Of a DNA stretch of 64,000 bases, positions 1-64,000 are shown one piece after another; the stretch's first letter is position 1, and each line of letters opens with the position of its first letter. This DNA is from Acinetobacter chengduensis (GTDB taxonomy: Bacteria > Pseudomonadota > Gammaproteobacteria > Pseudomonadales > Moraxellaceae). Made by a program: the position numbers and the translations under genes. Location of the stretch: assembly GCF_003664645.1 (NCBI RefSeq), contig NZ_RCHC01000010.1, forward strand, positions 1 through 64,000, in the 5' to 3' direction. Under the pieces are notes generated by a model that searched no databases, was not told the DNA's origin, and worked only from the letters and a program-made list of their open reading frames with translations.

Positions 1-3000
1 TTTGTTGCGTTAAACCGCTCACTGTACCGCCAGTCACTTTCACATCAGTTGCATCAAAGCCTTTCACTGCTTCGCTGAACGTAATCTTCAAGTTGCCATC
101 AGCATCTAGCGTCATCGTCGATGTTGGTGCTGTGGTATCGATACTTGGAATATCTTTAGATGCACTATTGCCTTTACCGTTGTTACCAGCAAGGTCTGTA
201 TATGAGTCGTCTGCTACGCTCACAGTGACTGTGCCTAGCGCACCTGTGTTGCCATCAGCAACCACTTTGCCTGTCCAAGAACCATCTGCTTGTTGAGTCA
301 AGCCACTCACTGTACCGCCAGCCACTTTCACATCAGTTGCATCAAAGCCTTTCACTGCTTCGCTAAATGTGATTTTCAAGTCACCGTTTGCATCTAATAT
401 AATGGTTGACGTTGGTGCTGTGGTATCAACACTTGGTACGCTTACATTTTCAGCTTTTGAACCAATACCGTTATTACCTGCAAGGTCTGTATATGAGTTG
501 TCTGCAACTGTTACGGTTACAAGGCCTGGTGCACCTGTGTTGCCATCAGCAACCACTTTGCCTGTCCAAGAGCCATCTGTTTGTTGCGTTAAACCGCTCA
601 CTGTACCGCCAGTCACTTTCACATCAGTTGCATCGAAGCCTTTCACTGCTTCGCTAAACGTAATCTTCAAGTTGCCATCAGCATCTAGCGTCATCGTAGA
701 TGTTGGTGCTGTTGTATCGATACTTGGTACAGATTGCGATTGATTTGCAACGGTGCCAGGGTTACCTGCGTTGTCTGTGTATGAACCTGCTGGGATGGTT
801 AAATCAACATTACCCAACGCGCCCGTGTTGCCATCAGCAACCACTTTGCCCGTCCAAGAACCATCTGCTTGTTGAGTTAATCCACTCACTGTACCACCAA
901 CCACTTTCACATCAGTTGGGTCGAAGCCTTTCACTGGTTCACTAAATGTAATAGTGACATCACCTGCTGGCGTAATCACAATTGTCGCTGTTGGAGCTGT
1001 GGTATCAACGCTTGGTACACTCACATTTTCAGCTTTCGAACCAATACCGTTATTACCTGCAAGGTCGGTATATGAGTTGTCTGCAACTGTTACGGTTACG
1101 AGGCCTGGCGCACCTGTGTTGCCATCTGCAACGACTTTAGCTGTCCAAGAACCATCTGCTTGTTGAGCGAGACCACTCACTGTACCGCCAGTCACTTTCA
1201 CATCAGTTGCATCGAAGCCTTTCACTGCTTCGCTAAACGTAATCTTCAAGTTGCCATCAGCATCTAGCGTCATCGTCGATGTTGGTGCTGTGGTATCGAT
1301 ACTTGGCACGCTTACATTTTCAACTTTTGAACCTTTACCGTTATTACCAGCAAGGTCTGTATATGAGTTGTCTGCAACTGTTACGGTTACAAGGCCTGGT
1401 GCACCTGTGTTGCCATCTGCAACGACTTTAGCTGTCCAAGAACCATCTGCTTGTTGAGCAAGGCCACTCACTGTACCGCCAGTTACTTTCACATCGTTTA
1501 CATCGAAACCTTTGATTTCTTCGCTGAATGTGATTTTCAAGTTACCATCAGCATCTAGTGTCATCGTCGAAGTTGGTGCAACAGTGTCAAAACCTGGAAC
1601 ACTTTGGCTACCTGTTGCTGTTTGACCTGGATTACCTGCATTGTCAGTGTAAGAGCCCGCTGGAATTGTAATATCTACTTGACCTGGTGCACCTGTTGGG
1701 TCATTCGAGACCACTTGGCCTTTCCAAGTACCATCTGGTTGTTGAATTAGACCCGTTACAGTACCACCTGCTACAACCAGATCAGATGCAGTAAAGTCTT
1801 TTACTGGCTCGCTGAAGCTAATTGTTACTTCACCCGCTGGGGTAATCACAATAGTTGCTGTCGGCGCAGTCGTATCAATACTTGCAATATCATTTGATGC
1901 ATTACTGCCTTTACCGTTATTGCCAGCAAGGTCTGTATATGAGTCATCTGCTACGCTAACTGTAACTTTACCAAGTGCGCCTGTGTTGCCATTAGCAACG
2001 ACTTTACCCGTCCAAGAACCATCTGCTTGTTGAACGAGGCCACTGACTGTACCACCAGTTACTTTCACATCAGTTGCATCAAAGCCTTTAACTGCCTCGC
2101 TGAACGTAATATTCAAGTCACCGTTTGCATCCAACGTCACTGTTGAAGTTGGTGCTGTGGTGTCAATACTTGGTACATTTCCAACTTTAAATGCACCATT
2201 ACCTGGGTTATTTGCTACGTCTGTGTAAGAACCAGCATTAATCGAAACCACAACGGTTGCAGGAGCACCTGTGTTGCCATCAGCAACCACTTTGCCTGTC
2301 CATGAGCCATCTGGTTGTTCTGTTAGACTAACCAATTTACCTTTATCTACATTCACATCAGATGCATCAAAGCCTTTTACTGGCTCGCTGAATGTAATAG
2401 TTACATCGCCCGCTGGAGTAAGAGTAATCGTTGGGGTTGGTGCAGTTGTATCAATACTTGGTACAGATTGTGATTGATTCGCAACAACACCAGGGTTATT
2501 TGCTAAGTCAGTATATGAGCCTGCTGGGATGGTTAAATCCACTTTGCCCAACGCGCCTGTGTTGCCATTTGCAACAACATGACCTGTCCAAGAACCATCA
2601 GCTTGTTGTGTTAAGCCTTGTAATGTACCGCCAGCCACTTTCACATCAGATGCATCGAAACCTTTTACTGGTTCGCTAAATGTAATTATTACTTCACCTT
2701 CTGGTGAAATCACAATATTTGCTGTTGGTGCTGTGCTGTCTACGCTTGGTACATCAACGCCATTCGCACTTGAGCCTTTGCCGTTGTTACCAGCAAGGTC
2801 AGTATATGAACCATCTGCAATAGCAACATCAACTTTACCTGAGGTACCCGTGGTACCATCAGCAACCACTTGGCCTTTCCAAGAGCCATCAGCTTGTTGT
2901 GTCAAACCAACTAAAGTCCCGCCATTTACAGTCACATCTGACTTATCGAAGCCTTTTACTGCCTCGCTAAAGGTAATAACAACTTCGCCTGTTGGGCTCA

Positions 3001-3035
3001 CAGTCAGCGTAGATGTTGGTACTGCTGTATCAATC
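1..3035 (-). repeat. Tandem ~290-bp modules (Big_12-like) inside bap
   Basis: The same motif (plus-strand form ccatctgcttgttgag and variants) recurs near 280, 570, 860, 1149, 1439, 1729, 2020, 2310, 2600 and 2890, a period of about 290 bp or 97 codons. Some copies are nearly identical over long stretches; the block near 440 matches the block near 1019, two periods away. This is the pattern left by unequal recombination. Length variation between strains is therefore likely, and short-read assemblies may collapse it. Confidence 0.9.
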
Positions 3036-6000
3036 TTAGCTGTTGCAGTATCTTCTACACTCGTATTGCCTGCTTTGTCTTTTGCAGTTGCAGATACAAC
3101 GTAATCGCCATCTGGAAGTGATGCTTTAACGGTATATGACCATTTACCATCTGATGCGACTGTTGCAATGCCTGTTTCAAGCACTTTGCCTGTTGAATCA
3201 GCAACTTTTACAGTCACTGTAGATGTCGGCTCATTTACTTTACCTTTCACATCAGGTGTTGCGTCGTTGGTTAAACCAACATCGTCTACGTCAACTACTG
3301 GTGCTTGTGTATCCACAATGAACGCTTTTGCAGCTGGCGCACTTTGGTTACCCGCAGCATCTTTAGAAATTGCTTGAAGCATGTAGTAGCCTTCAGCCAA
3401 GTTTTGAGATGGCGTATAAGTCCACTTGCCTGTTGCTGTATCTAGTTTTGCCAAGCCAGAATCAACAGTTTTACCAGATTCGTCTTGAAGATAAATCATT
3501 ACCTCCACGCTCTTCGTTGAATTACCAGAGAATGTTGGTTTGATTTGATTTGTTTGTGGCAATGATGCAGATGTTGTGCTTGAAACACTCATAAGCATAC
3601 GCGCAGAAGCCGCACCAAATAGGTTATCAATGTCTACTGTTGGTGGAACAGTATCAATTTTCAAACCTGAATCAATTGCGGTGTCAGGGTTACCTGCAGC
3701 ATCTATTGCAGTCGCTTCAATGGTATAAGAACCATCTATTAACGGTTTGTTTGGTGTAAATGTCCAATTACCATTGCTATCGACTTGTGCTTTACCAGAG
3801 TCAATCACTGTGCCAGTAGCATCTCTGACATCAACAACAACAGTCGCTCCTGCTTCAGCCGTCCCCTTAATGATTGGTGACGTAGCATTCGTCAAACCTA
3901 ATGTATCAATGGTTACAGTTGGTGGAGTGGTATCTACAACCAAACCATTATCTGTTGCAGTTGCAGGATTACCAGCAGCATCTTTTGCAGTTGCATCTAC
4001 AGTGTACGCGCCATCTGGTAGTGTTTTAGATGGGGTGTATGTCCAGTTGCCATTCGCATCTACAGTCGCTGGACCTGAATCTACAACTGTACCCGTTGCA
4101 TCTTTTACTTCTACGGTAACTGTTGCGCCTTTTTCTGTCGTACCTTTAACTGTTGGTGTTGCATCATTGGTTAAAACCAAATGATCAATGGTGACTGCTG
4201 GTAAAGTCGTATCTACGATTAAACCTGTCGCAGTTGCATTGGCTTTAGTGTTAGCAGCATTTACTGCTTCAACTGCAACTGTATAGTTTCCTTCAGCAAG
4301 CGCAGTAGATGGTGTGTATGTCCAATGACCATTTGCATCTACAGTCGCTGGGCCTGTAGCCACAACTTTACCAGTCGAGTCCTTCACTTCAACTGTTACA
4401 GTTGCACCAGCAGCTGTTTTACCAGAAATATCTGGTGTTGTATCTTGAGTTGGTTTTAATGGATCAATCGATACAGTAAGTGCAGATGTATTAACATCTA
4501 AGCCTTTCTCTGTTGCTGTTGAAGGATTGCCTGCAGGATCTTTTGCAGTTGCGTCAACAGTATATGGACCTTCAGGAAGTGGATTTGCTGGTGTATACGA
4601 CCAGTTGCCATTGCCATCTACAGTTGCAGGACCAGACTCTACAACTTTGCCAGTTGGGTCTTTAATTTCAACATTAACTGTTGCGCCTGACTCAGTTTTA
4701 CCTGAAATCGTAGGGGTATTGTCATTCGTCGGTGCAAGTGGGTTAATGCTAATTGTTGGCGCTTGAGTATCAACGGCTAAACCTTTGTCTGTTGCAGTTG
4801 CTGGATTGCCTGCAGCATCTTTAGCAGTTGCATCTACAGTATAAGCACCATCTGGTAATGTTGTAGATGGTGTGTATGACCAATTACCATTGCCATCTAC
4901 AGTTGCAGGACCAGACTCTACAACCTTACCTGTTGCATCTTTAATTTCAACATTAACAGTTGCCCCTGCTTCGGTTTTACCTGAAACAGTCGGTGTCGTG
5001 TCATTGGTTGGTGCAAGTGGGTTAATGCTAATTGTTGGTGCTTGCGTATCTACAGACAAGCCTTTGTCTGTCGCAGTCGATGGATTACCAGCAGCATCTT
5101 TAGCAGTTGCATCTACAGTGTACGCGCCATCTGGTAGTGTTTTAGATGGGGTGTATGTCCAGTTGCCATTCGCATCTACAGTTGCAGAACCAGAATCTAC
5201 AACTTTACCCGTTGCATCCTTAATCTCAACATTTACTGTCGTACCTGATTCAGTTTTACCCGTCACCGTTGGGGTTGCATCATTGGTTGGTTTCAGTGGA
5301 TCAATACTGATTACAGGTAAAGATGTATCTACATCCAAGCCTTTATCCGTCACAGTTTTATCATTACCCGCTGGGTCTTTTGCTGTAACTTCAACCTCGT
5401 ATGGACCTTCTGGAAGCGGTTTAGAAGGTGTATAACTCCAATCCCCATTGCCATCTACAGTACCTTTTCCAGTATCGACAATGTTGCCATCTTTATCTTT
5501 AATGACTACGTCAACCGTTGCATCTGGATCTGTTTTACCAGTAATGGTTGGTGTTGTATCACCTGTTGGCGTTAATGGATCAATCGTGATCGTTGGATCA
5601 GTCGTATCTACAACCAAACCACCTTTATCTTGTGTGCTTTCATTGCCTGCAGGATCTTTCGCAGTCACTTCAACCTTGTATTCACCTTCTGGCAAAGGTT
5701 TAGATGGAGTGTAATTCCAGTTACCTTGATCATCTACATTTGCCTTACCACTATCCACCACATTGCCATTTTTATCTTTAATAACAACATCAATTTCAGC
5801 TTTTGGCTCGTTGGTTTTACCACTAATTGTTGGCGTTGTATCGTTGGTATCACCCAAATCATTAATGCTTACAGTTGGATCTTGAGTATCTACTGTAAAG
5901 TTTAAAGCGTCAGATTTAGGACCTTCAACACCATCCACTGTCTGAGTTGCAGAAATCGAATGATCGCCATCTGCTAATTCTTTAGGAAGCTTAACGCTCC

Positions 6001-6646
6001 AACTACCATCTGCTTTCGCTACAGTTTCTGCAACAAGCTGGTTACCGTCATAAACTTTGATCGTAGCGCCTGGTTCAGCACCTGTACCCGATACAACTGG
6101 GGTTTTGTCATTTGTTGCACTACCCGCAGTCAATTGACCTGTTTTAGGTTCAACGTTATCTGTAACAACCAGTGTACTCAGTTTTTTAACTGCTACTGGC
6201 GTACCATCATTGTTGTCTGATGAACCATTATTGATTGCAGCACCCACCGCACCAATCCCCGCGGCACCCAGTGCCCAAGGTAAAACCGCACCAACTAAAG
6301 AGTCTTTATATAGTAAAGGCTCAATTTCTGCTAAAGGTTGATATTGGATCACGTCAGCAATGGCGCCATTTGCATCTGTAAATTTAGCCCAGAATAAACT
6401 ACCGTCGTCACTTTCAAAAACCAAACTATTGTCTGATTTATCACCTGCAAAATAATTTTCAATAACAATGGTTTCACCGCTTTTTAGCGTGATCACCGCA
6501 TTATTGCCGTCTCGAGTAATTGAGGCTACATCCTCTTTAGGAACCTTCACTACAACAACTGAGTTTTGTGTAAGTCCAACACGGTTCGAATCTACTTGTT
6601 CTAGAACCTGATGGCTTTCCTTCGAAATAACAGAAATTTGCGTCAT
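1..6646 (-). CDS. bap: Bap-like giant repetitive adhesin, N-terminal part (truncated by window edge)
   Basis: One frame stays open on the minus strand from an ATG at 6646 to the window edge, giving about 2,215 residues without a stop. Residues 1-120 form a Bap-prefix-like N-terminal domain with no Sec signal peptide, followed by a hydrophobic Gly/Ala segment near 117-141. About 11 Ig-like modules of ~93 residues follow (Big_13-like, typically starting VDTxxPTIxIxxL), then ten complete and one partial module of ~97 residues (Big_12-like, starting IDTTAPTSTxTLD and carrying KITFSEAVKGF). Such proteins are usually type I-secreted surface adhesins for biofilm and cell-cell contact. The secretion signal would lie at the C-terminus, outside the window. 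All long plus-strand frames here are antisense shadows. The gene symbol is by family resemblance. Confidence 0.9.
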   Translation of the reverse strand, partial: MTQISVISKESHQVLEQVDSNRVGLTQNSVVVVKVPKEDVASITRDGNNAVITLKSGETIVIENYFAGDKSDNSLVFESDDGSLFWAKFTDANGAIADVIQYQPLAEIEPLLYKDSLVGAVLPWALGAAGIGAVGAAINNGSSDNNDGTPVAVKKLSTLVVTDNVEPKTGQLTAGSATNDKTPVVSGTGAEPGATIKVYDGNQLVAETVAKADGSWSVKLPKELADGDHSISATQTVDGVEGPKSDALNFTVDTQDPTVSINDLGDTNDTTPTISGKTNEPKAEIDVVIKDKNGNVVDSGKANVDDQGNWNYTPSKPLPEGEYKVEVTAKDPAGNESTQDKGGLVVDTTDPTITIDPLTPTGDTTPTITGKTDPDATVDVVIKDKDGNIVDTGKGTVDGNGDWSYTPSKPLPEGPYEVEVTAKDPAGNDKTVTDKGLDVDTSLPVISIDPLKPTNDATPTVTGKTESGTTVNVEIKDATGKVVDSGSATVDANGNWTYTPSKTLPDGAYTVDATAKDAAGNPSTATDKGLSVDTQAPTISINPLAPTNDTTPTVSGKTEAGATVNVEIKDATGKVVESGPATVDGNGNWSYTPSTTLPDGAYTVDATAKDAAGNPATATDKGLAVDTQAPTISINPLAPTNDNTPTISGKTESGATVNVEIKDPTGKVVESGPATVDGNGNWSYTPANPLPEGPYTVDATAKDPAGNPSTATEKGLDVNTSALTVSIDPLKPTQDTTPDISGKTAAGATVTVEVKDSTGKVVATGPATVDANGHWTYTPSTALAEGNYTVAVEAVNAANTKANATATGLIVDTTLPAVTIDHLVLTNDATPTVKGTTEKGATVTVEVKDATGTVVDSGPATVDANGNWTYTPSKTLPDGAYTVDATAKDAAGNPATATDNGLVVDTTPPTVTIDTLGLTNATSPIIKGTAEAGATVVVDVRDATGTVIDSGKAQVDSNGNWTFTPNKPLIDGSYTIEATAIDAAGNPDTAIDSGLKIDTVPPTVDIDNLFGAASARMLMSVSSTTSASLPQTNQIKPTFSGNSTKSVEVMIYLQDESGKTVDSGLAKLDTATGKWTYTPSQNLAEGYYMLQAISKDAAGNQSAPAAKAFIVDTQAPVVDVDDVGLTNDATPDVKGKVNEPTSTVTVKVADSTGKVLETGIATVASDGKWSYTVKASLPDGDYVVSATAKDKAGNTSVEDTATAKIDTAVPTSTLTVSPTGEVVITFSEAVKGFDKSDVTVNGGTLVGLTQQADGSWKGQVVADGTTGTSGKVDVAIADGSYTDLAGNNGKGSSANGVDVPSVDSTAPTANIVISPEGEVIITFSEPVKGFDASDVKVAGGTLQGLTQQADGSWTGHVVANGNTGALGKVDLTIPAGSYTDLANNPGVVANQSQSVPSIDTTAPTPTITLTPAGDVTITFSEPVKGFDASDVNVDKGKLVSLTEQPDGSWTGKVVADGNTGAPATVVVSINAGSYTDVANNPGNGAFKVGNVPSIDTTAPTSTVTLDANGDLNITFSEAVKGFDATDVKVTGGTVSGLVQQADGSWTGKVVANGNTGALGKVTVSVADDSYTDLAGNNGKGSNASNDIASIDTTAPTATIVITPAGEVTISFSEPVKDFTASDLVVAGGTVTGLIQQPDGTWKGQVVSNDPTGAPGQVDITIPAGSYTDNAGNPGQTATGSQSVPGFDTVAPTSTMTLDADGNLKITFSEEIKGFDVNDVKVTGGTVSGLAQQADGSWTAKVVADGNTGAPGLVTVTVADNSYTDLAGNNGKGSKVENVSVPSIDTTAPTSTMTLDADGNLKITFSEAVKGFDATDVKVTGGTVSGLAQQADGSWTAKVVADGNTGAPGLVTVTVADNSYTDLAGNNGIGSKAENVSVPSVDTTAPTATIVITPAGDVTITFSEPVKGFDPTDVKVVGGTVSGLTQQADGSWTGKVVADGNTGALGNVDLTIPAGSYTDNAGNPGTVANQSQSVPSIDTTAPTSTMTLDADGNLKITFSEAVKGFDATDVKVTGGTVSGLTQQTDGSWTGKVVADGNTGAPGLVTVTVADNSYTDLAGNNGIGSKAENVSVPSVDTTAPTSTIILDANGDLKITFSEAVKGFDATDVKVAGGTVSGLTQQADGSWTGKVVADGNTGALGTVTVSVADDSYTDLAGNNGKGNSASKDIPSIDTTAPTSTMTLDADGNLKITFSEAVKGFDATDVKVTGGTVSGLTQQ
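3035..6170 (-). repeat. Tandem ~280-bp modules (Big_13-like) inside bap
   Basis: A motif related to gcagcatcttttgcagttgc recurs near 3698, 3979, 4258, 4540, 4822, 5094, 5374 and 5652, a period of about 280 bp or 93-94 codons. The copies encode Ig-like modules ending in DATAKDAAGNP-type sequence. The module at about 3400-3650 is longer and carries an atypical Ser/Ala/Met-rich insertion. Confidence 0.85.
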
Positions 6647-6761
6647 AGCGTGACCCTCAATATGTATTATGTTTGTTTCTGTTTTAGATTCGTTTTGCAA
6701 TGTGTTGTTTTTTTAACTTTTTTATTAAAATACAACCCATTAGAAACTCTATTTTTAATAA

Positions 6762-6777
6762 TGTGTTTTATATCACA
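6762..6777. promoter_or_regulatory. CRP/Vfr-type site, bap upstream (proximal)
   Basis: TGTGTTTTATATCACA matches the consensus TGTGA-N6-TCACA with one mismatch. It lies about 116 bp upstream of the bap start codon. The call rests on the consensus match and position only. Confidence 0.4.
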
Positions 6778-6881
6778 TTTTGCTTTTTTTTTGCACAATT
6801 GCTTGAAATATATTGTTTAATTACCATGGCTATACTCCTAAAAAACGTAATATAACTATTAAATAACAACAACTTATTTTC

Positions 6882-6897
6882 TGTGATATTCATCACA
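6882..6897. promoter_or_regulatory. CRP/Vfr-type site, bap upstream (distal, perfect)
   Basis: TGTGATATTCATCACA is an exact TGTGA-N6-TCACA palindrome about 236 bp upstream of the bap start codon. CRP-family proteins (Crp/Vfr) bind such sites. The nearer imperfect copy at 6762 strengthens the idea of cAMP control of the adhesin. Confidence 0.5.
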
Positions 6898-6998
6898 TTT
6901 TTTTGTAACTGAATTTCCTGCTTTTTAAGTAAAAATAAAAAGCCATATACCAACTTTCCGTCAAATGTTTATAAATTAATACTTTACAGAAATAATAA

Positions 6999-7033
6999 AA
7001 AAGCCAAATAAAGTTATACTTTATTTGGCTTTT
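6999..7033 (-). terminator. Intrinsic terminator of the antiporter gene
   Basis: A perfect 16-bp stem with a 3-nt loop (6999-7014 pairs with 7018-7033) is followed on the minus strand by a T-rich tract. It lies about 60 bp past the antiporter stop codon. Confidence 0.85.
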
Positions 7034-7093
7034 CCAAATCTTATACAGCTTAAATGTATAAGATACGTATCAAAGTGAATATTGAACTACTAA

Positions 7094-8593
7094 TCAGAAA
7101 TTATCCGGATTCTCCAGTCGTTTTACTTCATGGACACGCTCAGGGTTATGCACTGCAGCTACACCATCTTCTGCCTTTTCATCAATCAATGCTTCTGGCT
7201 TATATACGGTAATCGTTTCATTGCCTAGAGCATCCTCACCCACGACATATTGAAAGCCTTGACGGTTCATTTTATGGCACATGCGTTGATACCAGCCCTT
7301 AAAACCTTGAGTCTCCTCTTGTGAATTATGATAAAAGGCATTCATAACCGCAGGTAGCCCTAAACCACAAACCAAACCAGATAACAGTACAACAATAAAG
7401 GTATAACCAATTAAGATACTACTATATTCGCTTAGCTGTGGTACGTTCGCGACGGCCAAAATTAAGGCCAGCGAGATACCACCACGCACCCCACCCCAAG
7501 ACAGGATGGCCAAACTACCGTTGTAGCTCTTTTTGCGAAAGCTTGGGAAAAATGCAAATGAAAGATAATTGGCTGCAAAGCGTGAAGCATGCAAAATTAA
7601 GAAGGCAATGATCCCGCCCAAAATTAAGCTAATACTGAGATCCAAAATAAAGAGCTCTAAACCAATTAAGGTAAATAAGAAGGAGTTAATAATCCCTTCG
7701 ACGGTATGCCAAAAATGATTCACTTCACGGATTTCACGTGCTTCTAAAATTTCTTTCCAACGGTTACCCACAATCAAGCCACCAATCACACAGGCAATTG
7801 GCGCAGATGCATGGGCAAATAATGCAACTAAGTATGAGCCACAAGCCAATAATGCTGTGGTTAGAATTAGAGATTCCATCTCATGCTTACCACGCAAAAT
7901 GCGTAAAATAGCCTGACCAAAAGCCCAACCGATAATTACTGCCACCACAATTTCGTAGAGCAAGGTTTTTAAAACGCCATACAAGGTGACATGCGCACCC
8001 TGTAGTACATTTAATAACGTCATAAATAAGGCAATACACATAGCATCATTAAACAATGACTCACCTTCGAGCTTCACAATTAAGTGATGCGGTGCTCGAA
8101 CCGAACTCAATACGCCTTTAATCCCAATAGGATCCGTTGCCCCTAAAGCTGCACCCAGTAACAACAGCACCATCAGATCTACATGCTGTCCAATTAAAAA
8201 TTGGTAACCGTACAGCACCACACCAAAGAACGTGGCACATAAAACCAAAGCAATACTGGCCAAAATACTGATCGGTTTCCAATGACTACGTAAATCGGAG
8301 ACCTTAAATTTCAGTGCAGATGAGGTCAAAATGAAACAGATCACACCATTGATTAAAAAGTCATAAAAATCAATGTGCCGTACTGCTTCTTCAATATTAT
8401 GAATATTAATGACAACAAATTGGTTACCATTTAATAAACTGGCTCCCCACTGCAAAATAAAGACAAATATTGCAGAAACAATTGGTACACCAATGGCTTG
8501 AGGGAAACCTAGAATTCGCTTATTAAATATTGTGGTTGCAATAGAAAGTGCAAAGATTACAGTAAAAACCTGTAAGAAAAAATAATTTCCCAT
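7094..8593 (-). CDS. Cation:proton antiporter (CPA1/NhaP-type)
   Basis: This is an integral inner-membrane protein of about 499 residues with around a dozen hydrophobic segments. It contains the antiporter core sequences GATDPIGIKGVL and EGESLFNDAMCIALF, which carry the conserved acidic residues of CPA1 exchangers. It probably exchanges Na+ or K+ for H+ for pH and salt homeostasis. The hydrophilic C-terminal tail (last ~90 residues) is cytoplasmic. I chose the ATG at 8593, which has GGA six bases upstream; the frame could extend to a TTG at 8638 but that adds a polar stretch without a better ribosome site. The substrate ion cannot be told from sequence. Confidence 0.88.
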   Translation of the reverse strand: MGNYFFLQVFTVIFALSIATTIFNKRILGFPQAIGVPIVSAIFVFILQWGASLLNGNQFVVINIHNIEEAVRHIDFYDFLINGVICFILTSSALKFKVSDLRSHWKPISILASIALVLCATFFGVVLYGYQFLIGQHVDLMVLLLLGAALGATDPIGIKGVLSSVRAPHHLIVKLEGESLFNDAMCIALFMTLLNVLQGAHVTLYGVLKTLLYEIVVAVIIGWAFGQAILRILRGKHEMESLILTTALLACGSYLVALFAHASAPIACVIGGLIVGNRWKEILEAREIREVNHFWHTVEGIINSFLFTLIGLELFILDLSISLILGGIIAFLILHASRFAANYLSFAFFPSFRKKSYNGSLAILSWGGVRGGISLALILAVANVPQLSEYSSILIGYTFIVVLLSGLVCGLGLPAVMNAFYHNSQEETQGFKGWYQRMCHKMNRQGFQYVVGEDALGNETITVYKPEALIDEKAEDGVAAVHNPERVHEVKRLENPDNF

Positions 8594-9077
8594 ACTTGAT
8601 CCAATTGTTTGAGCTACTGTGCAATTTAGGGAATTCAAAACATATATTTAAATAAAAAATACTAAAAGCATATTCATTTAAATTATAAATATTGTACCCA
8701 ATTTCCCACGTAAATTCTGTTTATTTAACTATTTCATACATAGTGTTTAAAACTTAGTCCACTATTGCGCTAATACTGATCACTAACCACTTTGAATGAA
8801 ATTTATTTTTTGTAGCACGATCTCAATACATATTTTTTTAAACACTTCATTCGTGCACTCTTAGCTCTCTTAGTGCTTTTTCTAAAATTTAAGGGATCGA
8901 AAATACACACTAAGCCCAACCAGTTCTTAGTACGGATGAACTTTTTGGTGGTTTTAACTACTCATCTGCTCAATTTTAGGATTCAACTTGCTCTTTTCAA
9001 AAAATATTCAAGACGAAGACCATCAATAGACTCAAGCATCCATCACTGTCTTTTATCCGCTGTACACTAAAGTGTAT
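8594..9077. other. Intergenic region with no supported gene
   Basis: This AT-rich gap lies upstream of the antiporter gene. A 65-codon plus-strand frame at 8873-9070 has no ribosome site or recognisable family. Apart from the likely antiporter promoter I see nothing that can be supported. Confidence 0.5.
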
Positions 9078-9105
9078 AAAAAAGAGGATCTAAATCCTCT
9101 TTTTT
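9078..9105 (-). terminator. Intrinsic terminator of the zinc metallopeptidase gene
   Basis: A stem of 12 bp (9078-9089 with 9094-9105) closes over a CTAA loop. A/T runs on both sides mean it could work on either strand. It lies just downstream of the minus-strand gene. Confidence 0.8.
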
Positions 9106-9118
9106 AATGTCGTAGACT

Positions 9119-10024
9119 TTAAATAGATTGATTGAAGGTATCACAACTTTCAATTCGACCTGACTTTAAACCAATATCGAACCATTTCATACGCTGTTGA
9201 CTGGTACCATGTGTAAAACTGTCTGGTACCACTTGGCCAGTTGCGCTTTTCTGCAAGTAATCATCACCAATTTTATGCGCAGCATCCATGGCTTCTTCAA
9301 CATCACCCGCTTCTAAAAACTGTGTACGTGCATTGTTGTGATTAGCCCAAATACCAGCAAAACAATCAGCTTGTAATTCTTGACGAACAGACAGCTGATT
9401 GCCTTGCACTTTTGTAGCCTTGGCACGTGCTTGTTGAACCTGCTGAGAAATTCCTAAAAGTGTTTGTATATGATGGCCCACTTCATGCGCAACCACGTAA
9501 GCCTGTGCAAAATCCCCAGCCTGATCATCACGACTCAGTTCCGTTTTATTTTGCTCACCCGAAATGCCCATTTGGGTACGCATATCTTTAAAGAATGCGG
9601 TATCTATATAAACTTTTTGATCTGCTGGACAATAAAAAGGCCCCATGGCAGCTTGCGCTGTACCACAGCCTGAATTAACCACGCCATTAAACATCACCAA
9701 TTTGGGTGGCGTGTATTGTGCATTTAGTTGCTGTTTAAATATCTCATTCCATGTGTCTTCAGTATCAGCAAGTACAGTCCCTACAAATTGCATGGCTTCT
9801 TGCTGATCTGGTGTTGGATTATCCAAGCCTTTGGTTTCTGCAGACGAGGCTTGCTGTGTAACTTGTTTGGTTGCTTGATAAGCCTGTTGAGGATCGACCC
9901 CAAAAAACTTCCACGCAACAAATGCCACCACCAAACCCAGAATACTAATCCCACCCGCTTTTGCACCACCACCACCGCGACGATCTTCTACATTTGCACT
10001 GACACGGCGACCTTTCCAACGCAT
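9119..10024 (-). CDS. Neutral zinc metallopeptidase, YpfJ family
   Basis: The 301-residue protein has a Gly-rich cytoplasmic start, one membrane segment at about residues 25-42, then an exported catalytic domain. The zinc site HEVGH is at residues 180-184, and the third ligand is probably in the QELQADCFAGIW segment. The KVYIDTAFF and TDTxxHGTSxQR-like blocks are typical of the YpfJ/zinc_pept family. Physiological substrates are unknown. GGGAGA five bases before the ATG supports the start. The DUF808 gene lies 56 bp upstream on the same strand, so the two may be co-transcribed. Confidence 0.88.
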   Translation of the reverse strand: MRWKGRRVSANVEDRRGGGGAKAGGISILGLVVAFVAWKFFGVDPQQAYQATKQVTQQASSAETKGLDNPTPDQQEAMQFVGTVLADTEDTWNEIFKQQLNAQYTPPKLVMFNGVVNSGCGTAQAAMGPFYCPADQKVYIDTAFFKDMRTQMGISGEQNKTELSRDDQAGDFAQAYVVAHEVGHHIQTLLGISQQVQQARAKATKVQGNQLSVRQELQADCFAGIWANHNNARTQFLEAGDVEEAMDAAHKIGDDYLQKSATGQVVPDSFTHGTSQQRMKWFDIGLKSGRIESCDTFNQSI

Positions 10025-10080
10025 ATCAATCTCCCTATTCAGTCGTTTTGGCTATGTTAAGCGTTTTATCTCATTCGGGT

Positions 10081-11001
10081 CTAGACGCTTTTATGTCGAA
10101 CTTTGCCAATCAGATGAACAACGAACAATACCAATAATCCTGCAATAAAACCTGTCACCAAGTTGATCGCCATTGGCGTTATAGCGCCAATAATACTCGA
10201 CATGCTCGGTAACTCCTGCGCAAATTGAACCGCATCATCTGTAAAGTGATGCATCCACGGCACAGCATGATTAATAATCCCGCCACCCACCAAAAACATC
10301 GCAATAGTGCCTACAATCGTTAGAGTCTTCATTAACTTTGGAGCAAAAGCCAACAAGCCACGACCAATGCTTTGCTGAACTGCAGAACTTTTAGTGGTTA
10401 GGTAAAGCCCTAAATCATCAATTTTAACAATCATAGCTACAAACCCATAAACACCTACCGTCATAACAACAGCAATCACACTCAGTACACTTAGCTTGGT
10501 CAAAAACGTTGCTGTAGCAACTGTGCCCAAAGAAATCACCACAATTTCAGCAGATAAAATAAAGTCGGTTCGAATCGCGCCTTTTACTTTTTCTTTTTCA
10601 AAAGTCGCTAAATCTATTTCTGTAGCTTCGAGTTCTTGCTGGGCAGCTTCGGTGGTTTTGGCTTTTTTATGAAATAAGCTATGAATAACTTTTTCTACGC
10701 CTTCATAGCACAGAAATAAACCACCAATCATGAGTAAAGGATTAATCAACCACGGCGCAACTACACTAATTAACAGTGCTAAGGGCACCAAGATGAGTTT
10801 ATTTACAAACGAACCTTTGGCAACGCCCCACACCACAGGTAATTCTCGATCTGAACGCACACCACTGACTTGCTGGGCGTTTAAGGCTAAGTCATCTCCC
10901 AATACGCCAGCCGTTTTTTTGGCGGCCATTTTACTCATAACAGCAACATCATCTAAAACCGTAGCAATATCATCGAGCAACATTAACAAACTACTGGCCA
11001 T
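10081..11001 (-). CDS. DUF808 (YedI-like) inner-membrane protein
   Basis: The 306-residue protein begins with the family's typical [20 protein letters not shown] block. The sequence [19 protein letters not shown] follows, and then about six hydrophobic segments. E. coli YedI belongs to the same family, whose molecular role is not established. It is probably the first gene of a two-gene unit with the metallopeptidase downstream. Confidence 0.88.
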
Positions 11002-11105
11002 TTTTATTTTTCCTCATTTTTTGCATGAGTTTAATCGCTTTCATTACAAAATAATGTATCTGCATGATGGTTTTTTAGATATTTTTTTGCAGATTTATAA
11101 TGTGA

Positions 11106-11135
11106 CTGACATATTGAAAAATTATCCCGTACAAT
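11106..11135 (+). promoter_or_regulatory. Sigma70-type promoter for trpS
   Basis: A -35 element CTGACA (11106-11111) and a -10 element TACAAT (11130-11135) each match the consensus at five of six positions, with an 18-bp spacer. Transcription would begin about 48 bases before the trpS start codon. Confidence 0.55.
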
Positions 11136-11189
11136 GTTGCCATTCGTTAAAAATGTACAGCAGCGCTGGCTGCAGAGATGGAATAGATA

Positions 11190-12203
11190 ATGAGCAATCA
11201 AGATAATCGTCCAGTGATTTTGACTGGCGACCGCCCAACAGGACAACTTCACCTCGGTCACTTTGTAGGTTCTTTACGTTCACGTGTAGGCTTACAAGAT
11301 TCACATCACCAACATCTTTTATTGGCTGATGCTCAAGCGCTGACTGACAATGCCGATAATTTCGAAAAAGTACGCCGTAACATTATTGAAGTTGCTACTG
11401 ATTATTTAGCGGTGGGTATTGACCCAACAAAAACAACAATTTGTGTTCAATCATGCTTACCCGCATTAAATGAACTTACCATGCTGTACTTGAACTTCGT
11501 GACTGTTTCACGTTTAGAACGCAACCCAACGATTAAATCTGAAATTCAAATGCGTGGTTTCGAGCGTGATATTCCTGCGGGCTTCTTATGCTATCCAGTT
11601 GCTCAAGCAGCAGACATTACAGCATTTAAAGCAAGCATTGTCCCTGTAGGTGAAGACCAAATTCCAATGATCGAACAAACAAATGAAATTGTTCGTCGTT
11701 TGAACCGTCAAATTGGTCATGATTTACTACCAGAATGTAAAGCGCTCCTATCGAATGTTGGTCGCTTACCTGGCTTTGACGGTAAAGCTAAAATGTCTAA
11801 ATCTTTGGGCAACACCATTGTGCTTGATGCTTCGGATAAAGATATTAAAAAAGCAGTGAATGCGATGTATACAGATCCGAACCATCTTCGGATTGAAGAC
11901 CCAGGTCAAGTTGAAGGCAATGTCGTCTTTACCTATTTAGATGCCTTTGATCCAAACAAAGAAGAAGTTGAAGAACTGAAAGAACATTACCGTCGTGGTG
12001 GTTTAGGTGATGGTACAGTGAAGAAACGCCTTGAAGGTGTCCTCAAAGAATTAATCACACCAATCCGTGAACGCCGTATTGAACTTGCTAAAGATCCAGA
12101 TTACATCATGGATATTTTGAAGCATGGCACAGATAAATGTCGCGATATCACTCAACAAACGCTAGATGAAGTTAAATCAGGTCTGGGTGTATTCCATTTC
12201 TAA
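11190..12203 (+). CDS. trpS: Tryptophan--tRNA ligase
   Basis: The 337-residue class I aminoacyl-tRNA synthetase charges tRNA-Trp for translation in the cytoplasm. The HIGH-type signature HLGH is at residues 21-24 in the context GDRPTGQLHLGH, and KMSKS is at 201-205. Length fits the family. It is followed by its own terminator and then an Aar-like sRNA locus. Confidence 0.97.
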   Translation: MSNQDNRPVILTGDRPTGQLHLGHFVGSLRSRVGLQDSHHQHLLLADAQALTDNADNFEKVRRNIIEVATDYLAVGIDPTKTTICVQSCLPALNELTMLYLNFVTVSRLERNPTIKSEIQMRGFERDIPAGFLCYPVAQAADITAFKASIVPVGEDQIPMIEQTNEIVRRLNRQIGHDLLPECKALLSNVGRLPGFDGKAKMSKSLGNTIVLDASDKDIKKAVNAMYTDPNHLRIEDPGQVEGNVVFTYLDAFDPNKEEVEELKEHYRRGGLGDGTVKKRLEGVLKELITPIRERRIELAKDPDYIMDILKHGTDKCRDITQQTLDEVKSGLGVFHF

Positions 12204-12221
12204 TAGCTTTCGTCATATATT

Positions 12222-12252
12222 AAAAGCCTTTCTATGATGAAGGGCTTTTTTT
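12222..12252 (+). terminator. Intrinsic terminator of trpS
   Basis: An 11-bp stem with one G-T pair (12222-12232 with 12239-12249) has a 6-nt loop and a T run. It begins 19 bp after the trpS stop codon. Confidence 0.85.
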
Positions 12253-12284
12253 ATACTGTTTATTTGATATCAGTCACACAAAGT

Positions 12285-12466
12285 ACGCATTCTTAACGCT
12301 CAGTAACATCGCGTAACCCGAACACTCATGAATAATCCACACTTTCGTTTTATGATCTACTCATGTTTTAGGAAACCCTAAGTCATACATTTCTCCTTTA
12401 CCGAGACTACGCGAGTAGTTTCGTTGTTATACGCAATGACAACCCCAATCATTGCGTATTTTTTTG
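12285..12466 (+). ncRNA. aar: Aar-like small RNA downstream of trpS (5' end uncertain)
   Basis: A second independent terminator lies well beyond the trpS terminator with no reading frame in between, which implies a separate short transcript. Two structures are clear. One is a 9-bp hairpin capped by a GCGA tetraloop (12402-12410 with 12415-12423). The other is an 11-bp terminator hairpin (12429-12439 with 12449-12459) followed by seven Ts. In A. baylyi ADP1 the Hfq-associated sRNA Aar, linked to amino-acid metabolism, is encoded directly downstream of trpS, so position and architecture suggest a homologue. The 3' end is well supported; the 5' end is a guess, with a weak -35-like TTGATA at 12264. 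Confidence 0.6.
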
Positions 12467-12516
12467 TCTAAAAATCATATTGCTAGCCCAATATTTTTAA
12501 CTTTAAGCCACATCAA

Positions 12517-12540
12517 AAAGCCCGCAACAATGCGGGCTTT
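12517..12540 (-). terminator. Intrinsic terminator of the Wzi-like gene
   Basis: A perfect 10-bp GC-rich stem (12517-12526 with 12531-12540) closes over ACAA. It is followed on the minus strand by a T run. It lies between the sRNA and the convergent minus-strand gene. Confidence 0.85.
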
Positions 12541-12566
12541 GATTTGAATTTATGACTAAACAGATA

Positions 12567-14006
12567 TTAATGTATTGGAAACTCGACTCCCAAAGACACA
12601 CCAGCATCTGAACCGCGACGATCAGAATCGCTGAGCCAACCATTCAATTTGATAGGAATATCAGTACGTAACTGATGGATCCAAGTTAAATCAAGTGCTT
12701 TAACCTCATCCTTTTCAGGAAAAGCCGCGTTAATTAATGCACTTCTTTGATTTTCTGAAACTTTAGCAAAAATGACACGCCCATTCACTCGGTTAGCAGA
12801 GTTAATCGTCATGCTACCACCAGCAGAAATCATTTGACCATCACCACCCATGGCATGCCCAAGAGGGAAACCATGCTGATAGTAACCATCTTTATAAATA
12901 CTATGATTATAACTAATACCGCGAGCATCACCGTTAGTACGGGTATCAGCCCACTCAGCATAGAGCTGATAAGGCATATCTTTCAAAGATGAAGAATAGT
13001 CAGCACCCGCTAGGTACATTTTTTTTGAAGGCATCAAACCAGCCTCATCTTCACCTACATATTGACCATATAGACTCACTGGTACATTGATCAGCATCTG
13101 TAAATTTAAACGACCATCAAAGCCAGCAATCTGATTTGATGGATTTTCTGTATCACCATACACATTATCGTTGCCAATCCATGCATCCCATAAAGAACTT
13201 GCACTTTGCGAACGACCTTCACCGCCCCATTGAATCATACGAGAGGCGCCTAATTCCAAATAAGGTAATGGCTGAGCAGTTAAACGTAGCCCAATCAATT
13301 TAGTATCTGGTATAGCCTTATAATCATCTAGCTGGCCTGCAAAGGCCTGATACTGCCAAGGACCTACCCAAGATAACCATTTACTATCAAATGCTTGTTG
13401 TGTTGCACGTTGCGCCGTAAAACCATAAACAGGTCGGCTTGCATCCCCTCGAATCAAACTTCCGTCATGACCTGGCCCCCAATAACTTGGAATCTGACCA
13501 GCAATCAACCATTGATTCCACAGCTTACCAGCTATATAAGAACCTTCTACATTCACAGTTTGATCATTCTCAATTTGACGATTTTTTTCAGCATTCACAC
13601 GTAAGCGTGCATCCCAATTTTGACCACCGGCATTCAATTCTACAGCGGCCTGAAGTTGTGCTTTTTGATGATCACCAAAACTTTGAGGGATATTTTTTTG
13701 ATCTGACTCAGCAAACACTTCTGCTTTTAACAACGTATTCTCTGTAGTGAGTTGATTTTGAATTGATTGAACAACTTTTTGTTGTACACCAGTCGTGATT
13801 TTTGCAGATGCTAAAGCACGCTGAACTTCATCACCACTTAAAGGCCAAGTCGACGTGCTGATTTGAATTACCCCTTGCTGATTAAGCCAATTCAAATCAG
13901 TACGCAATGATTCATCATTTAAAACCAAACCTTGTGCCCAAACTGGCGTCGCACAGACACTCAACAGCAAAAATGACAAACAGCGTTTTTTTACAATTTT
14001 CAACAT
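12567..14006 (-). CDS. Capsule assembly Wzi family outer-membrane protein
   Basis: The 479-residue protein has a Sec signal peptide cleaved after about residue 24 (VWA|Q). The mature part has alternating hydrophobic strands of an outer-membrane beta-barrel. The segment QWLIAGQIPSYWGPGHDGS is typical of the Wzi/capsule-assembly family. Wzi in E. coli helps attach capsular polysaccharide to the cell surface. Here the gene stands alone, far from any capsule cluster, so the bound polymer is not known. Confidence 0.85.
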   Translation of the reverse strand: MLKIVKKRCLSFLLLSVCATPVWAQGLVLNDESLRTDLNWLNQQGVIQISTSTWPLSGDEVQRALASAKITTGVQQKVVQSIQNQLTTENTLLKAEVFAESDQKNIPQSFGDHQKAQLQAAVELNAGGQNWDARLRVNAEKNRQIENDQTVNVEGSYIAGKLWNQWLIAGQIPSYWGPGHDGSLIRGDASRPVYGFTAQRATQQAFDSKWLSWVGPWQYQAFAGQLDDYKAIPDTKLIGLRLTAQPLPYLELGASRMIQWGGEGRSQSASSLWDAWIGNDNVYGDTENPSNQIAGFDGRLNLQMLINVPVSLYGQYVGEDEAGLMPSKKMYLAGADYSSSLKDMPYQLYAEWADTRTNGDARGISYNHSIYKDGYYQHGFPLGHAMGGDGQMISAGGSMTINSANRVNGRVIFAKVSENQRSALINAAFPEKDEVKALDLTWIHQLRTDIPIKLNGWLSDSDRRGSDAGVSLGVEFPIH

Positions 14007-14222
14007 TTTACTCTTATATTTTAAGCTTCACTTCATACTAATTCTTTATTATTCCAGTGAATATTATCGGTTTTTTAACAAAAAATAATAAGAAATTACC
14101 AAATAGCAAACCTAATACAACACAAAAATATCTAAATATTTATGCGATAAAATTTTGTTTTTAAATAATTTATTTTTAAATTTCATTAGAATAAGTTGAT
14201 ATTTTAATCACGCTATTAACAT

Positions 14223-14250
14223 AAAAAACCCGCTTTAAAGCGGGTTTTTT
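14223..14250 (-). terminator. Intrinsic terminator of lysS
   Basis: A perfect 28-bp palindrome (two 14-base arms, A run, CCCGC, GCGGG, T run) sits 20 bp past the lysS stop. It is symmetric and could stop transcription on both strands. Confidence 0.85.
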
Positions 14251-14270
14251 GACTCTAAATTTTCTATGAC

Positions 14271-15800
14271 TTATACATTTTTGTGACGCATGTGAGGGAA
14301 CAAGATCACATCACGGATACTTGGTGCATTCGCAAATAACATCACTAAACGGTCAATACCAATACCTTGACCTGCAGTCGGAGGTAAACCGTACTCCAAA
14401 GCTTCAACGAAGTCTGCATCGTAATGCATTGCTTCATCATCGCCTGCATCTTTTTCAGCAACTTGTGCTTGGAAACGTTCTGCTTGGTCAATTGGGTCAT
14501 TTAACTCTGAGAAACCATTAGCAAGTTCACGACCACCAATGAAGAATTCAAAACGATCTGTAATATGCGGGTTGTCATCGTTACGACGTGCCAATGGAGA
14601 AGTTTCCGCTGGGTATTCTGTAATGAAGGTTGGTTGACGAAGTTTAGTTTCAACCGTTTCTTCAAATACGATGGTTTGAAGTTTACCAAGACCAAAGCCT
14701 GGCTTCACTTGCTCTTTTAATTCTTCACGAACAAAGTTTGCAAGGAATTCACGATCTGCCACATTTTCAGCTGTGAATTGTGGATTGTGCTCAAGTATTG
14801 CATCAAACATTGAAATTTTCTTGAATGGACCTTTGAAGCTATACACTTCTTCGCCATAAGGCACATCTGTAGAACCTAAAATGTCGATGGCCAATTTCTC
14901 AAGCATTTTTTCAGTGAGTTCCATCAAGTCTTTATAATCTGCATAAGCTTGATAGAATTCGATCATGGTGAATTCTGGGTTATGACGTGTAGAAACACCT
15001 TCGTTACGGAAGTTACGGTTAATTTCGAATACACGCTCGAAGCCACCTACAACCAAACGTTTTAAGTAAAGCTCAGGTGCAATACGTAAGAACAATGGCA
15101 TATCCAATGCATTATGATGTGTTTCGAAAGGACGTGCAGACGCACCACCTGGAATCACATGCATCATCGGTGTTTCAACTTCCATGAAACGTTCATTGGT
15201 TAAATAGGCACGAATACCTGAAACTACTTTTGCACGAATTTCAAAAGTTTTACGTGTTTCTTCGTTTACAATTAAATCTAAATAACGCTTACGATACTTC
15301 ACCTCTGTATCAGTTAAACCGTGAAACTTATCTGGAAGTGGACGTAATGATTTTGTTAATAATTCGAAGTGTTCGATATGTACATATAAATCGCCTTTAC
15401 CAGAACGACCTACATAACCTTTAATTGCGATGATATCGCCAAGGTCTAAACCTTTAATTGTTTCCAATACTTCAGGTGCAAGCTCTTTACGTGCAACATA
15501 TAATTGGATACGACCCGTCATATCTTGAATTACAATGAATGAACCACGGTTCAACATTACACGACCCGCTACAGATACATACACCTTTTCACCAGCTTCG
15601 ATATCTTCTTTAGATACGTTTGCAAATTGGTCTTGTAAGTCTTGTGCGTAGTGCTCACGTTTAAACGTATTTGGCCAAGGACTTGTACCCTTTTCCTTTG
15701 CGTGTTCTTCAATTTGCTTTAACTTGGCATGACGCTGTGCAATTAAATCGTTTTCGGAAATGTGTTGTTCAGAAGTCGATTGAGCGTTATTTTGCGTCAT
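14271..15800 (-). CDS. lysS: Lysine--tRNA ligase (class II)
   Basis: The 509-residue enzyme charges tRNA-Lys. An N-terminal OB-fold anticodon-binding domain (about 70-180) includes [17 protein letters not shown]. The class II catalytic domain has motif 2 ([14 protein letters not shown]) and motif 3 ([11 protein letters not shown]). I place the start at 15800, where the MTQNNAQ start has GAGG upstream; the frame runs 29 codons further, but that extension is hydrophobic and unlike the family. Confidence 0.96.
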
Positions 15801-16283
15801 CTCTGCCTCGAATATGATCAAATAAATAAGAAGGTGCATAGCATAGCAGAAATAGAGAAAAATTCGAAGAATCTCTGCGAATTTCAATAAGCATTCACCG
15901 AACCAAGTAATTGTTAACGCACATAGTCATATTTTGAGTTCATGACACACTCTTTCAAATATTGGTTTGAGCATACTTAAAGCTATGATCATTCCCACTC
16001 ACATCAATATTCACATACACTTATTGAAGCTGATAAATACATCAACCCTGTAAAGAAATAAATGTGCAACGATATGGTTAAAAATAACTTCTTCAATCAG
16101 TATTTAGCCTAACTAAAATATACATAAGCCCGCCCTATGCGTGCCTTATCCCTTAGTAGATTAGACCAATAGCTAAATTATCTTTTTATTATTAGGCCCT
16201 ACAATAACTGAATCGTATTGATTGAAAATTACATTATTTTCAATTGCCAGATATTTTAAAAAAATTCAGTGCGAACAAAAACA
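15801..16283. other. Intergenic region between lysS and the YqiA-like gene
   Basis: About 480 bp lie between divergent genes. The sequence is AT-rich and must contain the lysS promoter. No hairpin, known operator or short gene could be supported. Confidence 0.5.
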
Positions 16284-16790
16284 ATGACTTCTTGTGTATC
16301 TAAAATTCTGTTTTTGCATGGACTAGATTCTTCCAAAGAATCGACCAAATTCCATGCGATTGATGCCGAACAAAAGTACTGCATCAATATCGACTACCGA
16401 AACCTCAATTTTCGGACAGTGGCTGACTTTTATCACGATATTATTCAAAAGATTCAACCTGAGATTATTGTGGGTCATAGTTTAGGTGGCTATTGGGCCT
16501 TAAAAATGTCACATGCCCATCACATTCCCTGTGTAATTGCCAATCCAAGTCTTAAGCCAAATTTTCGTGATGACTACCCTGCAATTAGCGATTACGATTT
16601 AGATCATGATATTCCTCAACTCGCCTATTTAGAGTTAGGCGATGAAATACTCGATATGTACGAAGTTAAACACCAATTAGAAGATTATATGCAAGTGGAA
16701 ACACATTCAGGTGGACACCACCGTTTAGCGCATCCCGAATGCATTAACGTGTTAATTCAACAAATTGAAAACTCTTACCACCAAGAATAA
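16284..16790 (+). CDS. YqiA/YcfP-type alpha/beta-fold esterase
   Basis: About 168 residues, close to the size of E. coli YqiA. It has an early oxyanion segment LFLHGLDSS, the nucleophile elbow GHSLGG and a C-terminal histidine in the GGHHRLAH segment. The ANPSLKP motif after the elbow is characteristic of the UPF0227 family, which hydrolyses short acyl esters in vitro. The frame can also start at a GTG at 16269; neither start has a convincing ribosome site, and the ATG gives a family-like N-terminus. Confidence 0.83.
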   Translation: MTSCVSKILFLHGLDSSKESTKFHAIDAEQKYCINIDYRNLNFRTVADFYHDIIQKIQPEIIVGHSLGGYWALKMSHAHHIPCVIANPSLKPNFRDDYPAISDYDLDHDIPQLAYLELGDEILDMYEVKHQLEDYMQVETHSGGHHRLAHPECINVLIQQIENSYHQE

Positions 16791-16894
16791 ACTTTTAGAG
16801 TCAATTGATATAAAAAATATCTGCTCGCCATACACAAATCTTATTGCTCAACAATCTTCGGCTTACACTTAAAATCTTAGCGCTAGGCATAAAA

Positions 16895-16918
16895 AAAGCC
16901 TTGCATGAGCAAGGCTTT
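16895..16918 (-). terminator. Intrinsic terminator of apt
   Basis: A perfect 10-bp stem (16895-16904 with 16909-16918) closes over ATGA. It is followed on the minus strand by seven Ts. Confidence 0.85.
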
Positions 16919-16944
16919 CATCAATGGATTCAAATCACCCGTCA

Positions 16945-17487
16945 TTAAGCGGCGTTTGCTTCAGGCTTAGATTTATCATCTAATACTGTCCAAATATTCA
17001 TACCTAAATCTTGGTGTAAGTCAGGAAGGTCTAAGAAAATACTCGCACCTAAAATTTCGTGATTACATTTTTCAGCTAGCTCTTTCACTGCTTTTAAGGT
17101 GCCACCAGTCGCCAATACATCATCCACAATAATGACTTTTTGTGCTTGAATTTCAGCAGACATTTCCAAACGATCCATACCGTATTCAAGACTATAACCA
17201 ACACCCACCACTGGTGGTGGTAACTTGCCTGCTTTACGTACCAAAATAAGGCCCTTGCCTGTACGCTGTGCCAATAAACTAGCGAGTACAAATCCACGCG
17301 CTTCTACGGCAATAAAGCTGTCTACTGCGTCCAATTGTTCCGCAGGAATACTCGCAATTAAAGCATCCGTCAAAGGACCAACTTGAGTTAGGAACAACGG
17401 TGTTAAATCGAAGAAGCAAATACCAGGTTTTGGAAAATCTTGGACCGAACGAATGTGTGACCACAATGCAGTAGACGAGTTGCTCAT
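16945..17487 (-). CDS. apt: Adenine phosphoribosyltransferase
   Basis: The 180-residue purine-salvage enzyme makes AMP from adenine and PRPP. The N-terminal PKPGICFFDLTPLF block and the PRPP loop VIIVDDVLATGGT (about residues 119-131) are diagnostic. Length matches E. coli Apt. It is a single gene with its own terminator. Confidence 0.96.
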   Translation of the reverse strand: MSNSSTALWSHIRSVQDFPKPGICFFDLTPLFLTQVGPLTDALIASIPAEQLDAVDSFIAVEARGFVLASLLAQRTGKGLILVRKAGKLPPPVVGVGYSLEYGMDRLEMSAEIQAQKVIIVDDVLATGGTLKAVKELAEKCNHEILGASIFLDLPDLHQDLGMNIWTVLDDKSKPEANAA

Positions 17488-18033
17488 AATAGGAGAAATT
17501 TAAAAAAGATAAGGAATGTGTGAATTTTAACGCTTATTCAATTAAATGAATAGTCAATATACAATTTACAGCGAGGGCAAACGCCTCAAAAAACAACTTA
17601 AACCATTGTTTTACAAACAAACATTTATTTTAAAAATATTCAGTATATATTCTTCTAATTCTAATCTAACGAATTGCAGTGTTCTTTCATACACGGCTTT
17701 AGTCTAAAAAAGGCATTTTTTTCAACTATCATTTCCTATAAGACTAAAAAATATTGACAGTGGTGTCATTTAAGCGATGCTTTAGCTTCATTTTTCAGTC
17801 TTCAAAATCTAATATTTTACGTTGTGACTGATGGGTTTAATGACAATTTCTGTCCTCGGCTGACATTCTGCTTTTAATTTCACTGTTTAAACTCTTATGC
17901 ACTTTACTTTATGCTCAGAACTGCGTAAAAATTTAACCGAAGTTAATGCTGTTTAAAGTCAAATTATTAGAGTCTTGCAGTAGATTGAGTTTTTCTGACT
18001 GTTTATACATATAGTCAGTTTTTGGAGAATCAA
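17488..18033. other. Intergenic region between apt and rubA
   Basis: About 545 bp of AT-rich DNA must carry the divergent apt and rubA promoters. Visible structures are an inverted repeat TGACA-GTGG-TGTCA at 17755-17768 overlapping a TTGACA hexamer at 17754-17759, and a spaced inverted repeat TTTAGTCT/AGACTAAA near 17699 and 17741. A minus-strand frame at 17933-18169 overlaps rubA antisense and is not called. Confidence 0.45.
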
Positions 18034-18198
18034 ATGAAAAAGTATCAATGCATCGTTTGTGGATGGATTTATGACGAAGCAGAAGGTTGGCCTCAAGACG
18101 GTATCGTCGCAGGTACAAAATGGGAAGACATTCCTGACGACTGGACTTGCCCTGATTGTGGCGTGTCAAAAGCCGACTTTGAAATGGTTGAAATCTGA
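18034..18198 (+). CDS. rubA: Rubredoxin
   Basis: A 54-residue iron protein that passes electrons to the membrane alkane hydroxylase. The four iron ligands form two CxxC pairs, C6/C9 in CIVCG and C39/C42 in CPDCG. Conserved aromatic residues (YxC, GWIYD, WxCPDCG) are all present. GGAG six bases before the ATG supports the start. The reductase gene rubB follows, as in A. baylyi ADP1. The alkane hydroxylase itself is not in this window. Confidence 0.95.
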
Positions 18199-18207
18199 TA
18201 CATCTTT

Positions 18208-18235
18208 AAAAAGACCATACACTTATGGTCTTTTT
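18208..18235 (+). terminator. Hairpin with T run between rubA and rubB
   Basis: A 12-bp stem (18208-18219 with 18224-18235) closes over CACT and is followed by Ts. It sits inside the rub operon, 10 bp after rubA. It probably lets only part of transcription continue, keeping rubredoxin in excess over its reductase. Confidence 0.7.
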
Positions 18236-18273
18236 TTACGTCTTAATAAAATAGAATCTCTTTGGAGTCGAGT

Positions 18274-19455
18274 ATGCACCCAATTGTCATTATTGGTTCA
18301 GGTATGGCTGGTTATGCTGCTGCACGTGAATTTCGCAAGCTAAATACAGAACAAGAACTGGTTATGATTTGTGCTGACGATGCAGCCAATTATGCAAAAC
18401 CGACCCTATCCAATGCTTTTGCATTAAAAAAAGCCCCTGAGCAAATCGCACTTGGTGATGCCGAAAAAATGGCAACACAACTCAATATGCGCATTGTAAG
18501 TCATACTTGGGTTAAAAACATTGATGCAACAGCACAAGAAATTCAACTTGAAAATACCCAAGGTGAAGCTTCAACCCAAGCTTACTCTCAGTTGGTACTT
18601 GCCGTAGGTGCTCATTCTATCCGCTTAGCGATTGCAGGTGATGGTAGCGATGACATTCATACCGTCAACAGCTTAACCGAATACAAAAATTTCCGTGCAT
18701 GCTTAGACCAACGTCAACATAAACGTGTGGTGATTTTAGGTGCTGGCTTAATTGGTTGTGAATTTGCCAACGATCTCCAAAATACAGGCCATGAAGTAAC
18801 AGTTGTAGACTTAGCACCACTGCCTTTAGGTCGTTTGCTACCTGCGCATGTGGCTGAATCTTTTAAAGATAAGCTTTCATCTACAGGTATTCAATTTGTA
18901 TTAGGTACAACAGTTGAAAAAGTTGCCAAAAATGCCGATGAAACTTATAGCGTTGCTTTAGCCAATGGTCAAAGCTTTACAGCAGATGCAGTACTATCTG
19001 CAATTGGTTTACAACCTAATCTTGCACTCACAGCAGAAGCGGGCATTCAAACCAGCCGTGGCATTGTGACCAATGGACATTTAGAAACCAATCAATCACA
19101 CATTTATGCTTTAGGTGACTGCGCAGAAGTGAATGGATTGCTGCTGCCATACGTTATGCCAATCATGCAACAAGCGCGCGCATTAGCAAAAACCTTAAAT
19201 GGTGAAACAACTGCAGTGCACTACCCTGCTATGCCCGTCGCAGTAAAAACACCAGCTGCACCGTTGACCGTTTTACCTGCACCATTAAATGTAGAGGTTC
19301 AGTGGGAAACTGAAGAGTTTGAAGATGGTATGCTGTCTAAAGCAATGGATAAAGAAGGCACACTGCGTGGTTTTGTACTCTTGGGTGCAACTGCGGCCAA
19401 GCAACGCCTAAGTCTGACCAAGTTAGTTCCTGACTTGATTCCTGCTTCAGTTTAA
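18274..19455 (+). CDS. rubB: Rubredoxin-NAD(+) reductase
   Basis: The 393-residue FAD enzyme transfers electrons from NADH to rubredoxin. The N-terminal dinucleotide fold is IIGSGMAGYAAAREF and the second (NADH) fold is VVILGAGLIGCEFANDL. The C-terminal FAD-binding GDCAEV motif is present. I use the ATG at 18274, with GGAG six bases upstream; an in-frame TTG at 18262 is less likely. Length equals the ADP1 enzyme as I recall it. Confidence 0.94.
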   Translation: MHPIVIIGSGMAGYAAAREFRKLNTEQELVMICADDAANYAKPTLSNAFALKKAPEQIALGDAEKMATQLNMRIVSHTWVKNIDATAQEIQLENTQGEASTQAYSQLVLAVGAHSIRLAIAGDGSDDIHTVNSLTEYKNFRACLDQRQHKRVVILGAGLIGCEFANDLQNTGHEVTVVDLAPLPLGRLLPAHVAESFKDKLSSTGIQFVLGTTVEKVAKNADETYSVALANGQSFTADAVLSAIGLQPNLALTAEAGIQTSRGIVTNGHLETNQSHIYALGDCAEVNGLLLPYVMPIMQQARALAKTLNGETTAVHYPAMPVAVKTPAAPLTVLPAPLNVEVQWETEEFEDGMLSKAMDKEGTLRGFVLLGATAAKQRLSLTKLVPDLIPASV

Positions 19456-19467
19456 GGTTTAAATACA

Positions 19468-19500
19468 TGAACGCTTCACGCATTGAAGCGTTCAGTTTTT
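19468..19500 (+). terminator. Intra-operon hairpin between rubB and estB
   Basis: A perfect 11-bp stem (19468-19478 with 19484-19494) with a 5-nt loop is followed by GTTTTT. The T run is short and estB follows within 20 bp, so partial termination or mRNA processing is likely rather than a full stop. Confidence 0.6.
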
Positions 19501-19513
19501 CAGGAAAATAAAA

Positions 19514-20452
19514 ATGAATAGTGCCCTGCAATACCAACCCTCGCCTTACACGCCATTTATGCATGAAACAAAAGTGGACTTGGGCAATGGCATTGAATTA
19601 CATGTCGAGGTTGGAGGCAATCCTGAACACCCCACACTATTATTAATTATGGGTTTGGGCGCACAAATGTTGTATTGGCCCGATTTTTTCTGCAAATCGC
19701 TGATTGATCAAGGCTACCGTATTATTCGCTATGATAATCGTGATATTGGACTTTCCTCAAAAGTTCGTCATAAAGGTCCACGTTTAAATACACTCAAACT
19801 GATGGGGCGATTTGCACTGGGTTTAAACAACCAAGGCTCACCTTATAATTTATATGACATGGCCAATGATGCTGCCTTATTAATTGAACGCTTAGGCTTA
19901 GATAAAGTTCATGTTATTGGTGCATCTATGGGGGGCATGATTGCGCAAATTTTAGCGGCGCAACATCCAGATAAAGTACAAAAACTTGGCCTGATGTTTA
20001 CCAGTAATAACCAGCCTTTATTACCACCACCCTTTCCAAAGCAACTATTTAGCTTAATTGGCAAGCCCGAATCTTCGGATGAAGAAGGCATTGTGAATCA
20101 CAGTCTAAAAGTTTTTAAAATTATTGGCTCCCCTGGATTTGTGAATCATTTAGAAGCAATTCAGACCGCTCGTAAGTTATATCAACGAAGTTATTATCCT
20201 GCGGGTGTACTTCAACAGTTTTTAGCAATATTATGTACAGGCTCCTTGCTTAAACTAGATCAACAGATCGATCACAAGACGCTGGTGGTTCATGGCTCTA
20301 AAGATCGCTTGTTACCCCCTAGCCATGGTAAGGCAGTTGCTAAAGCAATTTCTGGCGCAAAATTTGAATTAATTGATGGAATGGGGCATGATATCCCACC
20401 GCATTTTATTCCATATCTTAGCGGGTTATTTGCTGATCACTTTAAATCATAA
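19514..20452 (+). CDS. estB: Alpha/beta-fold esterase EstB
   Basis: The 312-residue hydrolase has nucleophile Ser138 in GASMGG, acid residue in HGSKDRLLPP and histidine in GMGHDIPP. No signal peptide is apparent, so it is probably cytoplasmic. In A. baylyi ADP1 an esterase gene estB occupies exactly this position between rubB and oxyR. AGGA eight bases before the ATG supports the start. It overlaps nothing and is 13 bp from oxyR. Confidence 0.9.
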   Translation: MNSALQYQPSPYTPFMHETKVDLGNGIELHVEVGGNPEHPTLLLIMGLGAQMLYWPDFFCKSLIDQGYRIIRYDNRDIGLSSKVRHKGPRLNTLKLMGRFALGLNNQGSPYNLYDMANDAALLIERLGLDKVHVIGASMGGMIAQILAAQHPDKVQKLGLMFTSNNQPLLPPPFPKQLFSLIGKPESSDEEGIVNHSLKVFKIIGSPGFVNHLEAIQTARKLYQRSYYPAGVLQQFLAILCTGSLLKLDQQIDHKTLVVHGSKDRLLPPSHGKAVAKAISGAKFELIDGMGHDIPPHFIPYLSGLFADHFKS

Positions 20453-20465
20453 ACACTAGGACACT

Positions 20466-21371
20466 ATGGCTGCATTACCATCTCTAAGACAGCTATCATA
20501 TCTTGTAACGCTGTCAGAAACGCTACATTTTACAGAGGCTGCGCGCCGTTCGTTCGTCACACAGTCTACCCTTTCTGGGGGTATCATGGAACTAGAGCGC
20601 CTACTTGGTGGTGTTCTGGTAGAACGTGACCGCCAAAATGTACGTTTAACGCCACTTGGTGAACAAGTTGTTGGTCGCGCGCGTGTTTTATTGGCTGATG
20701 CACAAGACTTAATGCGTTTAAGCCGTGAAATGAGCGAACCGCTTACTGGTGATCTGCACCTTGGGATTATTCCAACGATTGCACCTTTCATTCTTGCTCA
20801 ATTGCTGGATGAAGTGCACAAGCAATTGCCTAAAATCCAATTGCACTTGCATGAAGCACAAAGTGAAAAAATTGTTGAACGCTTAGAACACGGCAACCTC
20901 GATATGGTTGTTCTTGCTCTACCTTTTGACACACGTAGCTTAAAAGTTGCCGAAATTGCGAAAGAAAATCTATATTTGGTTTACCATAAAGCAGATCAAA
21001 ATGCTGCGCATGCGACCTCTTTAGATAACTTAGACCTTTCTCGCTTAATGCTTTTAGAAGAAGGCCACTGCCTACGTGATCATGCACTCAGTGCATGCCC
21101 AATTGGCGAACGTAAAAATGACCATCGCTTAAAAGCAAGCTCATTGCCAACTTTGGTTGAAATGGTCTCTGCAAATCTTGGTTTCACCTTGTTGCCAGAA
21201 ATTGCGCTTCACACCAATATGATTAAAGCCAACCCAGATTTGGTTATCAAACCAATTGAAGCTGGCCCAAGCCGTACTTTGGCTTTAGTGACCCGTAAAA
21301 GTACACCACTACAAAGCGAGTTTGATGTGCTACTTCAAATTTTGCAAAAGATTACGAATAACTTACACTGA
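20466..21371 (+). CDS. oxyR: Hydrogen-peroxide-sensing LysR regulator OxyR
   Basis: The 301-residue protein has a winged-helix DNA-binding domain at residues 1-60 and a LysR substrate-type domain. The redox cysteines are Cys202 (EEGHCLRDHA) and Cys211 (ACPIGE). They are nine residues apart, like E. coli C199/C208, so disulfide sensing should be intact. It is the last gene of the rubAB-estB-oxyR operon and ends in a strong terminator. Confidence 0.94.
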   Translation: MAALPSLRQLSYLVTLSETLHFTEAARRSFVTQSTLSGGIMELERLLGGVLVERDRQNVRLTPLGEQVVGRARVLLADAQDLMRLSREMSEPLTGDLHLGIIPTIAPFILAQLLDEVHKQLPKIQLHLHEAQSEKIVERLEHGNLDMVVLALPFDTRSLKVAEIAKENLYLVYHKADQNAAHATSLDNLDLSRLMLLEEGHCLRDHALSACPIGERKNDHRLKASSLPTLVEMVSANLGFTLLPEIALHTNMIKANPDLVIKPIEAGPSRTLALVTRKSTPLQSEFDVLLQILQKITNNLH

Positions 21372-21405
21372 GTTTAGCTTTAAACTTTCGTTCAAGTTAT
21401 TAAAG

Positions 21406-21465
21406 ACCTGAGCCGTATAGCCCTTCCCCTGTCAACAGTAAAGGTGCTATACACTCAGGTTTTTT
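21406..21465 (+). terminator. Terminator of the rubAB-estB-oxyR operon
   Basis: A long interrupted stem pairs ACCTGAG/CTCAGGT and TATAGC/GCTATA. The hairpin is followed by six Ts, 34 bp after oxyR. Confidence 0.8.
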
Positions 21466-21746
21466 ATATTCTTAGATTAGCATTTAAAGATACTAAATCA
21501 GTTTTGACTAAGTCCCACACTCGGCCATACAGATAAACATGAATGCAAAAGACATTCAATTTCGCTTATCGTGACATAGATTTTATTGCTTAAAATTTTG
21601 ACCCAATCTTTATGACCAAGCTAATGAGTAGTTGAACGTCATAATCCAATTTTAGATCACGCTGATCCTTCGGTATTCAATATATGATTTATCCAATGAA
21701 GTACTCGGGATAGGAGCTGTATTTCATTTGCATAATAGTAGAAAAG

Positions 21747-21876
21747 AAAAAAGGGCAAACCAAAACGGTTGCCCTAAATAAGGTAAGACGTAAATGAAAT
21801 CTCATTTACTTCCTTTAGAAATCTTCTCACTAGCCAGATCAGTTTGAAGATGTGTTTATCTTAAGTTCAGACGGCG
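21747..21876 (-). ncRNA. Candidate small RNA with orphan terminator
   Basis: On the minus strand a 9-bp hairpin with one bulged base (21752-21761 with 21767-21775) is followed by six Ts, an intrinsic terminator with no gene upstream. Just 5' of it is a perfect 8-bp hairpin (21790-21797 with 21802-21809). A possible promoter is TTGCAA at 21906-21911 and GATAGT at 21883-21888 with 17-bp spacing. An AGGA-ATG pair (ATG at 21805) could start a 38-codon frame, but it runs through the terminator. The alternative is a leader or remnant of a lost gene. Confidence 0.35.
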
Positions 21877-21969
21877 TGATTGACTATCCCTATTTTTGGG
21901 TATTTTTGCAAAGAAATATTGTTTTATTGATAATTTTTTCTTCAAATATCATCAAGATGGCCTATTTTT

Positions 21970-21985
21970 AGTGACAAACATCACA
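21970..21985. promoter_or_regulatory. CRP/Vfr-type palindrome
   Basis: AGTGACAAACATCACA matches TGTGA-N6-TCACA with one mismatch. It lies about 100 bp upstream of the inferred start of the minus-strand candidate sRNA and far (425 bp) from the plus-strand gene at 22410. Confidence 0.35.
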
Positions 21986-22409
21986 CTTTTCATTTTTAGA
22001 AATTATTCCAAACGTTAAATTTTCTCTCCATCATTTAACCCTCGGCATTCACTCCAACTTCAATTGGGTTAAAGCAAACATAGAAATTTAATATACCTCT
22101 ATATATTAAATTAATGTATAACTTTTAGAGTCATAAAAATCTAAATACCGATATTATTTTATAATGAAAATTAACATAAAAATAACCGTAATAGATATTA
22201 TTCACATAAAGAAAAAGATTTTAAAACAATATTAACATAACTTTAAAAATTAAAAATACCAATTATTCAACAAGTACTTAAATATAACTCACCTTAAAAA
22301 TCACCATTTCTAGGTATATGCGAAGCATTATTTTTAGGGCACAGTAGGTCAATATAAAAATATTGAAATACAAATTTTAATTCACGAGTATTTTATTTAG
22401 AGCGATTTA

Positions 22410-23048
22410 ATGGTTTCAATTCTAAGTTTACCGGTCCCTGTATTGATTATTCATCAATACTCGAATATACCGCATACGCACATACATGAAATACTGGTGA
22501 ACTTCGGATATCCTGAAGATGTTATTTTGCACACTTCAGATTTAAGTCAGGCGACTCAGTTCATTGAACAGCATTTACCTAACTTAATTTTATGTGCTGT
22601 CGAAGACTTTGATGATTTAGTTTTTTTACAATCTACACAAAAAATCCATCCTGAAGCGCATCTCATTAGCTTACATTCATCTCTTGAATGCGAAGATATT
22701 TTGATAGCACTCAAGTCAGGTGCACATACATATTTGCTCAATAGTAGCGAAGCTGAACAACTTGCTGAGCATATTCGTATTATTTTACGTGGAGGCGCAA
22801 TTTTACATCCTCAACTGGCAAATTATCTGTTAAATGCCCATTTAACATCGCCTGCTCAAATCGCGCATACACACTCAACAGCTCTTGCTGTTTCCCCCAT
22901 TCCATATTCACCTATTGAAATTCAAATTTTGCAACAGTTTGCGCATGCACAGACGCTTGAACAAACTGCAATGCTCCTCCAACTTTCAACAGTACAAGTG
23001 AGTAATTTGGTTAAACAAATCTTGCGTAAGGTTGCTTTACATGATTAA
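22410..23048 (+). CDS. LuxR/NarL-like regulator with degenerate receiver domain
   Basis: The 212-residue protein has the shape of a NarL-type response regulator. The receiver-like part (about 10-130) has LILCAVEDF where the phospho-acceptor Asp is normally found, placing Ala63 at that site. The N-terminal acidic pair is also missing and the conserved Lys is replaced near YLLNSSEAE. The C-terminal part (about 167-208) keeps a LuxR-type helix-turn-helix pattern ending in VSNLVKQILRKVAL. It is probably phosphorylation-independent. No kinase is adjacent. Target genes are unknown. Confidence 0.7.
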   Translation: MVSILSLPVPVLIIHQYSNIPHTHIHEILVNFGYPEDVILHTSDLSQATQFIEQHLPNLILCAVEDFDDLVFLQSTQKIHPEAHLISLHSSLECEDILIALKSGAHTYLLNSSEAEQLAEHIRIILRGGAILHPQLANYLLNAHLTSPAQIAHTHSTALAVSPIPYSPIEIQILQQFAHAQTLEQTAMLLQLSTVQVSNLVKQILRKVALHD

Positions 23049-23116
23049 TAAAATCCAATACTAGCCTTTGTTTGGATCTCAATGGCTTTTAGTGTTCAAA
23101 TTTAAATACACTGCAT

Positions 23117-23144
23117 AAAAAAGCCTGATGCAAAGCATCAGGCT
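23117..23144 (-). terminator. Intrinsic terminator of ppk1
   Basis: A perfect 10-bp stem (23122-23131 with 23135-23144) closes over AAA. It is followed on the minus strand by six Ts. Confidence 0.85.
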
Positions 23145-23181
23145 GATCTATTCAAACCACTTAACAATGATTTAATCGCAT

Positions 23182-25263
23182 TTACTTAATCGCGTTTAAA
23201 AGCTCACGCTGTGCATTGTGCAAGGTTTCCGTTTCATTGGCCTGTACACGCACCCACTCACCATTGCCTTGCAATAACCATGCTTGTTGGTTCTCTTTTA
23301 AATAGTTCAACAAACCTTGCTGATAGATTCGTTTTTTCAAGGCTGGATCTTCAATTGGGAAACAAGCTTCCACGCGATTGAATAAGTTACGATCCATCCA
23401 ATCTGCACTCGATGCGTAAATACGCGCATCGCCATTGTTGCTAAAATAGTAAACCCGCGTATGTTCTAAAAAGCGTCCTACAATCGAACGTACACGAATA
23501 TTTTCCGACAAGCCCGGCAAGCCTGGACGTAAGCAACAGATCGAACGAATAATCAAATCAATTTGCACACCAGCTTGAGACGCTTCATATAACTTATTGA
23601 TTAACTGTACTTCAGTCAGCGCATTCACTTTGACAATAATTTGGGCAGGTTTACCTGCTTTTGCATTGGCAATTTCATCATCAATAAAATTAACCAATTG
23701 AGCATGTAAGGTAAATGGCGCATGTAATAGCTTTTTCAGCTTCGCCATTTTGCCCATACCGGTCAGTTCTTGGAAAATACGATGAACATCTTCACAGAGC
23801 TCTTTATCGGTAGTAAGTAAGCCATAATCGGTATAAATACGTGCATTTCCTGCATGGTAGTTACCCGTACCCAAATGTACATAACGCACTAGTTTATTAT
23901 TTTCGCGGCGTACCACTAAAATCATTTTGGCATGCGTTTTATAGCCCACGATGCCATACACCACGACAGCGCCAGCTTCTTGCAATACATTAGCAACAGC
24001 AATATTCGACTCTTCATCAAAACGTGCACGTAGCTCAATCACCGCTGTGACTTCTTTACCATTACGTGCCGCTTCAGCCAGCACTTGTACAATTTCCGAG
24101 TCTGCGCCACTGCGATATAGCGTCTGTTTGATTGCCAGTACTTGCGGATCACGCGCAGCTTCACGGAGCAAATTAATGACAGGTGCAAAAGATTCAAATG
24201 GATGATGGAGCAGAATATCTTGCTTTTGCATCGCACTGAAAATATTTTCAGATTTTTTCAGCACCTTTGGAATAATAGGTGTATGTGACTCATAGCGTAA
24301 ATGCGGACGTTTAAAGTTCGATAGCAAACGTGCTAAGTTGACTGGACCATCCACTTTGTACAGCTGTTCGTTATCTAAATCAAATTCGTCTAACAAATAG
24401 TTATAAATATGTTCTGGGCAGTTTTCAGTCACTTCTAAGCGAACAGCACGACCAAAACGACGCGAAGAAAGCTCGCCTTTTAAAGCTTTTGCTAAATCTT
24501 CGACATCTTCATTTAAAGCTAAGTCCGCATTTCGTGTCACACGGAATTGATAACAACCTGTTGCCGTCATCCCTGGGAATAAATCAGATACATGCTCATG
24601 AATAATTGCAGATAACATCACATGATGTTCTTTACCACCTGTCAATTCATCAGGTAAACGAACTACGCGTGGCAATGAACGTGGCGCTGGCACAACAGCT
24701 AAATCAATTTGACGGCCAAAGGCATCTTTGCCTTCCAAGGTCACAATAAAGTTTAAGCTTTTGTTGACTAAGCGTGGAAACGGATGCGCAGGGTCAAGGC
24801 TAATTGGCGTAAGGACTGGTGCAACTTGCTCTTGGAAATACTTTTTCACCCATGCAGATTGTGCAGGTGTCAGCTCACCACGGCGCAAGAAGCAAATATC
24901 TTCTTCACGTAGTTTAGGCAAAATTTCTTCATTTAAAATACGGTATTGGCGTTCAATAGCAGCATGTGCAGTCACAGAAATTTGATCGAGCACTTGTTTG
25001 GGTGTCAATCCATCCGGCGTATGGCTCTCGTTGCCTAGGTCTAATTGTTCCATCATGCCTGCAACACGGATTTCAAAAAACTCATCCAAATTGCGTGAAA
25101 AGATCAACAAAAAGTTCATTCGTTCCAATAAAGGATGCAATGGATCGACGGCTTGTTCCAAGACGCGCAAATGAAAATCTAGAATTGACAGCTCACGGTT
25201 AATGTAGCGATCGTTATAAGTATATTCAGGTTTTACAAGTCCTGTATCCGCTGCCGTATTCAT
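23182..25263 (-). CDS. ppk1: Polyphosphate kinase 1
   Basis: The 693-residue enzyme builds polyphosphate from ATP, for stress survival and phosphate storage. The N-terminal domain contains [17 protein letters not shown], and the catalytic phospho-histidine lies in the KTHAKMILV segment. The later RSICCLRPG block is also typical. Length is close to the E. coli enzyme (688). I use the ATG at 25263, with AGGG five bases upstream; a TTG five codons earlier is possible. The Pho-linked PiT transporter gene is elsewhere in the window (41.6 kb). Confidence 0.95.
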
Positions 25264-25332
25264 ATCTGCCCTACTCAAATGCTTAATTCACTGGCTGTAA
25301 TTTAGTATGCTTCAAATTTGTGACAATTTCAT

Positions 25333-25362
25333 AAAAAAAGCCGATTTTACTCAGCTTTTTTT
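25333..25362 (-). terminator. Intrinsic terminator of mtgA
   Basis: A short GC core flanked by A and T runs (25333-25344 with 25351-25362) forms a stem with a G-U pair on the minus strand. A long T run follows. Confidence 0.7.
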
Positions 25363-25377
25363 TCATTTTTTAATCCA

Positions 25378-26052
25378 TTAAGGAATATGACTATAACGCA
25401 TATATTTCAAAATCAGCCCTTTGCGATATTTCAATTTACGGTCATCGCGGTGATCTTGATAATATTTAGGATTGGGCAAGATGGCCGCTAAAAATGCTGC
25501 TTGTTCGCGACTTAAACTCCGTGAGCTTTTACCAAAGTAATGCTGCGTGGCCGCTTCTACCCCATAAATATGATCCCCAAACTCAACCGAGTTTAAGTAC
25601 ACTTCTAAAATACGCTCTTTTGACCACATGCGTTCCATCATCCATGTTGCGACAGCTTCTTGGCCTTTACGAATAAAAGAGCGTTTATTATATAAAAATA
25701 GATTTTTCGCCAATTGCTGTGAAATGGTTGAACCACCAGCAACGACCTTTCCTTTGTCCTTATTGCGTTCCATGGCAAATTGCATGCCCGCCCAATCAAA
25801 ACCATTATGCTGTAAAAATTTACCATCTTCTGCCGCTACAACTGCGTGTTTCATATAATCACTGATCTGATCATAGTCACGCCATTCGTGCTGAATAGGT
25901 TTAGATGTGCTAGACCAATAATCCAAACGCATCATCATGGTAGTGTCAACTGGATTGGTACGCCACCAAACTAAACTTGAGAAAATCCAAAGCTGAATGA
26001 GGAGCACCACACTGACTAGAATTAACAAAGATCGGACAATAAAGGCTTTCAT
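25378..26052 (-). CDS. mtgA: Monofunctional peptidoglycan glycosyltransferase
   Basis: The 224-residue membrane-anchored enzyme polymerises lipid II glycan strands. There is one N-terminal membrane segment (about 7-30). GT51 motifs follow: [14 protein letters not shown] with the catalytic Glu, [28 protein letters not shown] and [10 protein letters not shown]. No transpeptidase domain is present, as expected for MtgA. Confidence 0.95.
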
Positions 26053-26130
26053 GTCAGTTTGTTGCTCCTGAATCTCACTATTTTCGTGTTAAGCTTATTT
26101 TTAAACGAATAATCACAGCAAAAGAATAGC

Positions 26131-26961
26131 ATGCCTGAATACGCGCCTCCTAAAATCCATCGCAACAAAACCGACCTGCAATTATGGTGGTTTACTGCTC
26201 TGCTGATTGCCATCAATGTCTGTTTATTTGCTTGGCAAGTTTTACATGGCATGAACATTACGAGCCCAAGTACAGCGGACGCTATTCGTTGGGGTGCTGA
26301 TTATGCACCTTTAAGTTATTTAGAGGAACCCATCCGCTTATTTACCAGCATGTTTTTTCATTTTGGCCTGATTCACCTCGCCCTCAATATGTGGGCTTTA
26401 TATATCTTCGGCAATATTGCAGAACAAATGTTAGGGCGCGCTTATTATATTGGCTTGTATCTATTGGCTGGTTTAAGTGGCTCTTTGCTCAGTGGCTATG
26501 TCACAATCCGTGACTCTTATGAACTTTTACAAATAGGCACGGCCAACGCAAGCTTAATGCCAAGTGTCGGTGCTGGTGCATCAGGTGCAGTCATGGGCTT
26601 AGGTGCTACTCTGACTGTAATTTCACTATTTCCAAACTTGCCTCATCAGCGTTTTTTATTGGATAAAAAAACCTTGCTCATGGTGATGGGCATTAACTTA
26701 GCCATGGGTTTTAGCATTAGTGGGATTAATAATGCAGCGCATATTGGTGGCATGTTGATGGGTGGCTTTTTAGCGCTAGCATGGTATTGGGGTGAAAAAA
26801 TCCAACGCCCTCGCCTAATTCAATGGATTGCACTGATTGCAGGAGCCATCATTTGTTGGGCGGTTTATCAGTACTGCCTGATCAAAGTGGCGGCAATTGC
26901 GCCGTTTTGGCATGAGCTGGTGCAATGGATGACGCAATCTTTACAACAGCCACAGGCTTAA
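26131..26961 (+). CDS. Rhomboid-family intramembrane serine protease (first of two)
   Basis: The 276-residue protein has about seven membrane segments. The catalytic dyad is Ser151 (GAGASGAVMG) and His204 (NNAAHIGGMLMG), and the HxxxN block IHLALN lies at 81-86. It should cleave membrane proteins within the bilayer. The substrate is unknown. It is transcribed divergently from mtgA with only 78 bp between start codons. Confidence 0.92.
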   Translation: MPEYAPPKIHRNKTDLQLWWFTALLIAINVCLFAWQVLHGMNITSPSTADAIRWGADYAPLSYLEEPIRLFTSMFFHFGLIHLALNMWALYIFGNIAEQMLGRAYYIGLYLLAGLSGSLLSGYVTIRDSYELLQIGTANASLMPSVGAGASGAVMGLGATLTVISLFPNLPHQRFLLDKKTLLMVMGINLAMGFSISGINNAAHIGGMLMGGFLALAWYWGEKIQRPRLIQWIALIAGAIICWAVYQYCLIKVAAIAPFWHELVQWMTQSLQQPQA

Positions 26962-26991
26962 AACCCTATCTCTGTCAAAAGCATATTTTCA

Positions 26992-27031
26992 AAAATGAAG
27001 CCCAAGTGATCACTCACTTGGGCTTCATTTT
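26992..27031. terminator. Bidirectional terminator between rhomboid and ybbP-like genes
   Basis: A perfect 18-bp stem (26992-27009 with 27014-27031) with a 4-nt loop has A/T flanks on both sides. It lies between convergent genes and is one of the longest perfect stems in the window. Confidence 0.85.
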
Positions 27032-27064
27032 GATGAGCTTAAACTCAACTACTTAGCACTGCTA

Positions 27065-29545
27065 TTAATTCAACTCTCTTAAGCTTTTTAAAGGTGGGAT
27101 GTCACTTAAATAGCTCAATCGATAGCGTCCAATCAGCATACATAATAACGTCATACACAGCGGTAAAATCCACCAAATTTCCCAATGAGCTTGTACTACC
27201 AGCTCCATTTTATAACTGGCAATCGCACTAATAACTTCGGCAAAAAAGCATGAAACCACACCCGCAATAAAGCCCATAAAGCCTATTTCTAAGCTCAGCA
27301 TGCGTTTCAGTTTTTGTTTAGAGCTACCAAATGAACGTAACAATGCCACTTCACGCTTACGTTCATCCATCAATAAATTTAAGCAGGCAATCAGAACCAA
27401 TATGCCTGACAGTGCAACGAGCATGGCCAAGATACTTATAATTTGAACCAACAAACCGACAATGCGCTTTACTTCATCGAGTACCAAACTGACATCGATA
27501 AATACTGTATTGGAGAACTGCTGAATTATGTCAATCAATAGATGCTTTTGTTCGGGTGGCACATAAAAGCTCGCCAAATAACTTCCCGCATTTTCATCCA
27601 TCGTTTTTGGCGAAAAAATAAAAAAGAAGTTCGGACTAAAACTCTCCCATTCCACGCTTCGCAAGTTAATCACTGTCGCCTGTAAAACACCTTCAGGTAA
27701 GCTAAAAGTGAGTCGATCACCAATTTGAATGCCAAGCTCAGTCGCCGTTTTTGCTTCCACAGACACTTGATGAGATTGGCTAAATTGCGTCGCACCACTC
27801 ACAATAATGTTATCACTTGGAAATGTCTTGGCTTGAGTCAAATTCAGCTCACGGCGCAATGAATTATTGTGTTGTACCAATTGAGTCGCAAAAGGTTGAT
27901 CATTTTTAGCCACCAAGCGCCCGCGCACATTTGGGTATAGTGGTGTGCCCTTCCAGCCATGTTGGTCCAGCTGTTGCTGAAATGCATCTTTCTCAAACGG
28001 AGGTAAACCATATACAAATTGGTTAGGCGTACCTTCTGGCAATTGCTGTTGCCAGCGCTCAAGTAAATCTGTTCGCAATACCGCCAGTACCGTAATTAAA
28101 CTCAGCCCCAGCGCCAAGGCGGTAATTTGGAATGCGGTCTGATACGGCGTTCGGACGTATGCGGACACCCCATTTTTGAGCTGTCGAATCAGTTTGAGTA
28201 ATAGCCAAATCAAGCTATATAGCACAGCGCATAGCCCTAAAATCGCGCCCATCACCCATGCGCTAAGTACAATATTTTCAGTCAAAATTACACTAAAAAT
28301 CATTAAACTCAGTACGCCAGAGATAAGCACCCAAAGCATTGACTGCACGGACTTTTCTTGCTGGCGAATCACGCGTATAGGTGGTGTATTAAGCAATTGC
28401 CAAAGTTGAGGTAACACAAAACCCAACAATACTGTGGCGCTGGTGACTAAGGCAATTGGCAATGGCCCCGAAAGCATAGCAAAGGCAGAGAAAGGAACAC
28501 TTAATTGTGGTATCAACTGCATCATCAGTTGCAATAAGCCATAGCCCAGCGCGACACCAACACTAGTACCAAAGCACATGGCCAGAGCAAAAACGACCAA
28601 CAACAATAATAGGTAGGTTTTAAAAATCTGAAGCTTTGAAGCCCCCATACAACGCAACAAAGCAATATGATCTTGATTTTGCAATATATAACGCTGGCTA
28701 CTTAGGGCAATTGCAATACCACATAGCAAAATAGTTAAAATATTGGCCAGTTGTAAAAATGTATCTAAATTTGCAATGGACTTCATTAAGCGTGTATTGC
28801 CTTCACTGGCATTTCTTAAGCGAAGTCCGGCTTGCTGTTCATCTTCAGCTTGTGCGACTTGTGCAGATTGAGGCTTTTGCTGATTTTTAAATTGTTTAAA
28901 GTCCTGTTCATATTGCTGTATGGCCTTAGACTCACCAGCCAATAACACCCGATAATCAATACGACTGCCCGTTTGAATGGCATTAGTTTTAGCGATATCT
29001 TGCTGTGCAATCATCACCGTTGGTGAAAAACCACTAAAGCCTAATTCCTGATTCGAATCATGCACAATTTTGCCCGTGACTCGAAATTCACCATCTGCAA
29101 TATCAACACGATCCCCCACCCGAACCTTAAGCAAGTCCATGGCACGTTGACTTAACCAAACTTCACCCGACTGCAATTTCTGAACCTTAGGCTCAATCCT
29201 AAGTTCACCACGCAGTGGAAAGTTCGCTTGTATGGCTTTGACATTCACCATCACAAACTGCTCATCTGTATGAGCCATTGAACTAAAAACTGTTACTTCA
29301 GACTGCTTTAAGCCCAACTGCTTTGCTTGCTCCCGCCAGTTGGGGGGTATTGGCTGAGTATCATTCAGCACCAAATCACCTGCCAGCATTTCAGCAGCTT
29401 GCAAAGCCACCGCATGTTGTATTTGCTCATTGCTAAACTTAAGTGCCGTCGTAGCACTAATGGCCAAAGTTAAGGCAATAATGAGTAAATACACCCCAGT
29501 GGTTTGAAAGCTCTGTCTCAATAAAGGACTAAATAATGCATTCAT
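27065..29545 (-). CDS. ABC transporter permease, FtsX family (YbbP-like)
   Basis: The 826-residue protein has an N-terminal membrane segment, a large periplasmic MacB-like domain, and two FtsX-type bundles of membrane segments (about residues 255-390 and 690-800), plus a middle group. Length resembles E. coli YbbP (804). Its start follows the stop of the ATPase gene by only two bases, so translation is probably coupled. The complex is likely a mechanotransmission or lipid-handling ABC system rather than a classic importer; its substrate is not established. Confidence 0.88.
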   Translation of the reverse strand: MNALFSPLLRQSFQTTGVYLLIIALTLAISATTALKFSNEQIQHAVALQAAEMLAGDLVLNDTQPIPPNWREQAKQLGLKQSEVTVFSSMAHTDEQFVMVNVKAIQANFPLRGELRIEPKVQKLQSGEVWLSQRAMDLLKVRVGDRVDIADGEFRVTGKIVHDSNQELGFSGFSPTVMIAQQDIAKTNAIQTGSRIDYRVLLAGESKAIQQYEQDFKQFKNQQKPQSAQVAQAEDEQQAGLRLRNASEGNTRLMKSIANLDTFLQLANILTILLCGIAIALSSQRYILQNQDHIALLRCMGASKLQIFKTYLLLLLVVFALAMCFGTSVGVALGYGLLQLMMQLIPQLSVPFSAFAMLSGPLPIALVTSATVLLGFVLPQLWQLLNTPPIRVIRQQEKSVQSMLWVLISGVLSLMIFSVILTENIVLSAWVMGAILGLCAVLYSLIWLLLKLIRQLKNGVSAYVRTPYQTAFQITALALGLSLITVLAVLRTDLLERWQQQLPEGTPNQFVYGLPPFEKDAFQQQLDQHGWKGTPLYPNVRGRLVAKNDQPFATQLVQHNNSLRRELNLTQAKTFPSDNIIVSGATQFSQSHQVSVEAKTATELGIQIGDRLTFSLPEGVLQATVINLRSVEWESFSPNFFFIFSPKTMDENAGSYLASFYVPPEQKHLLIDIIQQFSNTVFIDVSLVLDEVKRIVGLLVQIISILAMLVALSGILVLIACLNLLMDERKREVALLRSFGSSKQKLKRMLSLEIGFMGFIAGVVSCFFAEVISAIASYKMELVVQAHWEIWWILPLCMTLLCMLIGRYRLSYLSDIPPLKSLRELN

Positions 29546-29547
29546 CT

Positions 29548-30273
29548 TTAGTCCCCTTGCGAGTGCTCAATCAACAAGCCATCATGTAACTCAAAATGAC
29601 GCTGGCACTGTTTTGCTAACTGCTGATCATGAGTGACCAATACCAATGTCGTTCCAAATTCACGATTTAGGCTAAATAGCAATTGCTCAATTTCTTTGGC
29701 AGTTGCCCCATCCAAATTTCCCGTTGGTTCATCTGCAAAGATAATTTTGGGCTGACGAATCAGTGCTCGAGCAATGGCAACGCGTTGTTGTTCCCCACCA
29801 GATAAAACCTTCGGTGTTTGAGAAACTTGGCGTGCCAATCCCAGACGTTCTAACAAAGCGAGAGCTTTTTTCTCGGCTGTTGCATAGTGAAATTTGGCAT
29901 CTAAACGCAAAGGCAACATTACATTTTCTAAGGCTGTTAAATGTGGCAAAAGCTGAAAAGACTGAAAAACAAAACCAACATTCTTGAGGCGAATCATGGC
30001 GCGTTGTTCTTCATTGAGTGTTTCTATCGCTTCACCACAAACCTGCAAATGACCAGAGCTGGCCTGATCTAATGTAGCTAAAATTCCCAACAACGTCGAC
30101 TTACCAGAACCAGAACGTCCTGTAATGGCAACCTGCTCACCTGCATAAATGTCTAAATTCAAATTTTCAAAAATACATAATTCTTTATCGGCAAGTTTTA
30201 TCTTTTGTGTCAGTTGCTGGGCAGAAATAATTACCTGTGGCATGATGGATTTATCAGTCGAAGATTGGCTCAT
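29548..30273 (-). CDS. ABC transporter ATP-binding protein (YbbA-like)
   Basis: The 241-residue ATPase has Walker A GRSGSGKST at 52-60, signature LSGGEQQRVAIARAL, Walker B IIFADEPTG and the H-loop in LVLVTHD. It belongs to the LolD/MacB-type subfamily. AGGA six bases before the ATG supports the start. The neighbouring order ybbP-ybbA with divergent tesA is the same as in E. coli, which supports the assignment. Confidence 0.92.
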   Translation of the reverse strand: MSQSSTDKSIMPQVIISAQQLTQKIKLADKELCIFENLNLDIYAGEQVAITGRSGSGKSTLLGILATLDQASSGHLQVCGEAIETLNEEQRAMIRLKNVGFVFQSFQLLPHLTALENVMLPLRLDAKFHYATAEKKALALLERLGLARQVSQTPKVLSGGEQQRVAIARALIRQPKIIFADEPTGNLDGATAKEIEQLLFSLNREFGTTLVLVTHDQQLAKQCQRHFELHDGLLIEHSQGD

Positions 30274-30297
30274 AATTTTCCTAATATGCGGACTTAT

Positions 30298-30939
30298 ATG
30301 CTAAAACGTGTACAAAAATGTAAAGTTAAAATTAGCTGTGTACCATGCGTACTATTGCTCAGTTTAAGTATGCTTCCTGTGTACGTACAGGCCAAAACCA
30401 TTATGATTGTGGGTGATAGTTTAAGTGCAGGCTACGGCATAACCACACAGCAAGGTTGGGTAAATTTGCTACAAAAACGCTTAGACCAACAGTATCCGAA
30501 ACAACACAAAGTGGTCAATGCAAGTGTGAGTGGTGAAACCACCAGCGGTGCTTTAGCACGTTTGCCAAAACTATTGCAAACCCACCGCCCAGACCTCGTG
30601 GTGATTGAATTAGGGGGCAATGATGGGCTGCGTGGGCAACCACCAAAAATGATTGAAAAAAATTTAGCGCAATTGGTTCAAAAGAGTCAGCAAGCCAAAG
30701 CCAAAGTGGTGTTATTTGGTATGAAAATTCCGCCTAACTACGGGACAGCCTATAGCAAAGCCTTTGAAAACAACTATAAAACTGTGAGCCAACAATACAA
30801 AATTCCACTATTGCCTTTCTTTTTAGAAGGCGTTGCGGGCAATAAAAACTTGATCCAAAGCGACCAAATTCATCCGAATGCCAAAGCACAGCCGATTCTA
30901 CTGAATAACGCCTATCCTTCTATTCAGCGTCATTTATAA
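30298..30939 (+). CDS. tesA: TesA-like periplasmic thioesterase / arylesterase / lysophospholipase
   Basis: The 213-residue SGNH hydrolase has a Sec signal peptide cleaved after about Ala32. The GDSL block is VGDSLSAGYG (Ser41), block III is ELGGNDGLRG, and the C-terminal Asp/His pair lies in DQIHPNAKAQ. The enzyme hydrolyses acyl-CoA-like thioesters, aryl esters and lysophospholipids in the periplasm. The frame extends upstream to 30205, but that part overlaps ybbA antisense. The ATG at 30298 has GGA five bases upstream and begins the signal peptide. Confidence 0.92.
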   Translation: MLKRVQKCKVKISCVPCVLLLSLSMLPVYVQAKTIMIVGDSLSAGYGITTQQGWVNLLQKRLDQQYPKQHKVVNASVSGETTSGALARLPKLLQTHRPDLVVIELGGNDGLRGQPPKMIEKNLAQLVQKSQQAKAKVVLFGMKIPPNYGTAYSKAFENNYKTVSQQYKIPLLPFFLEGVAGNKNLIQSDQIHPNAKAQPILLNNAYPSIQRHL

Positions 30940-30950
30940 AAAAGCATTAG

Positions 30951-30990
30951 GCATAAAAAAAGGCGCTTATAAAAGCGCCTTTTTTTATGC
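30951..30990. terminator. Bidirectional terminator between tesA and carbonic anhydrase genes
   Basis: A 14-bp stem (30955-30968 with 30973-30986), extended by GCAT/ATGC on its outer ends, has A and T runs on both sides. It serves the two convergent genes. Confidence 0.88.
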
Positions 30991-31005
30991 AGAAACAATC
31001 AACGG

Positions 31006-31620
31006 TTAAAAGTCATAGAAACTTACTTTGCCTGTTTCAAGTGAATATTCTGCACCCACTACTTTTAATTTGCCCTGAGCAATTAAGCTTTCTAATACCG
31101 CAGAGCCATGACGTAATTGATTCACTGAAGCAAATACGTTTGAACGTACTGCATGCACAGACAATTTATCTAAATCATCTTTTAATTCAGTTTGTAGCAA
31201 AATTTCTACAGATGGGCGTACGCGGTTCACAATCGACATTAAGTTCGCTGAAGGTGGTGTGGCTGGATTCATTAATGCTTCAATCGTTGAGTGAATGGCG
31301 CCACAGTGCGTATGACCCAAGACAATCACTAATGGACACCCAAAGCTATCTGCTGCAAATTCCACACTGCCCACCTGAGATGGGGCAACAATATTCCCTG
31401 CAACACGAATAACAAACAAATCACCTAAACCTTGGTCAAAAACCATTTCGGCAGGTACACGTGAATCTGAACAGCCCAAAATAATTGCAAACGGCTCTTG
31501 GCTTTCTGCCATAGCTGCACGCTCTTGATGCGTCAAAAGCTTAAGGTGTTGTGTTTGACCACTGACAAAACGTTCATTACCCTTTTTTAAACGTTCTAAA
31601 GCTTCTTCTGCTGTTAGCAT
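31006..31620 (-). CDS. can: Beta-class carbonic anhydrase
   Basis: The 204-residue zinc enzyme interconverts CO2 and bicarbonate. The zinc ligands are Cys50 (CSDSR), His103 and Cys106 (HTHCG), with the catalytic Asp52/Arg54 pair. Length fits bacterial Can/CynT. It is a single gene with no cyanate genes nearby, so a housekeeping bicarbonate supply role is likely. Confidence 0.95.
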   Translation of the reverse strand: MLTAEEALERLKKGNERFVSGQTQHLKLLTHQERAAMAESQEPFAIILGCSDSRVPAEMVFDQGLGDLFVIRVAGNIVAPSQVGSVEFAADSFGCPLVIVLGHTHCGAIHSTIEALMNPATPPSANLMSIVNRVRPSVEILLQTELKDDLDKLSVHAVRSNVFASVNQLRHGSAVLESLIAQGKLKVVGAEYSLETGKVSFYDF

Positions 31621-32099
31621 GTTCTTCTACCCTGATTTGAAGTTAATATATTTTATGCTTGCCTGTTTTGAATGTCACTTGCAAAAAGCAATAGTGCGTA
31701 ATTTTTTTATAATATTTTGTTACATTTGTCACTTATTTAAATTTTGTATCTTTTCGAGCAAACAGACTGGCATTTAAATCATCTATGCAATCACTATACC
31801 AATTTAAACTCATCACTCCGTTCTGGGCTTAAATTTTTCAGATATTCTGAGAAATACCAAAATAAATCTAACTTTGCCCAATACAAGAATGCTTCACTTA
31901 CCCATAAAATTCTTCTTTTATTTAAACAGATCACATTTTAGACTTGGTTTTTCACGCTACGTTCACAACAAAATCGTGACTTATAATGCATTTACATTAA
32001 AATGGAAGAATAAGTCATTTCAATTAAAGCATTCTTTTGCAAGCAATAAATTGATCTACGAATCACGATAATAATTTTTAGCCTATTTTTAAGGGGTAA
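31621..32099. other. Intergenic region between can and lipase-like gene
   Basis: About 480 bp of AT-rich DNA separate divergent genes. Two short plus-strand frames (31744-31941, 31874-32071) have no ribosome sites or recognisable families. Nothing else is supported. Confidence 0.5.
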
Positions 32100-33146
32100 A
32101 TGTCAATGAAAGGATTGCATTTGTCTGCACAAAAGATCCTACAGCTTGCTGGCTTCTGTTTAGCATGTACCACAAGTGTATCTGGATTGAGCGCTCAAGT
32201 TCAGCAACCAACATCTACATTTTCCACGCCTTATATTTTACAAGACTATTTAAGCCAACAGCGCAAAGCGGCTGGATTGGTATCTAAAAGTATTCAAGTC
32301 GGCAATGTAAAATGGAGTTATAACGAAGGTGGCTCTAGAAGCTCTCCCTCTATTCTATTGATTCATGGTCTTGCGGGTAACCGCGATAACTGGAACCGTG
32401 TAGCGCATTATCTTACGCCTTATTATCATGTGATTATTCCAGACTTGCCTACCAATGGTGAAACGCAAGTTCCTTCCGATTTTGATATTTCTGTTCCCAA
32501 TGTAACCGAGCAACTGCGTCAATTTGTCGTTAAAATTGATGTAGAAGATAAGCTAAATATTGCAGGTCATTCATTGGGTGGTTCAATTGCAACCTTATAT
32601 GCTTCGCAGTTCCCCTTCGATACGCAAAGCCTATTTTTGGTCAATAGTGCTGGAATTTATAAAAAAGCCAATACCATTTATAGCAAAGACCCATATTTTC
32701 TTAAAAATTTGATTGTGAGCAAACCTGGTGATTTAGATGAAGTGAGTCACCAACTGATGCAACAACCACCTAGCATCCCTTTTAAACTGAAACAAGCTCA
32801 AGAAAAAGTCCTGATTGCCCAGTCGTATCAAACACAAAAAATGATTGAGCAAATTATTACACTTAATCGTATTTATACCCCAGACAGTTTTGCTCGATTG
32901 GCGCGTAATGTTGAGGCTCCCACTTTAATTTTATGGGGCAAGCAAGATAAGATTATTAATGTTGAAGCAGCAAATGAATTAAAATCTTTATTGAAACGCG
33001 CGGAAGCTCCTGTCATTCTTAATAACGTCGGTCACATGCCCATCATAGAAGCCGAACAAGAAGTGGCAAATCACTATTTACCATTTCTGGCCAAAAGCCA
33101 AAAATTCGTCAATCCCCTTACGGATAAACTCATTCCTTTAAATTAG
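32100..33146 (+). CDS. Exported alpha/beta-fold hydrolase, lipase-like
   Basis: The 348-residue protein starts with a signal peptide ending near residue 32 (GLSA). The oxyanion segment LLIHGLAGNRDNW, nucleophile elbow AGHSLGGS, acid residue in LWGKQDKIIN and histidine in NNVGHMPIIEAE complete the triad. Similar Acinetobacter proteins are annotated as lipases, but substrate class cannot be fixed. A GGGG stretch precedes the first ATG at 32100; the ATG two codons later at 32106 is also possible. The unknown gene at 33162 follows 15 bp later. Confidence 0.85.
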   Translation: MSMKGLHLSAQKILQLAGFCLACTTSVSGLSAQVQQPTSTFSTPYILQDYLSQQRKAAGLVSKSIQVGNVKWSYNEGGSRSSPSILLIHGLAGNRDNWNRVAHYLTPYYHVIIPDLPTNGETQVPSDFDISVPNVTEQLRQFVVKIDVEDKLNIAGHSLGGSIATLYASQFPFDTQSLFLVNSAGIYKKANTIYSKDPYFLKNLIVSKPGDLDEVSHQLMQQPPSIPFKLKQAQEKVLIAQSYQTQKMIEQIITLNRIYTPDSFARLARNVEAPTLILWGKQDKIINVEAANELKSLLKRAEAPVILNNVGHMPIIEAEQEVANHYLPFLAKSQKFVNPLTDKLIPLN

Positions 33147-33161
33147 GTACACCTAGACAGT

Positions 33162-34169
33162 ATGCAAAAGCACCCTATGATTGAGCAGCTCATTGAAGCT
33201 CAACTTAATTTCTTAGATCACACTTTTAGCCAAAACATTACTGTCGATACTGAGTTTGTTCATTTTTACCAATGGTTTCGCAAGCAAGCTCTGCAGCAAC
33301 TGTGGTCTTTTGAGCAAATTCATAGCCTCATTGAAAAGCAAATCCTACAGACGCCTGCGTCTAGTTTTTTGATTGAACAAATTGCAGAACATATTAAATT
33401 CGCATTGGTGCATCCGATTAATGACAGCACTCAAATTGCCGATATTGTGCCTGTACTAACAGTCGATAAAATTGCGCAATACATTGCAAGTAAAAGCGGA
33501 CACCGCCAACGCCTAATCAAAACCATGGTCAATAATCCTGCTTTTTCAGCCATGATTAGCCAACTCATTCAGCACTCGATTCAAGATTATTTAGATAACT
33601 CTGTACTGGCAAAAAGCGTACCGGGTGTATCGCGCTTTATGAAAATGGGCAAATCTGTATTGGAAAATGTGACCGATACTAATTTAGATGATGCGGTAAG
33701 TAAGTATTTGCAAAAAAATATTTTAAAGCTCAGTCAAATGAGTGAAACCGTATTAAACCAACACTTTGATGATCATAAGCTATATCACTTCCAAGCCAAT
33801 CTATGGCATAAAATCAAAGCAATGCCAGTGTCTGTGCTGAAAAATTATATTGAAGTGCAAGACCTGCCAGCAACTGTCGGCATGGGCGCTGAAATTTGGG
33901 ATTTTATTCGTCAAAGTGAATATTTAAAGCAACAAGTCCATGATGGTGTCTATGCTTGGTATATTCGCAATGCTGAACGTCCTTTTGACTTATTACTACG
34001 TGATTTAAATATTGATGAGGCATTGATTCAAAATCAATTGAGCGCGTTGCTACAACCTGTTATACAGCAAATGATTGGCTCTGGCTGGTTACGTGAACGT
34101 TCGCGCCACTATTTAGAACACTTTTATTATCAAGATTCTACTTTAGATATTTTAAATATTACAAAATAA
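33162..34169 (+). CDS. Unknown protein linked to the lipase-like gene
   Basis: I do not recognise a family. The 335 residues are largely alpha-helical and polar, with repeated hydrophobic heptad-like stretches, no signal peptide and no clear membrane segment. It starts 15 bp after the hydrolase gene and shares its terminator, so co-expression is almost certain. A role in handling the hydrolase or its product is inference from position only. It does not resemble the known lipase foldase, which is membrane-anchored. Confidence 0.8.
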   Translation: MQKHPMIEQLIEAQLNFLDHTFSQNITVDTEFVHFYQWFRKQALQQLWSFEQIHSLIEKQILQTPASSFLIEQIAEHIKFALVHPINDSTQIADIVPVLTVDKIAQYIASKSGHRQRLIKTMVNNPAFSAMISQLIQHSIQDYLDNSVLAKSVPGVSRFMKMGKSVLENVTDTNLDDAVSKYLQKNILKLSQMSETVLNQHFDDHKLYHFQANLWHKIKAMPVSVLKNYIEVQDLPATVGMGAEIWDFIRQSEYLKQQVHDGVYAWYIRNAERPFDLLLRDLNIDEALIQNQLSALLQPVIQQMIGSGWLRERSRHYLEHFYYQDSTLDILNITK

Positions 34170-34215
34170 AGTTTGTAGCAAAAATATTGATGATCATGAC
34201 GGCTCTATGAGCGAT

Positions 34216-34244
34216 AAAAAAAGCCACAAAATGTGGCTTTTTTT
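34216..34244. terminator. Bidirectional terminator between the lipase operon and the TonB receptor
   Basis: A 13-bp stem (34216-34228 with 34232-34244) closes over AAA with A and T runs on both sides. It lies between convergent genes. Confidence 0.87.
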
Positions 34245-34256
34245 ATGAGCTATAGC

Positions 34257-36311
34257 TTAGAATTTAATGTTCATACCCACTGTATAACGTCGACCATCCA
34301 ACACAATATCGTATTCGCTGTTGGTAATTTCTTTATTAGCGAGGTTATAAACCCCAGCCGTCAAGCTTAGCTTTTCACTTGCTTTATATACAGCACCTGC
34401 ATCAAATGTACCGTAAGCTGGTGTACCTGTACTCATTGAAGTACGGCTTAAGTAATCACTGGTTTTACCACGGTAGTTATAATCCATCCATGTATTCCAA
34501 CGATCTGAAATATCATAGTCGAGACCAACGTTAAGCATGTGTTTTGGCATTTTATTTAACGGCTGACCTGCAAACTCACCGCTTTTTTGCTCAGATTTTG
34601 TATAGGTATAGCTTGTGCTCGCGCTTAAATTGTCCATTAGGTCATAATCTAATGTAAATTCAACGCCTTTCATTTCAGCATCAGAAACGTTCATCATTTG
34701 GCTGACAAAACGGTAAGGTTTGCCGTTCGCTTCACATTTCCAGTCTTCTACAGGCGAGCTGTTTGTTGTTCCTTGTGTTTCACATAAACGGTCTTCAACA
34801 ATTTTGTCTTTAAAGTCTGATTTAAATACCATTAAGCTCGTGCTTAAGCCCAATGCTGGATCTGAAAAGTTAAAGCCTAACTCATAGCTTGTACTTTTTT
34901 CTGGAGACAAGTTCGGGTTACCAATAATCACACCACTACCTTTACCCGTACGGCTACCAAAACCTTCCGAAATTTGGCTAATTGTTGGTTGCTTATAACC
35001 TGTACTCACACCACCTTTTAAAGTTAAAGCATCAGTCAAATGGTAAACACCATAAATACGTGGGGTAATTTCACCACCAAAGTATTGATCTTTATTGAAT
35101 CGAGCACCTACAGTTAAAGCAAAAGCATCGGTAATGTTCCACTCATTTTCTGCATACAATGCAAATAACCAACGTTCAAGTGAAGTCACACCCGTAACAC
35201 TTGCTAAACCATTAGTCGTATCTGTAATTTCTTCTTGTTGATATTGACCACCAACAGTTAGCGTATGGTCACCCAAGAAGAATGTACCTTGTGTATTGAA
35301 TACTTTTAAATCTTCTTCTTTACGATCTGCAACTGCACCGCTATAAACTTTTTTGGTTTTTTCATCTTGGAAATATGAATCAAGGATAAATGTATCGTAA
35401 TTTGCCTTATGGGTTAAGGTATACATTTCTTTTTCATTTTCGTTGGTTGACGCTTCTGCGGCAGTACCAACACTCTTACCTAAAGTTGTGGTGTATTGCT
35501 GACCACTAAAATCATAGCGTAAGCCGATGTCATTATTTTCATCTACACTCCACACCAACTCAGTGCCGAATTTTCTGACTTTTTTCTCCGATTCGCTTGA
35601 ACCTGATTTTTGTCCTTCACCGCCTACATAGTCACTTTCATCGTTGCCTTGAAAATTACCGTCCAAGCTCAAAGATAATTTGTCTTTAATTAACGGGCCT
35701 GTCGCATAAAAACCAACACCGTAACTGTCATTGGCATAATCATTATCTGATTTTGTATATTCTGGTGAAATGCTGCCATGCCAATCGCTAGATGATGCTT
35801 TTTTGGTAATAATATTGATTACACCGCCCATTGCATCTGAACCGTACAATGAAGACATTGGTCCACGTACTACTTCAATACGCTCAATCATGTCGATTGG
35901 AGGTAAATATGCACCTATTTTACCACCATCTGTACCATTACCATTGACTGTTCTGCCTGCACTAACAGGACGTCCATTGACCAAATACTTGGTATAACTT
36001 GCACCCATACCACGGATCGTAATTTCTTTATTATTACCGCCACCTTGTACCGAAACCCCAGGCATATTTTTCACAGCATCAATGACATCGGTATATGATT
36101 TTTTTTGTAATTCTTCACCAGTAATCACTGAAATTGAAGCAGGTGCATCAGCAATATTCTGCTCAAAACCACCCGCAGTTGTTACAACAATCGTTTCAAG
36201 TTTTGTCACATTATCTTGAGACGCAACATTTTGTTCATTAGCTTGAAGCTGGGCAGTTAAGGCTGATGCAACTGCAAATGCTAAAGTTGAACGAATCAAC
36301 GGCTTATTCAT
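34257..36311 (-). CDS. TonB-dependent siderophore receptor, CirA/FepA-like
   Basis: The 684-residue outer-membrane receptor has a signal peptide (about 1-24), a TonB box-like ETIVVTTAG near residue 39 and a plug domain (about 50-170) with DAPASISVITGEEL and ERIEVVRGPMSSLYGSDAM. A 22-strand barrel ends in Phe. The plug is strikingly like E. coli CirA, which takes up catecholate iron complexes and colicin I. A Fur-like box lies about 90 bp upstream, consistent with iron repression. The actual ligand is unknown. Confidence 0.92.
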   Translation of the reverse strand: MNKPLIRSTLAFAVASALTAQLQANEQNVASQDNVTKLETIVVTTAGGFEQNIADAPASISVITGEELQKKSYTDVIDAVKNMPGVSVQGGGNNKEITIRGMGASYTKYLVNGRPVSAGRTVNGNGTDGGKIGAYLPPIDMIERIEVVRGPMSSLYGSDAMGGVINIITKKASSSDWHGSISPEYTKSDNDYANDSYGVGFYATGPLIKDKLSLSLDGNFQGNDESDYVGGEGQKSGSSESEKKVRKFGTELVWSVDENNDIGLRYDFSGQQYTTTLGKSVGTAAEASTNENEKEMYTLTHKANYDTFILDSYFQDEKTKKVYSGAVADRKEEDLKVFNTQGTFFLGDHTLTVGGQYQQEEITDTTNGLASVTGVTSLERWLFALYAENEWNITDAFALTVGARFNKDQYFGGEITPRIYGVYHLTDALTLKGGVSTGYKQPTISQISEGFGSRTGKGSGVIIGNPNLSPEKSTSYELGFNFSDPALGLSTSLMVFKSDFKDKIVEDRLCETQGTTNSSPVEDWKCEANGKPYRFVSQMMNVSDAEMKGVEFTLDYDLMDNLSASTSYTYTKSEQKSGEFAGQPLNKMPKHMLNVGLDYDISDRWNTWMDYNYRGKTSDYLSRTSMSTGTPAYGTFDAGAVYKASEKLSLTAGVYNLANKEITNSEYDIVLDGRRYTVGMNIKF

Positions 36312-36578
36312 ACTCGTATGCTCTATTTACTATCTATGGATGGTCTTTGATTTTCGGGGCTAAGTGTAACAAAAAACAAACGTAATGCAATTATAATTAA
36401 TAACTATTCTCATTATTATTAAAAATATTTATCTAATAACTCAACATCAAGATAATCAATTTATTGAAAGAAAATAGGATATGCCTAGCGCATATAATCT
36501 AGAGACTGTAATCCTGACAAAAGCTTATTATTGGAAAAATCAGGCAGTTTTTTAGTTGAATGGCGAAAAATAAACAAA
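36312..36578. other. Regulatory region upstream of the TonB receptor
   Basis: This AT-rich gap reaches back toward nfuA. It holds the Fur-like box listed separately. No small gene is supported. Confidence 0.5.
36399..36417 (-). promoter_or_regulatory. Fur-box-like operator upstream of the TonB receptor
   Basis: On the minus strand AATAATGAGAATAGTTATT matches the 19-bp Fur consensus (GATAATGATAATCATTATC) at 14 of 19 positions. It is placed 88 bp before the receptor start codon. Confidence 0.6.
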
Positions 36579-36605
36579 AAAATAGTCTCAAATTGAGACT
36601 ATTTT
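36579..36605 (-). terminator. Intrinsic terminator of nfuA
   Basis: A near-palindrome AAAATAGTCTC...GAGACTATTTT with a short AT loop is followed on the minus strand by seven Ts. It lies just past the nfuA stop codon. Confidence 0.8.
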
Positions 36606-36621
36606 CTACATTTTTTAGTAC

Positions 36622-37260
36622 TTATTTAAAATAAGCACCTTCAGTGTTGCTGTGATCCGTTTGGTCAACCACACGCGAAAGTTCTGGTACGTGCTGTTTT
36701 AAAGTCGTTTCTACACCTTGTTTTAAGGTTAAATCGATAGATGAACAACCTTGGCAACCACCACCAAATTTAAGAACAGCGGTTAAACCATGTTCTTCAT
36801 CTTCAACCACTTCAACCAAAGCACAGTTACCACCATGACCTGCAAGGCCAGGGTTAATTTCTGACTGTAAAACATAAGTAATACGTTCTTCTACAGAAGC
36901 ATCTGGACCTACACGTGGCACTTTAGAGTTTGGCGCACGAAAAGTCAGCTGACCACCAAAACGGTCTTTATTATAATCAATAACAGCATCTAACAAATAT
37001 GGAATAGATGGGGTATCAACATAAGCCACAAAGTCTGGATAATCTTGCTTGTAGTCTGTAGGCACAATTTCTTCTGGCGCACTATATGCCATACAGCACT
37101 CAGCACGCGGTGTTCCAGCATTTTCCACAAAAACACGTACCGCAATACCTGGCGTATTTTGTTTCGCCAATAAGTCTTTTAAATACTCTTGTGCATTGGG
37201 CGTAATTAATAAATTTGGAATCTCTTCTGCAACTACAGTGCTGGTGTTCTCAGTCGACAT
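36622..37260 (-). CDS. nfuA: Fe-S cluster carrier NfuA
   Basis: The 212-residue protein has an N-terminal degenerate A-type domain (about 15-110) and a C-terminal NifU-like domain with the cluster-binding pair Cys169/Cys172 in GGGCQGCSS. It delivers 4Fe-4S clusters to target proteins. It lies beside the iron-uptake receptor but is transcribed separately. Confidence 0.95.
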   Translation of the reverse strand: MSTENTSTVVAEEIPNLLITPNAQEYLKDLLAKQNTPGIAVRVFVENAGTPRAECCMAYSAPEEIVPTDYKQDYPDFVAYVDTPSIPYLLDAVIDYNKDRFGGQLTFRAPNSKVPRVGPDASVEERITYVLQSEINPGLAGHGGNCALVEVVEDEEHGLTAVLKFGGGCQGCSSIDLTLKQGVETTLKQHVPELSRVVDQTDHSNTEGAYFK

Positions 37261-37419
37261 AACAATATTTCCTCATGCTGAATTATCTATTTTAACTGAA
37301 GATGCGGTTCAGTAGAAAAAAATCAACTAAAATTGTCGGAATTATATTGAAAGTTCACTCTAAACACCCGTTTAATGGCATGATGAATCTTAAATAGTCA
37401 AAATATAGAACAGAACCCT

Positions 37420-38037
37420 ATGCTGGACTTACCTTTTAACCACACGGTCACCATTATTTTAATTACCGTGGTTGTTTCATTTCTTGCCTTTCAAAACGAA
37501 AAAATCATGAACCGTCTGATTTTTTGGCCACCTGCAATTAAGCAAAGCCAATATGACCGCTTCGTGACGCACGGCTTCATTCATGCCGATGGTGCTCATC
37601 TATTATTTAACATGATTACCTTATTTTTCTTTGGCAGTATTATCGAGCAGTTCTATCGTCAATACTTATTTGAAATGGGCTTTGTTCTGTTTTATATCGG
37701 CGGGTTAATTGCTGCCATTATTCCAAGTTATCTTCAACATAAAAATGACCACCGCTGGGCCAGTTTAGGTGCTTCAGGAGCAGTTTCAGCAGTCTTATTT
37801 GCCTATATTTTATTTCAGCCTTGGAAGCTGATTTTTGTATTTTTTATTCCTGTACCTGCGATTATCTTTGCGGTGCTTTATGTGGCTTATAGTATTTGGT
37901 CGGGCAAACGTGGTAATAGTAATATTAACCACAGCGCACATTTGTGGGGTGCAGCCTACGGGGTCATCATGACCATTATCATTGAACCACGTGTACTGCC
38001 CCACTTCTTTAACCAGCTCATGCAATTGCCATTTTAA
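37420..38037 (+). CDS. Rhomboid-family intramembrane serine protease (second of two)
   Basis: The 205-residue protein has about six membrane segments. The catalytic dyad is Ser119 (GASGAVSA) and His174 (NHSAHLWGAAYG), and HLLFN is at 60-64. It is shorter than the rhomboid at 26.1 kb and belongs to a different subgroup. The substrate is unknown. Confidence 0.9.
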   Translation: MLDLPFNHTVTIILITVVVSFLAFQNEKIMNRLIFWPPAIKQSQYDRFVTHGFIHADGAHLLFNMITLFFFGSIIEQFYRQYLFEMGFVLFYIGGLIAAIIPSYLQHKNDHRWASLGASGAVSAVLFAYILFQPWKLIFVFFIPVPAIIFAVLYVAYSIWSGKRGNSNINHSAHLWGAAYGVIMTIIIEPRVLPHFFNQLMQLPF

Positions 38038-38086
38038 TACCTGAGTCGATTACAGTGATTGAGTAGAATTAAATATTTCAACCATA

Positions 38087-38117
38087 AAAAAGGGATTCTG
38101 ATACAGAATCCCTTTTT
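38087..38117. terminator. Bidirectional terminator between rhomboid and DUF7710-like genes
   Basis: A perfect 14-bp stem (38087-38100 with 38104-38117) closes over ATA with A and T runs on both sides. Confidence 0.87.
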
Positions 38118-38164
38118 AGTTCACTGGCTAGTGATTGGTATTAATCGCTTCTACGCAAGAAGGA

Positions 38165-38458
38165 TTAAACATCTGTGTGGACCAAAAGATCACCATGCTC
38201 AAAATGCCAGTTGCGCTGATATGCAGACACAAATTTGGCAATGAATACAGGTGCACGGTCAATTGGTGTTTTTTCTTTAAAATGACCTTCGTTAATTGCC
38301 CAGTCATAGCAACTCTGATCTAATGGATACTCAATTAAAATACCGCTTAAATGGTGACTCTCAATCCAGTCTTTGGCTTGCAGATAAGTAGAAAATACTG
38401 CTGAAGAGAAATTAGATTTATGCGCACTAAATAGATAAACGCGATTTAAATCACTCAT
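38165..38458 (-). CDS. Small soluble protein resembling DUF7710
   Basis: The 97-residue protein has the pattern FSTYLQAKDWIESHHLSG followed by ILIEYPLDQSCYDWAI, which I associate with the DUF7710 family of unknown function. No signal or membrane segment is seen. GGGG six bases before the ATG supports the start. A perfect CRP-type site lies 56 bp upstream. The family assignment is from memory and not certain. Confidence 0.75.
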   Translation of the reverse strand: MSDLNRVYLFSAHKSNFSSAVFSTYLQAKDWIESHHLSGILIEYPLDQSCYDWAINEGHFKEKTPIDRAPVFIAKFVSAYQRNWHFEHGDLLVHTDV

Positions 38459-38513
38459 AACTTTCCCCTAAGAACAAATTCTTATTTGATGATTTAATTT
38501 ACTCCTTTTATTT

Positions 38514-38529
38514 TGTGATGCAAATCACA
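38514..38529. promoter_or_regulatory. CRP/Vfr-type site (perfect)
   Basis: TGTGATGCAAATCACA is an exact TGTGA-N6-TCACA palindrome. It lies 56 bp before the start codon of the minus-strand small gene and about 170 bp before the plus-strand binding-protein gene, so it could act on either. Confidence 0.5.
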
Positions 38530-38625
38530 CTTTATTATTTTTTTGATGTCATTTCAGCCAATTTTCGTAACCAATAAAATTTGAATTGAAAGGAGCAATA
38601 CACAACTACAAGTAATAATAGAAAT

Positions 38626-38662
38626 GTTAATTATTTTCATTTAAGAATCATTCTGTTATATT
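38626..38662 (+). promoter_or_regulatory. Promoter with overlapping Fur-like box
   Basis: A -35 TTTTCA (38634-38639) and -10 TATATT (38657-38662) are 17 bp apart. GTTAATTATTTTCATTTAA at 38626-38644 matches the Fur consensus at 12 of 19 positions and overlaps the -35. Binding there would block the promoter. The match is moderate. Confidence 0.45.
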
Positions 38663-38697
38663 CGCTGGAATTTTTTAGGGAAATATTTGAGAGGATT

Positions 38698-39651
38698 ATG
38701 AAAAAATCATTATTGTGCGCTGTTTTATTAACACTCACATCTACTGTATCTAGCTTGGCACTCGCTGCACCATTCGTATTAAAAGCACCAGAACAGAATG
38801 CGATCGAACTCAAAAAAACACCTCAAAATATTGCGGTATATGACCTTTCAATACTCGATACACTCAATGCTTTAGGCATAGAGGCAAAAATTGTTCCCGA
38901 AACCAGCTTCAGCGGTGATTTAGCAAAATATAAAAACACTCAATTTATTAAAGCTGGCTCTTTATTTGAACCTGATGTAGAAAAACTGAAAGTCGCTAAG
39001 CCTGATCTTATTTTTGTGGGCGGACGTTCAGCAAAAGCGCAAAGTCAATTACAGCAGCTTGCACCTACTGTTAATTTATCAACACAAACTGAACATTATG
39101 TAGCTGACTTAGAACAACGTACTCACCTACTTGCGCATGCTTTTAAACGCGAAAAAATTGCAAACGAAAAATTAGCAGAAATTAAAAAGTTACAGGCAGA
39201 ATTAAAAACTTTAACACAATCTAAATCTGCGTTAATGCTCTTTGTAAATAAAGACAACTACATGTTGCATGCAACCAATGACCGTTTTGGCTTTGTATAC
39301 GATTTAACAGGTTTTAAATCTGTACTTCCGCTCAGTGAAAAATCTGATGCACCACGCCCTGAAGCTGGCTCTGCAGAAGCACAGGCTTTGGCAGAAAAGA
39401 ATGCACAACTGCTGAAAAAAGCAGTCGAAACTCAGCCTGATTACATTATTTTACTAGACCGCGGTGCAGTAAATACACAGCAGTACACAGCTAAAGACAG
39501 TATTAAAACTCACGCTATTTTGAGCCAAGCCAATGCTGTAAAAAATAATCGTGTAATTAATGTGAATGCGGATTCTTGGTATTTAACAGGTGCAGGCTTA
39601 GACAATACCATTGCGATGCTTAAAGAGTTGAAACAAGCCATTCAGCCTTAA
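38698..39651 (+). CDS. Siderophore-binding periplasmic protein (FatB/CeuE-like), orphan
   Basis: The 317-residue protein has a signal peptide cleaved near residue 23 (ALAA). A two-lobed type III binding protein follows, with NIAVYDLSILDTLNALGI, the KPDLIFVGGR block and a long connecting helix. It resembles FatB/CeuE-type catechol siderophore binders. No permease or ATPase gene is adjacent, so it must work with a transporter encoded elsewhere. GAGAGG before the ATG supports the start. Confidence 0.87.
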   Translation: MKKSLLCAVLLTLTSTVSSLALAAPFVLKAPEQNAIELKKTPQNIAVYDLSILDTLNALGIEAKIVPETSFSGDLAKYKNTQFIKAGSLFEPDVEKLKVAKPDLIFVGGRSAKAQSQLQQLAPTVNLSTQTEHYVADLEQRTHLLAHAFKREKIANEKLAEIKKLQAELKTLTQSKSALMLFVNKDNYMLHATNDRFGFVYDLTGFKSVLPLSEKSDAPRPEAGSAEAQALAEKNAQLLKKAVETQPDYIILLDRGAVNTQQYTAKDSIKTHAILSQANAVKNNRVINVNADSWYLTGAGLDNTIAMLKELKQAIQP

Positions 39652-39674
39652 ATATTTAAAAAATATTAAAATAC

Positions 39675-39701
39675 AAAGGGAAGCATAAGCTTCCCTTTTT
39701 T
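39675..39701 (+). terminator. Intrinsic terminator of the siderophore-binding protein gene
   Basis: A 10-bp stem (39675-39684 with 39689-39698) closes over ATAA and is followed by Ts. Confidence 0.85.
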
Positions 39702-39735
39702 CATGAAATATCTAGAAATATTTTTATACAAAACA

Positions 39736-39773
39736 TTGGCACTTTATGCCAACACCGAATCTAATTTGGCATA
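39736..39773 (+). promoter_or_regulatory. Operator-like palindromes upstream of the Rossmann-like gene
   Basis: TTGGCA-CTTTA-TGCCAA (39736-39752) is a 17-bp palindrome. A third half-site TTGGCATA lies at 39766-39773, inverted relative to TATGCCAA at 39745-39752. Such spaced half-sites near a promoter suggest a dimeric repressor or activator; the regulator is unknown. Confidence 0.45.
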
Positions 39774-39824
39774 GATAATGTATACAAATGTATATTAATG
39801 ACCATGTCAGGTGAGATATTTTGC

Positions 39825-41375
39825 ATGTCTAGTTCTTTAGAAGGCCTTCAATTTCCAACTACTGCTTCACAGCAAAAGCCCAGCACATCCAAAGTGGGGC
39901 GTGAAATTATTGCAGAAGCATTGGCCTCAGTTGATCACAACTTATCTGTACAAGCCATGCAAGAGAAAAACTGGCGCAAACAATATCCAAAATATTTCAA
40001 AGCTTTGGTACAACATGGCATTTTGAATGACCAAGCACCATTAGATATTGCTACTTCTGGTTTAAATAAAGCACATCATAGCTTTGAATTTTATAGAGAT
40101 GGGCAAAAGCACTTATTCATCGATGTAATGTCATTAGCGACCCAGCCCTTACATACCATTCAATTAAAAGGTGAAAGTGAAGCTGCACCTGAGTGGTATG
40201 TGCCCTATAAAGGACAAAAATTGCAAGGTGATACACTCTTGGCTCAGCTTCAAACTTGGCAAGATGCAGGTATTGTGGAACCGAGCCATGCAGATGCCTT
40301 ACGCGCCTGTGTTGCCCACCCAGAGTGGTTTGATTTGTCTGACCGTACTATTGTGCTATTTGGTGCAGCTTCTGAGGCCGGCCCACTGACTTGGTTATCT
40401 AAATGGAAAGCCAATATAGCCGCGGTCGATCTACCCAATACTCGCATTTGGAGCAAAATATTAGACACTATAAAACATGGTAATGCGACGCTGTATGCAC
40501 CATGTATAGAAGCACTGTCTGAAGATTCAACCGAAGCAGAACTCAAAGAGAAATTGGGTGCGAATTTACTGACACAAACGCCTGAAATTGCCCATTGGCT
40601 AGCGCAAAGTCAACATCAATTAGACTTAGCCGCTATTGCCTATTTAGATGGTGAAAAACACGTTCGCGTCTCTATGGCAATGGATGCCATTATGCAATAT
40701 GTCAGCGCGAAAAAGCCGGATACCAGCCTGATGTACATGTGCACACCAACCGATGTGTATGCTGTACCCAAGGAAGTGGTTGAAGCCTCAGAACTTAAAT
40801 TCGCGCAACGATCCCCAAAGCAGCAATGGATGAGCAAAGGTATTTCAGCCCTGAGCCGTCAGCATTTTTTCCAAAAGAATTTGCATGATTTGATCCCTTC
40901 AAATAATGGGAAATCTTATGGTATTGCGGATTGCTTGGTAGTTGAACAAGGGCCCAATTATGCCCTCGCAAAACGTATTCAACAGTGGCGTGCTACTTTA
41001 GCGCGACATAATGGTCAGCGTGTCAGCATTAATATTGCACCGTCCACAACCACGCATTCAGTCACAAAAAATCCGCTTTTAAAAGCAGCCTTTAATGGTG
41101 CTGAACTGTTTGATGTTGAAGCTTTTAGCCCAGAAACCACCAATGCCATTATGGCAGCCTTATGGATCCATGATCTTCGTAATCCTGAATCGGTAGCAAA
41201 CCCAGAACTTAAATTAGACCATCCCTTAGAACTGATGATGGAAGGTGCAAACCATGGCGGTTTATGGCGTGTGGCTTATTTAGCACGTACTGCTCTGCCA
41301 TTTGCTGCCGTCTATGGCTTTGCAACAGACAAGCTCCCAATCAAACCTATGCTCCGCATGCTGAAAAAAGCATAA
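39825..41375 (+). CDS. Unknown protein with a Rossmann-like segment
   Basis: About 516 residues, not recognised by name. The segment IVLFGAASEAGPLTWLSKW followed by AAVDLP resembles a dinucleotide-binding loop of the short-chain dehydrogenase type, but the catalytic YxxxK of that family is not in the expected place. No signal peptide is apparent; the C-terminus has a weakly hydrophobic stretch and a basic tail. I use the ATG at 39825, with AGGTGA upstream; an earlier ATG at 39798 has no ribosome site. Function unknown. Confidence 0.8.
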   Translation: MSSSLEGLQFPTTASQQKPSTSKVGREIIAEALASVDHNLSVQAMQEKNWRKQYPKYFKALVQHGILNDQAPLDIATSGLNKAHHSFEFYRDGQKHLFIDVMSLATQPLHTIQLKGESEAAPEWYVPYKGQKLQGDTLLAQLQTWQDAGIVEPSHADALRACVAHPEWFDLSDRTIVLFGAASEAGPLTWLSKWKANIAAVDLPNTRIWSKILDTIKHGNATLYAPCIEALSEDSTEAELKEKLGANLLTQTPEIAHWLAQSQHQLDLAAIAYLDGEKHVRVSMAMDAIMQYVSAKKPDTSLMYMCTPTDVYAVPKEVVEASELKFAQRSPKQQWMSKGISALSRQHFFQKNLHDLIPSNNGKSYGIADCLVVEQGPNYALAKRIQQWRATLARHNGQRVSINIAPSTTTHSVTKNPLLKAAFNGAELFDVEAFSPETTNAIMAALWIHDLRNPESVANPELKLDHPLELMMEGANHGGLWRVAYLARTALPFAAVYGFATDKLPIKPMLRMLKKA

Positions 41376-41520
41376 TGCTATGAATCCACCCTTCTCATTT
41401 TCTGCAATCAAAGTGGTCTATGGGAAGGGTCTATTGATTGGGTATTTTGATAGATTCTATGCTCCTCATGATCTCATCCATAAAGCTCGCCATAGCACTT
41501 AAAACACGAAAGCAGAGCAT

Positions 41521-41550
41521 AAAAAAACGCTACCGAAGTAGCGTTTTTTT
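41521..41550. terminator. Bidirectional terminator between the Rossmann-like and PiT genes
   Basis: A perfect 13-bp stem (41521-41533 with 41538-41550) closes over CGAA and has seven As and seven Ts at its ends. Confidence 0.87.
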
Positions 41551-41566
41551 ATAGCTTTAAAAGTGC

Positions 41567-43186
41567 TTAGAACACTTTTAAGAACAACCAATACAAACCA
41601 CCAGATAAACAGATGGTCGCTGGTAGTGTGAAAACCCAAGCTGAAAGAATAGTTTTTACTGTGGCAAAGTTAAGACCAGATTTGTTGGCAACCATTGTAC
41701 CTGCAACAGCAGAGTTCAGTACGTGCGTAGTTGAAACTGGCATACCAAAACCATCTGCAGCAGCAATTGTGGTCATCGCAACAAGCTCGGCTGACATACC
41801 TTGACCATAAGTCATGTGGTGCTTACCAATACGTTCACCAACAGTCACAACAATACGTTTCCAACCCACCATCGTTCCTAGACCAAGTGCCAATGCAACA
41901 GCAACTTTCACCCACGTTGGAATATATTGAAGGAAAGAATCTAAGTTACTACGGTATTCTTTAACTTGCTTAGATTGATCCGCAGTCATTGCTGGAAGCT
42001 GTTCTGATTTATCTAAACGCTTAAATGCCGTGGTACTTAAGTACATATCATTACGAATTGAAGAAACTTCAGTTTCTGGAATATCTTTAAGATCACCATA
42101 TTGACCTACACGCTCACCTAAGTGATCCGTTAAGCTTGCTAAAGCAGGCACAACTTCAGGTGTGATTTCTTTGGTCTGAATGTATTTGGTAATCACATCA
42201 CGCGCTTTGTCATCTGCAATATCAGCATGCTGAGCATAAATTGCAGTCGCTGTTTGCGCAGACAATTGTTCAAATGACTGAATGTGCGCTTGATCTAAAT
42301 TTTTGTTTAAAGAATAAGCCAAAGGTACACAACCAATCAAAATCAACATGATTAAACCCATGCCTTTTTGACCATCATTGGAACCATGTGCAAAGCTTAC
42401 GCCTGTACAGGTAAAGATCAAAATTGCACGAATCAGTGGCGGTGGTGGCTTATTGCCTTCAGGTGGTTGGAATAATTCCATTTGTTTCTTAAAGATTTTT
42501 TTAACCAATAAGAACAACACCGCAGCAAATGCAAAACCAATTAAAGGAGAAAATAGTAAAGCTTTACCCACTTTAATCACTTGGTCCATGTCTACACCCG
42601 ATGCACCGCTACCCGCGTGCAGAATGTAGTTCATGATACCCACACCTAGAATCGAACCAATTAAAGTATGTGAACTAGACGCAGGAATACCCAAGAACCA
42701 AGTACCTAGGTTCCAAAGAATGGCCGCGATTAGCATGGCAAAGACCATGGCAAAACCCGCACCAGAACCAACGTTCATAATCAATTCAACAGGAAGCAAT
42801 GCAATAATGCCGTAGGCAACTGCACCACTGGCAACCATTACGCCTAAGAAATTACAAAAACCAGCCCACATCACCGCCACAGGGGCAGACAATGCATTGG
42901 TATAAATTACTGTTGCAACAGCGTTTGCTGTGTCGTGAAAACCGTTTACAAATTCAAAACCAAGCGCAATAAACAAAGCTGTACCCAATAAAATCATGGA
43001 GTAGAGACTAAGTGCAGGAACGTGCGCGAGATCAGCTGTGAGTTGAAAACCAATATAAATTAACGTTGAAATAATTAACGTTAGAAACACCGGCATAAAA
43101 AATTTCGGTGTAGGCACATGAACATTCGTCGACTTTTTGTTTGCCGACTGGTGTGCTGAATCTACGGGAGTTTGATTAGAATTCAT
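41567..43186 (-). CDS. Inorganic phosphate transporter, PiT family
   Basis: About 539 residues with two PHO4 repeats. The N-terminal one has NGFHDTANAVATVIYT and the C-terminal one has GFGMPVSTTHVLNSAVAGTM. A polar insert of about 110 residues (roughly 300-420) divides the membrane segments. It imports phosphate, possibly as a metal-phosphate complex, with protons. The start is uncertain: the ATG at 43186 gives the usual polar N-terminus, but the frame continues to an ATG at 43219 and a TTG at 43228, and none has a good ribosome site. Confidence 0.88.
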   Translation of the reverse strand: MNSNQTPVDSAHQSANKKSTNVHVPTPKFFMPVFLTLIISTLIYIGFQLTADLAHVPALSLYSMILLGTALFIALGFEFVNGFHDTANAVATVIYTNALSAPVAVMWAGFCNFLGVMVASGAVAYGIIALLPVELIMNVGSGAGFAMVFAMLIAAILWNLGTWFLGIPASSSHTLIGSILGVGIMNYILHAGSGASGVDMDQVIKVGKALLFSPLIGFAFAAVLFLLVKKIFKKQMELFQPPEGNKPPPPLIRAILIFTCTGVSFAHGSNDGQKGMGLIMLILIGCVPLAYSLNKNLDQAHIQSFEQLSAQTATAIYAQHADIADDKARDVITKYIQTKEITPEVVPALASLTDHLGERVGQYGDLKDIPETEVSSIRNDMYLSTTAFKRLDKSEQLPAMTADQSKQVKEYRSNLDSFLQYIPTWVKVAVALALGLGTMVGWKRIVVTVGERIGKHHMTYGQGMSAELVAMTTIAAADGFGMPVSTTHVLNSAVAGTMVANKSGLNFATVKTILSAWVFTLPATICLSGGLYWLFLKVF

Positions 43187-43659
43187 GCAAGCAAGAATGG
43201 AGGATTTAAGAATCCCCATATTGTTCAATTAAATTGTGACAATTATATGACAAAGCGCTGTCATATAAAGCAATATTTCATACTTTATTTTTTACAGCTC
43301 GCCATCAAAATCGCTTATTAAAATTCAAATATTTATTTAATATTCATACACTTAAAATTACTCACAATGATTTATATTCATTTAATCGACCTGTATTTGC
43401 ACCAAAAACGATCATGTTACAAAACATGAAATATAAGCTTCGTTCTAGGCATAACGGGTCATTGCATAGCATGCTTGTGGGATATGACAGCTTGATGAAG
43501 TATTTATGACAGGCAGCCGGTATTTTAGCTGTAGCACATTTGGCGGTTTATTCGGCACTTCAAAATGCACTTTGCTGAATTAAACTGAATTGCACTCATT
43601 TTAAGCTGAAATCTGCTAACATAGATGCCGATTTTATATGCCATCGGATTGGGTTATTT
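43187..43659. other. Intergenic region between PiT transporter and metH
   Basis: About 470 bp between divergent genes. I looked for a cobalamin or SAM riboswitch ahead of metH and did not see the B12 box or a SAM aptamer pattern. Promoters must be here but none stands out. Confidence 0.5.
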
Positions 43660-46600
43660 ATGTCCACGCTTGCCACCTTAAAAGAGCTTCTAGCTCAACG
43701 GATTCTGATTATTGACGGTGCGATGGGCACCATGATTCAGCGTCATAAACTCGAAGAATCTGATTACCGTGGTGAGCGTTTTGCTGACTGGGCATCTGAC
43801 CTCAAAGGCAACAACGATCTTTTGGTGCTTACACAACCGCATATTATCCAAGGTATTCATGAAGCCTATTTGGATGCGGGCGCAGACATCATTGAAACCA
43901 ACTCTTTTAACGGCACACGCGTATCCATGTCGGATTACCACATGGAAGATTTGGTGCCTGAAATTAACCGTGAAGCGGCGCGCATTGCCAAGGAAGCCTG
44001 CAAAAAATATTCAACGCCAGAAAAGCCTCGCTTTGTTGCAGGTGTGCTTGGGCCTACATCACGTACCTGTTCAATTTCACCGAATGTAAATGACCCAGCA
44101 TTTCGTAACATTACTTTTGATGCACTCAAAGAAAACTATATTGAGGCTGCACATGCCCTGATTGAAGGCGGTGCGGACATTCTATTAATCGAAACTGTAT
44201 TCGATACGCTGAACTGTAAAGCAGCGATCTTTGCAGTGAAAGAAGTGTTTAATCAGCTTGGTTATGAATTGCCATTGATGATTTCAGGCACCATTACCGA
44301 TGCTTCAGGTCGTACCCTGACTGGTCAAACTGCGGAAGCATTCTGGAACTCGGTGCGTCACGGCGATTTACTGTCTATTGGTTTTAACTGTGCCTTGGGC
44401 GCAGATGCGATGCGTCCGCATGTAAAAACTATTTCCGATGTGGCAGACACTTTTGTATCAGCGCATCCAAACGCTGGTTTGCCAAATGCTTTTGGTGGCT
44501 ACGATGAAACACCCGAAGAAACGGCAGCCTTTATTAAAGAATTTGCTGAAAGTGGCCTGATTAACATTACGGGCGGTTGCTGCGGTACAACACCTGATCA
44601 TATTCGTGCCATTTACAATGCAGTCAAAGACATTGCGCCACGTCAAGTGCCTGAAACTAAACCTGCGTGTCGCTTAAGCGGTTTAGAGCCATTTAACATT
44701 ACTGAAGAATCATTATTCGTCAACGTTGGTGAACGTACCAACGTGACAGGGTCTAAAAAATTCCTTCGTTTAATCCGTGAAGAAAACTTTGCAGAAGCAC
44801 TCGATGTTGCACAGCAGCAAGTTGAAGCTGGCGCGCAAATCATCGACATCAACATGGATGAAGGTATGCTCGATTCAGAAGGCGCGATGGTGCACTTCTT
44901 GAATCTTGTTGCTTCTGAGCCTGAAATTTCACGTGTGCCGATCATGATTGACTCATCAAAATGGGACATCATTGAAGCAGGCTTAAAATGCGTACAAGGT
45001 AAACCTGTAGTTAACTCAATTTCCTTGAAAGAAGGTTATGACGAGTTTGTACACAAAGCACGTCTATGCCGTCAGTACGGTGCTGCTGTTATCGTCATGG
45101 CCTTTGATGAAAAAGGTCAGGCCGATACTGCTGAACGTAAACGTGAAATTTGCAAACGCTCTTATGACGTACTTGTAAATGAAGTCGGCTTCCCTGCTGA
45201 AGACATCATCTTTGACCCGAACGTGTTTGCAGTTGCAACGGGTATTGAAGAACACAACAACTATGCTGTGGACTTTATTGAAGCGACAGGTTGGATTAAA
45301 CAAAATTTACCACACGCGATGATTTCAGGCGGTGTGTCGAACGTATCGTTCTCATTCCGTGGTAACGAACCTGTACGTGAAGCGATTCACTCTGTGTTCC
45401 TTTATCATGCCATCAAGCAAGGCATGACTATGGGTATCGTCAACGCAGGTCAAATGGCGATTTATGATGATATTGACCCTGAGTTAAAAGCTGCTGTTGA
45501 AGATGTGATTCTGAATCAGAATCAGGGTGAGAGCCAACATGATGCAACTGAAAAATTACTTGAAGTTGCTGAAAAATTCCGTGGCCAAGGTGCAGCGCAA
45601 AAACAAGTAGAAAACTTGGAATGGCGTGAGCTTCCTGTAGAAAAGCGTCTTGAACATGCTTTGGTCAAAGGTATTACCACATTCATTGATGAAGATACTG
45701 AAGAAGCACGTTTAAAAGCCAAACGTCCACTCGATGTAATTGAAGGCCCGCTGATGGACGGCATGAACGTAGTGGGTGACTTGTTCGGTTCGGGCAAAAT
45801 GTTCTTACCGCAAGTAGTGAAATCTGCGCGTGTAATGAAGCAAGCAGTGGCTTGGCTCAATCCGTTCATTGAAGCAGAAAAATCTGGCGGGCAGTCTAAA
45901 GGTAAAGTGCTGATGGCCACCGTAAAAGGCGACGTACACGATATCGGTAAAAATATCGTTGGCGTAGTACTGGGCTGTAACGGTTATGACATTGTCGATT
46001 TAGGCGTAATGGTGCCTTGCGAGAAGATTTTACAAACTGCCATTGATGAAAAAGTGGATATTATCGGTCTTTCTGGTCTGATCACACCATCTTTGGACGA
46101 AATGGTGTTTGTTGCTAAAGAAATGCAGCGCAAAGGCTTTAATGTACCGTTGATGATTGGCGGTGCAACCACTTCTAAAGCACATACTGCAGTAAAAATT
46201 GATCCGCAATATTCGAATGATGCAGTGATTTATGTTGCCGATGCATCGCGTGCGGTGGGTGTTGCAACGACTTTATTATCTAAAGAAATGAAGCCGAAGT
46301 TTGTTGAAGAAACTCGCGCTGAATATGAAAAAGTACGTGAGCGTATTGCCAATAAACAGCCGAAAGCGGCCAAACTGACGTATGCAGAATCTATCGAAAA
46401 TGGCTTGAAAATTGACTTCGCAGCCAATAAGCCTGCGAAACCGAATTTTATTGGTACGCAAACGCTGACCAACTATCCGCTTGAAACACTGGTTGAATAT
46501 TTCGACTGGACACCGTTCTTTATTTCTTGGAGCTTGGCAGGCAAATTCCCTGCAATCTTAACGGATGAAGTGGTGGGTGAAGCGGCAACTGACTTGTTTG

Positions 46601-47349
46601 AACAAGCGCAGACTATGCTAAAAGACATCATCGACAACAAACGCTTTGATGCGCGCGCTGTATTTGGCATTTACCCAGCCAACCGTTCTGCCGCGGATTC
46701 GGTTGAAGTGTATAGTGAAGATGGTCAATCGGTGACGCATACTTTCCATCACATTCGTCAGCAGTCTGACAAAGTGACTGGCAAACCAAACTTGTCGTTG
46801 GCGGACTTTGTAGCGCCTAAAGGCGTTGCAGAAGATTACTTGGGCGGTTTCACGGTATCGATTTTCGGTGCGGAAGAAATGGCGAATGAGTACAAAGCCA
46901 AAGGCGATGACTACTCTGCTATTTTAGCTCAATCTTTGGGTGACCGTTTTGCGGAAGCTTTTGCTGAGCATTTGCATGAGCGCATCCGTAAAGAGTTCTG
47001 GGGCAACCAAGCTTCTGAAACTTTAAGCAATGAAGAGCTGATTAAAGAGAAGTATGTGGGTATCCGTCCTGCACCCGGCTACCCTGCTTGCCCTGAGCAT
47101 TCTGAAAAAGCGCCATTGTTTGACTGGTTAGGTTCTACTGACAAAATTGGTACACAATTGACCACTAGCTTTGCAATGTGGCCGCCTTCATCTGTTAGCG
47201 GTTTCTACTATGCCAACCCTGAAAGCCAATACTTTAACGTGGGTAAAATCGCGGGCGATCAGCTTGAAGATTATGCGAAGCGTAAAGGTTGGTCGTTGGA
47301 TGAAGCGAAGCGTTGGTTAGCGCCTAATTTGGATGATTCTGTAGTTTAA
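43660..47349 (+). CDS. metH: Cobalamin-dependent methionine synthase
   Basis: The 1,229-residue enzyme transfers a methyl group from methyltetrahydrofolate to homocysteine. Four modules are visible: homocysteine domain (1-330) with zinc cysteines in GFNC and GGCCGTT; pterin domain (about 345-620) starting [12 protein letters not shown]12 domain (about 650-890) with the cobalt-ligand histidine in [11 protein letters not shown]; and AdoMet reactivation domain (about 900-1229) with [12 protein letters not shown]. Length matches E. coli MetH. The stop codon is followed at once by a palindromic repeat. Confidence 0.97.
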
Positions 47350-47351
47350 AA

Positions 47352-47383
47352 AATCCCCCTAGCCCCCTTTGATAAAGGGGAAC
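47352..47383 (+). repeat. Palindromic repeat copy R1
   Basis: The copy reads AATCCCCCTAGCCCCCTTT then GAT then AAAGGGGAAC. CCCCTTT (47364-47370) pairs with AAAGGGG (47374-47380). It begins three bases after the metH stop codon. Confidence 0.8.
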
Positions 47384-47386
47384 TAA

Positions 47387-47410
47387 AAAAGCCCTCAATT
47401 GAGGGCTTTT
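47387..47410 (+). terminator. Intrinsic terminator of metH
   Basis: A perfect palindrome AAAAGCCCTCAA/TTGAGGGCTTTT is followed by a T-rich tract. It sits between repeat copies R1 and R2 and has a different sequence from them. Confidence 0.85.
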
Positions 47411-47417
47411 ATTTTTT

Positions 47418-47454
47418 AATCCCCCTAAATCCCCCTTTTTCAAAGGGGGACTTT
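47418..47454 (+). repeat. Palindromic repeat copy R2
   Basis: TCCCCCTTT (47430-47438) pairs with AAAGGGGGA (47442-47450) over a 3-nt loop. The 5' flank AATCCCCCTAAA matches the R1 flank. Confidence 0.8.
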
Positions 47455-47482
47455 GTCATGTGATTACATGAATTACGTGACA

Positions 47483-47520
47483 ACTCCTCCCTTTTTTAAA
47501 GGGAGGCAGGGAGGGATTTC
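47483..47520 (-). repeat. Palindromic repeat copy R3, overlapping the 3' end of the RelA/SpoT-like gene
   Basis: CCTCCCTTT (47486-47494) pairs with AAAGGGAGG (47498-47506). Orientation is opposite to R1 and R2. The last codons and the stop of the RelA/SpoT-like gene (ending KSLPASL) are read from this repeat. Confidence 0.8.
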
Positions 47521-48674
47521 TTCTCATCCAAGAAACTTTTCATTCTGGAAGCTACTACTCGTTGTTTATATACAACCTTCGCCACATTCTCGATCAACTT
47601 TACATACGATATAAATACTTCAGAATCAGCAAAATAATTCGGGTAAGCTTGTTTAATACCATCAACTGCATCAGAAGACACTAATGCTACGATCCAATCA
47701 GGATTTGCCTGTAAAGTCGATTCATACAAGGTGTATTGTTCTGAAGCTTTTGAATGTTCTTTTTTTTCAAAAAATTCATGTTGAACTGATTTAGTTCGTA
47801 AATTAAGTCTTAATAAATAAAAGCCGTGTTGTACTGACTTCTTCGATAGTTCATCATGAATAAATTTTATAGAATCTGCAAAACTCCTAAAACTATATTC
47901 AATAGTTATTTTATTACTTAGAACTTGATTAAATAACTCAGCTATTTCTATACATTCATTGGCAATATTTTGATTTTTTAGCGCTTTAGACAAATATTCT
48001 TGTACTAAATCCTTTTGCCTATTTTTAACAAATGATTCTAAAGATTCAATATAATTAAATTGATTACTTGCTAATTTAAAAAATCTAGACCATTCATCAA
48101 CACCGCTCGTAAATTTCAAATTATTATTACTAAATATATCTACTATTTCTATGCTTGTTGCCCAACTATGTTGCAATTGCGTACGAAGTTGCACTTCTAC
48201 ACTTCGTAAGATATTTTCTGAATTTTTAAACTTTCCTATTACATGTATGCCCCTATAACCATCTTGCTTAGGATTTTCTAAATAATTCTTAAAACGTGTA
48301 TGTCCACCTTCTTCACAAAAATCTGAATGTTTCTTTAATTTTGAAAACACTCTATTTACATCTTTGAGATTTTTAAGAACCACACGAATGCCACCTATAT
48401 CCTGCATATTTTTTAGACTCATCCTACTAAATCTAGAAAGTTTACGGATTATTGAATCAGCTCTTTTAATCCTTCTAGCGATGAATACATTTTTATATGA
48501 GGAATCCATAACTGTTTTTACAGTTTTTTCTGCATTATCTAAAGCAACAACATGACTATCACGCCAAAATGTTAATATTTTTAACGTATCCTCATGTAGT
48601 TTATGATTTTTATAATTAGCCAGCTTTTTTAAGTCTTCACCAGCTCTTTCAACTTGATTATTAGAATATGTCAT
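47496..48674 (-). CDS. RelA/SpoT-type (p)ppGpp synthetase-like protein
   Basis: The 392-residue protein has a synthetase domain at about residues 55-185. Visible active-site elements are RIKRADSI (68-75), MQDIGGIRVV with Asp92, NPKQDGYRGIH (134-144) and VEVQLRT with Glu160/Gln162. There is no HD hydrolase domain and no TGS/ACT region, so it is a small alarmone synthetase rather than RelA or SpoT. The C-terminal half (200-392) is not a named domain to me, but LVSSDAVDGIKQAYPNYF recurs in such proteins. It is more AT-rich than its neighbours. A toxin or phage-defence role (toxSAS-like) is possible but unproven. Confidence 0.82.
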   Translation of the reverse strand: MTYSNNQVERAGEDLKKLANYKNHKLHEDTLKILTFWRDSHVVALDNAEKTVKTVMDSSYKNVFIARRIKRADSIIRKLSRFSRMSLKNMQDIGGIRVVLKNLKDVNRVFSKLKKHSDFCEEGGHTRFKNYLENPKQDGYRGIHVIGKFKNSENILRSVEVQLRTQLQHSWATSIEIVDIFSNNNLKFTSGVDEWSRFFKLASNQFNYIESLESFVKNRQKDLVQEYLSKALKNQNIANECIEIAELFNQVLSNKITIEYSFRSFADSIKFIHDELSKKSVQHGFYLLRLNLRTKSVQHEFFEKKEHSKASEQYTLYESTLQANPDWIVALVSSDAVDGIKQAYPNYFADSEVFISYVKLIENVAKVVYKQRVVASRMKSFLDEKKSLPASL

Positions 48675-48810
48675 TTATCTTTTTTCTTACGGATTTTGAA
48701 TAAGTATATAATTTTTAGATTAAATTTTAAATATTATTTCAAATAGAAAGCTCAATCTAAACCTTTTGATATAAACATCTCAAATTCAAAAAAACTATCA
48801 AATTCGCGTG

Positions 48811-48839
48811 AAGTCCCCCTTTATCAAAGGGGGGATTCT
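48811..48839 (-). repeat. Palindromic repeat copy R4, overlapping the 3' end of the DUF559 gene
   Basis: TCCCCCTTT (48814-48822) and AAAGGGGGG (48826-48834) flank ATC. On the minus strand the DUF559 reading frame ends KESPL and stops (TGA) in the loop of this repeat. Confidence 0.8.
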
Positions 48840-49201
48840 TTAGAAATCTCTTTCAAACAATATTGATAAACCACTTCTACCACATCATCAACCTCATTCA
48901 AAATCTGTAAATTATCAAACCTCAGCACTTTCAATCCCAACTGAGCCAAAGTCTCATCCCTCGCCCGATCAGCTTCTAATCCCTCATCCGTAAAGTGCTG
49001 TCCACCATCACACTCAATAACTAAATTGGCAACAGGACAGTAAAAATCAACAATGAAATTTAAAATCGGCTTTTGCCTATAAAATTGCAAACCTAAAATT
49101 TGTTTATTACGAAGCCGTGACAATAACAGCTTTTCAGCATCAGTCATGTTATTCCGTAAATCACGAGAGGCTTGCTTCAAATTTTTATTGTAAGGTTTCA
49201 T
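48824..49201 (-). CDS. DUF559 endonuclease-like protein (VSR/PD-(D/E)XK fold)
   Basis: The 125-residue protein has the nuclease core of DUF559, with Asp52 (FIVDFYCP), Glu63-x-Asp65 and Gln68-His69 (VIECDGGQH), then a C-terminal VLRFDNLQIL strand. The fold is that of very-short-patch-repair-like endonucleases. Known roles are lacking. The gene is placed between repeat copies R4 and R5, and its stop codon lies in R4. It is upstream of the RelA/SpoT-like gene on the same strand, 150 bp away. A role in moving or maintaining the repeats is inference. Confidence 0.85.
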   Translation of the reverse strand: MKPYNKNLKQASRDLRNNMTDAEKLLLSRLRNKQILGLQFYRQKPILNFIVDFYCPVANLVIECDGGQHFTDEGLEADRARDETLAQLGLKVLRFDNLQILNEVDDVVEVVYQYCLKEISKESPL

Positions 49202-49228
49202 TTTTATTCTTCTATTTTAATATTTTTA

Positions 49229-49272
49229 ATCCCTCCTAACCTCCCTTTAACAAAGGGGGATTTAGGTGGATT
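49229..49272. repeat. Palindromic repeat copy R5 (longest)
   Basis: The left arm AATCCCTCCTAACCTCCCTTT is split here as AATCCCTCCT then AACCTCCCTTT, and the right arm is AAAGGGGGATTTAG then GTGGATT. The arms form an imperfect stem of about 21 bp with loop AAC. This longer form shows what the full element looks like; R4 is a shortened copy. Confidence 0.75.
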
Positions 49273-49429
49273 CATTTAATATAAGATATACATTAAAAAC
49301 CGCCCCTTTTCTAACCCATCAACGCCTAATCATCCATTTTTACATTTTTAACTCTGCAAAAATTCTCACTTTCTAGGATAATAACCACATTTAATATTCT
49401 CCCAAATCTACATGTAAAGGTTTTCCTGC

Positions 49430-51160
49430 ATGAAAAAACTCATGAACAACCCAGAAAATCTGGTTGTTGAAATGTGCAAAGGCTTTGTTCTTGCTCATCC
49501 TGAACTTGCATTTAACGAATCACACAAAATCATTTCACGTAAAGAAAAACACCAAAACGTGGCACTCATTAGTGGCGGTGGTAGCGGTCACGAACCTGCA
49601 CATGCAGGCTTTGTCGGTGCAGGCATGCTCGATGCTGCAGTATGTGGTGACGTATTTGCATCACCTTCGCAAATTCAAATTTATAAAGCATTGCAACAAG
49701 TCGCAACCGACAAAGGCGTGCTGATGATCATCAAAAACTATTCTGGCGATATGATGAATTTCCAGAATGGCGCAGCCCTTGCAACTGACGACGGCATTAA
49801 AGTTGATTATGTAAAAGTTGCAGATGACATTGCGGTAAAAGACAGCCTCTATACCGTAGGTCGCCGTGGTGTTGCAGGTACAGTATTTGTACACAAAATT
49901 GCAGGTGCTGCTGCTAGCAAAGGTTATGAACTTTCACGTGTAAAAGAATTAGCACAAAAAGCTGCCGACAGCGTAACCAGTCTGGGTTTTGCATATACTT
50001 CTTGCACCGTTCCAGCCAAAGGTACACCAACTTTTACGTTAGCTAATGACGAAATGGAATACGGCGTAGGCATTCACGGTGAACCGGGTATTCGCCGTGA
50101 AAAAATCCTGCCATCTAAAAAATTAGCGCAGCGCATTGTCGATGACCTATTCCTTGACCGTCCAGACCTCAAAGAAGTGGCTGTATTGGTCAATGGTTTT
50201 GGTACAACACCATTGCAAGAACTGTATGTATTTAACCATGATGTCTGCCAGCATCTTGCCAATAAAGGCATCAAAATTTACCGCACATTTGTGGGTAACT
50301 ACATGACCAGCATCGACATGAACGGTGCATCTGTATCGCTACTTGCGCTGGATGATGAACTAAAAACTTATTTAGATGCGGAAGCGAACACACCAGCATT
50401 TAAAATGGACGGTTCTCCTGCACTTCCGCTTGAGTTTTCTAACCAAAATGAAACAGCTGAACGCACGATCAATACAGATGTAGAAACGCATCCTGAACAT
50501 GCCAAAATTTCTAATGAGCAGTTCACCATTGAAAATATGCGCTATGTGGTTGATGTGATGAGCGCATGCATCATTAAAAATGAAGTGCCATTTTGTGAAC
50601 TCGATGCCCATGCAGGCGACGGCGATTTTGGTATGAGCGTTGCAAAAGGCTTTAAACAGCTGAAACGTGAATGGCATCAACTGGTACAAGCAGATCAAAT
50701 GGATGACTTCCTCTTGAACTGTTCAATGATCATTATGGAGCATTGTGGTGGTGCATCTGGCCCAATCTGGGGTTCAGCATTCCGTGCTGCGAGCAAAGCC
50801 ATTAAAGGCAAAAATGCTTTAAATACGGCAGACTTTGCAGACATGCTTCAAGCAGCAGTTAAAGGCATTCAAGTTACTGGCGAACGCTCATTTGGTCGTG
50901 GTGCTGTGGTAGGCGATAAAACTTTGATTGATGCCTTAGTACCATGCGCAGATTCATGGTCTGCCAATACGGATAAATCTTTTAAAGAAAACTTCACTTT
51001 AGGTGCCAAAGCAGCCGTTCAAGGTGCTGAAAACACCAAAGAGATCGTGGCGCGTATGGGCCGTGCAGGAACTGTGGGTGACCGCAGTCTTGGCTATCCA
51101 GATGCGGGCGCACATGGTTTAGGCGTGATCTTTAGCGATATTGCCGAACATTTAAAATAA
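49430..51160 (+). CDS. ATP-dependent dihydroxyacetone kinase (fused DhaK-DhaL)
   Basis: The 576-residue protein joins a DhaK substrate-binding domain (1-340) and a DhaL ATP-binding domain (about 365-576). His216 in GIHGEPGI is the residue that binds the ketone covalently. The DhaL metal site is DAHAGDGDFG. Such single-chain enzymes use ATP instead of the PTS. It phosphorylates dihydroxyacetone or glyceraldehyde. No glycerol dehydrogenase gene is next to it. Repeat R5 lies 158 bp before the start codon. Confidence 0.93.
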   Translation: MKKLMNNPENLVVEMCKGFVLAHPELAFNESHKIISRKEKHQNVALISGGGSGHEPAHAGFVGAGMLDAAVCGDVFASPSQIQIYKALQQVATDKGVLMIIKNYSGDMMNFQNGAALATDDGIKVDYVKVADDIAVKDSLYTVGRRGVAGTVFVHKIAGAAASKGYELSRVKELAQKAADSVTSLGFAYTSCTVPAKGTPTFTLANDEMEYGVGIHGEPGIRREKILPSKKLAQRIVDDLFLDRPDLKEVAVLVNGFGTTPLQELYVFNHDVCQHLANKGIKIYRTFVGNYMTSIDMNGASVSLLALDDELKTYLDAEANTPAFKMDGSPALPLEFSNQNETAERTINTDVETHPEHAKISNEQFTIENMRYVVDVMSACIIKNEVPFCELDAHAGDGDFGMSVAKGFKQLKREWHQLVQADQMDDFLLNCSMIIMEHCGGASGPIWGSAFRAASKAIKGKNALNTADFADMLQAAVKGIQVTGERSFGRGAVVGDKTLIDALVPCADSWSANTDKSFKENFTLGAKAAVQGAENTKEIVARMGRAGTVGDRSLGYPDAGAHGLGVIFSDIAEHLK

Positions 51161-51172
51161 GTTTAAATATTC

Positions 51173-51210
51173 AAAAGCCCTGATCACATTACAGTTTTCA
51201 GGGCTTTTTT
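51173..51210 (+). terminator. Intrinsic terminator of the dihydroxyacetone kinase gene
   Basis: An 11-bp stem AAAAGCCCTGA/TCAGGGCTTTT (51173-51183 with 51198-51208) is followed by Ts. Confidence 0.83.
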
Positions 51211-51271
51211 ATGACTTGAAATATTATTTCATCACTGTATTTAGTAAAAGTAACAGTGAGCTTTAGTCCGC

Positions 51272-53386
51272 TTAATCAATCAAACGTAATTTACGCAGTC
51301 TTGCTCGAATCCCACCACTTTTACGGTTATGGCGCAGCGCAATGTCCTTAATTGCTAACTTTTCATCCATAAAAGCATCTATCAAGCGGACTTCTTCATC
51401 TTCTGTCCATTTTTGACCAATCATTGAATCCGTATCCACTTCTAACTCGCTATTTTCTGATTCATCTAGCGCTTTTTCAATGCTGACCAGCACTGAGCTT
51501 TCTTCTGCTTGTTGTTGCTTTGCAGTTTGCTCATAAATCGCTTTTACATCCGCAAGAAAGCCTGTATTTTCACAGCCTAAAATAAATAACTTATTCTGCG
51601 CACGGGTCATGCCCACATACGCCAGTTTACGCTCAGAATCTAAGTCTCGATTTTCCCCCAGCCGTGGCATGTGGTCTAGCCCAACAAAAAATACATGCGG
51701 AAACTCCAATCCTTTAGACGATTCTACATTCATAATTTTGATTGAATTTTTATTTAAATCGAGCGCTTTCTTTTCAGCACTGCTGAAAATAAATTCAGCC
51801 TCAGCATCTGGAACATAACTTTCTAGTTTGGTTTTTAACTCATTAATGAAAATATCGTATTCAGCAGATTTTGCCTGTAACACTGCAATGTCTCTAGGTA
51901 GGACATCTGACTTCAGCAATTGTCGAATTTTACGGGCAATTAAATCCGCTAAATGGCGCACATCATTTTCATGATAAATACTTGGGTATTCACCTGTTTT
52001 ACACTCCCCTGTATCTGGGTCTAAAACACGGTCATATTCATCATTATTCTGTAAACTCTCGAATTGCTTCGGATTCAAAAATGCTTTGGCAATATCTAAA
52101 ATCTCTTTGGTATTGCGGTAGCATTTATACAGTTCTACTGGCTTTTTACCTTGTACCTGCAAACCCACTGAGCGCCAACTCGGCTTTTTACGGTTAAAGA
52201 TATTTTGCGCTGGGTCGTAGCAGAACAAAATATTATTACTTTCTGCTTTGACTAATTTAGACAGGCCAATAATCCATTCTTGTGCAAAGTCCTGCCCTTC
52301 ATCAATCAAAATAGCATCATATTGTTGAGTATCAGATAAGTCGCTTTCCTCAAGATAATCCAATAAAATTTGACCGACACGACTGTTATAGTCTGTTTGC
52401 TTCTCATTTTTTAGCATCGATAAATTGGCGCTGGTAATTTTCTTGACCACACTATGAAAATTCAGCACTTCTATCTTGCCATTAAAATCATCTCCAAACA
52501 TCTGTCGTAAGTGATTACACAGAGAATTGTTGTAGCACACCACTAAAATTTTATAGTCTGGGTAAATCGTTTTTAAATATTTTGCGCGACACGCCAAAAC
52601 CAATGTTTTACCGCTACCTGCGACACCTTTTAAAATACGGTGCCCATCACCAATATTCTTTGCAATCGATTCCTGAGATAAATCAAGTGCTTTCACTTCT
52701 TGTGGCTCTACGGCAAATAACTCATCCTGTTTAAATTCATTCACCCGAATTTCAGGAAAAATCATATAGCGTAAAAACTTTTCTTCTGCATAGCTCAATG
52801 CTTCAAAAGAGAATCCAACATCTTTAAATGCAGCAATTAATTTATTTTTAAAAGTCTTATTTTCGGCAACAAGACGTAAATCATCTTTATAAATGGTTTT
52901 ATGTACTGTGCTAATAGAAGGTAAACTTAAGCCTATTTCATGAGCATCTTGTTCTTTCAGCTCTGTATAAATAACACAACTACTGATTGGAAATTTAACA
53001 TTGCCCTGATAATGCCCATTCTGTTGTAAAAATATCGCCGTCTTTTTAAATTGATTCAGAATATTCAACATGCACTTACGTACTTGCTGTTCTGGATTTT
53101 GTACTGCAACACTTTTGGCATGGTTGTTATTATAAAAACGCCCCGTAAATGTTTCAGGGTTTAAGGTTTCAAATCTATCTTTAGACCAGTCCTTAACTTC
53201 GATCACCAATAAGCCATGCTTTGGCAACCAAACAATAAAATCGGTATAACGGTTAAGCGCTTTCGGTTCATGCCAAATAATGGCATTTTCCTCTTGAAAG
53301 ACATGCTCCAATAATTGATAGACTTTTCTTTCACCGCTACTGGCTGATTTTAATTGTTGAATGCTTGGGGGAATCAATTCAGCCAC
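51272..53386 (-). CDS. NERD-domain superfamily I helicase with C-terminal SANT-like domain
   Basis: The 704-residue protein has an N-terminal NERD nuclease-related domain (about 15-130; Asp49 and VIEVKDW at 61-67). A UvrD/Rep-like helicase core follows, with Walker A GVAGSGKT at 254-261, Walker B ILIDEGQD and motif V/VI regions SSKGLEF and YVGMTRAQNKL. The last ~50 residues (QKWTEDEEVRLIDAFMD...IRARLRKLRLI) resemble a SANT/Myb-like DNA-binding helix bundle. It starts with GTG. It is probably a DNA-repair or defence helicase. No partner gene is adjacent. Confidence 0.87.
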   Translation of the reverse strand: MAELIPPSIQQLKSASSGERKVYQLLEHVFQEENAIIWHEPKALNRYTDFIVWLPKHGLLVIEVKDWSKDRFETLNPETFTGRFYNNNHAKSVAVQNPEQQVRKCMLNILNQFKKTAIFLQQNGHYQGNVKFPISSCVIYTELKEQDAHEIGLSLPSISTVHKTIYKDDLRLVAENKTFKNKLIAAFKDVGFSFEALSYAEEKFLRYMIFPEIRVNEFKQDELFAVEPQEVKALDLSQESIAKNIGDGHRILKGVAGSGKTLVLACRAKYLKTIYPDYKILVVCYNNSLCNHLRQMFGDDFNGKIEVLNFHSVVKKITSANLSMLKNEKQTDYNSRVGQILLDYLEESDLSDTQQYDAILIDEGQDFAQEWIIGLSKLVKAESNNILFCYDPAQNIFNRKKPSWRSVGLQVQGKKPVELYKCYRNTKEILDIAKAFLNPKQFESLQNNDEYDRVLDPDTGECKTGEYPSIYHENDVRHLADLIARKIRQLLKSDVLPRDIAVLQAKSAEYDIFINELKTKLESYVPDAEAEFIFSSAEKKALDLNKNSIKIMNVESSKGLEFPHVFFVGLDHMPRLGENRDLDSERKLAYVGMTRAQNKLFILGCENTGFLADVKAIYEQTAKQQQAEESSVLVSIEKALDESENSELEVDTDSMIGQKWTEDEEVRLIDAFMDEKLAIKDIALRHNRKSGGIRARLRKLRLID

Positions 53387-53479
53387 AGTGATTATTCTCT
53401 AAGTCGTAATTAGTTGATTAATTACACAAATTATAATCAAAAATGTTAAATAGTCCATTACCTTTGCTTTGAAAATCAA

Positions 53480-53923
53480 TTAAGTATTCAAATTTATTCT
53501 AGCAATATTCAAATGATGCATCATTTCACGAATCAACACGAAATAAGCCAATAGCTTAAAATCATCGCCTGCCTGCGCCGTATAATATTCTAGTCGTTCT
53601 ACAAATGAATTGAATGCGTGTTCAAGCATCTGACGGCCGATGTGCTTTGCACCATTAAAAAATAAGCTACTAAGTCGTTGCATATATTCATCAGACGTGT
53701 GTGACATCCGCTGTATATGAGCGCCCAGTTTGAGTTGTTCTAGCAGTTCTTCAATCACATAGATCATCTGTTCAATGGCCAAAGCATCAATACGGCCAAA
53801 ACGCACACTTTGTGAAATGATAAAAATTAAACCTTTATTAATTTCAATTACTTGCCCGTCTATCTCAAAATTTAGTTGTTCATCTGTCAGTGAAAATGCA
53901 ATCACTGCTTGTGTATCGCTCAT
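53480..53923 (-). CDS. Small unknown protein
   Basis: About 147 residues, not recognised. It is acidic and mainly helical, with no signal or membrane segments. A GGAG lies upstream; the ATG at 53923 gives nine-base spacing and MSDTQAV, while the ATG two codons earlier (53929) is very close to the GGAG. It lies alone between the helicase and the Fsr-like pump. Confidence 0.7.
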   Translation of the reverse strand: MSDTQAVIAFSLTDEQLNFEIDGQVIEINKGLIFIISQSVRFGRIDALAIEQMIYVIEELLEQLKLGAHIQRMSHTSDEYMQRLSSLFFNGAKHIGRQMLEHAFNSFVERLEYYTAQAGDDFKLLAYFVLIREMMHHLNIARINLNT

Positions 53924-54045
53924 GGGCATTTTCTCCTACTCATCTTCAATTCGGGCGAAGGATTGACACAATAAAAAGCGCCACCTGATTTATCCTATCA
54001 GACAGCGCCATTATTTTTGTTTAGAAAAGATTCATTTGTATTGTA

Positions 54046-55269
54046 TTAGTTTGCAGGCTTCACCTGTGTCTTGGGCAAAAAGAAAGTGGCTAAACCCAGT
54101 AAAGGCAACAATGAACAAACACCAAATACCCATTCAATGCCATTGATATCTGCCAAATAACCCAAACCTGCTGCCGCAATACCACTCACACCAAACATGA
54201 GGCCAAACATTAAGCCTGCAATCATGCCCACGCGCCCTGGTACGGCTTCTTGTGCATAGACCACCATGGCTGCAAAAGCAGATGACATCACTAAACCAAT
54301 CACAATTGACAGTACAGTGGTCCAAAATAGATTTACATAAGGCAACATGAGCGCAAAAGGCGCCATGCCTATAAATGACACCCAGATCACTGCCTTACGA
54401 CCAATTTTATCTCCTATAGGCCCACCAGCAAACGTACCCAATGCAACGGCCGCCAAAAAGGCAAATAAATGTAGCTGTGCATTTTGAAGGCTTAAGCCAA
54501 ATTTATGCATTAAGTAAAAGGTAAAATAATTACTAATACTGGCGATATAGGTAAATTTGGCAAACATCAGTACACAAATGGTGGCTAATGCAATAAACAA
54601 CTGTTTACCCTGTAATTTAGTCTGTACCTGCTGTGCTTTGGATGTCGCTTGGCTCAGGCTATGTTGAATATTCCAGCGACTCACACCAAATAGCACCCAA
54701 ATGGCCAACAAAGCAAAGAGCACTAGCCATGCGACTGCATGCTGTCCAAAAGGTACGATAATCAAAGCTGCCAACAATGGGCCTATGGCAGAACCAGTAT
54801 TACCACCGACCTGAAAAGTCGATTGCGCAGTACCAAAACGGCCACCAGAAGCCATTCGTGCTACACGTGATGCTTCAGGATGGAAGGTTGATGACCCTAC
54901 ACCAATCAGCGCAGAAGCGATCAGTAGGACTGTAAAACTCGGCGCGAAAGCCAGTAGCACAATCCCACTGAATGTAACCATCATGCCCATCGGAAGTAAA
55001 TAAGGCTTCGGATGCTTATCGGTATACAGACCAATCCACGGTTGTAACAAGGATGCCGTCAGCTGATAGACCAGTGAAATCAGACCAACTTCTGCAAAAC
55101 TTAGTGAAAAATTGACTTTCAGCATCGGGTAAATGGCTGGTAAAACTGCCTGTATCAAATCATTCAGTAGATGCGCAATTGCAACCGCACCCACGATTTT
55201 AATTACCATGCCTTGTGGCTGTGGATGTGCTTCGCCAGCCTCATTCTTCACGGGTATTGAAGAGTTCAT
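54046..55269 (-). CDS. MFS transporter, fosmidomycin-resistance (Fsr) type
   Basis: The 407-residue protein has twelve hydrophobic segments. It contains HLLNDLIQAVLPAIYPMLK, GSSTFHPEASRVARMASGGR and QVGGNTGSAIGPL, which are the hallmark blocks of the Fsr subfamily of drug exporters. An AraC-type regulator gene is divergent 105 bp away. The natural substrate is unknown. Confidence 0.9.
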   Translation of the reverse strand: MNSSIPVKNEAGEAHPQPQGMVIKIVGAVAIAHLLNDLIQAVLPAIYPMLKVNFSLSFAEVGLISLVYQLTASLLQPWIGLYTDKHPKPYLLPMGMMVTFSGIVLLAFAPSFTVLLIASALIGVGSSTFHPEASRVARMASGGRFGTAQSTFQVGGNTGSAIGPLLAALIIVPFGQHAVAWLVLFALLAIWVLFGVSRWNIQHSLSQATSKAQQVQTKLQGKQLFIALATICVLMFAKFTYIASISNYFTFYLMHKFGLSLQNAQLHLFAFLAAVALGTFAGGPIGDKIGRKAVIWVSFIGMAPFALMLPYVNLFWTTVLSIVIGLVMSSAFAAMVVYAQEAVPGRVGMIAGLMFGLMFGVSGIAAAGLGYLADINGIEWVFGVCSLLPLLGLATFFLPKTQVKPAN

Positions 55270-55374
55270 TGCCCGTTCACTCCATGTCTATATTGGTCAG
55301 TTTGTGATTGTAAATTGTCACTCAAGCTATTATCTTCCAATAATCATTGCATAAGTGACAAGAGAGAGACTTAT

Positions 55375-56157
55375 ATGCACAGTTTACTGATTGAAACAGA
55401 AATGTCTGAACTGGTGATTGGTCTGTCTTCTGAGCATAGTTATCGGGAGATTACGCCACCACACCATCACTCTCGGGCGCAGTTTTTATATGCGTCGAGT
55501 GGTATGATCCAAGTTTACACACCCAACCATGTTTGGATTGTACCGCCTATGTGTGCGCTGTGGATTCCAGCAGGAATTGAACACAGCGTCATTTCACTCA
55601 GCCATGTCAAAATGAATACGGCGCTGGTTGAGACTGCAGCGGCGGAACTGATGGGCCAAAACTGTTTTATTATTCGTGTCAGTAAACTATTGCATGAACT
55701 ACTGATCCGTTTAAATGCCCTAGAAAGCATGCCACCATCGGCTCTGCTCAGTGCCGATGAGCTGTCACGTTCATTACAGATTTTAATCTTTGATGAAATT
55801 CATAAAGCCAATCTACTGCCAATTCAGATTCCTTGGCCACAAGACAAACGCCTACTACAAATATGTAAAACCATGCTCGAAGCACCAGGTCAGTTAAAGG
55901 ATTTAAGCACGTGGGCAGATGAAATTGGTGCCAGTGCCCGTACCCTCATGCGTATGTTTCAAAAAGAAACGGGGCTGTCCTATCGCGCATGGATTCAACA
56001 AATGCATATTGCACATGCACTGAGTAAAATTTCAATTGGTGAATCTGTGGCTCAGATTTCTCGCACACTCGGCTATGCTAATCCTAGCGCTTTTAGTGCC
56101 ATGTTTAAACGGCACTTAGGACAAACCCCTCAGCAATTTAAGCAAGGGAGCAAATAA
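55375..56157 (+). CDS. AraC-family transcriptional regulator
   Basis: About 260 residues. The N-terminal cupin-like sensor domain has PPHHHSRAQFLYASSGMIQV, and the C-terminal AraC double helix-turn-helix (about 165-255) ends YANPSAFSAMFKRHLGQTPQQF. It is likely to control the divergent Fsr-like pump. The frame extends to 55315, but the ATG at 55375 has a GAGAGAG ribosome site and begins at the domain. Confidence 0.88.
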   Translation: MHSLLIETEMSELVIGLSSEHSYREITPPHHHSRAQFLYASSGMIQVYTPNHVWIVPPMCALWIPAGIEHSVISLSHVKMNTALVETAAAELMGQNCFIIRVSKLLHELLIRLNALESMPPSALLSADELSRSLQILIFDEIHKANLLPIQIPWPQDKRLLQICKTMLEAPGQLKDLSTWADEIGASARTLMRMFQKETGLSYRAWIQQMHIAHALSKISIGESVAQISRTLGYANPSAFSAMFKRHLGQTPQQFKQGSK

Positions 56158-56171
56158 GTTAGAACAGCCTT

Positions 56172-56657
56172 TTAATCCGTTAATCGCTCGACAAACAACA
56201 CGCCATTTAGATGGTCAACCTCATGCTGTACAATACGTGCAGGAAAGCCTGAAAATTCAGTTTCTATTTGCTCACCTTGCACCGTTCTGTAGCGCACACG
56301 AATATGCGCCGCACGCCTAACTTGGCCACGCGTATCAGGTACACTCAAGCAACCTTCTTCACCTTGCAAGGTCTGTTCAGACTGATACACAATTTCTGGG
56401 TTCACCATCACCACTGCGTCCATTTCAGGTGCATCGGGATAACGTAGATTGGGCCTTGATGCCACAATAATCACGCGTTTAGAGACATAAATTTGGGGCG
56501 CCGCAATCCCAACACCAGAACGAGCCAACATTGTGGCGTGCATTGCCTGAGTGAGCTCAATTAACCACGGACAATTAAACTCGGCTTCACTCACGGCAAC
56601 AGCCATCAAATGTAGAATGGCTTCACCTTGCTGTGCCACTGCCAATACAGTCGTCAT
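56172..56657 (-). CDS. def: Peptide deformylase, solitary copy
   Basis: The 161-residue metal enzyme removes the formyl group from nascent proteins. The three motifs are GVGIAAPQ (48-55), EGCLS (101-105) with Cys103, and QHEVDH (144-149). It is not next to fmt, so it is probably a second deformylase. GGGAG eight bases before the ATG supports the start. It is convergent with the AraC gene, with 14 bp between the stops. Confidence 0.92.
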   Translation of the reverse strand: MTTVLAVAQQGEAILHLMAVAVSEAEFNCPWLIELTQAMHATMLARSGVGIAAPQIYVSKRVIIVASRPNLRYPDAPEMDAVVMVNPEIVYQSEQTLQGEEGCLSVPDTRGQVRRAAHIRVRYRTVQGEQIETEFSGFPARIVQHEVDHLNGVLFVERLTD

Positions 56658-56792
56658 GCAGTTTACTCCCTAGCTTAAAGGTATATATTTGATGTGCTTT
56701 CTTAAAGATAAATTATTTTATGCTTTTTCATGATGGCTTAAGCCTCGTCACAGAGAATAGACTAGCTTTGGATGGAGATTAAATAAATTATT

Positions 56793-57383
56793 ATGTTTGA
56801 CTGGTCTGCCTTATTGCAACATTACGGCTATCTGGCTGTATTTGTCGGTGCATTTTTTGAGGGCGAAACCGTATTAATGCTCGGTTCATACGCGGTACAT
56901 CAACACATTTTATCTTTTTGGCCCTTGGTGGGTATTGCCATGATTGGTGGCTTTCTCGGGGATCAACTGTATTATTTCATTGGTGCAAAATATGGTTATA
57001 GCTTTATCCAAAGTCGTCCACGGCTGAATCAAAAATTTGAACGTGCCAGCCAAATTATTGCGCGTTATCCCACAGTTGCTATTTTACTCATGCGTTTTTT
57101 ATGGGGTTTAAGAACCATTATCCCCATGAGCTTTGGCATTATGCATTATCCAGCACTGCGCTATTTAATGGTTAATTTGATCGCCAGCTTTATCTGGGCC
57201 TTTGTAGTGGTCAGTGTTGGATTACAAATCAGTCATTGGCTACATATTTTTTGGCACATGTTACTTCCTCATCAACATAAAATCGTCATTATTAGCGCGG
57301 TCATCTTATGTATTTTATTGGCACGGCTAATATATGGTCGTTTTGCCAAAACCAATGCAACCACAGAAACCCACTCATCTTAA
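56793..57383 (+). CDS. DedA-family membrane protein
   Basis: The 196-residue protein carries EGETVLMLGSYAVHQHIL near the N-terminus and the DedA/VTT core GDQLYYFIGAKYG...RFLWGLRTIIPMSFGIMHYP. About five membrane segments are visible. DedA proteins affect lipid carrier transport and envelope homeostasis. The basic R..G.R region needed for function is intact. Confidence 0.9.
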   Translation: MFDWSALLQHYGYLAVFVGAFFEGETVLMLGSYAVHQHILSFWPLVGIAMIGGFLGDQLYYFIGAKYGYSFIQSRPRLNQKFERASQIIARYPTVAILLMRFLWGLRTIIPMSFGIMHYPALRYLMVNLIASFIWAFVVVSVGLQISHWLHIFWHMLLPHQHKIVIISAVILCILLARLIYGRFAKTNATTETHSS

Positions 57384-57496
57384 TCAATGTCATCTCGCGA
57401 TTGAGTGATCGAGATATAAAATACTGATACACATAAACTTAAGTTAATTTTCAGTTCCTGTTGCTATATATGTAGTTTTGCAGGAAGGAAATTAGC

Positions 57497-57700
57497 GTGA
57501 ACGCGACTGTACTTTTATTAGGCGTGCTGTTTAGTTCCATCGGCTTCGGCTATTTTTTATATGGTAAAAAGCAACAAAAATCTGTGCCCCTGATCTGCGG
57601 TATTGTTCTTATTATGTACCCTTATTTTATCGAAAACATCAGCATCATGTTAGCGCTAGGCCTTGTACTTTGCGTTATTCCAAAATTTCTTCGGTTATAA
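57497..57700 (+). CDS. Small two-segment membrane protein of unknown function
   Basis: The 67-residue protein has two hydrophobic segments (about 2-22 and 30-63 with breaks). It begins with GTG; AGGAAGGAA just upstream is a good ribosome site and decides the start. Homologues are common in proteobacteria without a known role. Confidence 0.72.
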   Translation: MNATVLLLGVLFSSIGFGYFLYGKKQQKSVPLICGIVLIMYPYFIENISIMLALGLVLCVIPKFLRL

Positions 57701-57860
57701 ACGAAGTCTAAAGCACAAAAAATTTTAGTATTTACATGATAAGTAGCACAAAATTATATAATTAAAAGTTATAAAACCACCAATAAAGTTTGATTATTCA
57801 TCAATATATCGCTTATCTACAATCCACGAATACTGACCTGTTTTAACTTGGATTTTTTGC

Positions 57861-59150
57861 ATGGACGCTCATCCACGCTTAACTCGTGAAGACAAACGGA
57901 CACTCGGCCTCTCCTCCTTAGGTGGCGCACTTGAGTTCTATGACTTCGTGATTTATGTTTTTTACGCCAAAATTATTTCTGAACTATTTTTCCCAAGTAC
58001 GCTGAGCCCTTTTTGGGCCATGCTCAATACCTACGGTATTTTTGCAGCGGGTTACTTCTTCCGCCCATTGGGTGGTGTCGTGATGGCACACTTTGGTGAC
58101 TTAGTCGGCCGCAAACGCTTATTTAGTTTGTCTATCTTACTGATGGCCTTACCTACTTTGCTCATTGGTGTAATGCCAACCTTTGAAAGTATTGGTTATG
58201 CAGCGCCATTGTTGTTACTCCTTATGCGTATGATCCAAGGGATTGCCATTGGTGGTGAAATTCCAGCAGCATGGACGTTTGTATCGGAGCATGTACCAGA
58301 AAAGAAAATTGGGATTGCCAATGGTCTACTTACAGCTGGGCTTTCTCTGGGAATTTTATTGGGCGCATTAATGTCTCTGTTTATTTCGCTTAAATTTACT
58401 GAAGCTGAAATACACGACTGGGCATGGCGTATTCCATTTATTTTGGGCGGTATTTTTGGCTTTATTGCCTTGTATTTACGTAGCTATCTCAAAGAAACTC
58501 CAGTATTTAAAGCCATGCAAGAGAAAAAAGCGCTTGCAAAAGAGCTGCCTGTGAAGCAAGTACTTGCCAAACATAAAACTGCTGTTGTGATTGGCATGTT
58601 ATTTACGTGGTTCTTAACTGGCTGTGTGGTCGTCCTCATTTTAGCCATGCCAAATTTACTCAGCACAGGCTTTGGTTATGAGCGTGCTGATGCGTTTAAA
58701 ATGCAAAGTGCGGCCATTATTATGCAAATGGCTGGCTGTATAGTTGCGGGCTTACTGGCAGATCGCTTAGGGGCTGGCAAAGTCATGCTATGTGGCTCTT
58801 TGCTCGTAGCCGTAGTGGCAACTGTGTTTTACAACAGTTTAGGCCATGTTGCACCTTCAACCGTCTTTGCACTGTATATGCTACTGGGCTTTAGCTCAGG
58901 TACGGTCGGTATGGTGTCTTATAGCATGGTAAAAATGTTCCCTGCACAAATCCGTTTTACGGGTATTTCATTTTCATATAATTTGGCCTATGCCATTGCA
59001 GGGGGTATTACTTTACCACTGGTACAGTGGTTAAGCGCGTTTAGCCCGATTGGTGCTTTGTATTATATTTGGGTCGTGTGTATGGTGACCTTCTTAACCG
59101 CAATGCTCTATCGTACGCGGTTTGAAAAAAATAACTTTCGCCCCAGCTAA
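57861..59150 (+). CDS. MFS transporter, metabolite:H+ symporter (MHS) type
   Basis: The 429-residue protein with twelve membrane segments has LGGALEFYDFVIYVFYA, YFFRPLGGVVMAHFGDLVGRK and GEIPAAWTFVSEHVP, the pattern of MHS-type transporters such as ProP and KgtP. The substrate could be a small carboxylate or betaine and cannot be told here. Confidence 0.9.
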   Translation: MDAHPRLTREDKRTLGLSSLGGALEFYDFVIYVFYAKIISELFFPSTLSPFWAMLNTYGIFAAGYFFRPLGGVVMAHFGDLVGRKRLFSLSILLMALPTLLIGVMPTFESIGYAAPLLLLLMRMIQGIAIGGEIPAAWTFVSEHVPEKKIGIANGLLTAGLSLGILLGALMSLFISLKFTEAEIHDWAWRIPFILGGIFGFIALYLRSYLKETPVFKAMQEKKALAKELPVKQVLAKHKTAVVIGMLFTWFLTGCVVVLILAMPNLLSTGFGYERADAFKMQSAAIIMQMAGCIVAGLLADRLGAGKVMLCGSLLVAVVATVFYNSLGHVAPSTVFALYMLLGFSSGTVGMVSYSMVKMFPAQIRFTGISFSYNLAYAIAGGITLPLVQWLSAFSPIGALYYIWVVCMVTFLTAMLYRTRFEKNNFRPS

Positions 59151-59201
59151 ATCAACCATGTGCTCGCACATTTTTTCCAGCACTGCGAATATCTGAAAAT
59201 T

Positions 59202-59233
59202 AAAAAAAGAGCAGTTCAACTGCTCTTTTTTTT
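59202..59233 (+). terminator. Intrinsic terminator of the MHS transporter gene
   Basis: GAGCAGTT/AACTGCTC with A and T runs (59202-59216, 59218-59233) forms a strong stem. It could also act for the convergent minus-strand gene. Confidence 0.83.
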
Positions 59234-59302
59234 ATCACAAAATACAGATCAGACTTAAATTCAACTGCATTTTTCGCTCTAAGCTAACTCGGCTCATTAG
59301 AC

Positions 59303-59794
59303 TTATAAATGCTTGCGTAATTCATCTTCAATAATTTCAATTTCTACTTGGCTAAAACGACGAATTTCACTTTCAGCATGACGTTCTAACATCCCACCAA
59401 TCAATGGAACTTTAACATTAATATTCCAATCCAAATGAAAAGCGACATGTGAATCATCACCAGTTACACGTCGCTGGCAATTGGCTTTCAAAGGCAAATT
59501 AGGGTTCAAAGTCACTTCAGAGGTCATTGCTTCCAAATTACTCACATCCGTACGATGTAAACGAAAAGCATCTTTCAAAAATTTCTTCGCGGTATCCGGA
59601 ATTTTGACATCTAAATTATAAGCACGTTTAAGGGTGTAAATATCCCCAGTTTTTTCAGATTGAATAATTTCCAGTTGCTCACCTGGAATGCGCTTACACA
59701 CAGCTTCGTGTAATTCTGTTTGGGCCGCTAAACGTTTAAAGTCTTGTAAAGAAATGCCTTGAATTGAAGCTTGCACAGTAAATTGATGCGCCAT
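59303..59794 (-). CDS. DUF2505 domain protein
   Basis: The 163-residue protein has the full-length DUF2505 pattern, a START-like fold of unknown ligand. It has no signal peptide. AAGGG six bases before the ATG supports the start. Confidence 0.85.
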   Translation of the reverse strand: MAHQFTVQASIQGISLQDFKRLAAQTELHEAVCKRIPGEQLEIIQSEKTGDIYTLKRAYNLDVKIPDTAKKFLKDAFRLHRTDVSNLEAMTSEVTLNPNLPLKANCQRRVTGDDSHVAFHLDWNINVKVPLIGGMLERHAESEIRRFSQVEIEIIEDELRKHL

Positions 59795-60040
59795 GTTATA
59801 CCCTTTTTATATTTCGTTTTATTGTTGTATTCATCACTGTAGCATTACAGTTTGATTTATAGCTTATGCTATTGAATAACATATACTATTAAACAATCTA
59901 AGGCTAGACTTTACATTGACTACAAATCCACATTTCAATGGCACACAGGCCTATAACAGGATGATCCGTCATAGTTTGAACTCACGTTATTCCTCCACTA
60001 GCACCCGATCATGCAATATAAAATTGCCTAGCTTAATGCC

Positions 60041-60352
60041 TTAAAATGTAGATTCATCCAGTTTTAACACATGCTTTTTCCCAAAACGATCACACCAAAG
60101 CACAGTCATTTGCTCTGCATAATCAATCTGTAGATATTGGGCTAAGAATTGTAGTTTCATGCAATATTGCTCAGCACCATCATCCAAACCCGACACCATC
60201 ACCTGCGTTGTCTTGGGAAATACCTTTAACCATGGGCTCGAATAAGCATCGCTCAACTGAGCAAAACTTAAGTACTGTTCAGGGGCTTGGTAAATTCTCT
60301 CAGCCATCATGTCAAACTGCTTTTGTTGCTCAAGCTTGAAATCAATTAACAT
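60041..60352 (-). CDS. Small unknown protein downstream of pnuC
   Basis: The 103-residue soluble protein is not recognised. GGAGG before the ATG is the best ribosome site in this region. It starts 20 bp after pnuC, so the two are probably co-expressed, and a link to nicotinamide riboside use is possible by position only. Confidence 0.75.
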   Translation of the reverse strand: MLIDFKLEQQKQFDMMAERIYQAPEQYLSFAQLSDAYSSPWLKVFPKTTQVMVSGLDDGAEQYCMKLQFLAQYLQIDYAEQMTVLWCDRFGKKHVLKLDESTF

Positions 60353-60372
60353 ACGTCCTCCAGTTATAAAGC

Positions 60373-60951
60373 TTAAGGACTCGTTATGACTTGCTGTTTA
60401 TGTTTCACCTTCAACCATGTATACCAACCATATACTGCCAACAACACAAATAGCGCATATAAAGCTGCCGTGAGTAATAAGTCTTTATAAATAAACATAC
60501 CCACATAAATAATATCGACCACCACCCAAAGTACCCAAGTCGCAATATATTTTCGACTGGTCCAATAAGTAGCCAATAAGCTAAAAGCAGCCAATTGTGC
60601 ATCTAACCACGGTACAGCCGCATCGGTTAAATATTTTAGACATGCGCCAAAAATTGCACCAAAAATTGCAGTCGCAATGATTTGTAGCCAGAGCTTGTGC
60701 TGCGATAATACTTCGATACGAATATCATGATCTGTGGCTTTGCCTTGCTTCCACTGTAAAAAGCCATATACCGCCAAACCCATAAATAAGACTTGCAGAA
60801 TGGTTTCGCCATACAATTTATAGTCAAAGAAAATAAATGCATACAGTACATAAGCCAATAAATTAAAAGGCCAACACAACATGTGGCGACATACCGTCAA
60901 CGCAACCGCAATACAACTCACCACTACGGCAATGATTTCAAGCTCCGACAT
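60373..60951 (-). CDS. pnuC: Nicotinamide riboside transporter PnuC
   Basis: The 192-residue protein has about seven membrane segments. The ligand-binding pattern TYWTSRKYIATWVLWVVVD is diagnostic of PnuC. It imports nicotinamide riboside by facilitated diffusion. I saw no NAD or thiamine riboswitch upstream. Confidence 0.93.
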   Translation of the reverse strand: MSELEIIAVVVSCIAVALTVCRHMLCWPFNLLAYVLYAFIFFDYKLYGETILQVLFMGLAVYGFLQWKQGKATDHDIRIEVLSQHKLWLQIIATAIFGAIFGACLKYLTDAAVPWLDAQLAAFSLLATYWTSRKYIATWVLWVVVDIIYVGMFIYKDLLLTAALYALFVLLAVYGWYTWLKVKHKQQVITSP

Positions 60952-61165
60952 GCCTGTCGCCTACTTTATTTTGAAAGCGTTATTATGGAAAAAAATACAA
61001 TAACTGCAATCCTCTTTATGTTGTGCGCTTCAAGTTTTTTTAATGTGTGATGTGAACCCATGCGTTTACAGCGATCATTTGACAATATGAGCAATCAAGT
61101 ACAAAAATGGAACTTGAAAACAGCTGATATTATCTTTGAAACGCATAAAACAATAAGAGCCTTCT

Positions 61166-62056
61166 ATGACACAAAACACCCAGACCGATGAAAACGTTCA
61201 ACCTGTGTATATCAGTACAGCAGATGGTTACAGTATTTGTGCACATTTATACACATGCAAACAGCCCAAAGCCAGTATTGTTGTGGCCAGTGCAACAGGT
61301 GTACCCCAAGGCTTTTATCGCCGTTTTGCAACTTATGCAACTACACAGGGTTTTCAAGTACTCACCTTCGACTACCGAGGTATCGCACAGTCTGCACCTG
61401 CTCAACTCCAAAATTTTCGTATGTCCTATTTAGATTGGGGCGAATATGACTTAACTGCAGCTATCGACTATTTGACCAATGATGACTTACCCATTTATAT
61501 GGTCGGGCATTCTTACGGTGGACAAGCGCTTGGACTAACACGCAATCATGCGCAAGTCAGAATGATGTACTGCTTTGGCACAGGTGCTGGCTGGCATGGT
61601 TATATGCCCCTCAAAACTAAAATTCAGGTGCAAGTTATTTGGAATATTGTTTTCCCACCCGTTGTGGCTGTCCATGGGTATTTACCATGGAGTAAATTTA
61701 ATATGGGGGCCGATCTACCTCTTGATGTTTATCGTCAATGGCGCCAGTGGTGTAAGCATCCGCACTACTTCTTTGCAGATCCTGAGCAACAGCATTTGCA
61801 CGCACAATATGCACAAGTCAAAACCCCAATTTATGCAGTTGCAGCCTTAGACGATGATTGGGCTTTACCAACATCACGACAGGCATTTATGCAACATTAT
61901 CGTCAGGCACCATTACATTATATTGATGTGCAAGCCAAAGATTTAGGCTTAAAAGCCATTGGTCACATGGGGTATTTCCGCAAAGGCGCAGAAAAACTGT
62001 GGGATGATATGCTCAATACATTTACTCAAGATGTATCTGCACAGAAATCCGCTTAA
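61166..62056 (+). CDS. Alpha/beta hydrolase (COG4757-type)
   Basis: The 296-residue protein has nucleophile elbow VGHSYGGQ, acid residue in AALDDDWALP and histidine in AIGHMGYFR. The SYLDWGEYDL and GTGAGWHGYM blocks fit the COG4757 predicted-hydrolase group. No signal peptide. Substrate unknown. Confidence 0.85.
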   Translation: MTQNTQTDENVQPVYISTADGYSICAHLYTCKQPKASIVVASATGVPQGFYRRFATYATTQGFQVLTFDYRGIAQSAPAQLQNFRMSYLDWGEYDLTAAIDYLTNDDLPIYMVGHSYGGQALGLTRNHAQVRMMYCFGTGAGWHGYMPLKTKIQVQVIWNIVFPPVVAVHGYLPWSKFNMGADLPLDVYRQWRQWCKHPHYFFADPEQQHLHAQYAQVKTPIYAVAALDDDWALPTSRQAFMQHYRQAPLHYIDVQAKDLGLKAIGHMGYFRKGAEKLWDDMLNTFTQDVSAQKSA

Positions 62057-62147
62057 ATTTGTCAGTAAAATGAATTAGATTGGAACAACTGGTTTTATGT
62101 CTAGCGTTAGCACATACAGTAAAGATGATCTCAGGGCAAACTTGAGA

Positions 62148-62627
62148 TCATTCTACAAATGTGGCCTTGGTGATTTCTCTTTTATGCTCTGTTCCTAAGC
62201 GATCTACATGCGTATAAAACACACCATATTGCCCTATATAATATTCCAAAGATTGCTCGTAAAAATTCCAATAAATTGAGTACTCATTTAAATCTAAGGC
62301 GCGAATCTGAGTTTTGCAGCTCACAGGCATTTTACGTAGGATCTCTGCCTGCAAAGCTTTGGCCTCATCCATTGTATTCACCTCATAATGGCTTTCACAA
62401 AACATAGTGGCAATATCATCAAACAATTGTTGCTCGTACTCATCCACCACATGCGTCAGGCTATCGTTTTGTGCCGTAGTTTGTGAGCTAATATTGGCCT
62501 GTTTTTCTGGTGCTTGATAACGCTGTAACCGTTCAACATAGCGCTGCTTTTTAGCAATCTTTTTAATTACCATCCAGAGCACACTCAGGACAATAACAAC
62601 ACAAATCCACAATAAAAATTTGAGCAT
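62148..62627 (-). CDS. Unknown protein with N-terminal membrane anchor
   Basis: The 159-residue protein has one membrane segment (about 3-22), a basic linker and a polar C-terminal domain. AGGGG seven bases before the ATG supports the start. An inverted repeat (62125-62133 with 62143-62151) overlaps the stop codon but lacks a T run. Confidence 0.72.
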   Translation of the reverse strand: MLKFLLWICVVIVLSVLWMVIKKIAKKQRYVERLQRYQAPEKQANISSQTTAQNDSLTHVVDEYEQQLFDDIATMFCESHYEVNTMDEAKALQAEILRKMPVSCKTQIRALDLNEYSIYWNFYEQSLEYYIGQYGVFYTHVDRLGTEHKREITKATFVE

Positions 62628-62878
62628 TATTTTTCCCCTGTAGATCTATGTACTCGTCTCATTATTATTCTTCTGGTTGGCGCATGCAAATCCGCTATCA
62701 CCCAGCCATATTATCTTGCTGTGAAATCACATATTCAAAACAAAGTCACCTTATAAGCACAACATAACTGCCATACAACATAAAACTCTGGCACAAATGC
62801 TTCAGAAATGCATCACAATGCAACAGTTCTTGGCTTTTATGTTTAACCTTTTTCTTGTGAAATTAAAATTATTTTCAG

Positions 62879-63346
62879 ATGGATCAATTAGAAAAAAATA
62901 TGATACGCGAAGCAAGGATTGAAGATATACCGCATATATTAAGGATTATTCACGAAAGTATTCGTACCTGTATAGACGATCATCAACGTGATGAAAGTAG
63001 CATTCAGATTCTACTTGAAGAAATGAGTCAAGCAAACTTAACCCTATGGATGCTCTATAACGACAGCTGGGTCTATGTAGACGAATACCGCATTGCGGGC
63101 GTTATTATGGTGAATGATCAAGGAAATATTCTACTGAATTACGTTGCCCCTGAGATGCAACTACGTGGCTTTGGTAAAGCACTTTTACTCAAATTATTTG
63201 AAACCTGCACCACCAAAAATATCACTCAATTGAGCTTAGAAAGCACGCAGACTGCATTGCCATTTTACCAAAAATATGGCTTCGAACGCCCTGAACCCTC
63301 CGATAGTGATTCTTTACTGTTAGTCAAACAGTTAAGCCCGCTATAA
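62879..63346 (+). CDS. GNAT-family N-acetyltransferase
   Basis: The 155-residue protein has the GNAT fold, with the acetyl-CoA loop in VAPEMQLRGFGKALL and the C-terminal ALPFYQKYGFERPE motif. The start could be the ATG at 62900 (MIREARIEDIP), which fits the family start; neither has a clear ribosome site. Substrate unknown. Confidence 0.87.
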   Translation: MDQLEKNMIREARIEDIPHILRIIHESIRTCIDDHQRDESSIQILLEEMSQANLTLWMLYNDSWVYVDEYRIAGVIMVNDQGNILLNYVAPEMQLRGFGKALLLKLFETCTTKNITQLSLESTQTALPFYQKYGFERPEPSDSDSLLLVKQLSPL

Positions 63347-63369
63347 TTCTTTTAAAATTAGGCTTTACC

Positions 63370-64000
63370 TTAATGTAGACTCACCTTAAGTTGATCCCTG
63401 CCCGCTTGTTTTGCAGCATATAATTGAACATCCGCAGCTTTCATTAATTCATGAATATTTGCATAAGGGTGTTCACGGTTTTTATAGGCGACTCCAACGC
63501 TTAATGTGACGTAGTTTTTGCCATCAGTTCGATTCAGGTGCTCAAATTGTTGCTGACGCACCGCATCCAAAACCTGCAGTAAATACTGCTCTGCCACTGG
63601 AATGGGTACGTTGTGCATGACAATAGCAAATTCTTCACCACCATAGCGTGCCAAAAATGCAGTGTCAGGCAGGCTCATCTTTAATACCTTCACCAAACTT
63701 TGTAAAATCACGTCGCCTTTAAGGTGTCCATAATAGTCGTTATAGTTTTTAAAATAATCGACGTCCAACATAGCAAAAATCAAAGTTTTATCTGAATACG
63801 TTGGCGTTAAATCAAAGAGCTGTTGAATCTCAAGATTTAATGCATAACGATTGAAAGCACCTGTAAGCGCATCAGTTTTGACTTGCAACTCTAACTTCGC
63901 ATTTAAGTTATGCAATTCTTCAGTACGGCTTTTTACTTTTTGATCGAGTGAACTGTTGAGCTCACGCAAACGCGTATTTAATTGCTCGGTATGATATGTA
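63370..64000 (-). CDS. GGDEF diguanylate cyclase, C-terminal part (truncated by window edge)
   Basis: The frame is open from the stop at 63370 to the right edge with no need for a start codon inside the window. It has a coiled-coil segment followed by a GGDEF domain with LDVDYFKNYND and the active signature RYGGEEFAI. No I-site can be seen (the RxxD position before GGEEF is not obvious). The sensor part is outside the window. The bap-like adhesin at the other end of the window is the kind of protein that c-di-GMP often controls, but no link is shown. Confidence 0.9.
   Translation of the reverse strand, partial: TYHTEQLNTRLRELNSSLDQKVKSRTEELHNLNAKLELQVKTDALTGAFNRYALNLEIQQLFDLTPTYSDKTLIFAMLDVDYFKNYNDYYGHLKGDVILQSLVKVLKMSLPDTAFLARYGGEEFAIVMHNVPIPVAEQYLLQVLDAVRQQQFEHLNRTDGKNYVTLSVGVAYKNREHPYANIHELMKAADVQLYAAKQAGRDQLKVSLH

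Follow-up and report, generated by a model that had tools for sequence, protein, structure and literature searches.

The window analyzed here comprises 64,000 nucleotides of Acinetobacter chengduensis (contig NZ_RCHC01000010.1), and the locus of interest lies between two of its plus-strand genes. The upstream neighbour (20466-21371) encodes an OxyR-like LysR regulator, scoring 219.7 bits against the OxyR model versus a cut-off of 329, with its best matches in A. cumulans (99%) and A. tianfuensis (98%) within the best 80 of 147 relatives, which were fetched. The downstream neighbour (22410-23048) encodes a response-regulator-like protein, hereafter RR-L, and is divergent from a putative minus-strand RNA; beyond it, at 23182-25278 on the minus strand, lies what we take to be the polyphosphate kinase gene. 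From stop to start, the gene-free stretch spans 1038 bp (21372-22409); the original prediction had rightly described the region as free of genes but gave its length as 944 bp, apparently counted from the end of the terminator on the oxyR side. At 21774-21747 of this stretch, an intrinsic terminator is found on the minus strand into which no minus-strand gene runs, as had been proposed, the ORF list containing no minus-strand frame longer than 31 aa in 21806-22409. This lone terminator most likely ends a real small RNA gene of some Acinetobacter species. The only family reported by the Rfam scan of the window was the Aar sRNA (RF02375, 12292-12479, plus strand, 94.4 bits), which is not at this locus.

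The putative sRNA gene occupies 21745-21853 of the minus strand and is recognized by homologues in the corresponding position of 10 other species, covariance-model matches, covariation and fold stability. The predicted RNA runs from about 21851 to about 21747 (about 105 nt) and displays three conserved hairpins, the last being the intrinsic terminator. The segment 21745-21853 has an MFE z of -3.7, with none of 200 shuffles equally stable, and the values of 10 relatives range from -2.2 to -6.8. Hairpin 1 (21821-21851, minus strand), at the 5' end, consists of the stem ATCTTC/GAAGAT plus ACT/AGT and a near-invariant 9-nt loop, NATCTGGCT. In this hairpin 98.9% of the cells are paired, versus 34-63% after sliding; its single compensatory pair, A-U to G-C, occurs in genome G096, in which GGCT/AGCC replaces ACT/AGT in the upper stem, and this level of compensation is matched by 51 of 500 shuffles.

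Hairpin 2 (21780-21815, minus strand) has an AAGG/CCTT base and a variable inner stem, which in the window corresponds to the 8-bp helix GTAAATGA/TCATTTAC already noticed upstream of the terminator in the original prediction; in the window's own MFE structure the base appears as the shifted AGGA/TCTT. Counting was performed on hand-anchored arms, with 3 of the 11 sequences excluded from the inner stem, and all counted cells were paired (n = 11 sequences for the base, n = 8 for the inner stem). Four pairs show changes on both sides: the base AAGG/CCTT was swapped for TAGG/CCTA twice, and the inner stem is compensatory at three pairs in the 8 sequences. RNAalifold missed this hairpin on alignment A1 because the alignment is gapped there, and the covariance model R1 consequently lacks it. 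Hairpin 3 (21747-21774, minus strand), the terminator with its U tract, reads GGGCAACC-GTTTT-GG-T-TTGCCC followed by TTTTTT, that is, a bulged stem and six U. It is present in 11 of 11 sequences, with stems that differ yet remain complementary (GGGCAA/TTGCCC, GGGCAG/TTGCCC, AGGGCC/GGCCCT, AGGCTG/CAGCCT, AGGGCT/AGCCCT and AGGCTA/TAGCCT, as well as AGGGCA/TGCCCT in L012). The aligned sequences therefore point to hairpins that keep their pairing through compensatory changes, the case being good for hairpins 2 and 3 and thin for hairpin 1. Covariance in other Acinetobacter had been put forward as the check for a new independent sRNA gene, and the conserved, covarying hairpins bear that proposal out.

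An AGGA-ATG arrangement had also been pointed out, either as the start of a short peptide or as an anti-SD region. The motif does exist, with the ATG at 21805 inside the stem of hairpin 2, and an SD-like AGGA a few nucleotides before an ATG is what a translated peptide would display. This ATG, however, occurs in only 8 of the 11 sequences, and the frames it opens measure 38, 26, 5, 14, 18, 2, 29 and 2 aa; the ATG of L021 and L029 stands 3 nt earlier, with a frame of 2 aa, and L027 has none there. We regard an encoded peptide as extremely improbable. No anti-SD role is evident, the AGGA being part of the hairpin 2 stem with only AGG invariant.

Upstream of the RNA, a -10 element, TAAGAT (21858-21863, minus strand), fits TANNAT in 10 of 10 aligned loci, and from its conservation a start at about 21851 is predicted, some 25 nt away from the position near 21876 suggested earlier. 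With the 10 loci aligned ungapped on a palindrome that lies further upstream, the conserved 5' end RTCTTC begins 6-7 nt after the -10. This 18-bp palindrome, ATACCCAAAAATAGGGAT (21886-21903, minus strand), is an operator-like sequence resembling the NarL 7-2-7 arrangement, located 22 nt before the -10 and centred near -43.5; its half-site, ATMCC, differs in letters from that of NarL, and its CC-N8-GG spacing equals that of NarL 7-2-7. In G096, the operator is likewise present, with TAATAT at 22 nt. Across the ten loci, column identity reaches 87-91% in the operator and 69-88% in the -10 and transcript, versus 46-49%, equal to background, in the 22-nt spacer. The promoter has no -35 and was not listed by the sigma-70 scan, and a simple terminator and promoter scanner listed nothing at the terminator or sRNA promoter positions. 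The latter result, together with the AT-rich character of the intergenic region, is what a chance hairpin or a relic terminator devoid of a transcription unit would predict; given the conservation, covariation, promoter phasing and fold stability described above, we consider such an origin scarcely credible. By sequence comparison, the locus combines its own promoter with a conserved -10, a terminator and a compensatory structure, as an independent sRNA gene would. The CRP-like palindrome of the original prediction was found as well: TGTGATGTTTGTCACT (21970-21985, minus strand) carries 9 of 10 letters of the CRP consensus. By raw letter count, taken without a chance baseline, five of the 11 sequences show 8-10 of 10 letters at -131/-132; in three others 8-9 letters fall at different distances, and the remaining three have no more than 7.

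Covariance model R1, built from 10 loci, gave matches in 11 of the 175 Acinetobacter genomes searched (E <= 0.01), the eleventh match, G096, being independent of the model. All 11 RNA loci sit between the oxyR-like gene and RR-L, including that of G096, whose neighbours are as in the other carriers (oxyR 94% identical, RR-L 38%). Among 81 oxyR loci, namely the window plus 80 fetched from named genomes as the best 80 of 147 relatives, the RNA occurs in 10, corresponding to 10 of 31 loci with RR-L and 0 of 50 without it. None of the 7 loci from A. baumannii, A. nosocomialis, A. seifertii, A. pittii and A. lactucae was matched by R1, two of them (L076 and L090) lying on short contigs. A family-wide scan matched 1 of 149 genomes, the source genome itself, and says little because it presumably sampled none of the ten other carriers. 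At the sRNA locus, no Rfam family reached gathering score, the best hit scoring 24.1 bits versus a gathering threshold of 55. A published report of the sRNA or the palindrome was not found among the literature matches listed, and supplementary sRNA tables may hold an earlier listing; likewise, a term look-up in the main text of two papers on the A. baumannii RNA interactome (PMC11472050, PMC12802169) gave no mention of oxyR or ppk.

RR-L (22410-23048, plus strand) is a NarL-type response-regulator-like protein of 212 aa, comprising a pseudo-receiver and an HTH. Its AlphaFold2 model (pLDDT 84.9) displays a NarL/LuxR-type fold with a receiver-like domain and an HTH, and Foldseek placed VraR, LiaR and NarL among the best matches (E of about 4e-8 to 1e-7), with a whole-chain TM of about 0.5 and a large rmsd. 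Both domains scored below the Pfam cut-offs, and the protein also fell below the NCBIfam cut-off, its score against the NarL equivalog NF007935 being 49.5 bits, with a cut-off of 250. The phospho-accepting Asp, the Ser/Thr and the Lys are missing in every one of the 10 aligned loci that carry the sRNA, one Asp of the acidic pair being kept in 3, and inspection by eye found the phosphorylation residues missing in G096 too; judging by these residues, the RR-L of all 11 loci with the sRNA is a pseudo-receiver. In A. kookii-type RR-L, the Asp is kept, and the Lys and Ser/Thr are lost. A. silvestris and ANC 4648 have an RR-L with all phosphorylation residues and no RNA at the locus. Among related species, receiver decay coincides with the RNA, yet the association is not exclusive: both Asp and Lys are gone in L035 (A. 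towneri), and Lys in L030, and no adjacent RNA was found in either.

The original prediction overlooked that the sRNA and the neighbouring regulator gene have a palindromic operator in common. The RR-L operator, ATCACCATTTCTAGGTAT (22300-22317, plus strand), lies 22 nt before a -10-like element, CACAGT (22340-22345, plus strand), and the palindrome precedes CAAAGT/CACAGT at this distance in the window and many relatives. Of the 31 loci with RR-L, 23 have a palindrome matching 9 or 10 of 10 letters close to the gene start, 6 reach no more than 8 and 2 no more than 7; among mononucleotide shuffles, a score of 9 is attained in 0.9%. On the sRNA side, the palindrome with a -10 at 22 nt was found in 15 of 31 loci with RR-L versus 1 of 50 without it; in the latter, the scan covered 1040 bp beyond oxyR, including genes. 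In many species, a block like AAATACTTAAATATAA, possibly a second promoter or site, lies about 10-30 bp upstream of the RR-L operator (about 22270-22290 in the window).

Of 173 genomes of the genus, 44 contain the strict operator pattern ATACCN6TAGGGAT, with 71 matches in total. The 11 sRNA genomes hold 28 of them, 9 being the sRNA sites themselves, versus 1 reversed-control match; the other 162 genomes hold 43, versus 31 reversed-control matches. The distance to the -10 was analyzed in 48 sites forming 33 clusters, which consisted of 40 of the 71 matches, fetched and picked by eye, plus the core loci and L109 (a further operator locus, described below), with three sites inside genes (L172, L197 and L201) dropped. 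A hexamer NANNNT stands at offset 22 in 16 of 33 clusters, a single clear peak (mean over offsets 4.3, next best 9). Furthermore, 23 whole paralogue genes (L222-L236 and L238-L245, at least three of which were first found through the operator) were inspected, and in 22 of them a palindrome scoring 8-10 of 10 lies 39-61 bp upstream of the start; 15 of these palindromes score 9 or 10, and 20 are followed by NANNNT at 22 nt. The 23rd is the canonical paralogue of the source genome (C23:182089-182772, L231), where the script had picked another position and inspection revealed TTACTTATTTCTAGGGAT followed by TAGGTT 22 nt on. In random 230-nt windows from the same loci, real sites included, the best palindrome scores 8 in 16% and 9-10 in 7%, so that the case for the weaker paralogue sites rests on position and spacing. 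The palindrome was not beyond chance at L237 and L246 (fragments of a broken gene) and at five distant regulators (L247-L251). Another kind of NarL-type regulator, with an N terminus like PLLKPMLVLEDDP, an intact-looking receiver and the operator present, was observed in L163, L170 and L240-L245, the L163 regulator adjoining genes that look fimbrial.

Taking these observations together, we consider it probable that the terminator is the 3' end of a minus-strand sRNA gene that has its own promoter and that NarL-type regulators are predicted to activate, their site being class-II-like; an RR-type palindrome does stand at an activating position, as in an sRNA under the control of such regulators. 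A dimer of NarL-type response regulators would occupy the sRNA palindrome, which is centred near -43.5 and thus placed in a class-II-like manner, and would recruit polymerase to a promoter lacking a -35, thereby activating transcription of the sRNA. Candidate binders are the canonical paralogue, the divergent RR-L, or a heterodimer of both. Since the regulator genes carry a like site, the sRNA and the regulator would rise together.

That RR-L is divergent and falls below the Pfam and NCBIfam cut-offs would also agree with a real sRNA whose palindrome is bound by another transcription factor, the link to NarL-type regulators being indirect; this seems unlikely to us, as an equally spaced site lies in front of most NarL-type paralogue genes inspected, the site is concentrated in genomes with the sRNA and RR-L pair, and its spacing is that of NarL 7-2-7. 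Activation rather than repression is deduced from the spacing, which is the sole basis for this choice. NarL is described as repressing as well as activating at 7-2-7 sites (PMC4549865), so NarL-type regulators might instead repress the sRNA from the palindrome. The exact 22-nt phasing to the -10 and the background conservation at the place of the -35 fit an activator, a repressor site needing no phasing, and repression is accordingly judged quite unlikely.

As for its mode of action, the RNA would base-pair in trans, presumably aided by Hfq, via its near-invariant hairpin 1 loop, NATCUGGCU. The U-rich terminator suggests an Hfq-dependent base-pairing sRNA, and we infer the role of the hairpin 1 loop only weakly. 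An exact search of the 11 genomes with the loop-complement pattern TAGCCAGATNAG gave 19 matches, 11 of them in the sRNA and 8 others that share no gene, and pairing of the loop with the mRNA starts of RR-L or the canonical RR was not better than with mononucleotide shuffles. For the whole RNA against the mRNA start of the canonical RR, the Stouffer sum was -2.9, mostly due to 2 of 11 genomes. In other genera, the NarL-family regulators UvrY and GacA drive RNAs that sequester CsrA/RsmA, and an RNA of this type, titrating a protein instead of base pairing, would suit a NarL-type regulator here; it is nonetheless very unlikely, the RNA having no repeated GGA loops and a single AGGA, located in a stem. 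As identities for the RNA, an Rfam family, CsrA titration and a peptide were all rejected, there being no Rfam match, no GGA loops and no conserved ORF.

Comparable circuits exist in other bacteria. In enterobacteria, the RprA sRNA is activated by RcsB, a NarL-family response regulator, and one of the Foldseek matches of RR-L, 6zj2, is RcsB bound to the rprA promoter. Both systems would have a small RNA driven by a NarL-family regulator, as predicted here; in contrast to RprA and RcsB, the sRNA and the pseudo-receiver regulator described in this work are divergent neighbours with one putative operator in common. RcsB is reported to pair with auxiliary partners (PMC4125116). The BldM-WhiI pair of Streptomyces resembles the present case in consisting of orphan atypical response regulators that act on a palindrome, theirs of 16 bp, with homo- and heterodimer control; its targets are protein genes, and a heterodimer is only hypothesized here (PMC4125116). 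In E. coli, the 7-2-7 sites recognized by NarL include TACCCCTAAAGGGGTA, and napF and yeaR are activated by NarL from sites at -49/-40 and -47/-38 (PMC4549865); the sRNA operator has the same spacing and a similar position. RR-L itself differs from NarL in its low equivalog score and missing phosphorylation residues. Within the genus, Aar is likewise an intergenic sRNA, from which the present one is distinguished by the lack of an Aar match at its locus. Regulators of this kind described for A. baumannii include the NarL-family AmsR (PMC10112286) and, in strain AB5075, the orphan LuxR-family response regulator ABUW_0180 (PMC5382811).

The sRNA family is new, and the kind of circuit is already known. 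In a genus where the control of few sRNAs is known, our results add a family for which regulator, operator and start site are predicted; the operator common to the sRNA and the regulators defines a directly testable regulon, and the locus offers a compact natural system for studying how pseudo-receiver regulators work. More tentatively, and with somewhat less than even confidence, we propose a so far undescribed Acinetobacter network in which NarL-type regulators autoregulate via one palindrome and drive several different non-coding RNAs (the sRNA, a thiE-side RNA and tandem RNAs of the A. kookii group); at the present locus, the regulator would have lost its phosphorylation site while the divergent sRNA became fixed, and control of the sRNA would lie with this pseudo-receiver, which might form a heterodimer with the canonical paralogue or compete with it.

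Other operator-headed units were observed in the genus. A second operator of the source genome (C14:41528-41545; L109:1501-1760) lies 22 nt before TTTAAT and is followed by a putative RNA with an unstructured 5' end, a stem of more than 20 bp and a largely conserved loop, ACGTTT-GGGGAACG; the adjacent gene is, we assume, thiE-like. By eye, a similar layout, its -10-like hexamer 21 or 22 nt from the operator, is present in 6 of the 11 sRNA genomes (G000, G110, G039, G042, G087 and G107), and a DNA search with the L109 stretch gave matches in G000, G110 and G039, and in G100 with the operator alone. In A. kookii and ANC 4169/ANC 3903, two tandem RNA-like units, each headed by an operator, occupy the intergenic region between oxyR and RR-L (L016, L022 and L031), with sequences unlike that of the window's RNA, and L187, from another genome, carries a close copy of the first L031 unit with no RR-L gene identified beside it. 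R1 misses the RNA-like units in the intergenic regions of L022, L025, L031 and L026 and reaches that of L016 only at an E of 2.2, and these units are therefore kept apart as likely relatives. Seven loci with operator sites gave no Rfam match at gathering score. In L180 and L181 (about 2001), the operator and a -10, TATGAT, at 22 nt precede an RNA-like unit with three hairpins by eye, flanked by what appear to be Wzi-like and GNAT-like genes. Finally, in L168 and L191 (2001-2300), the operator lies about 60 bp before a small protein of 62-64 aa with a hydrophobic start, the upstream gene in L191 being presumably nitronate monooxygenase-like.
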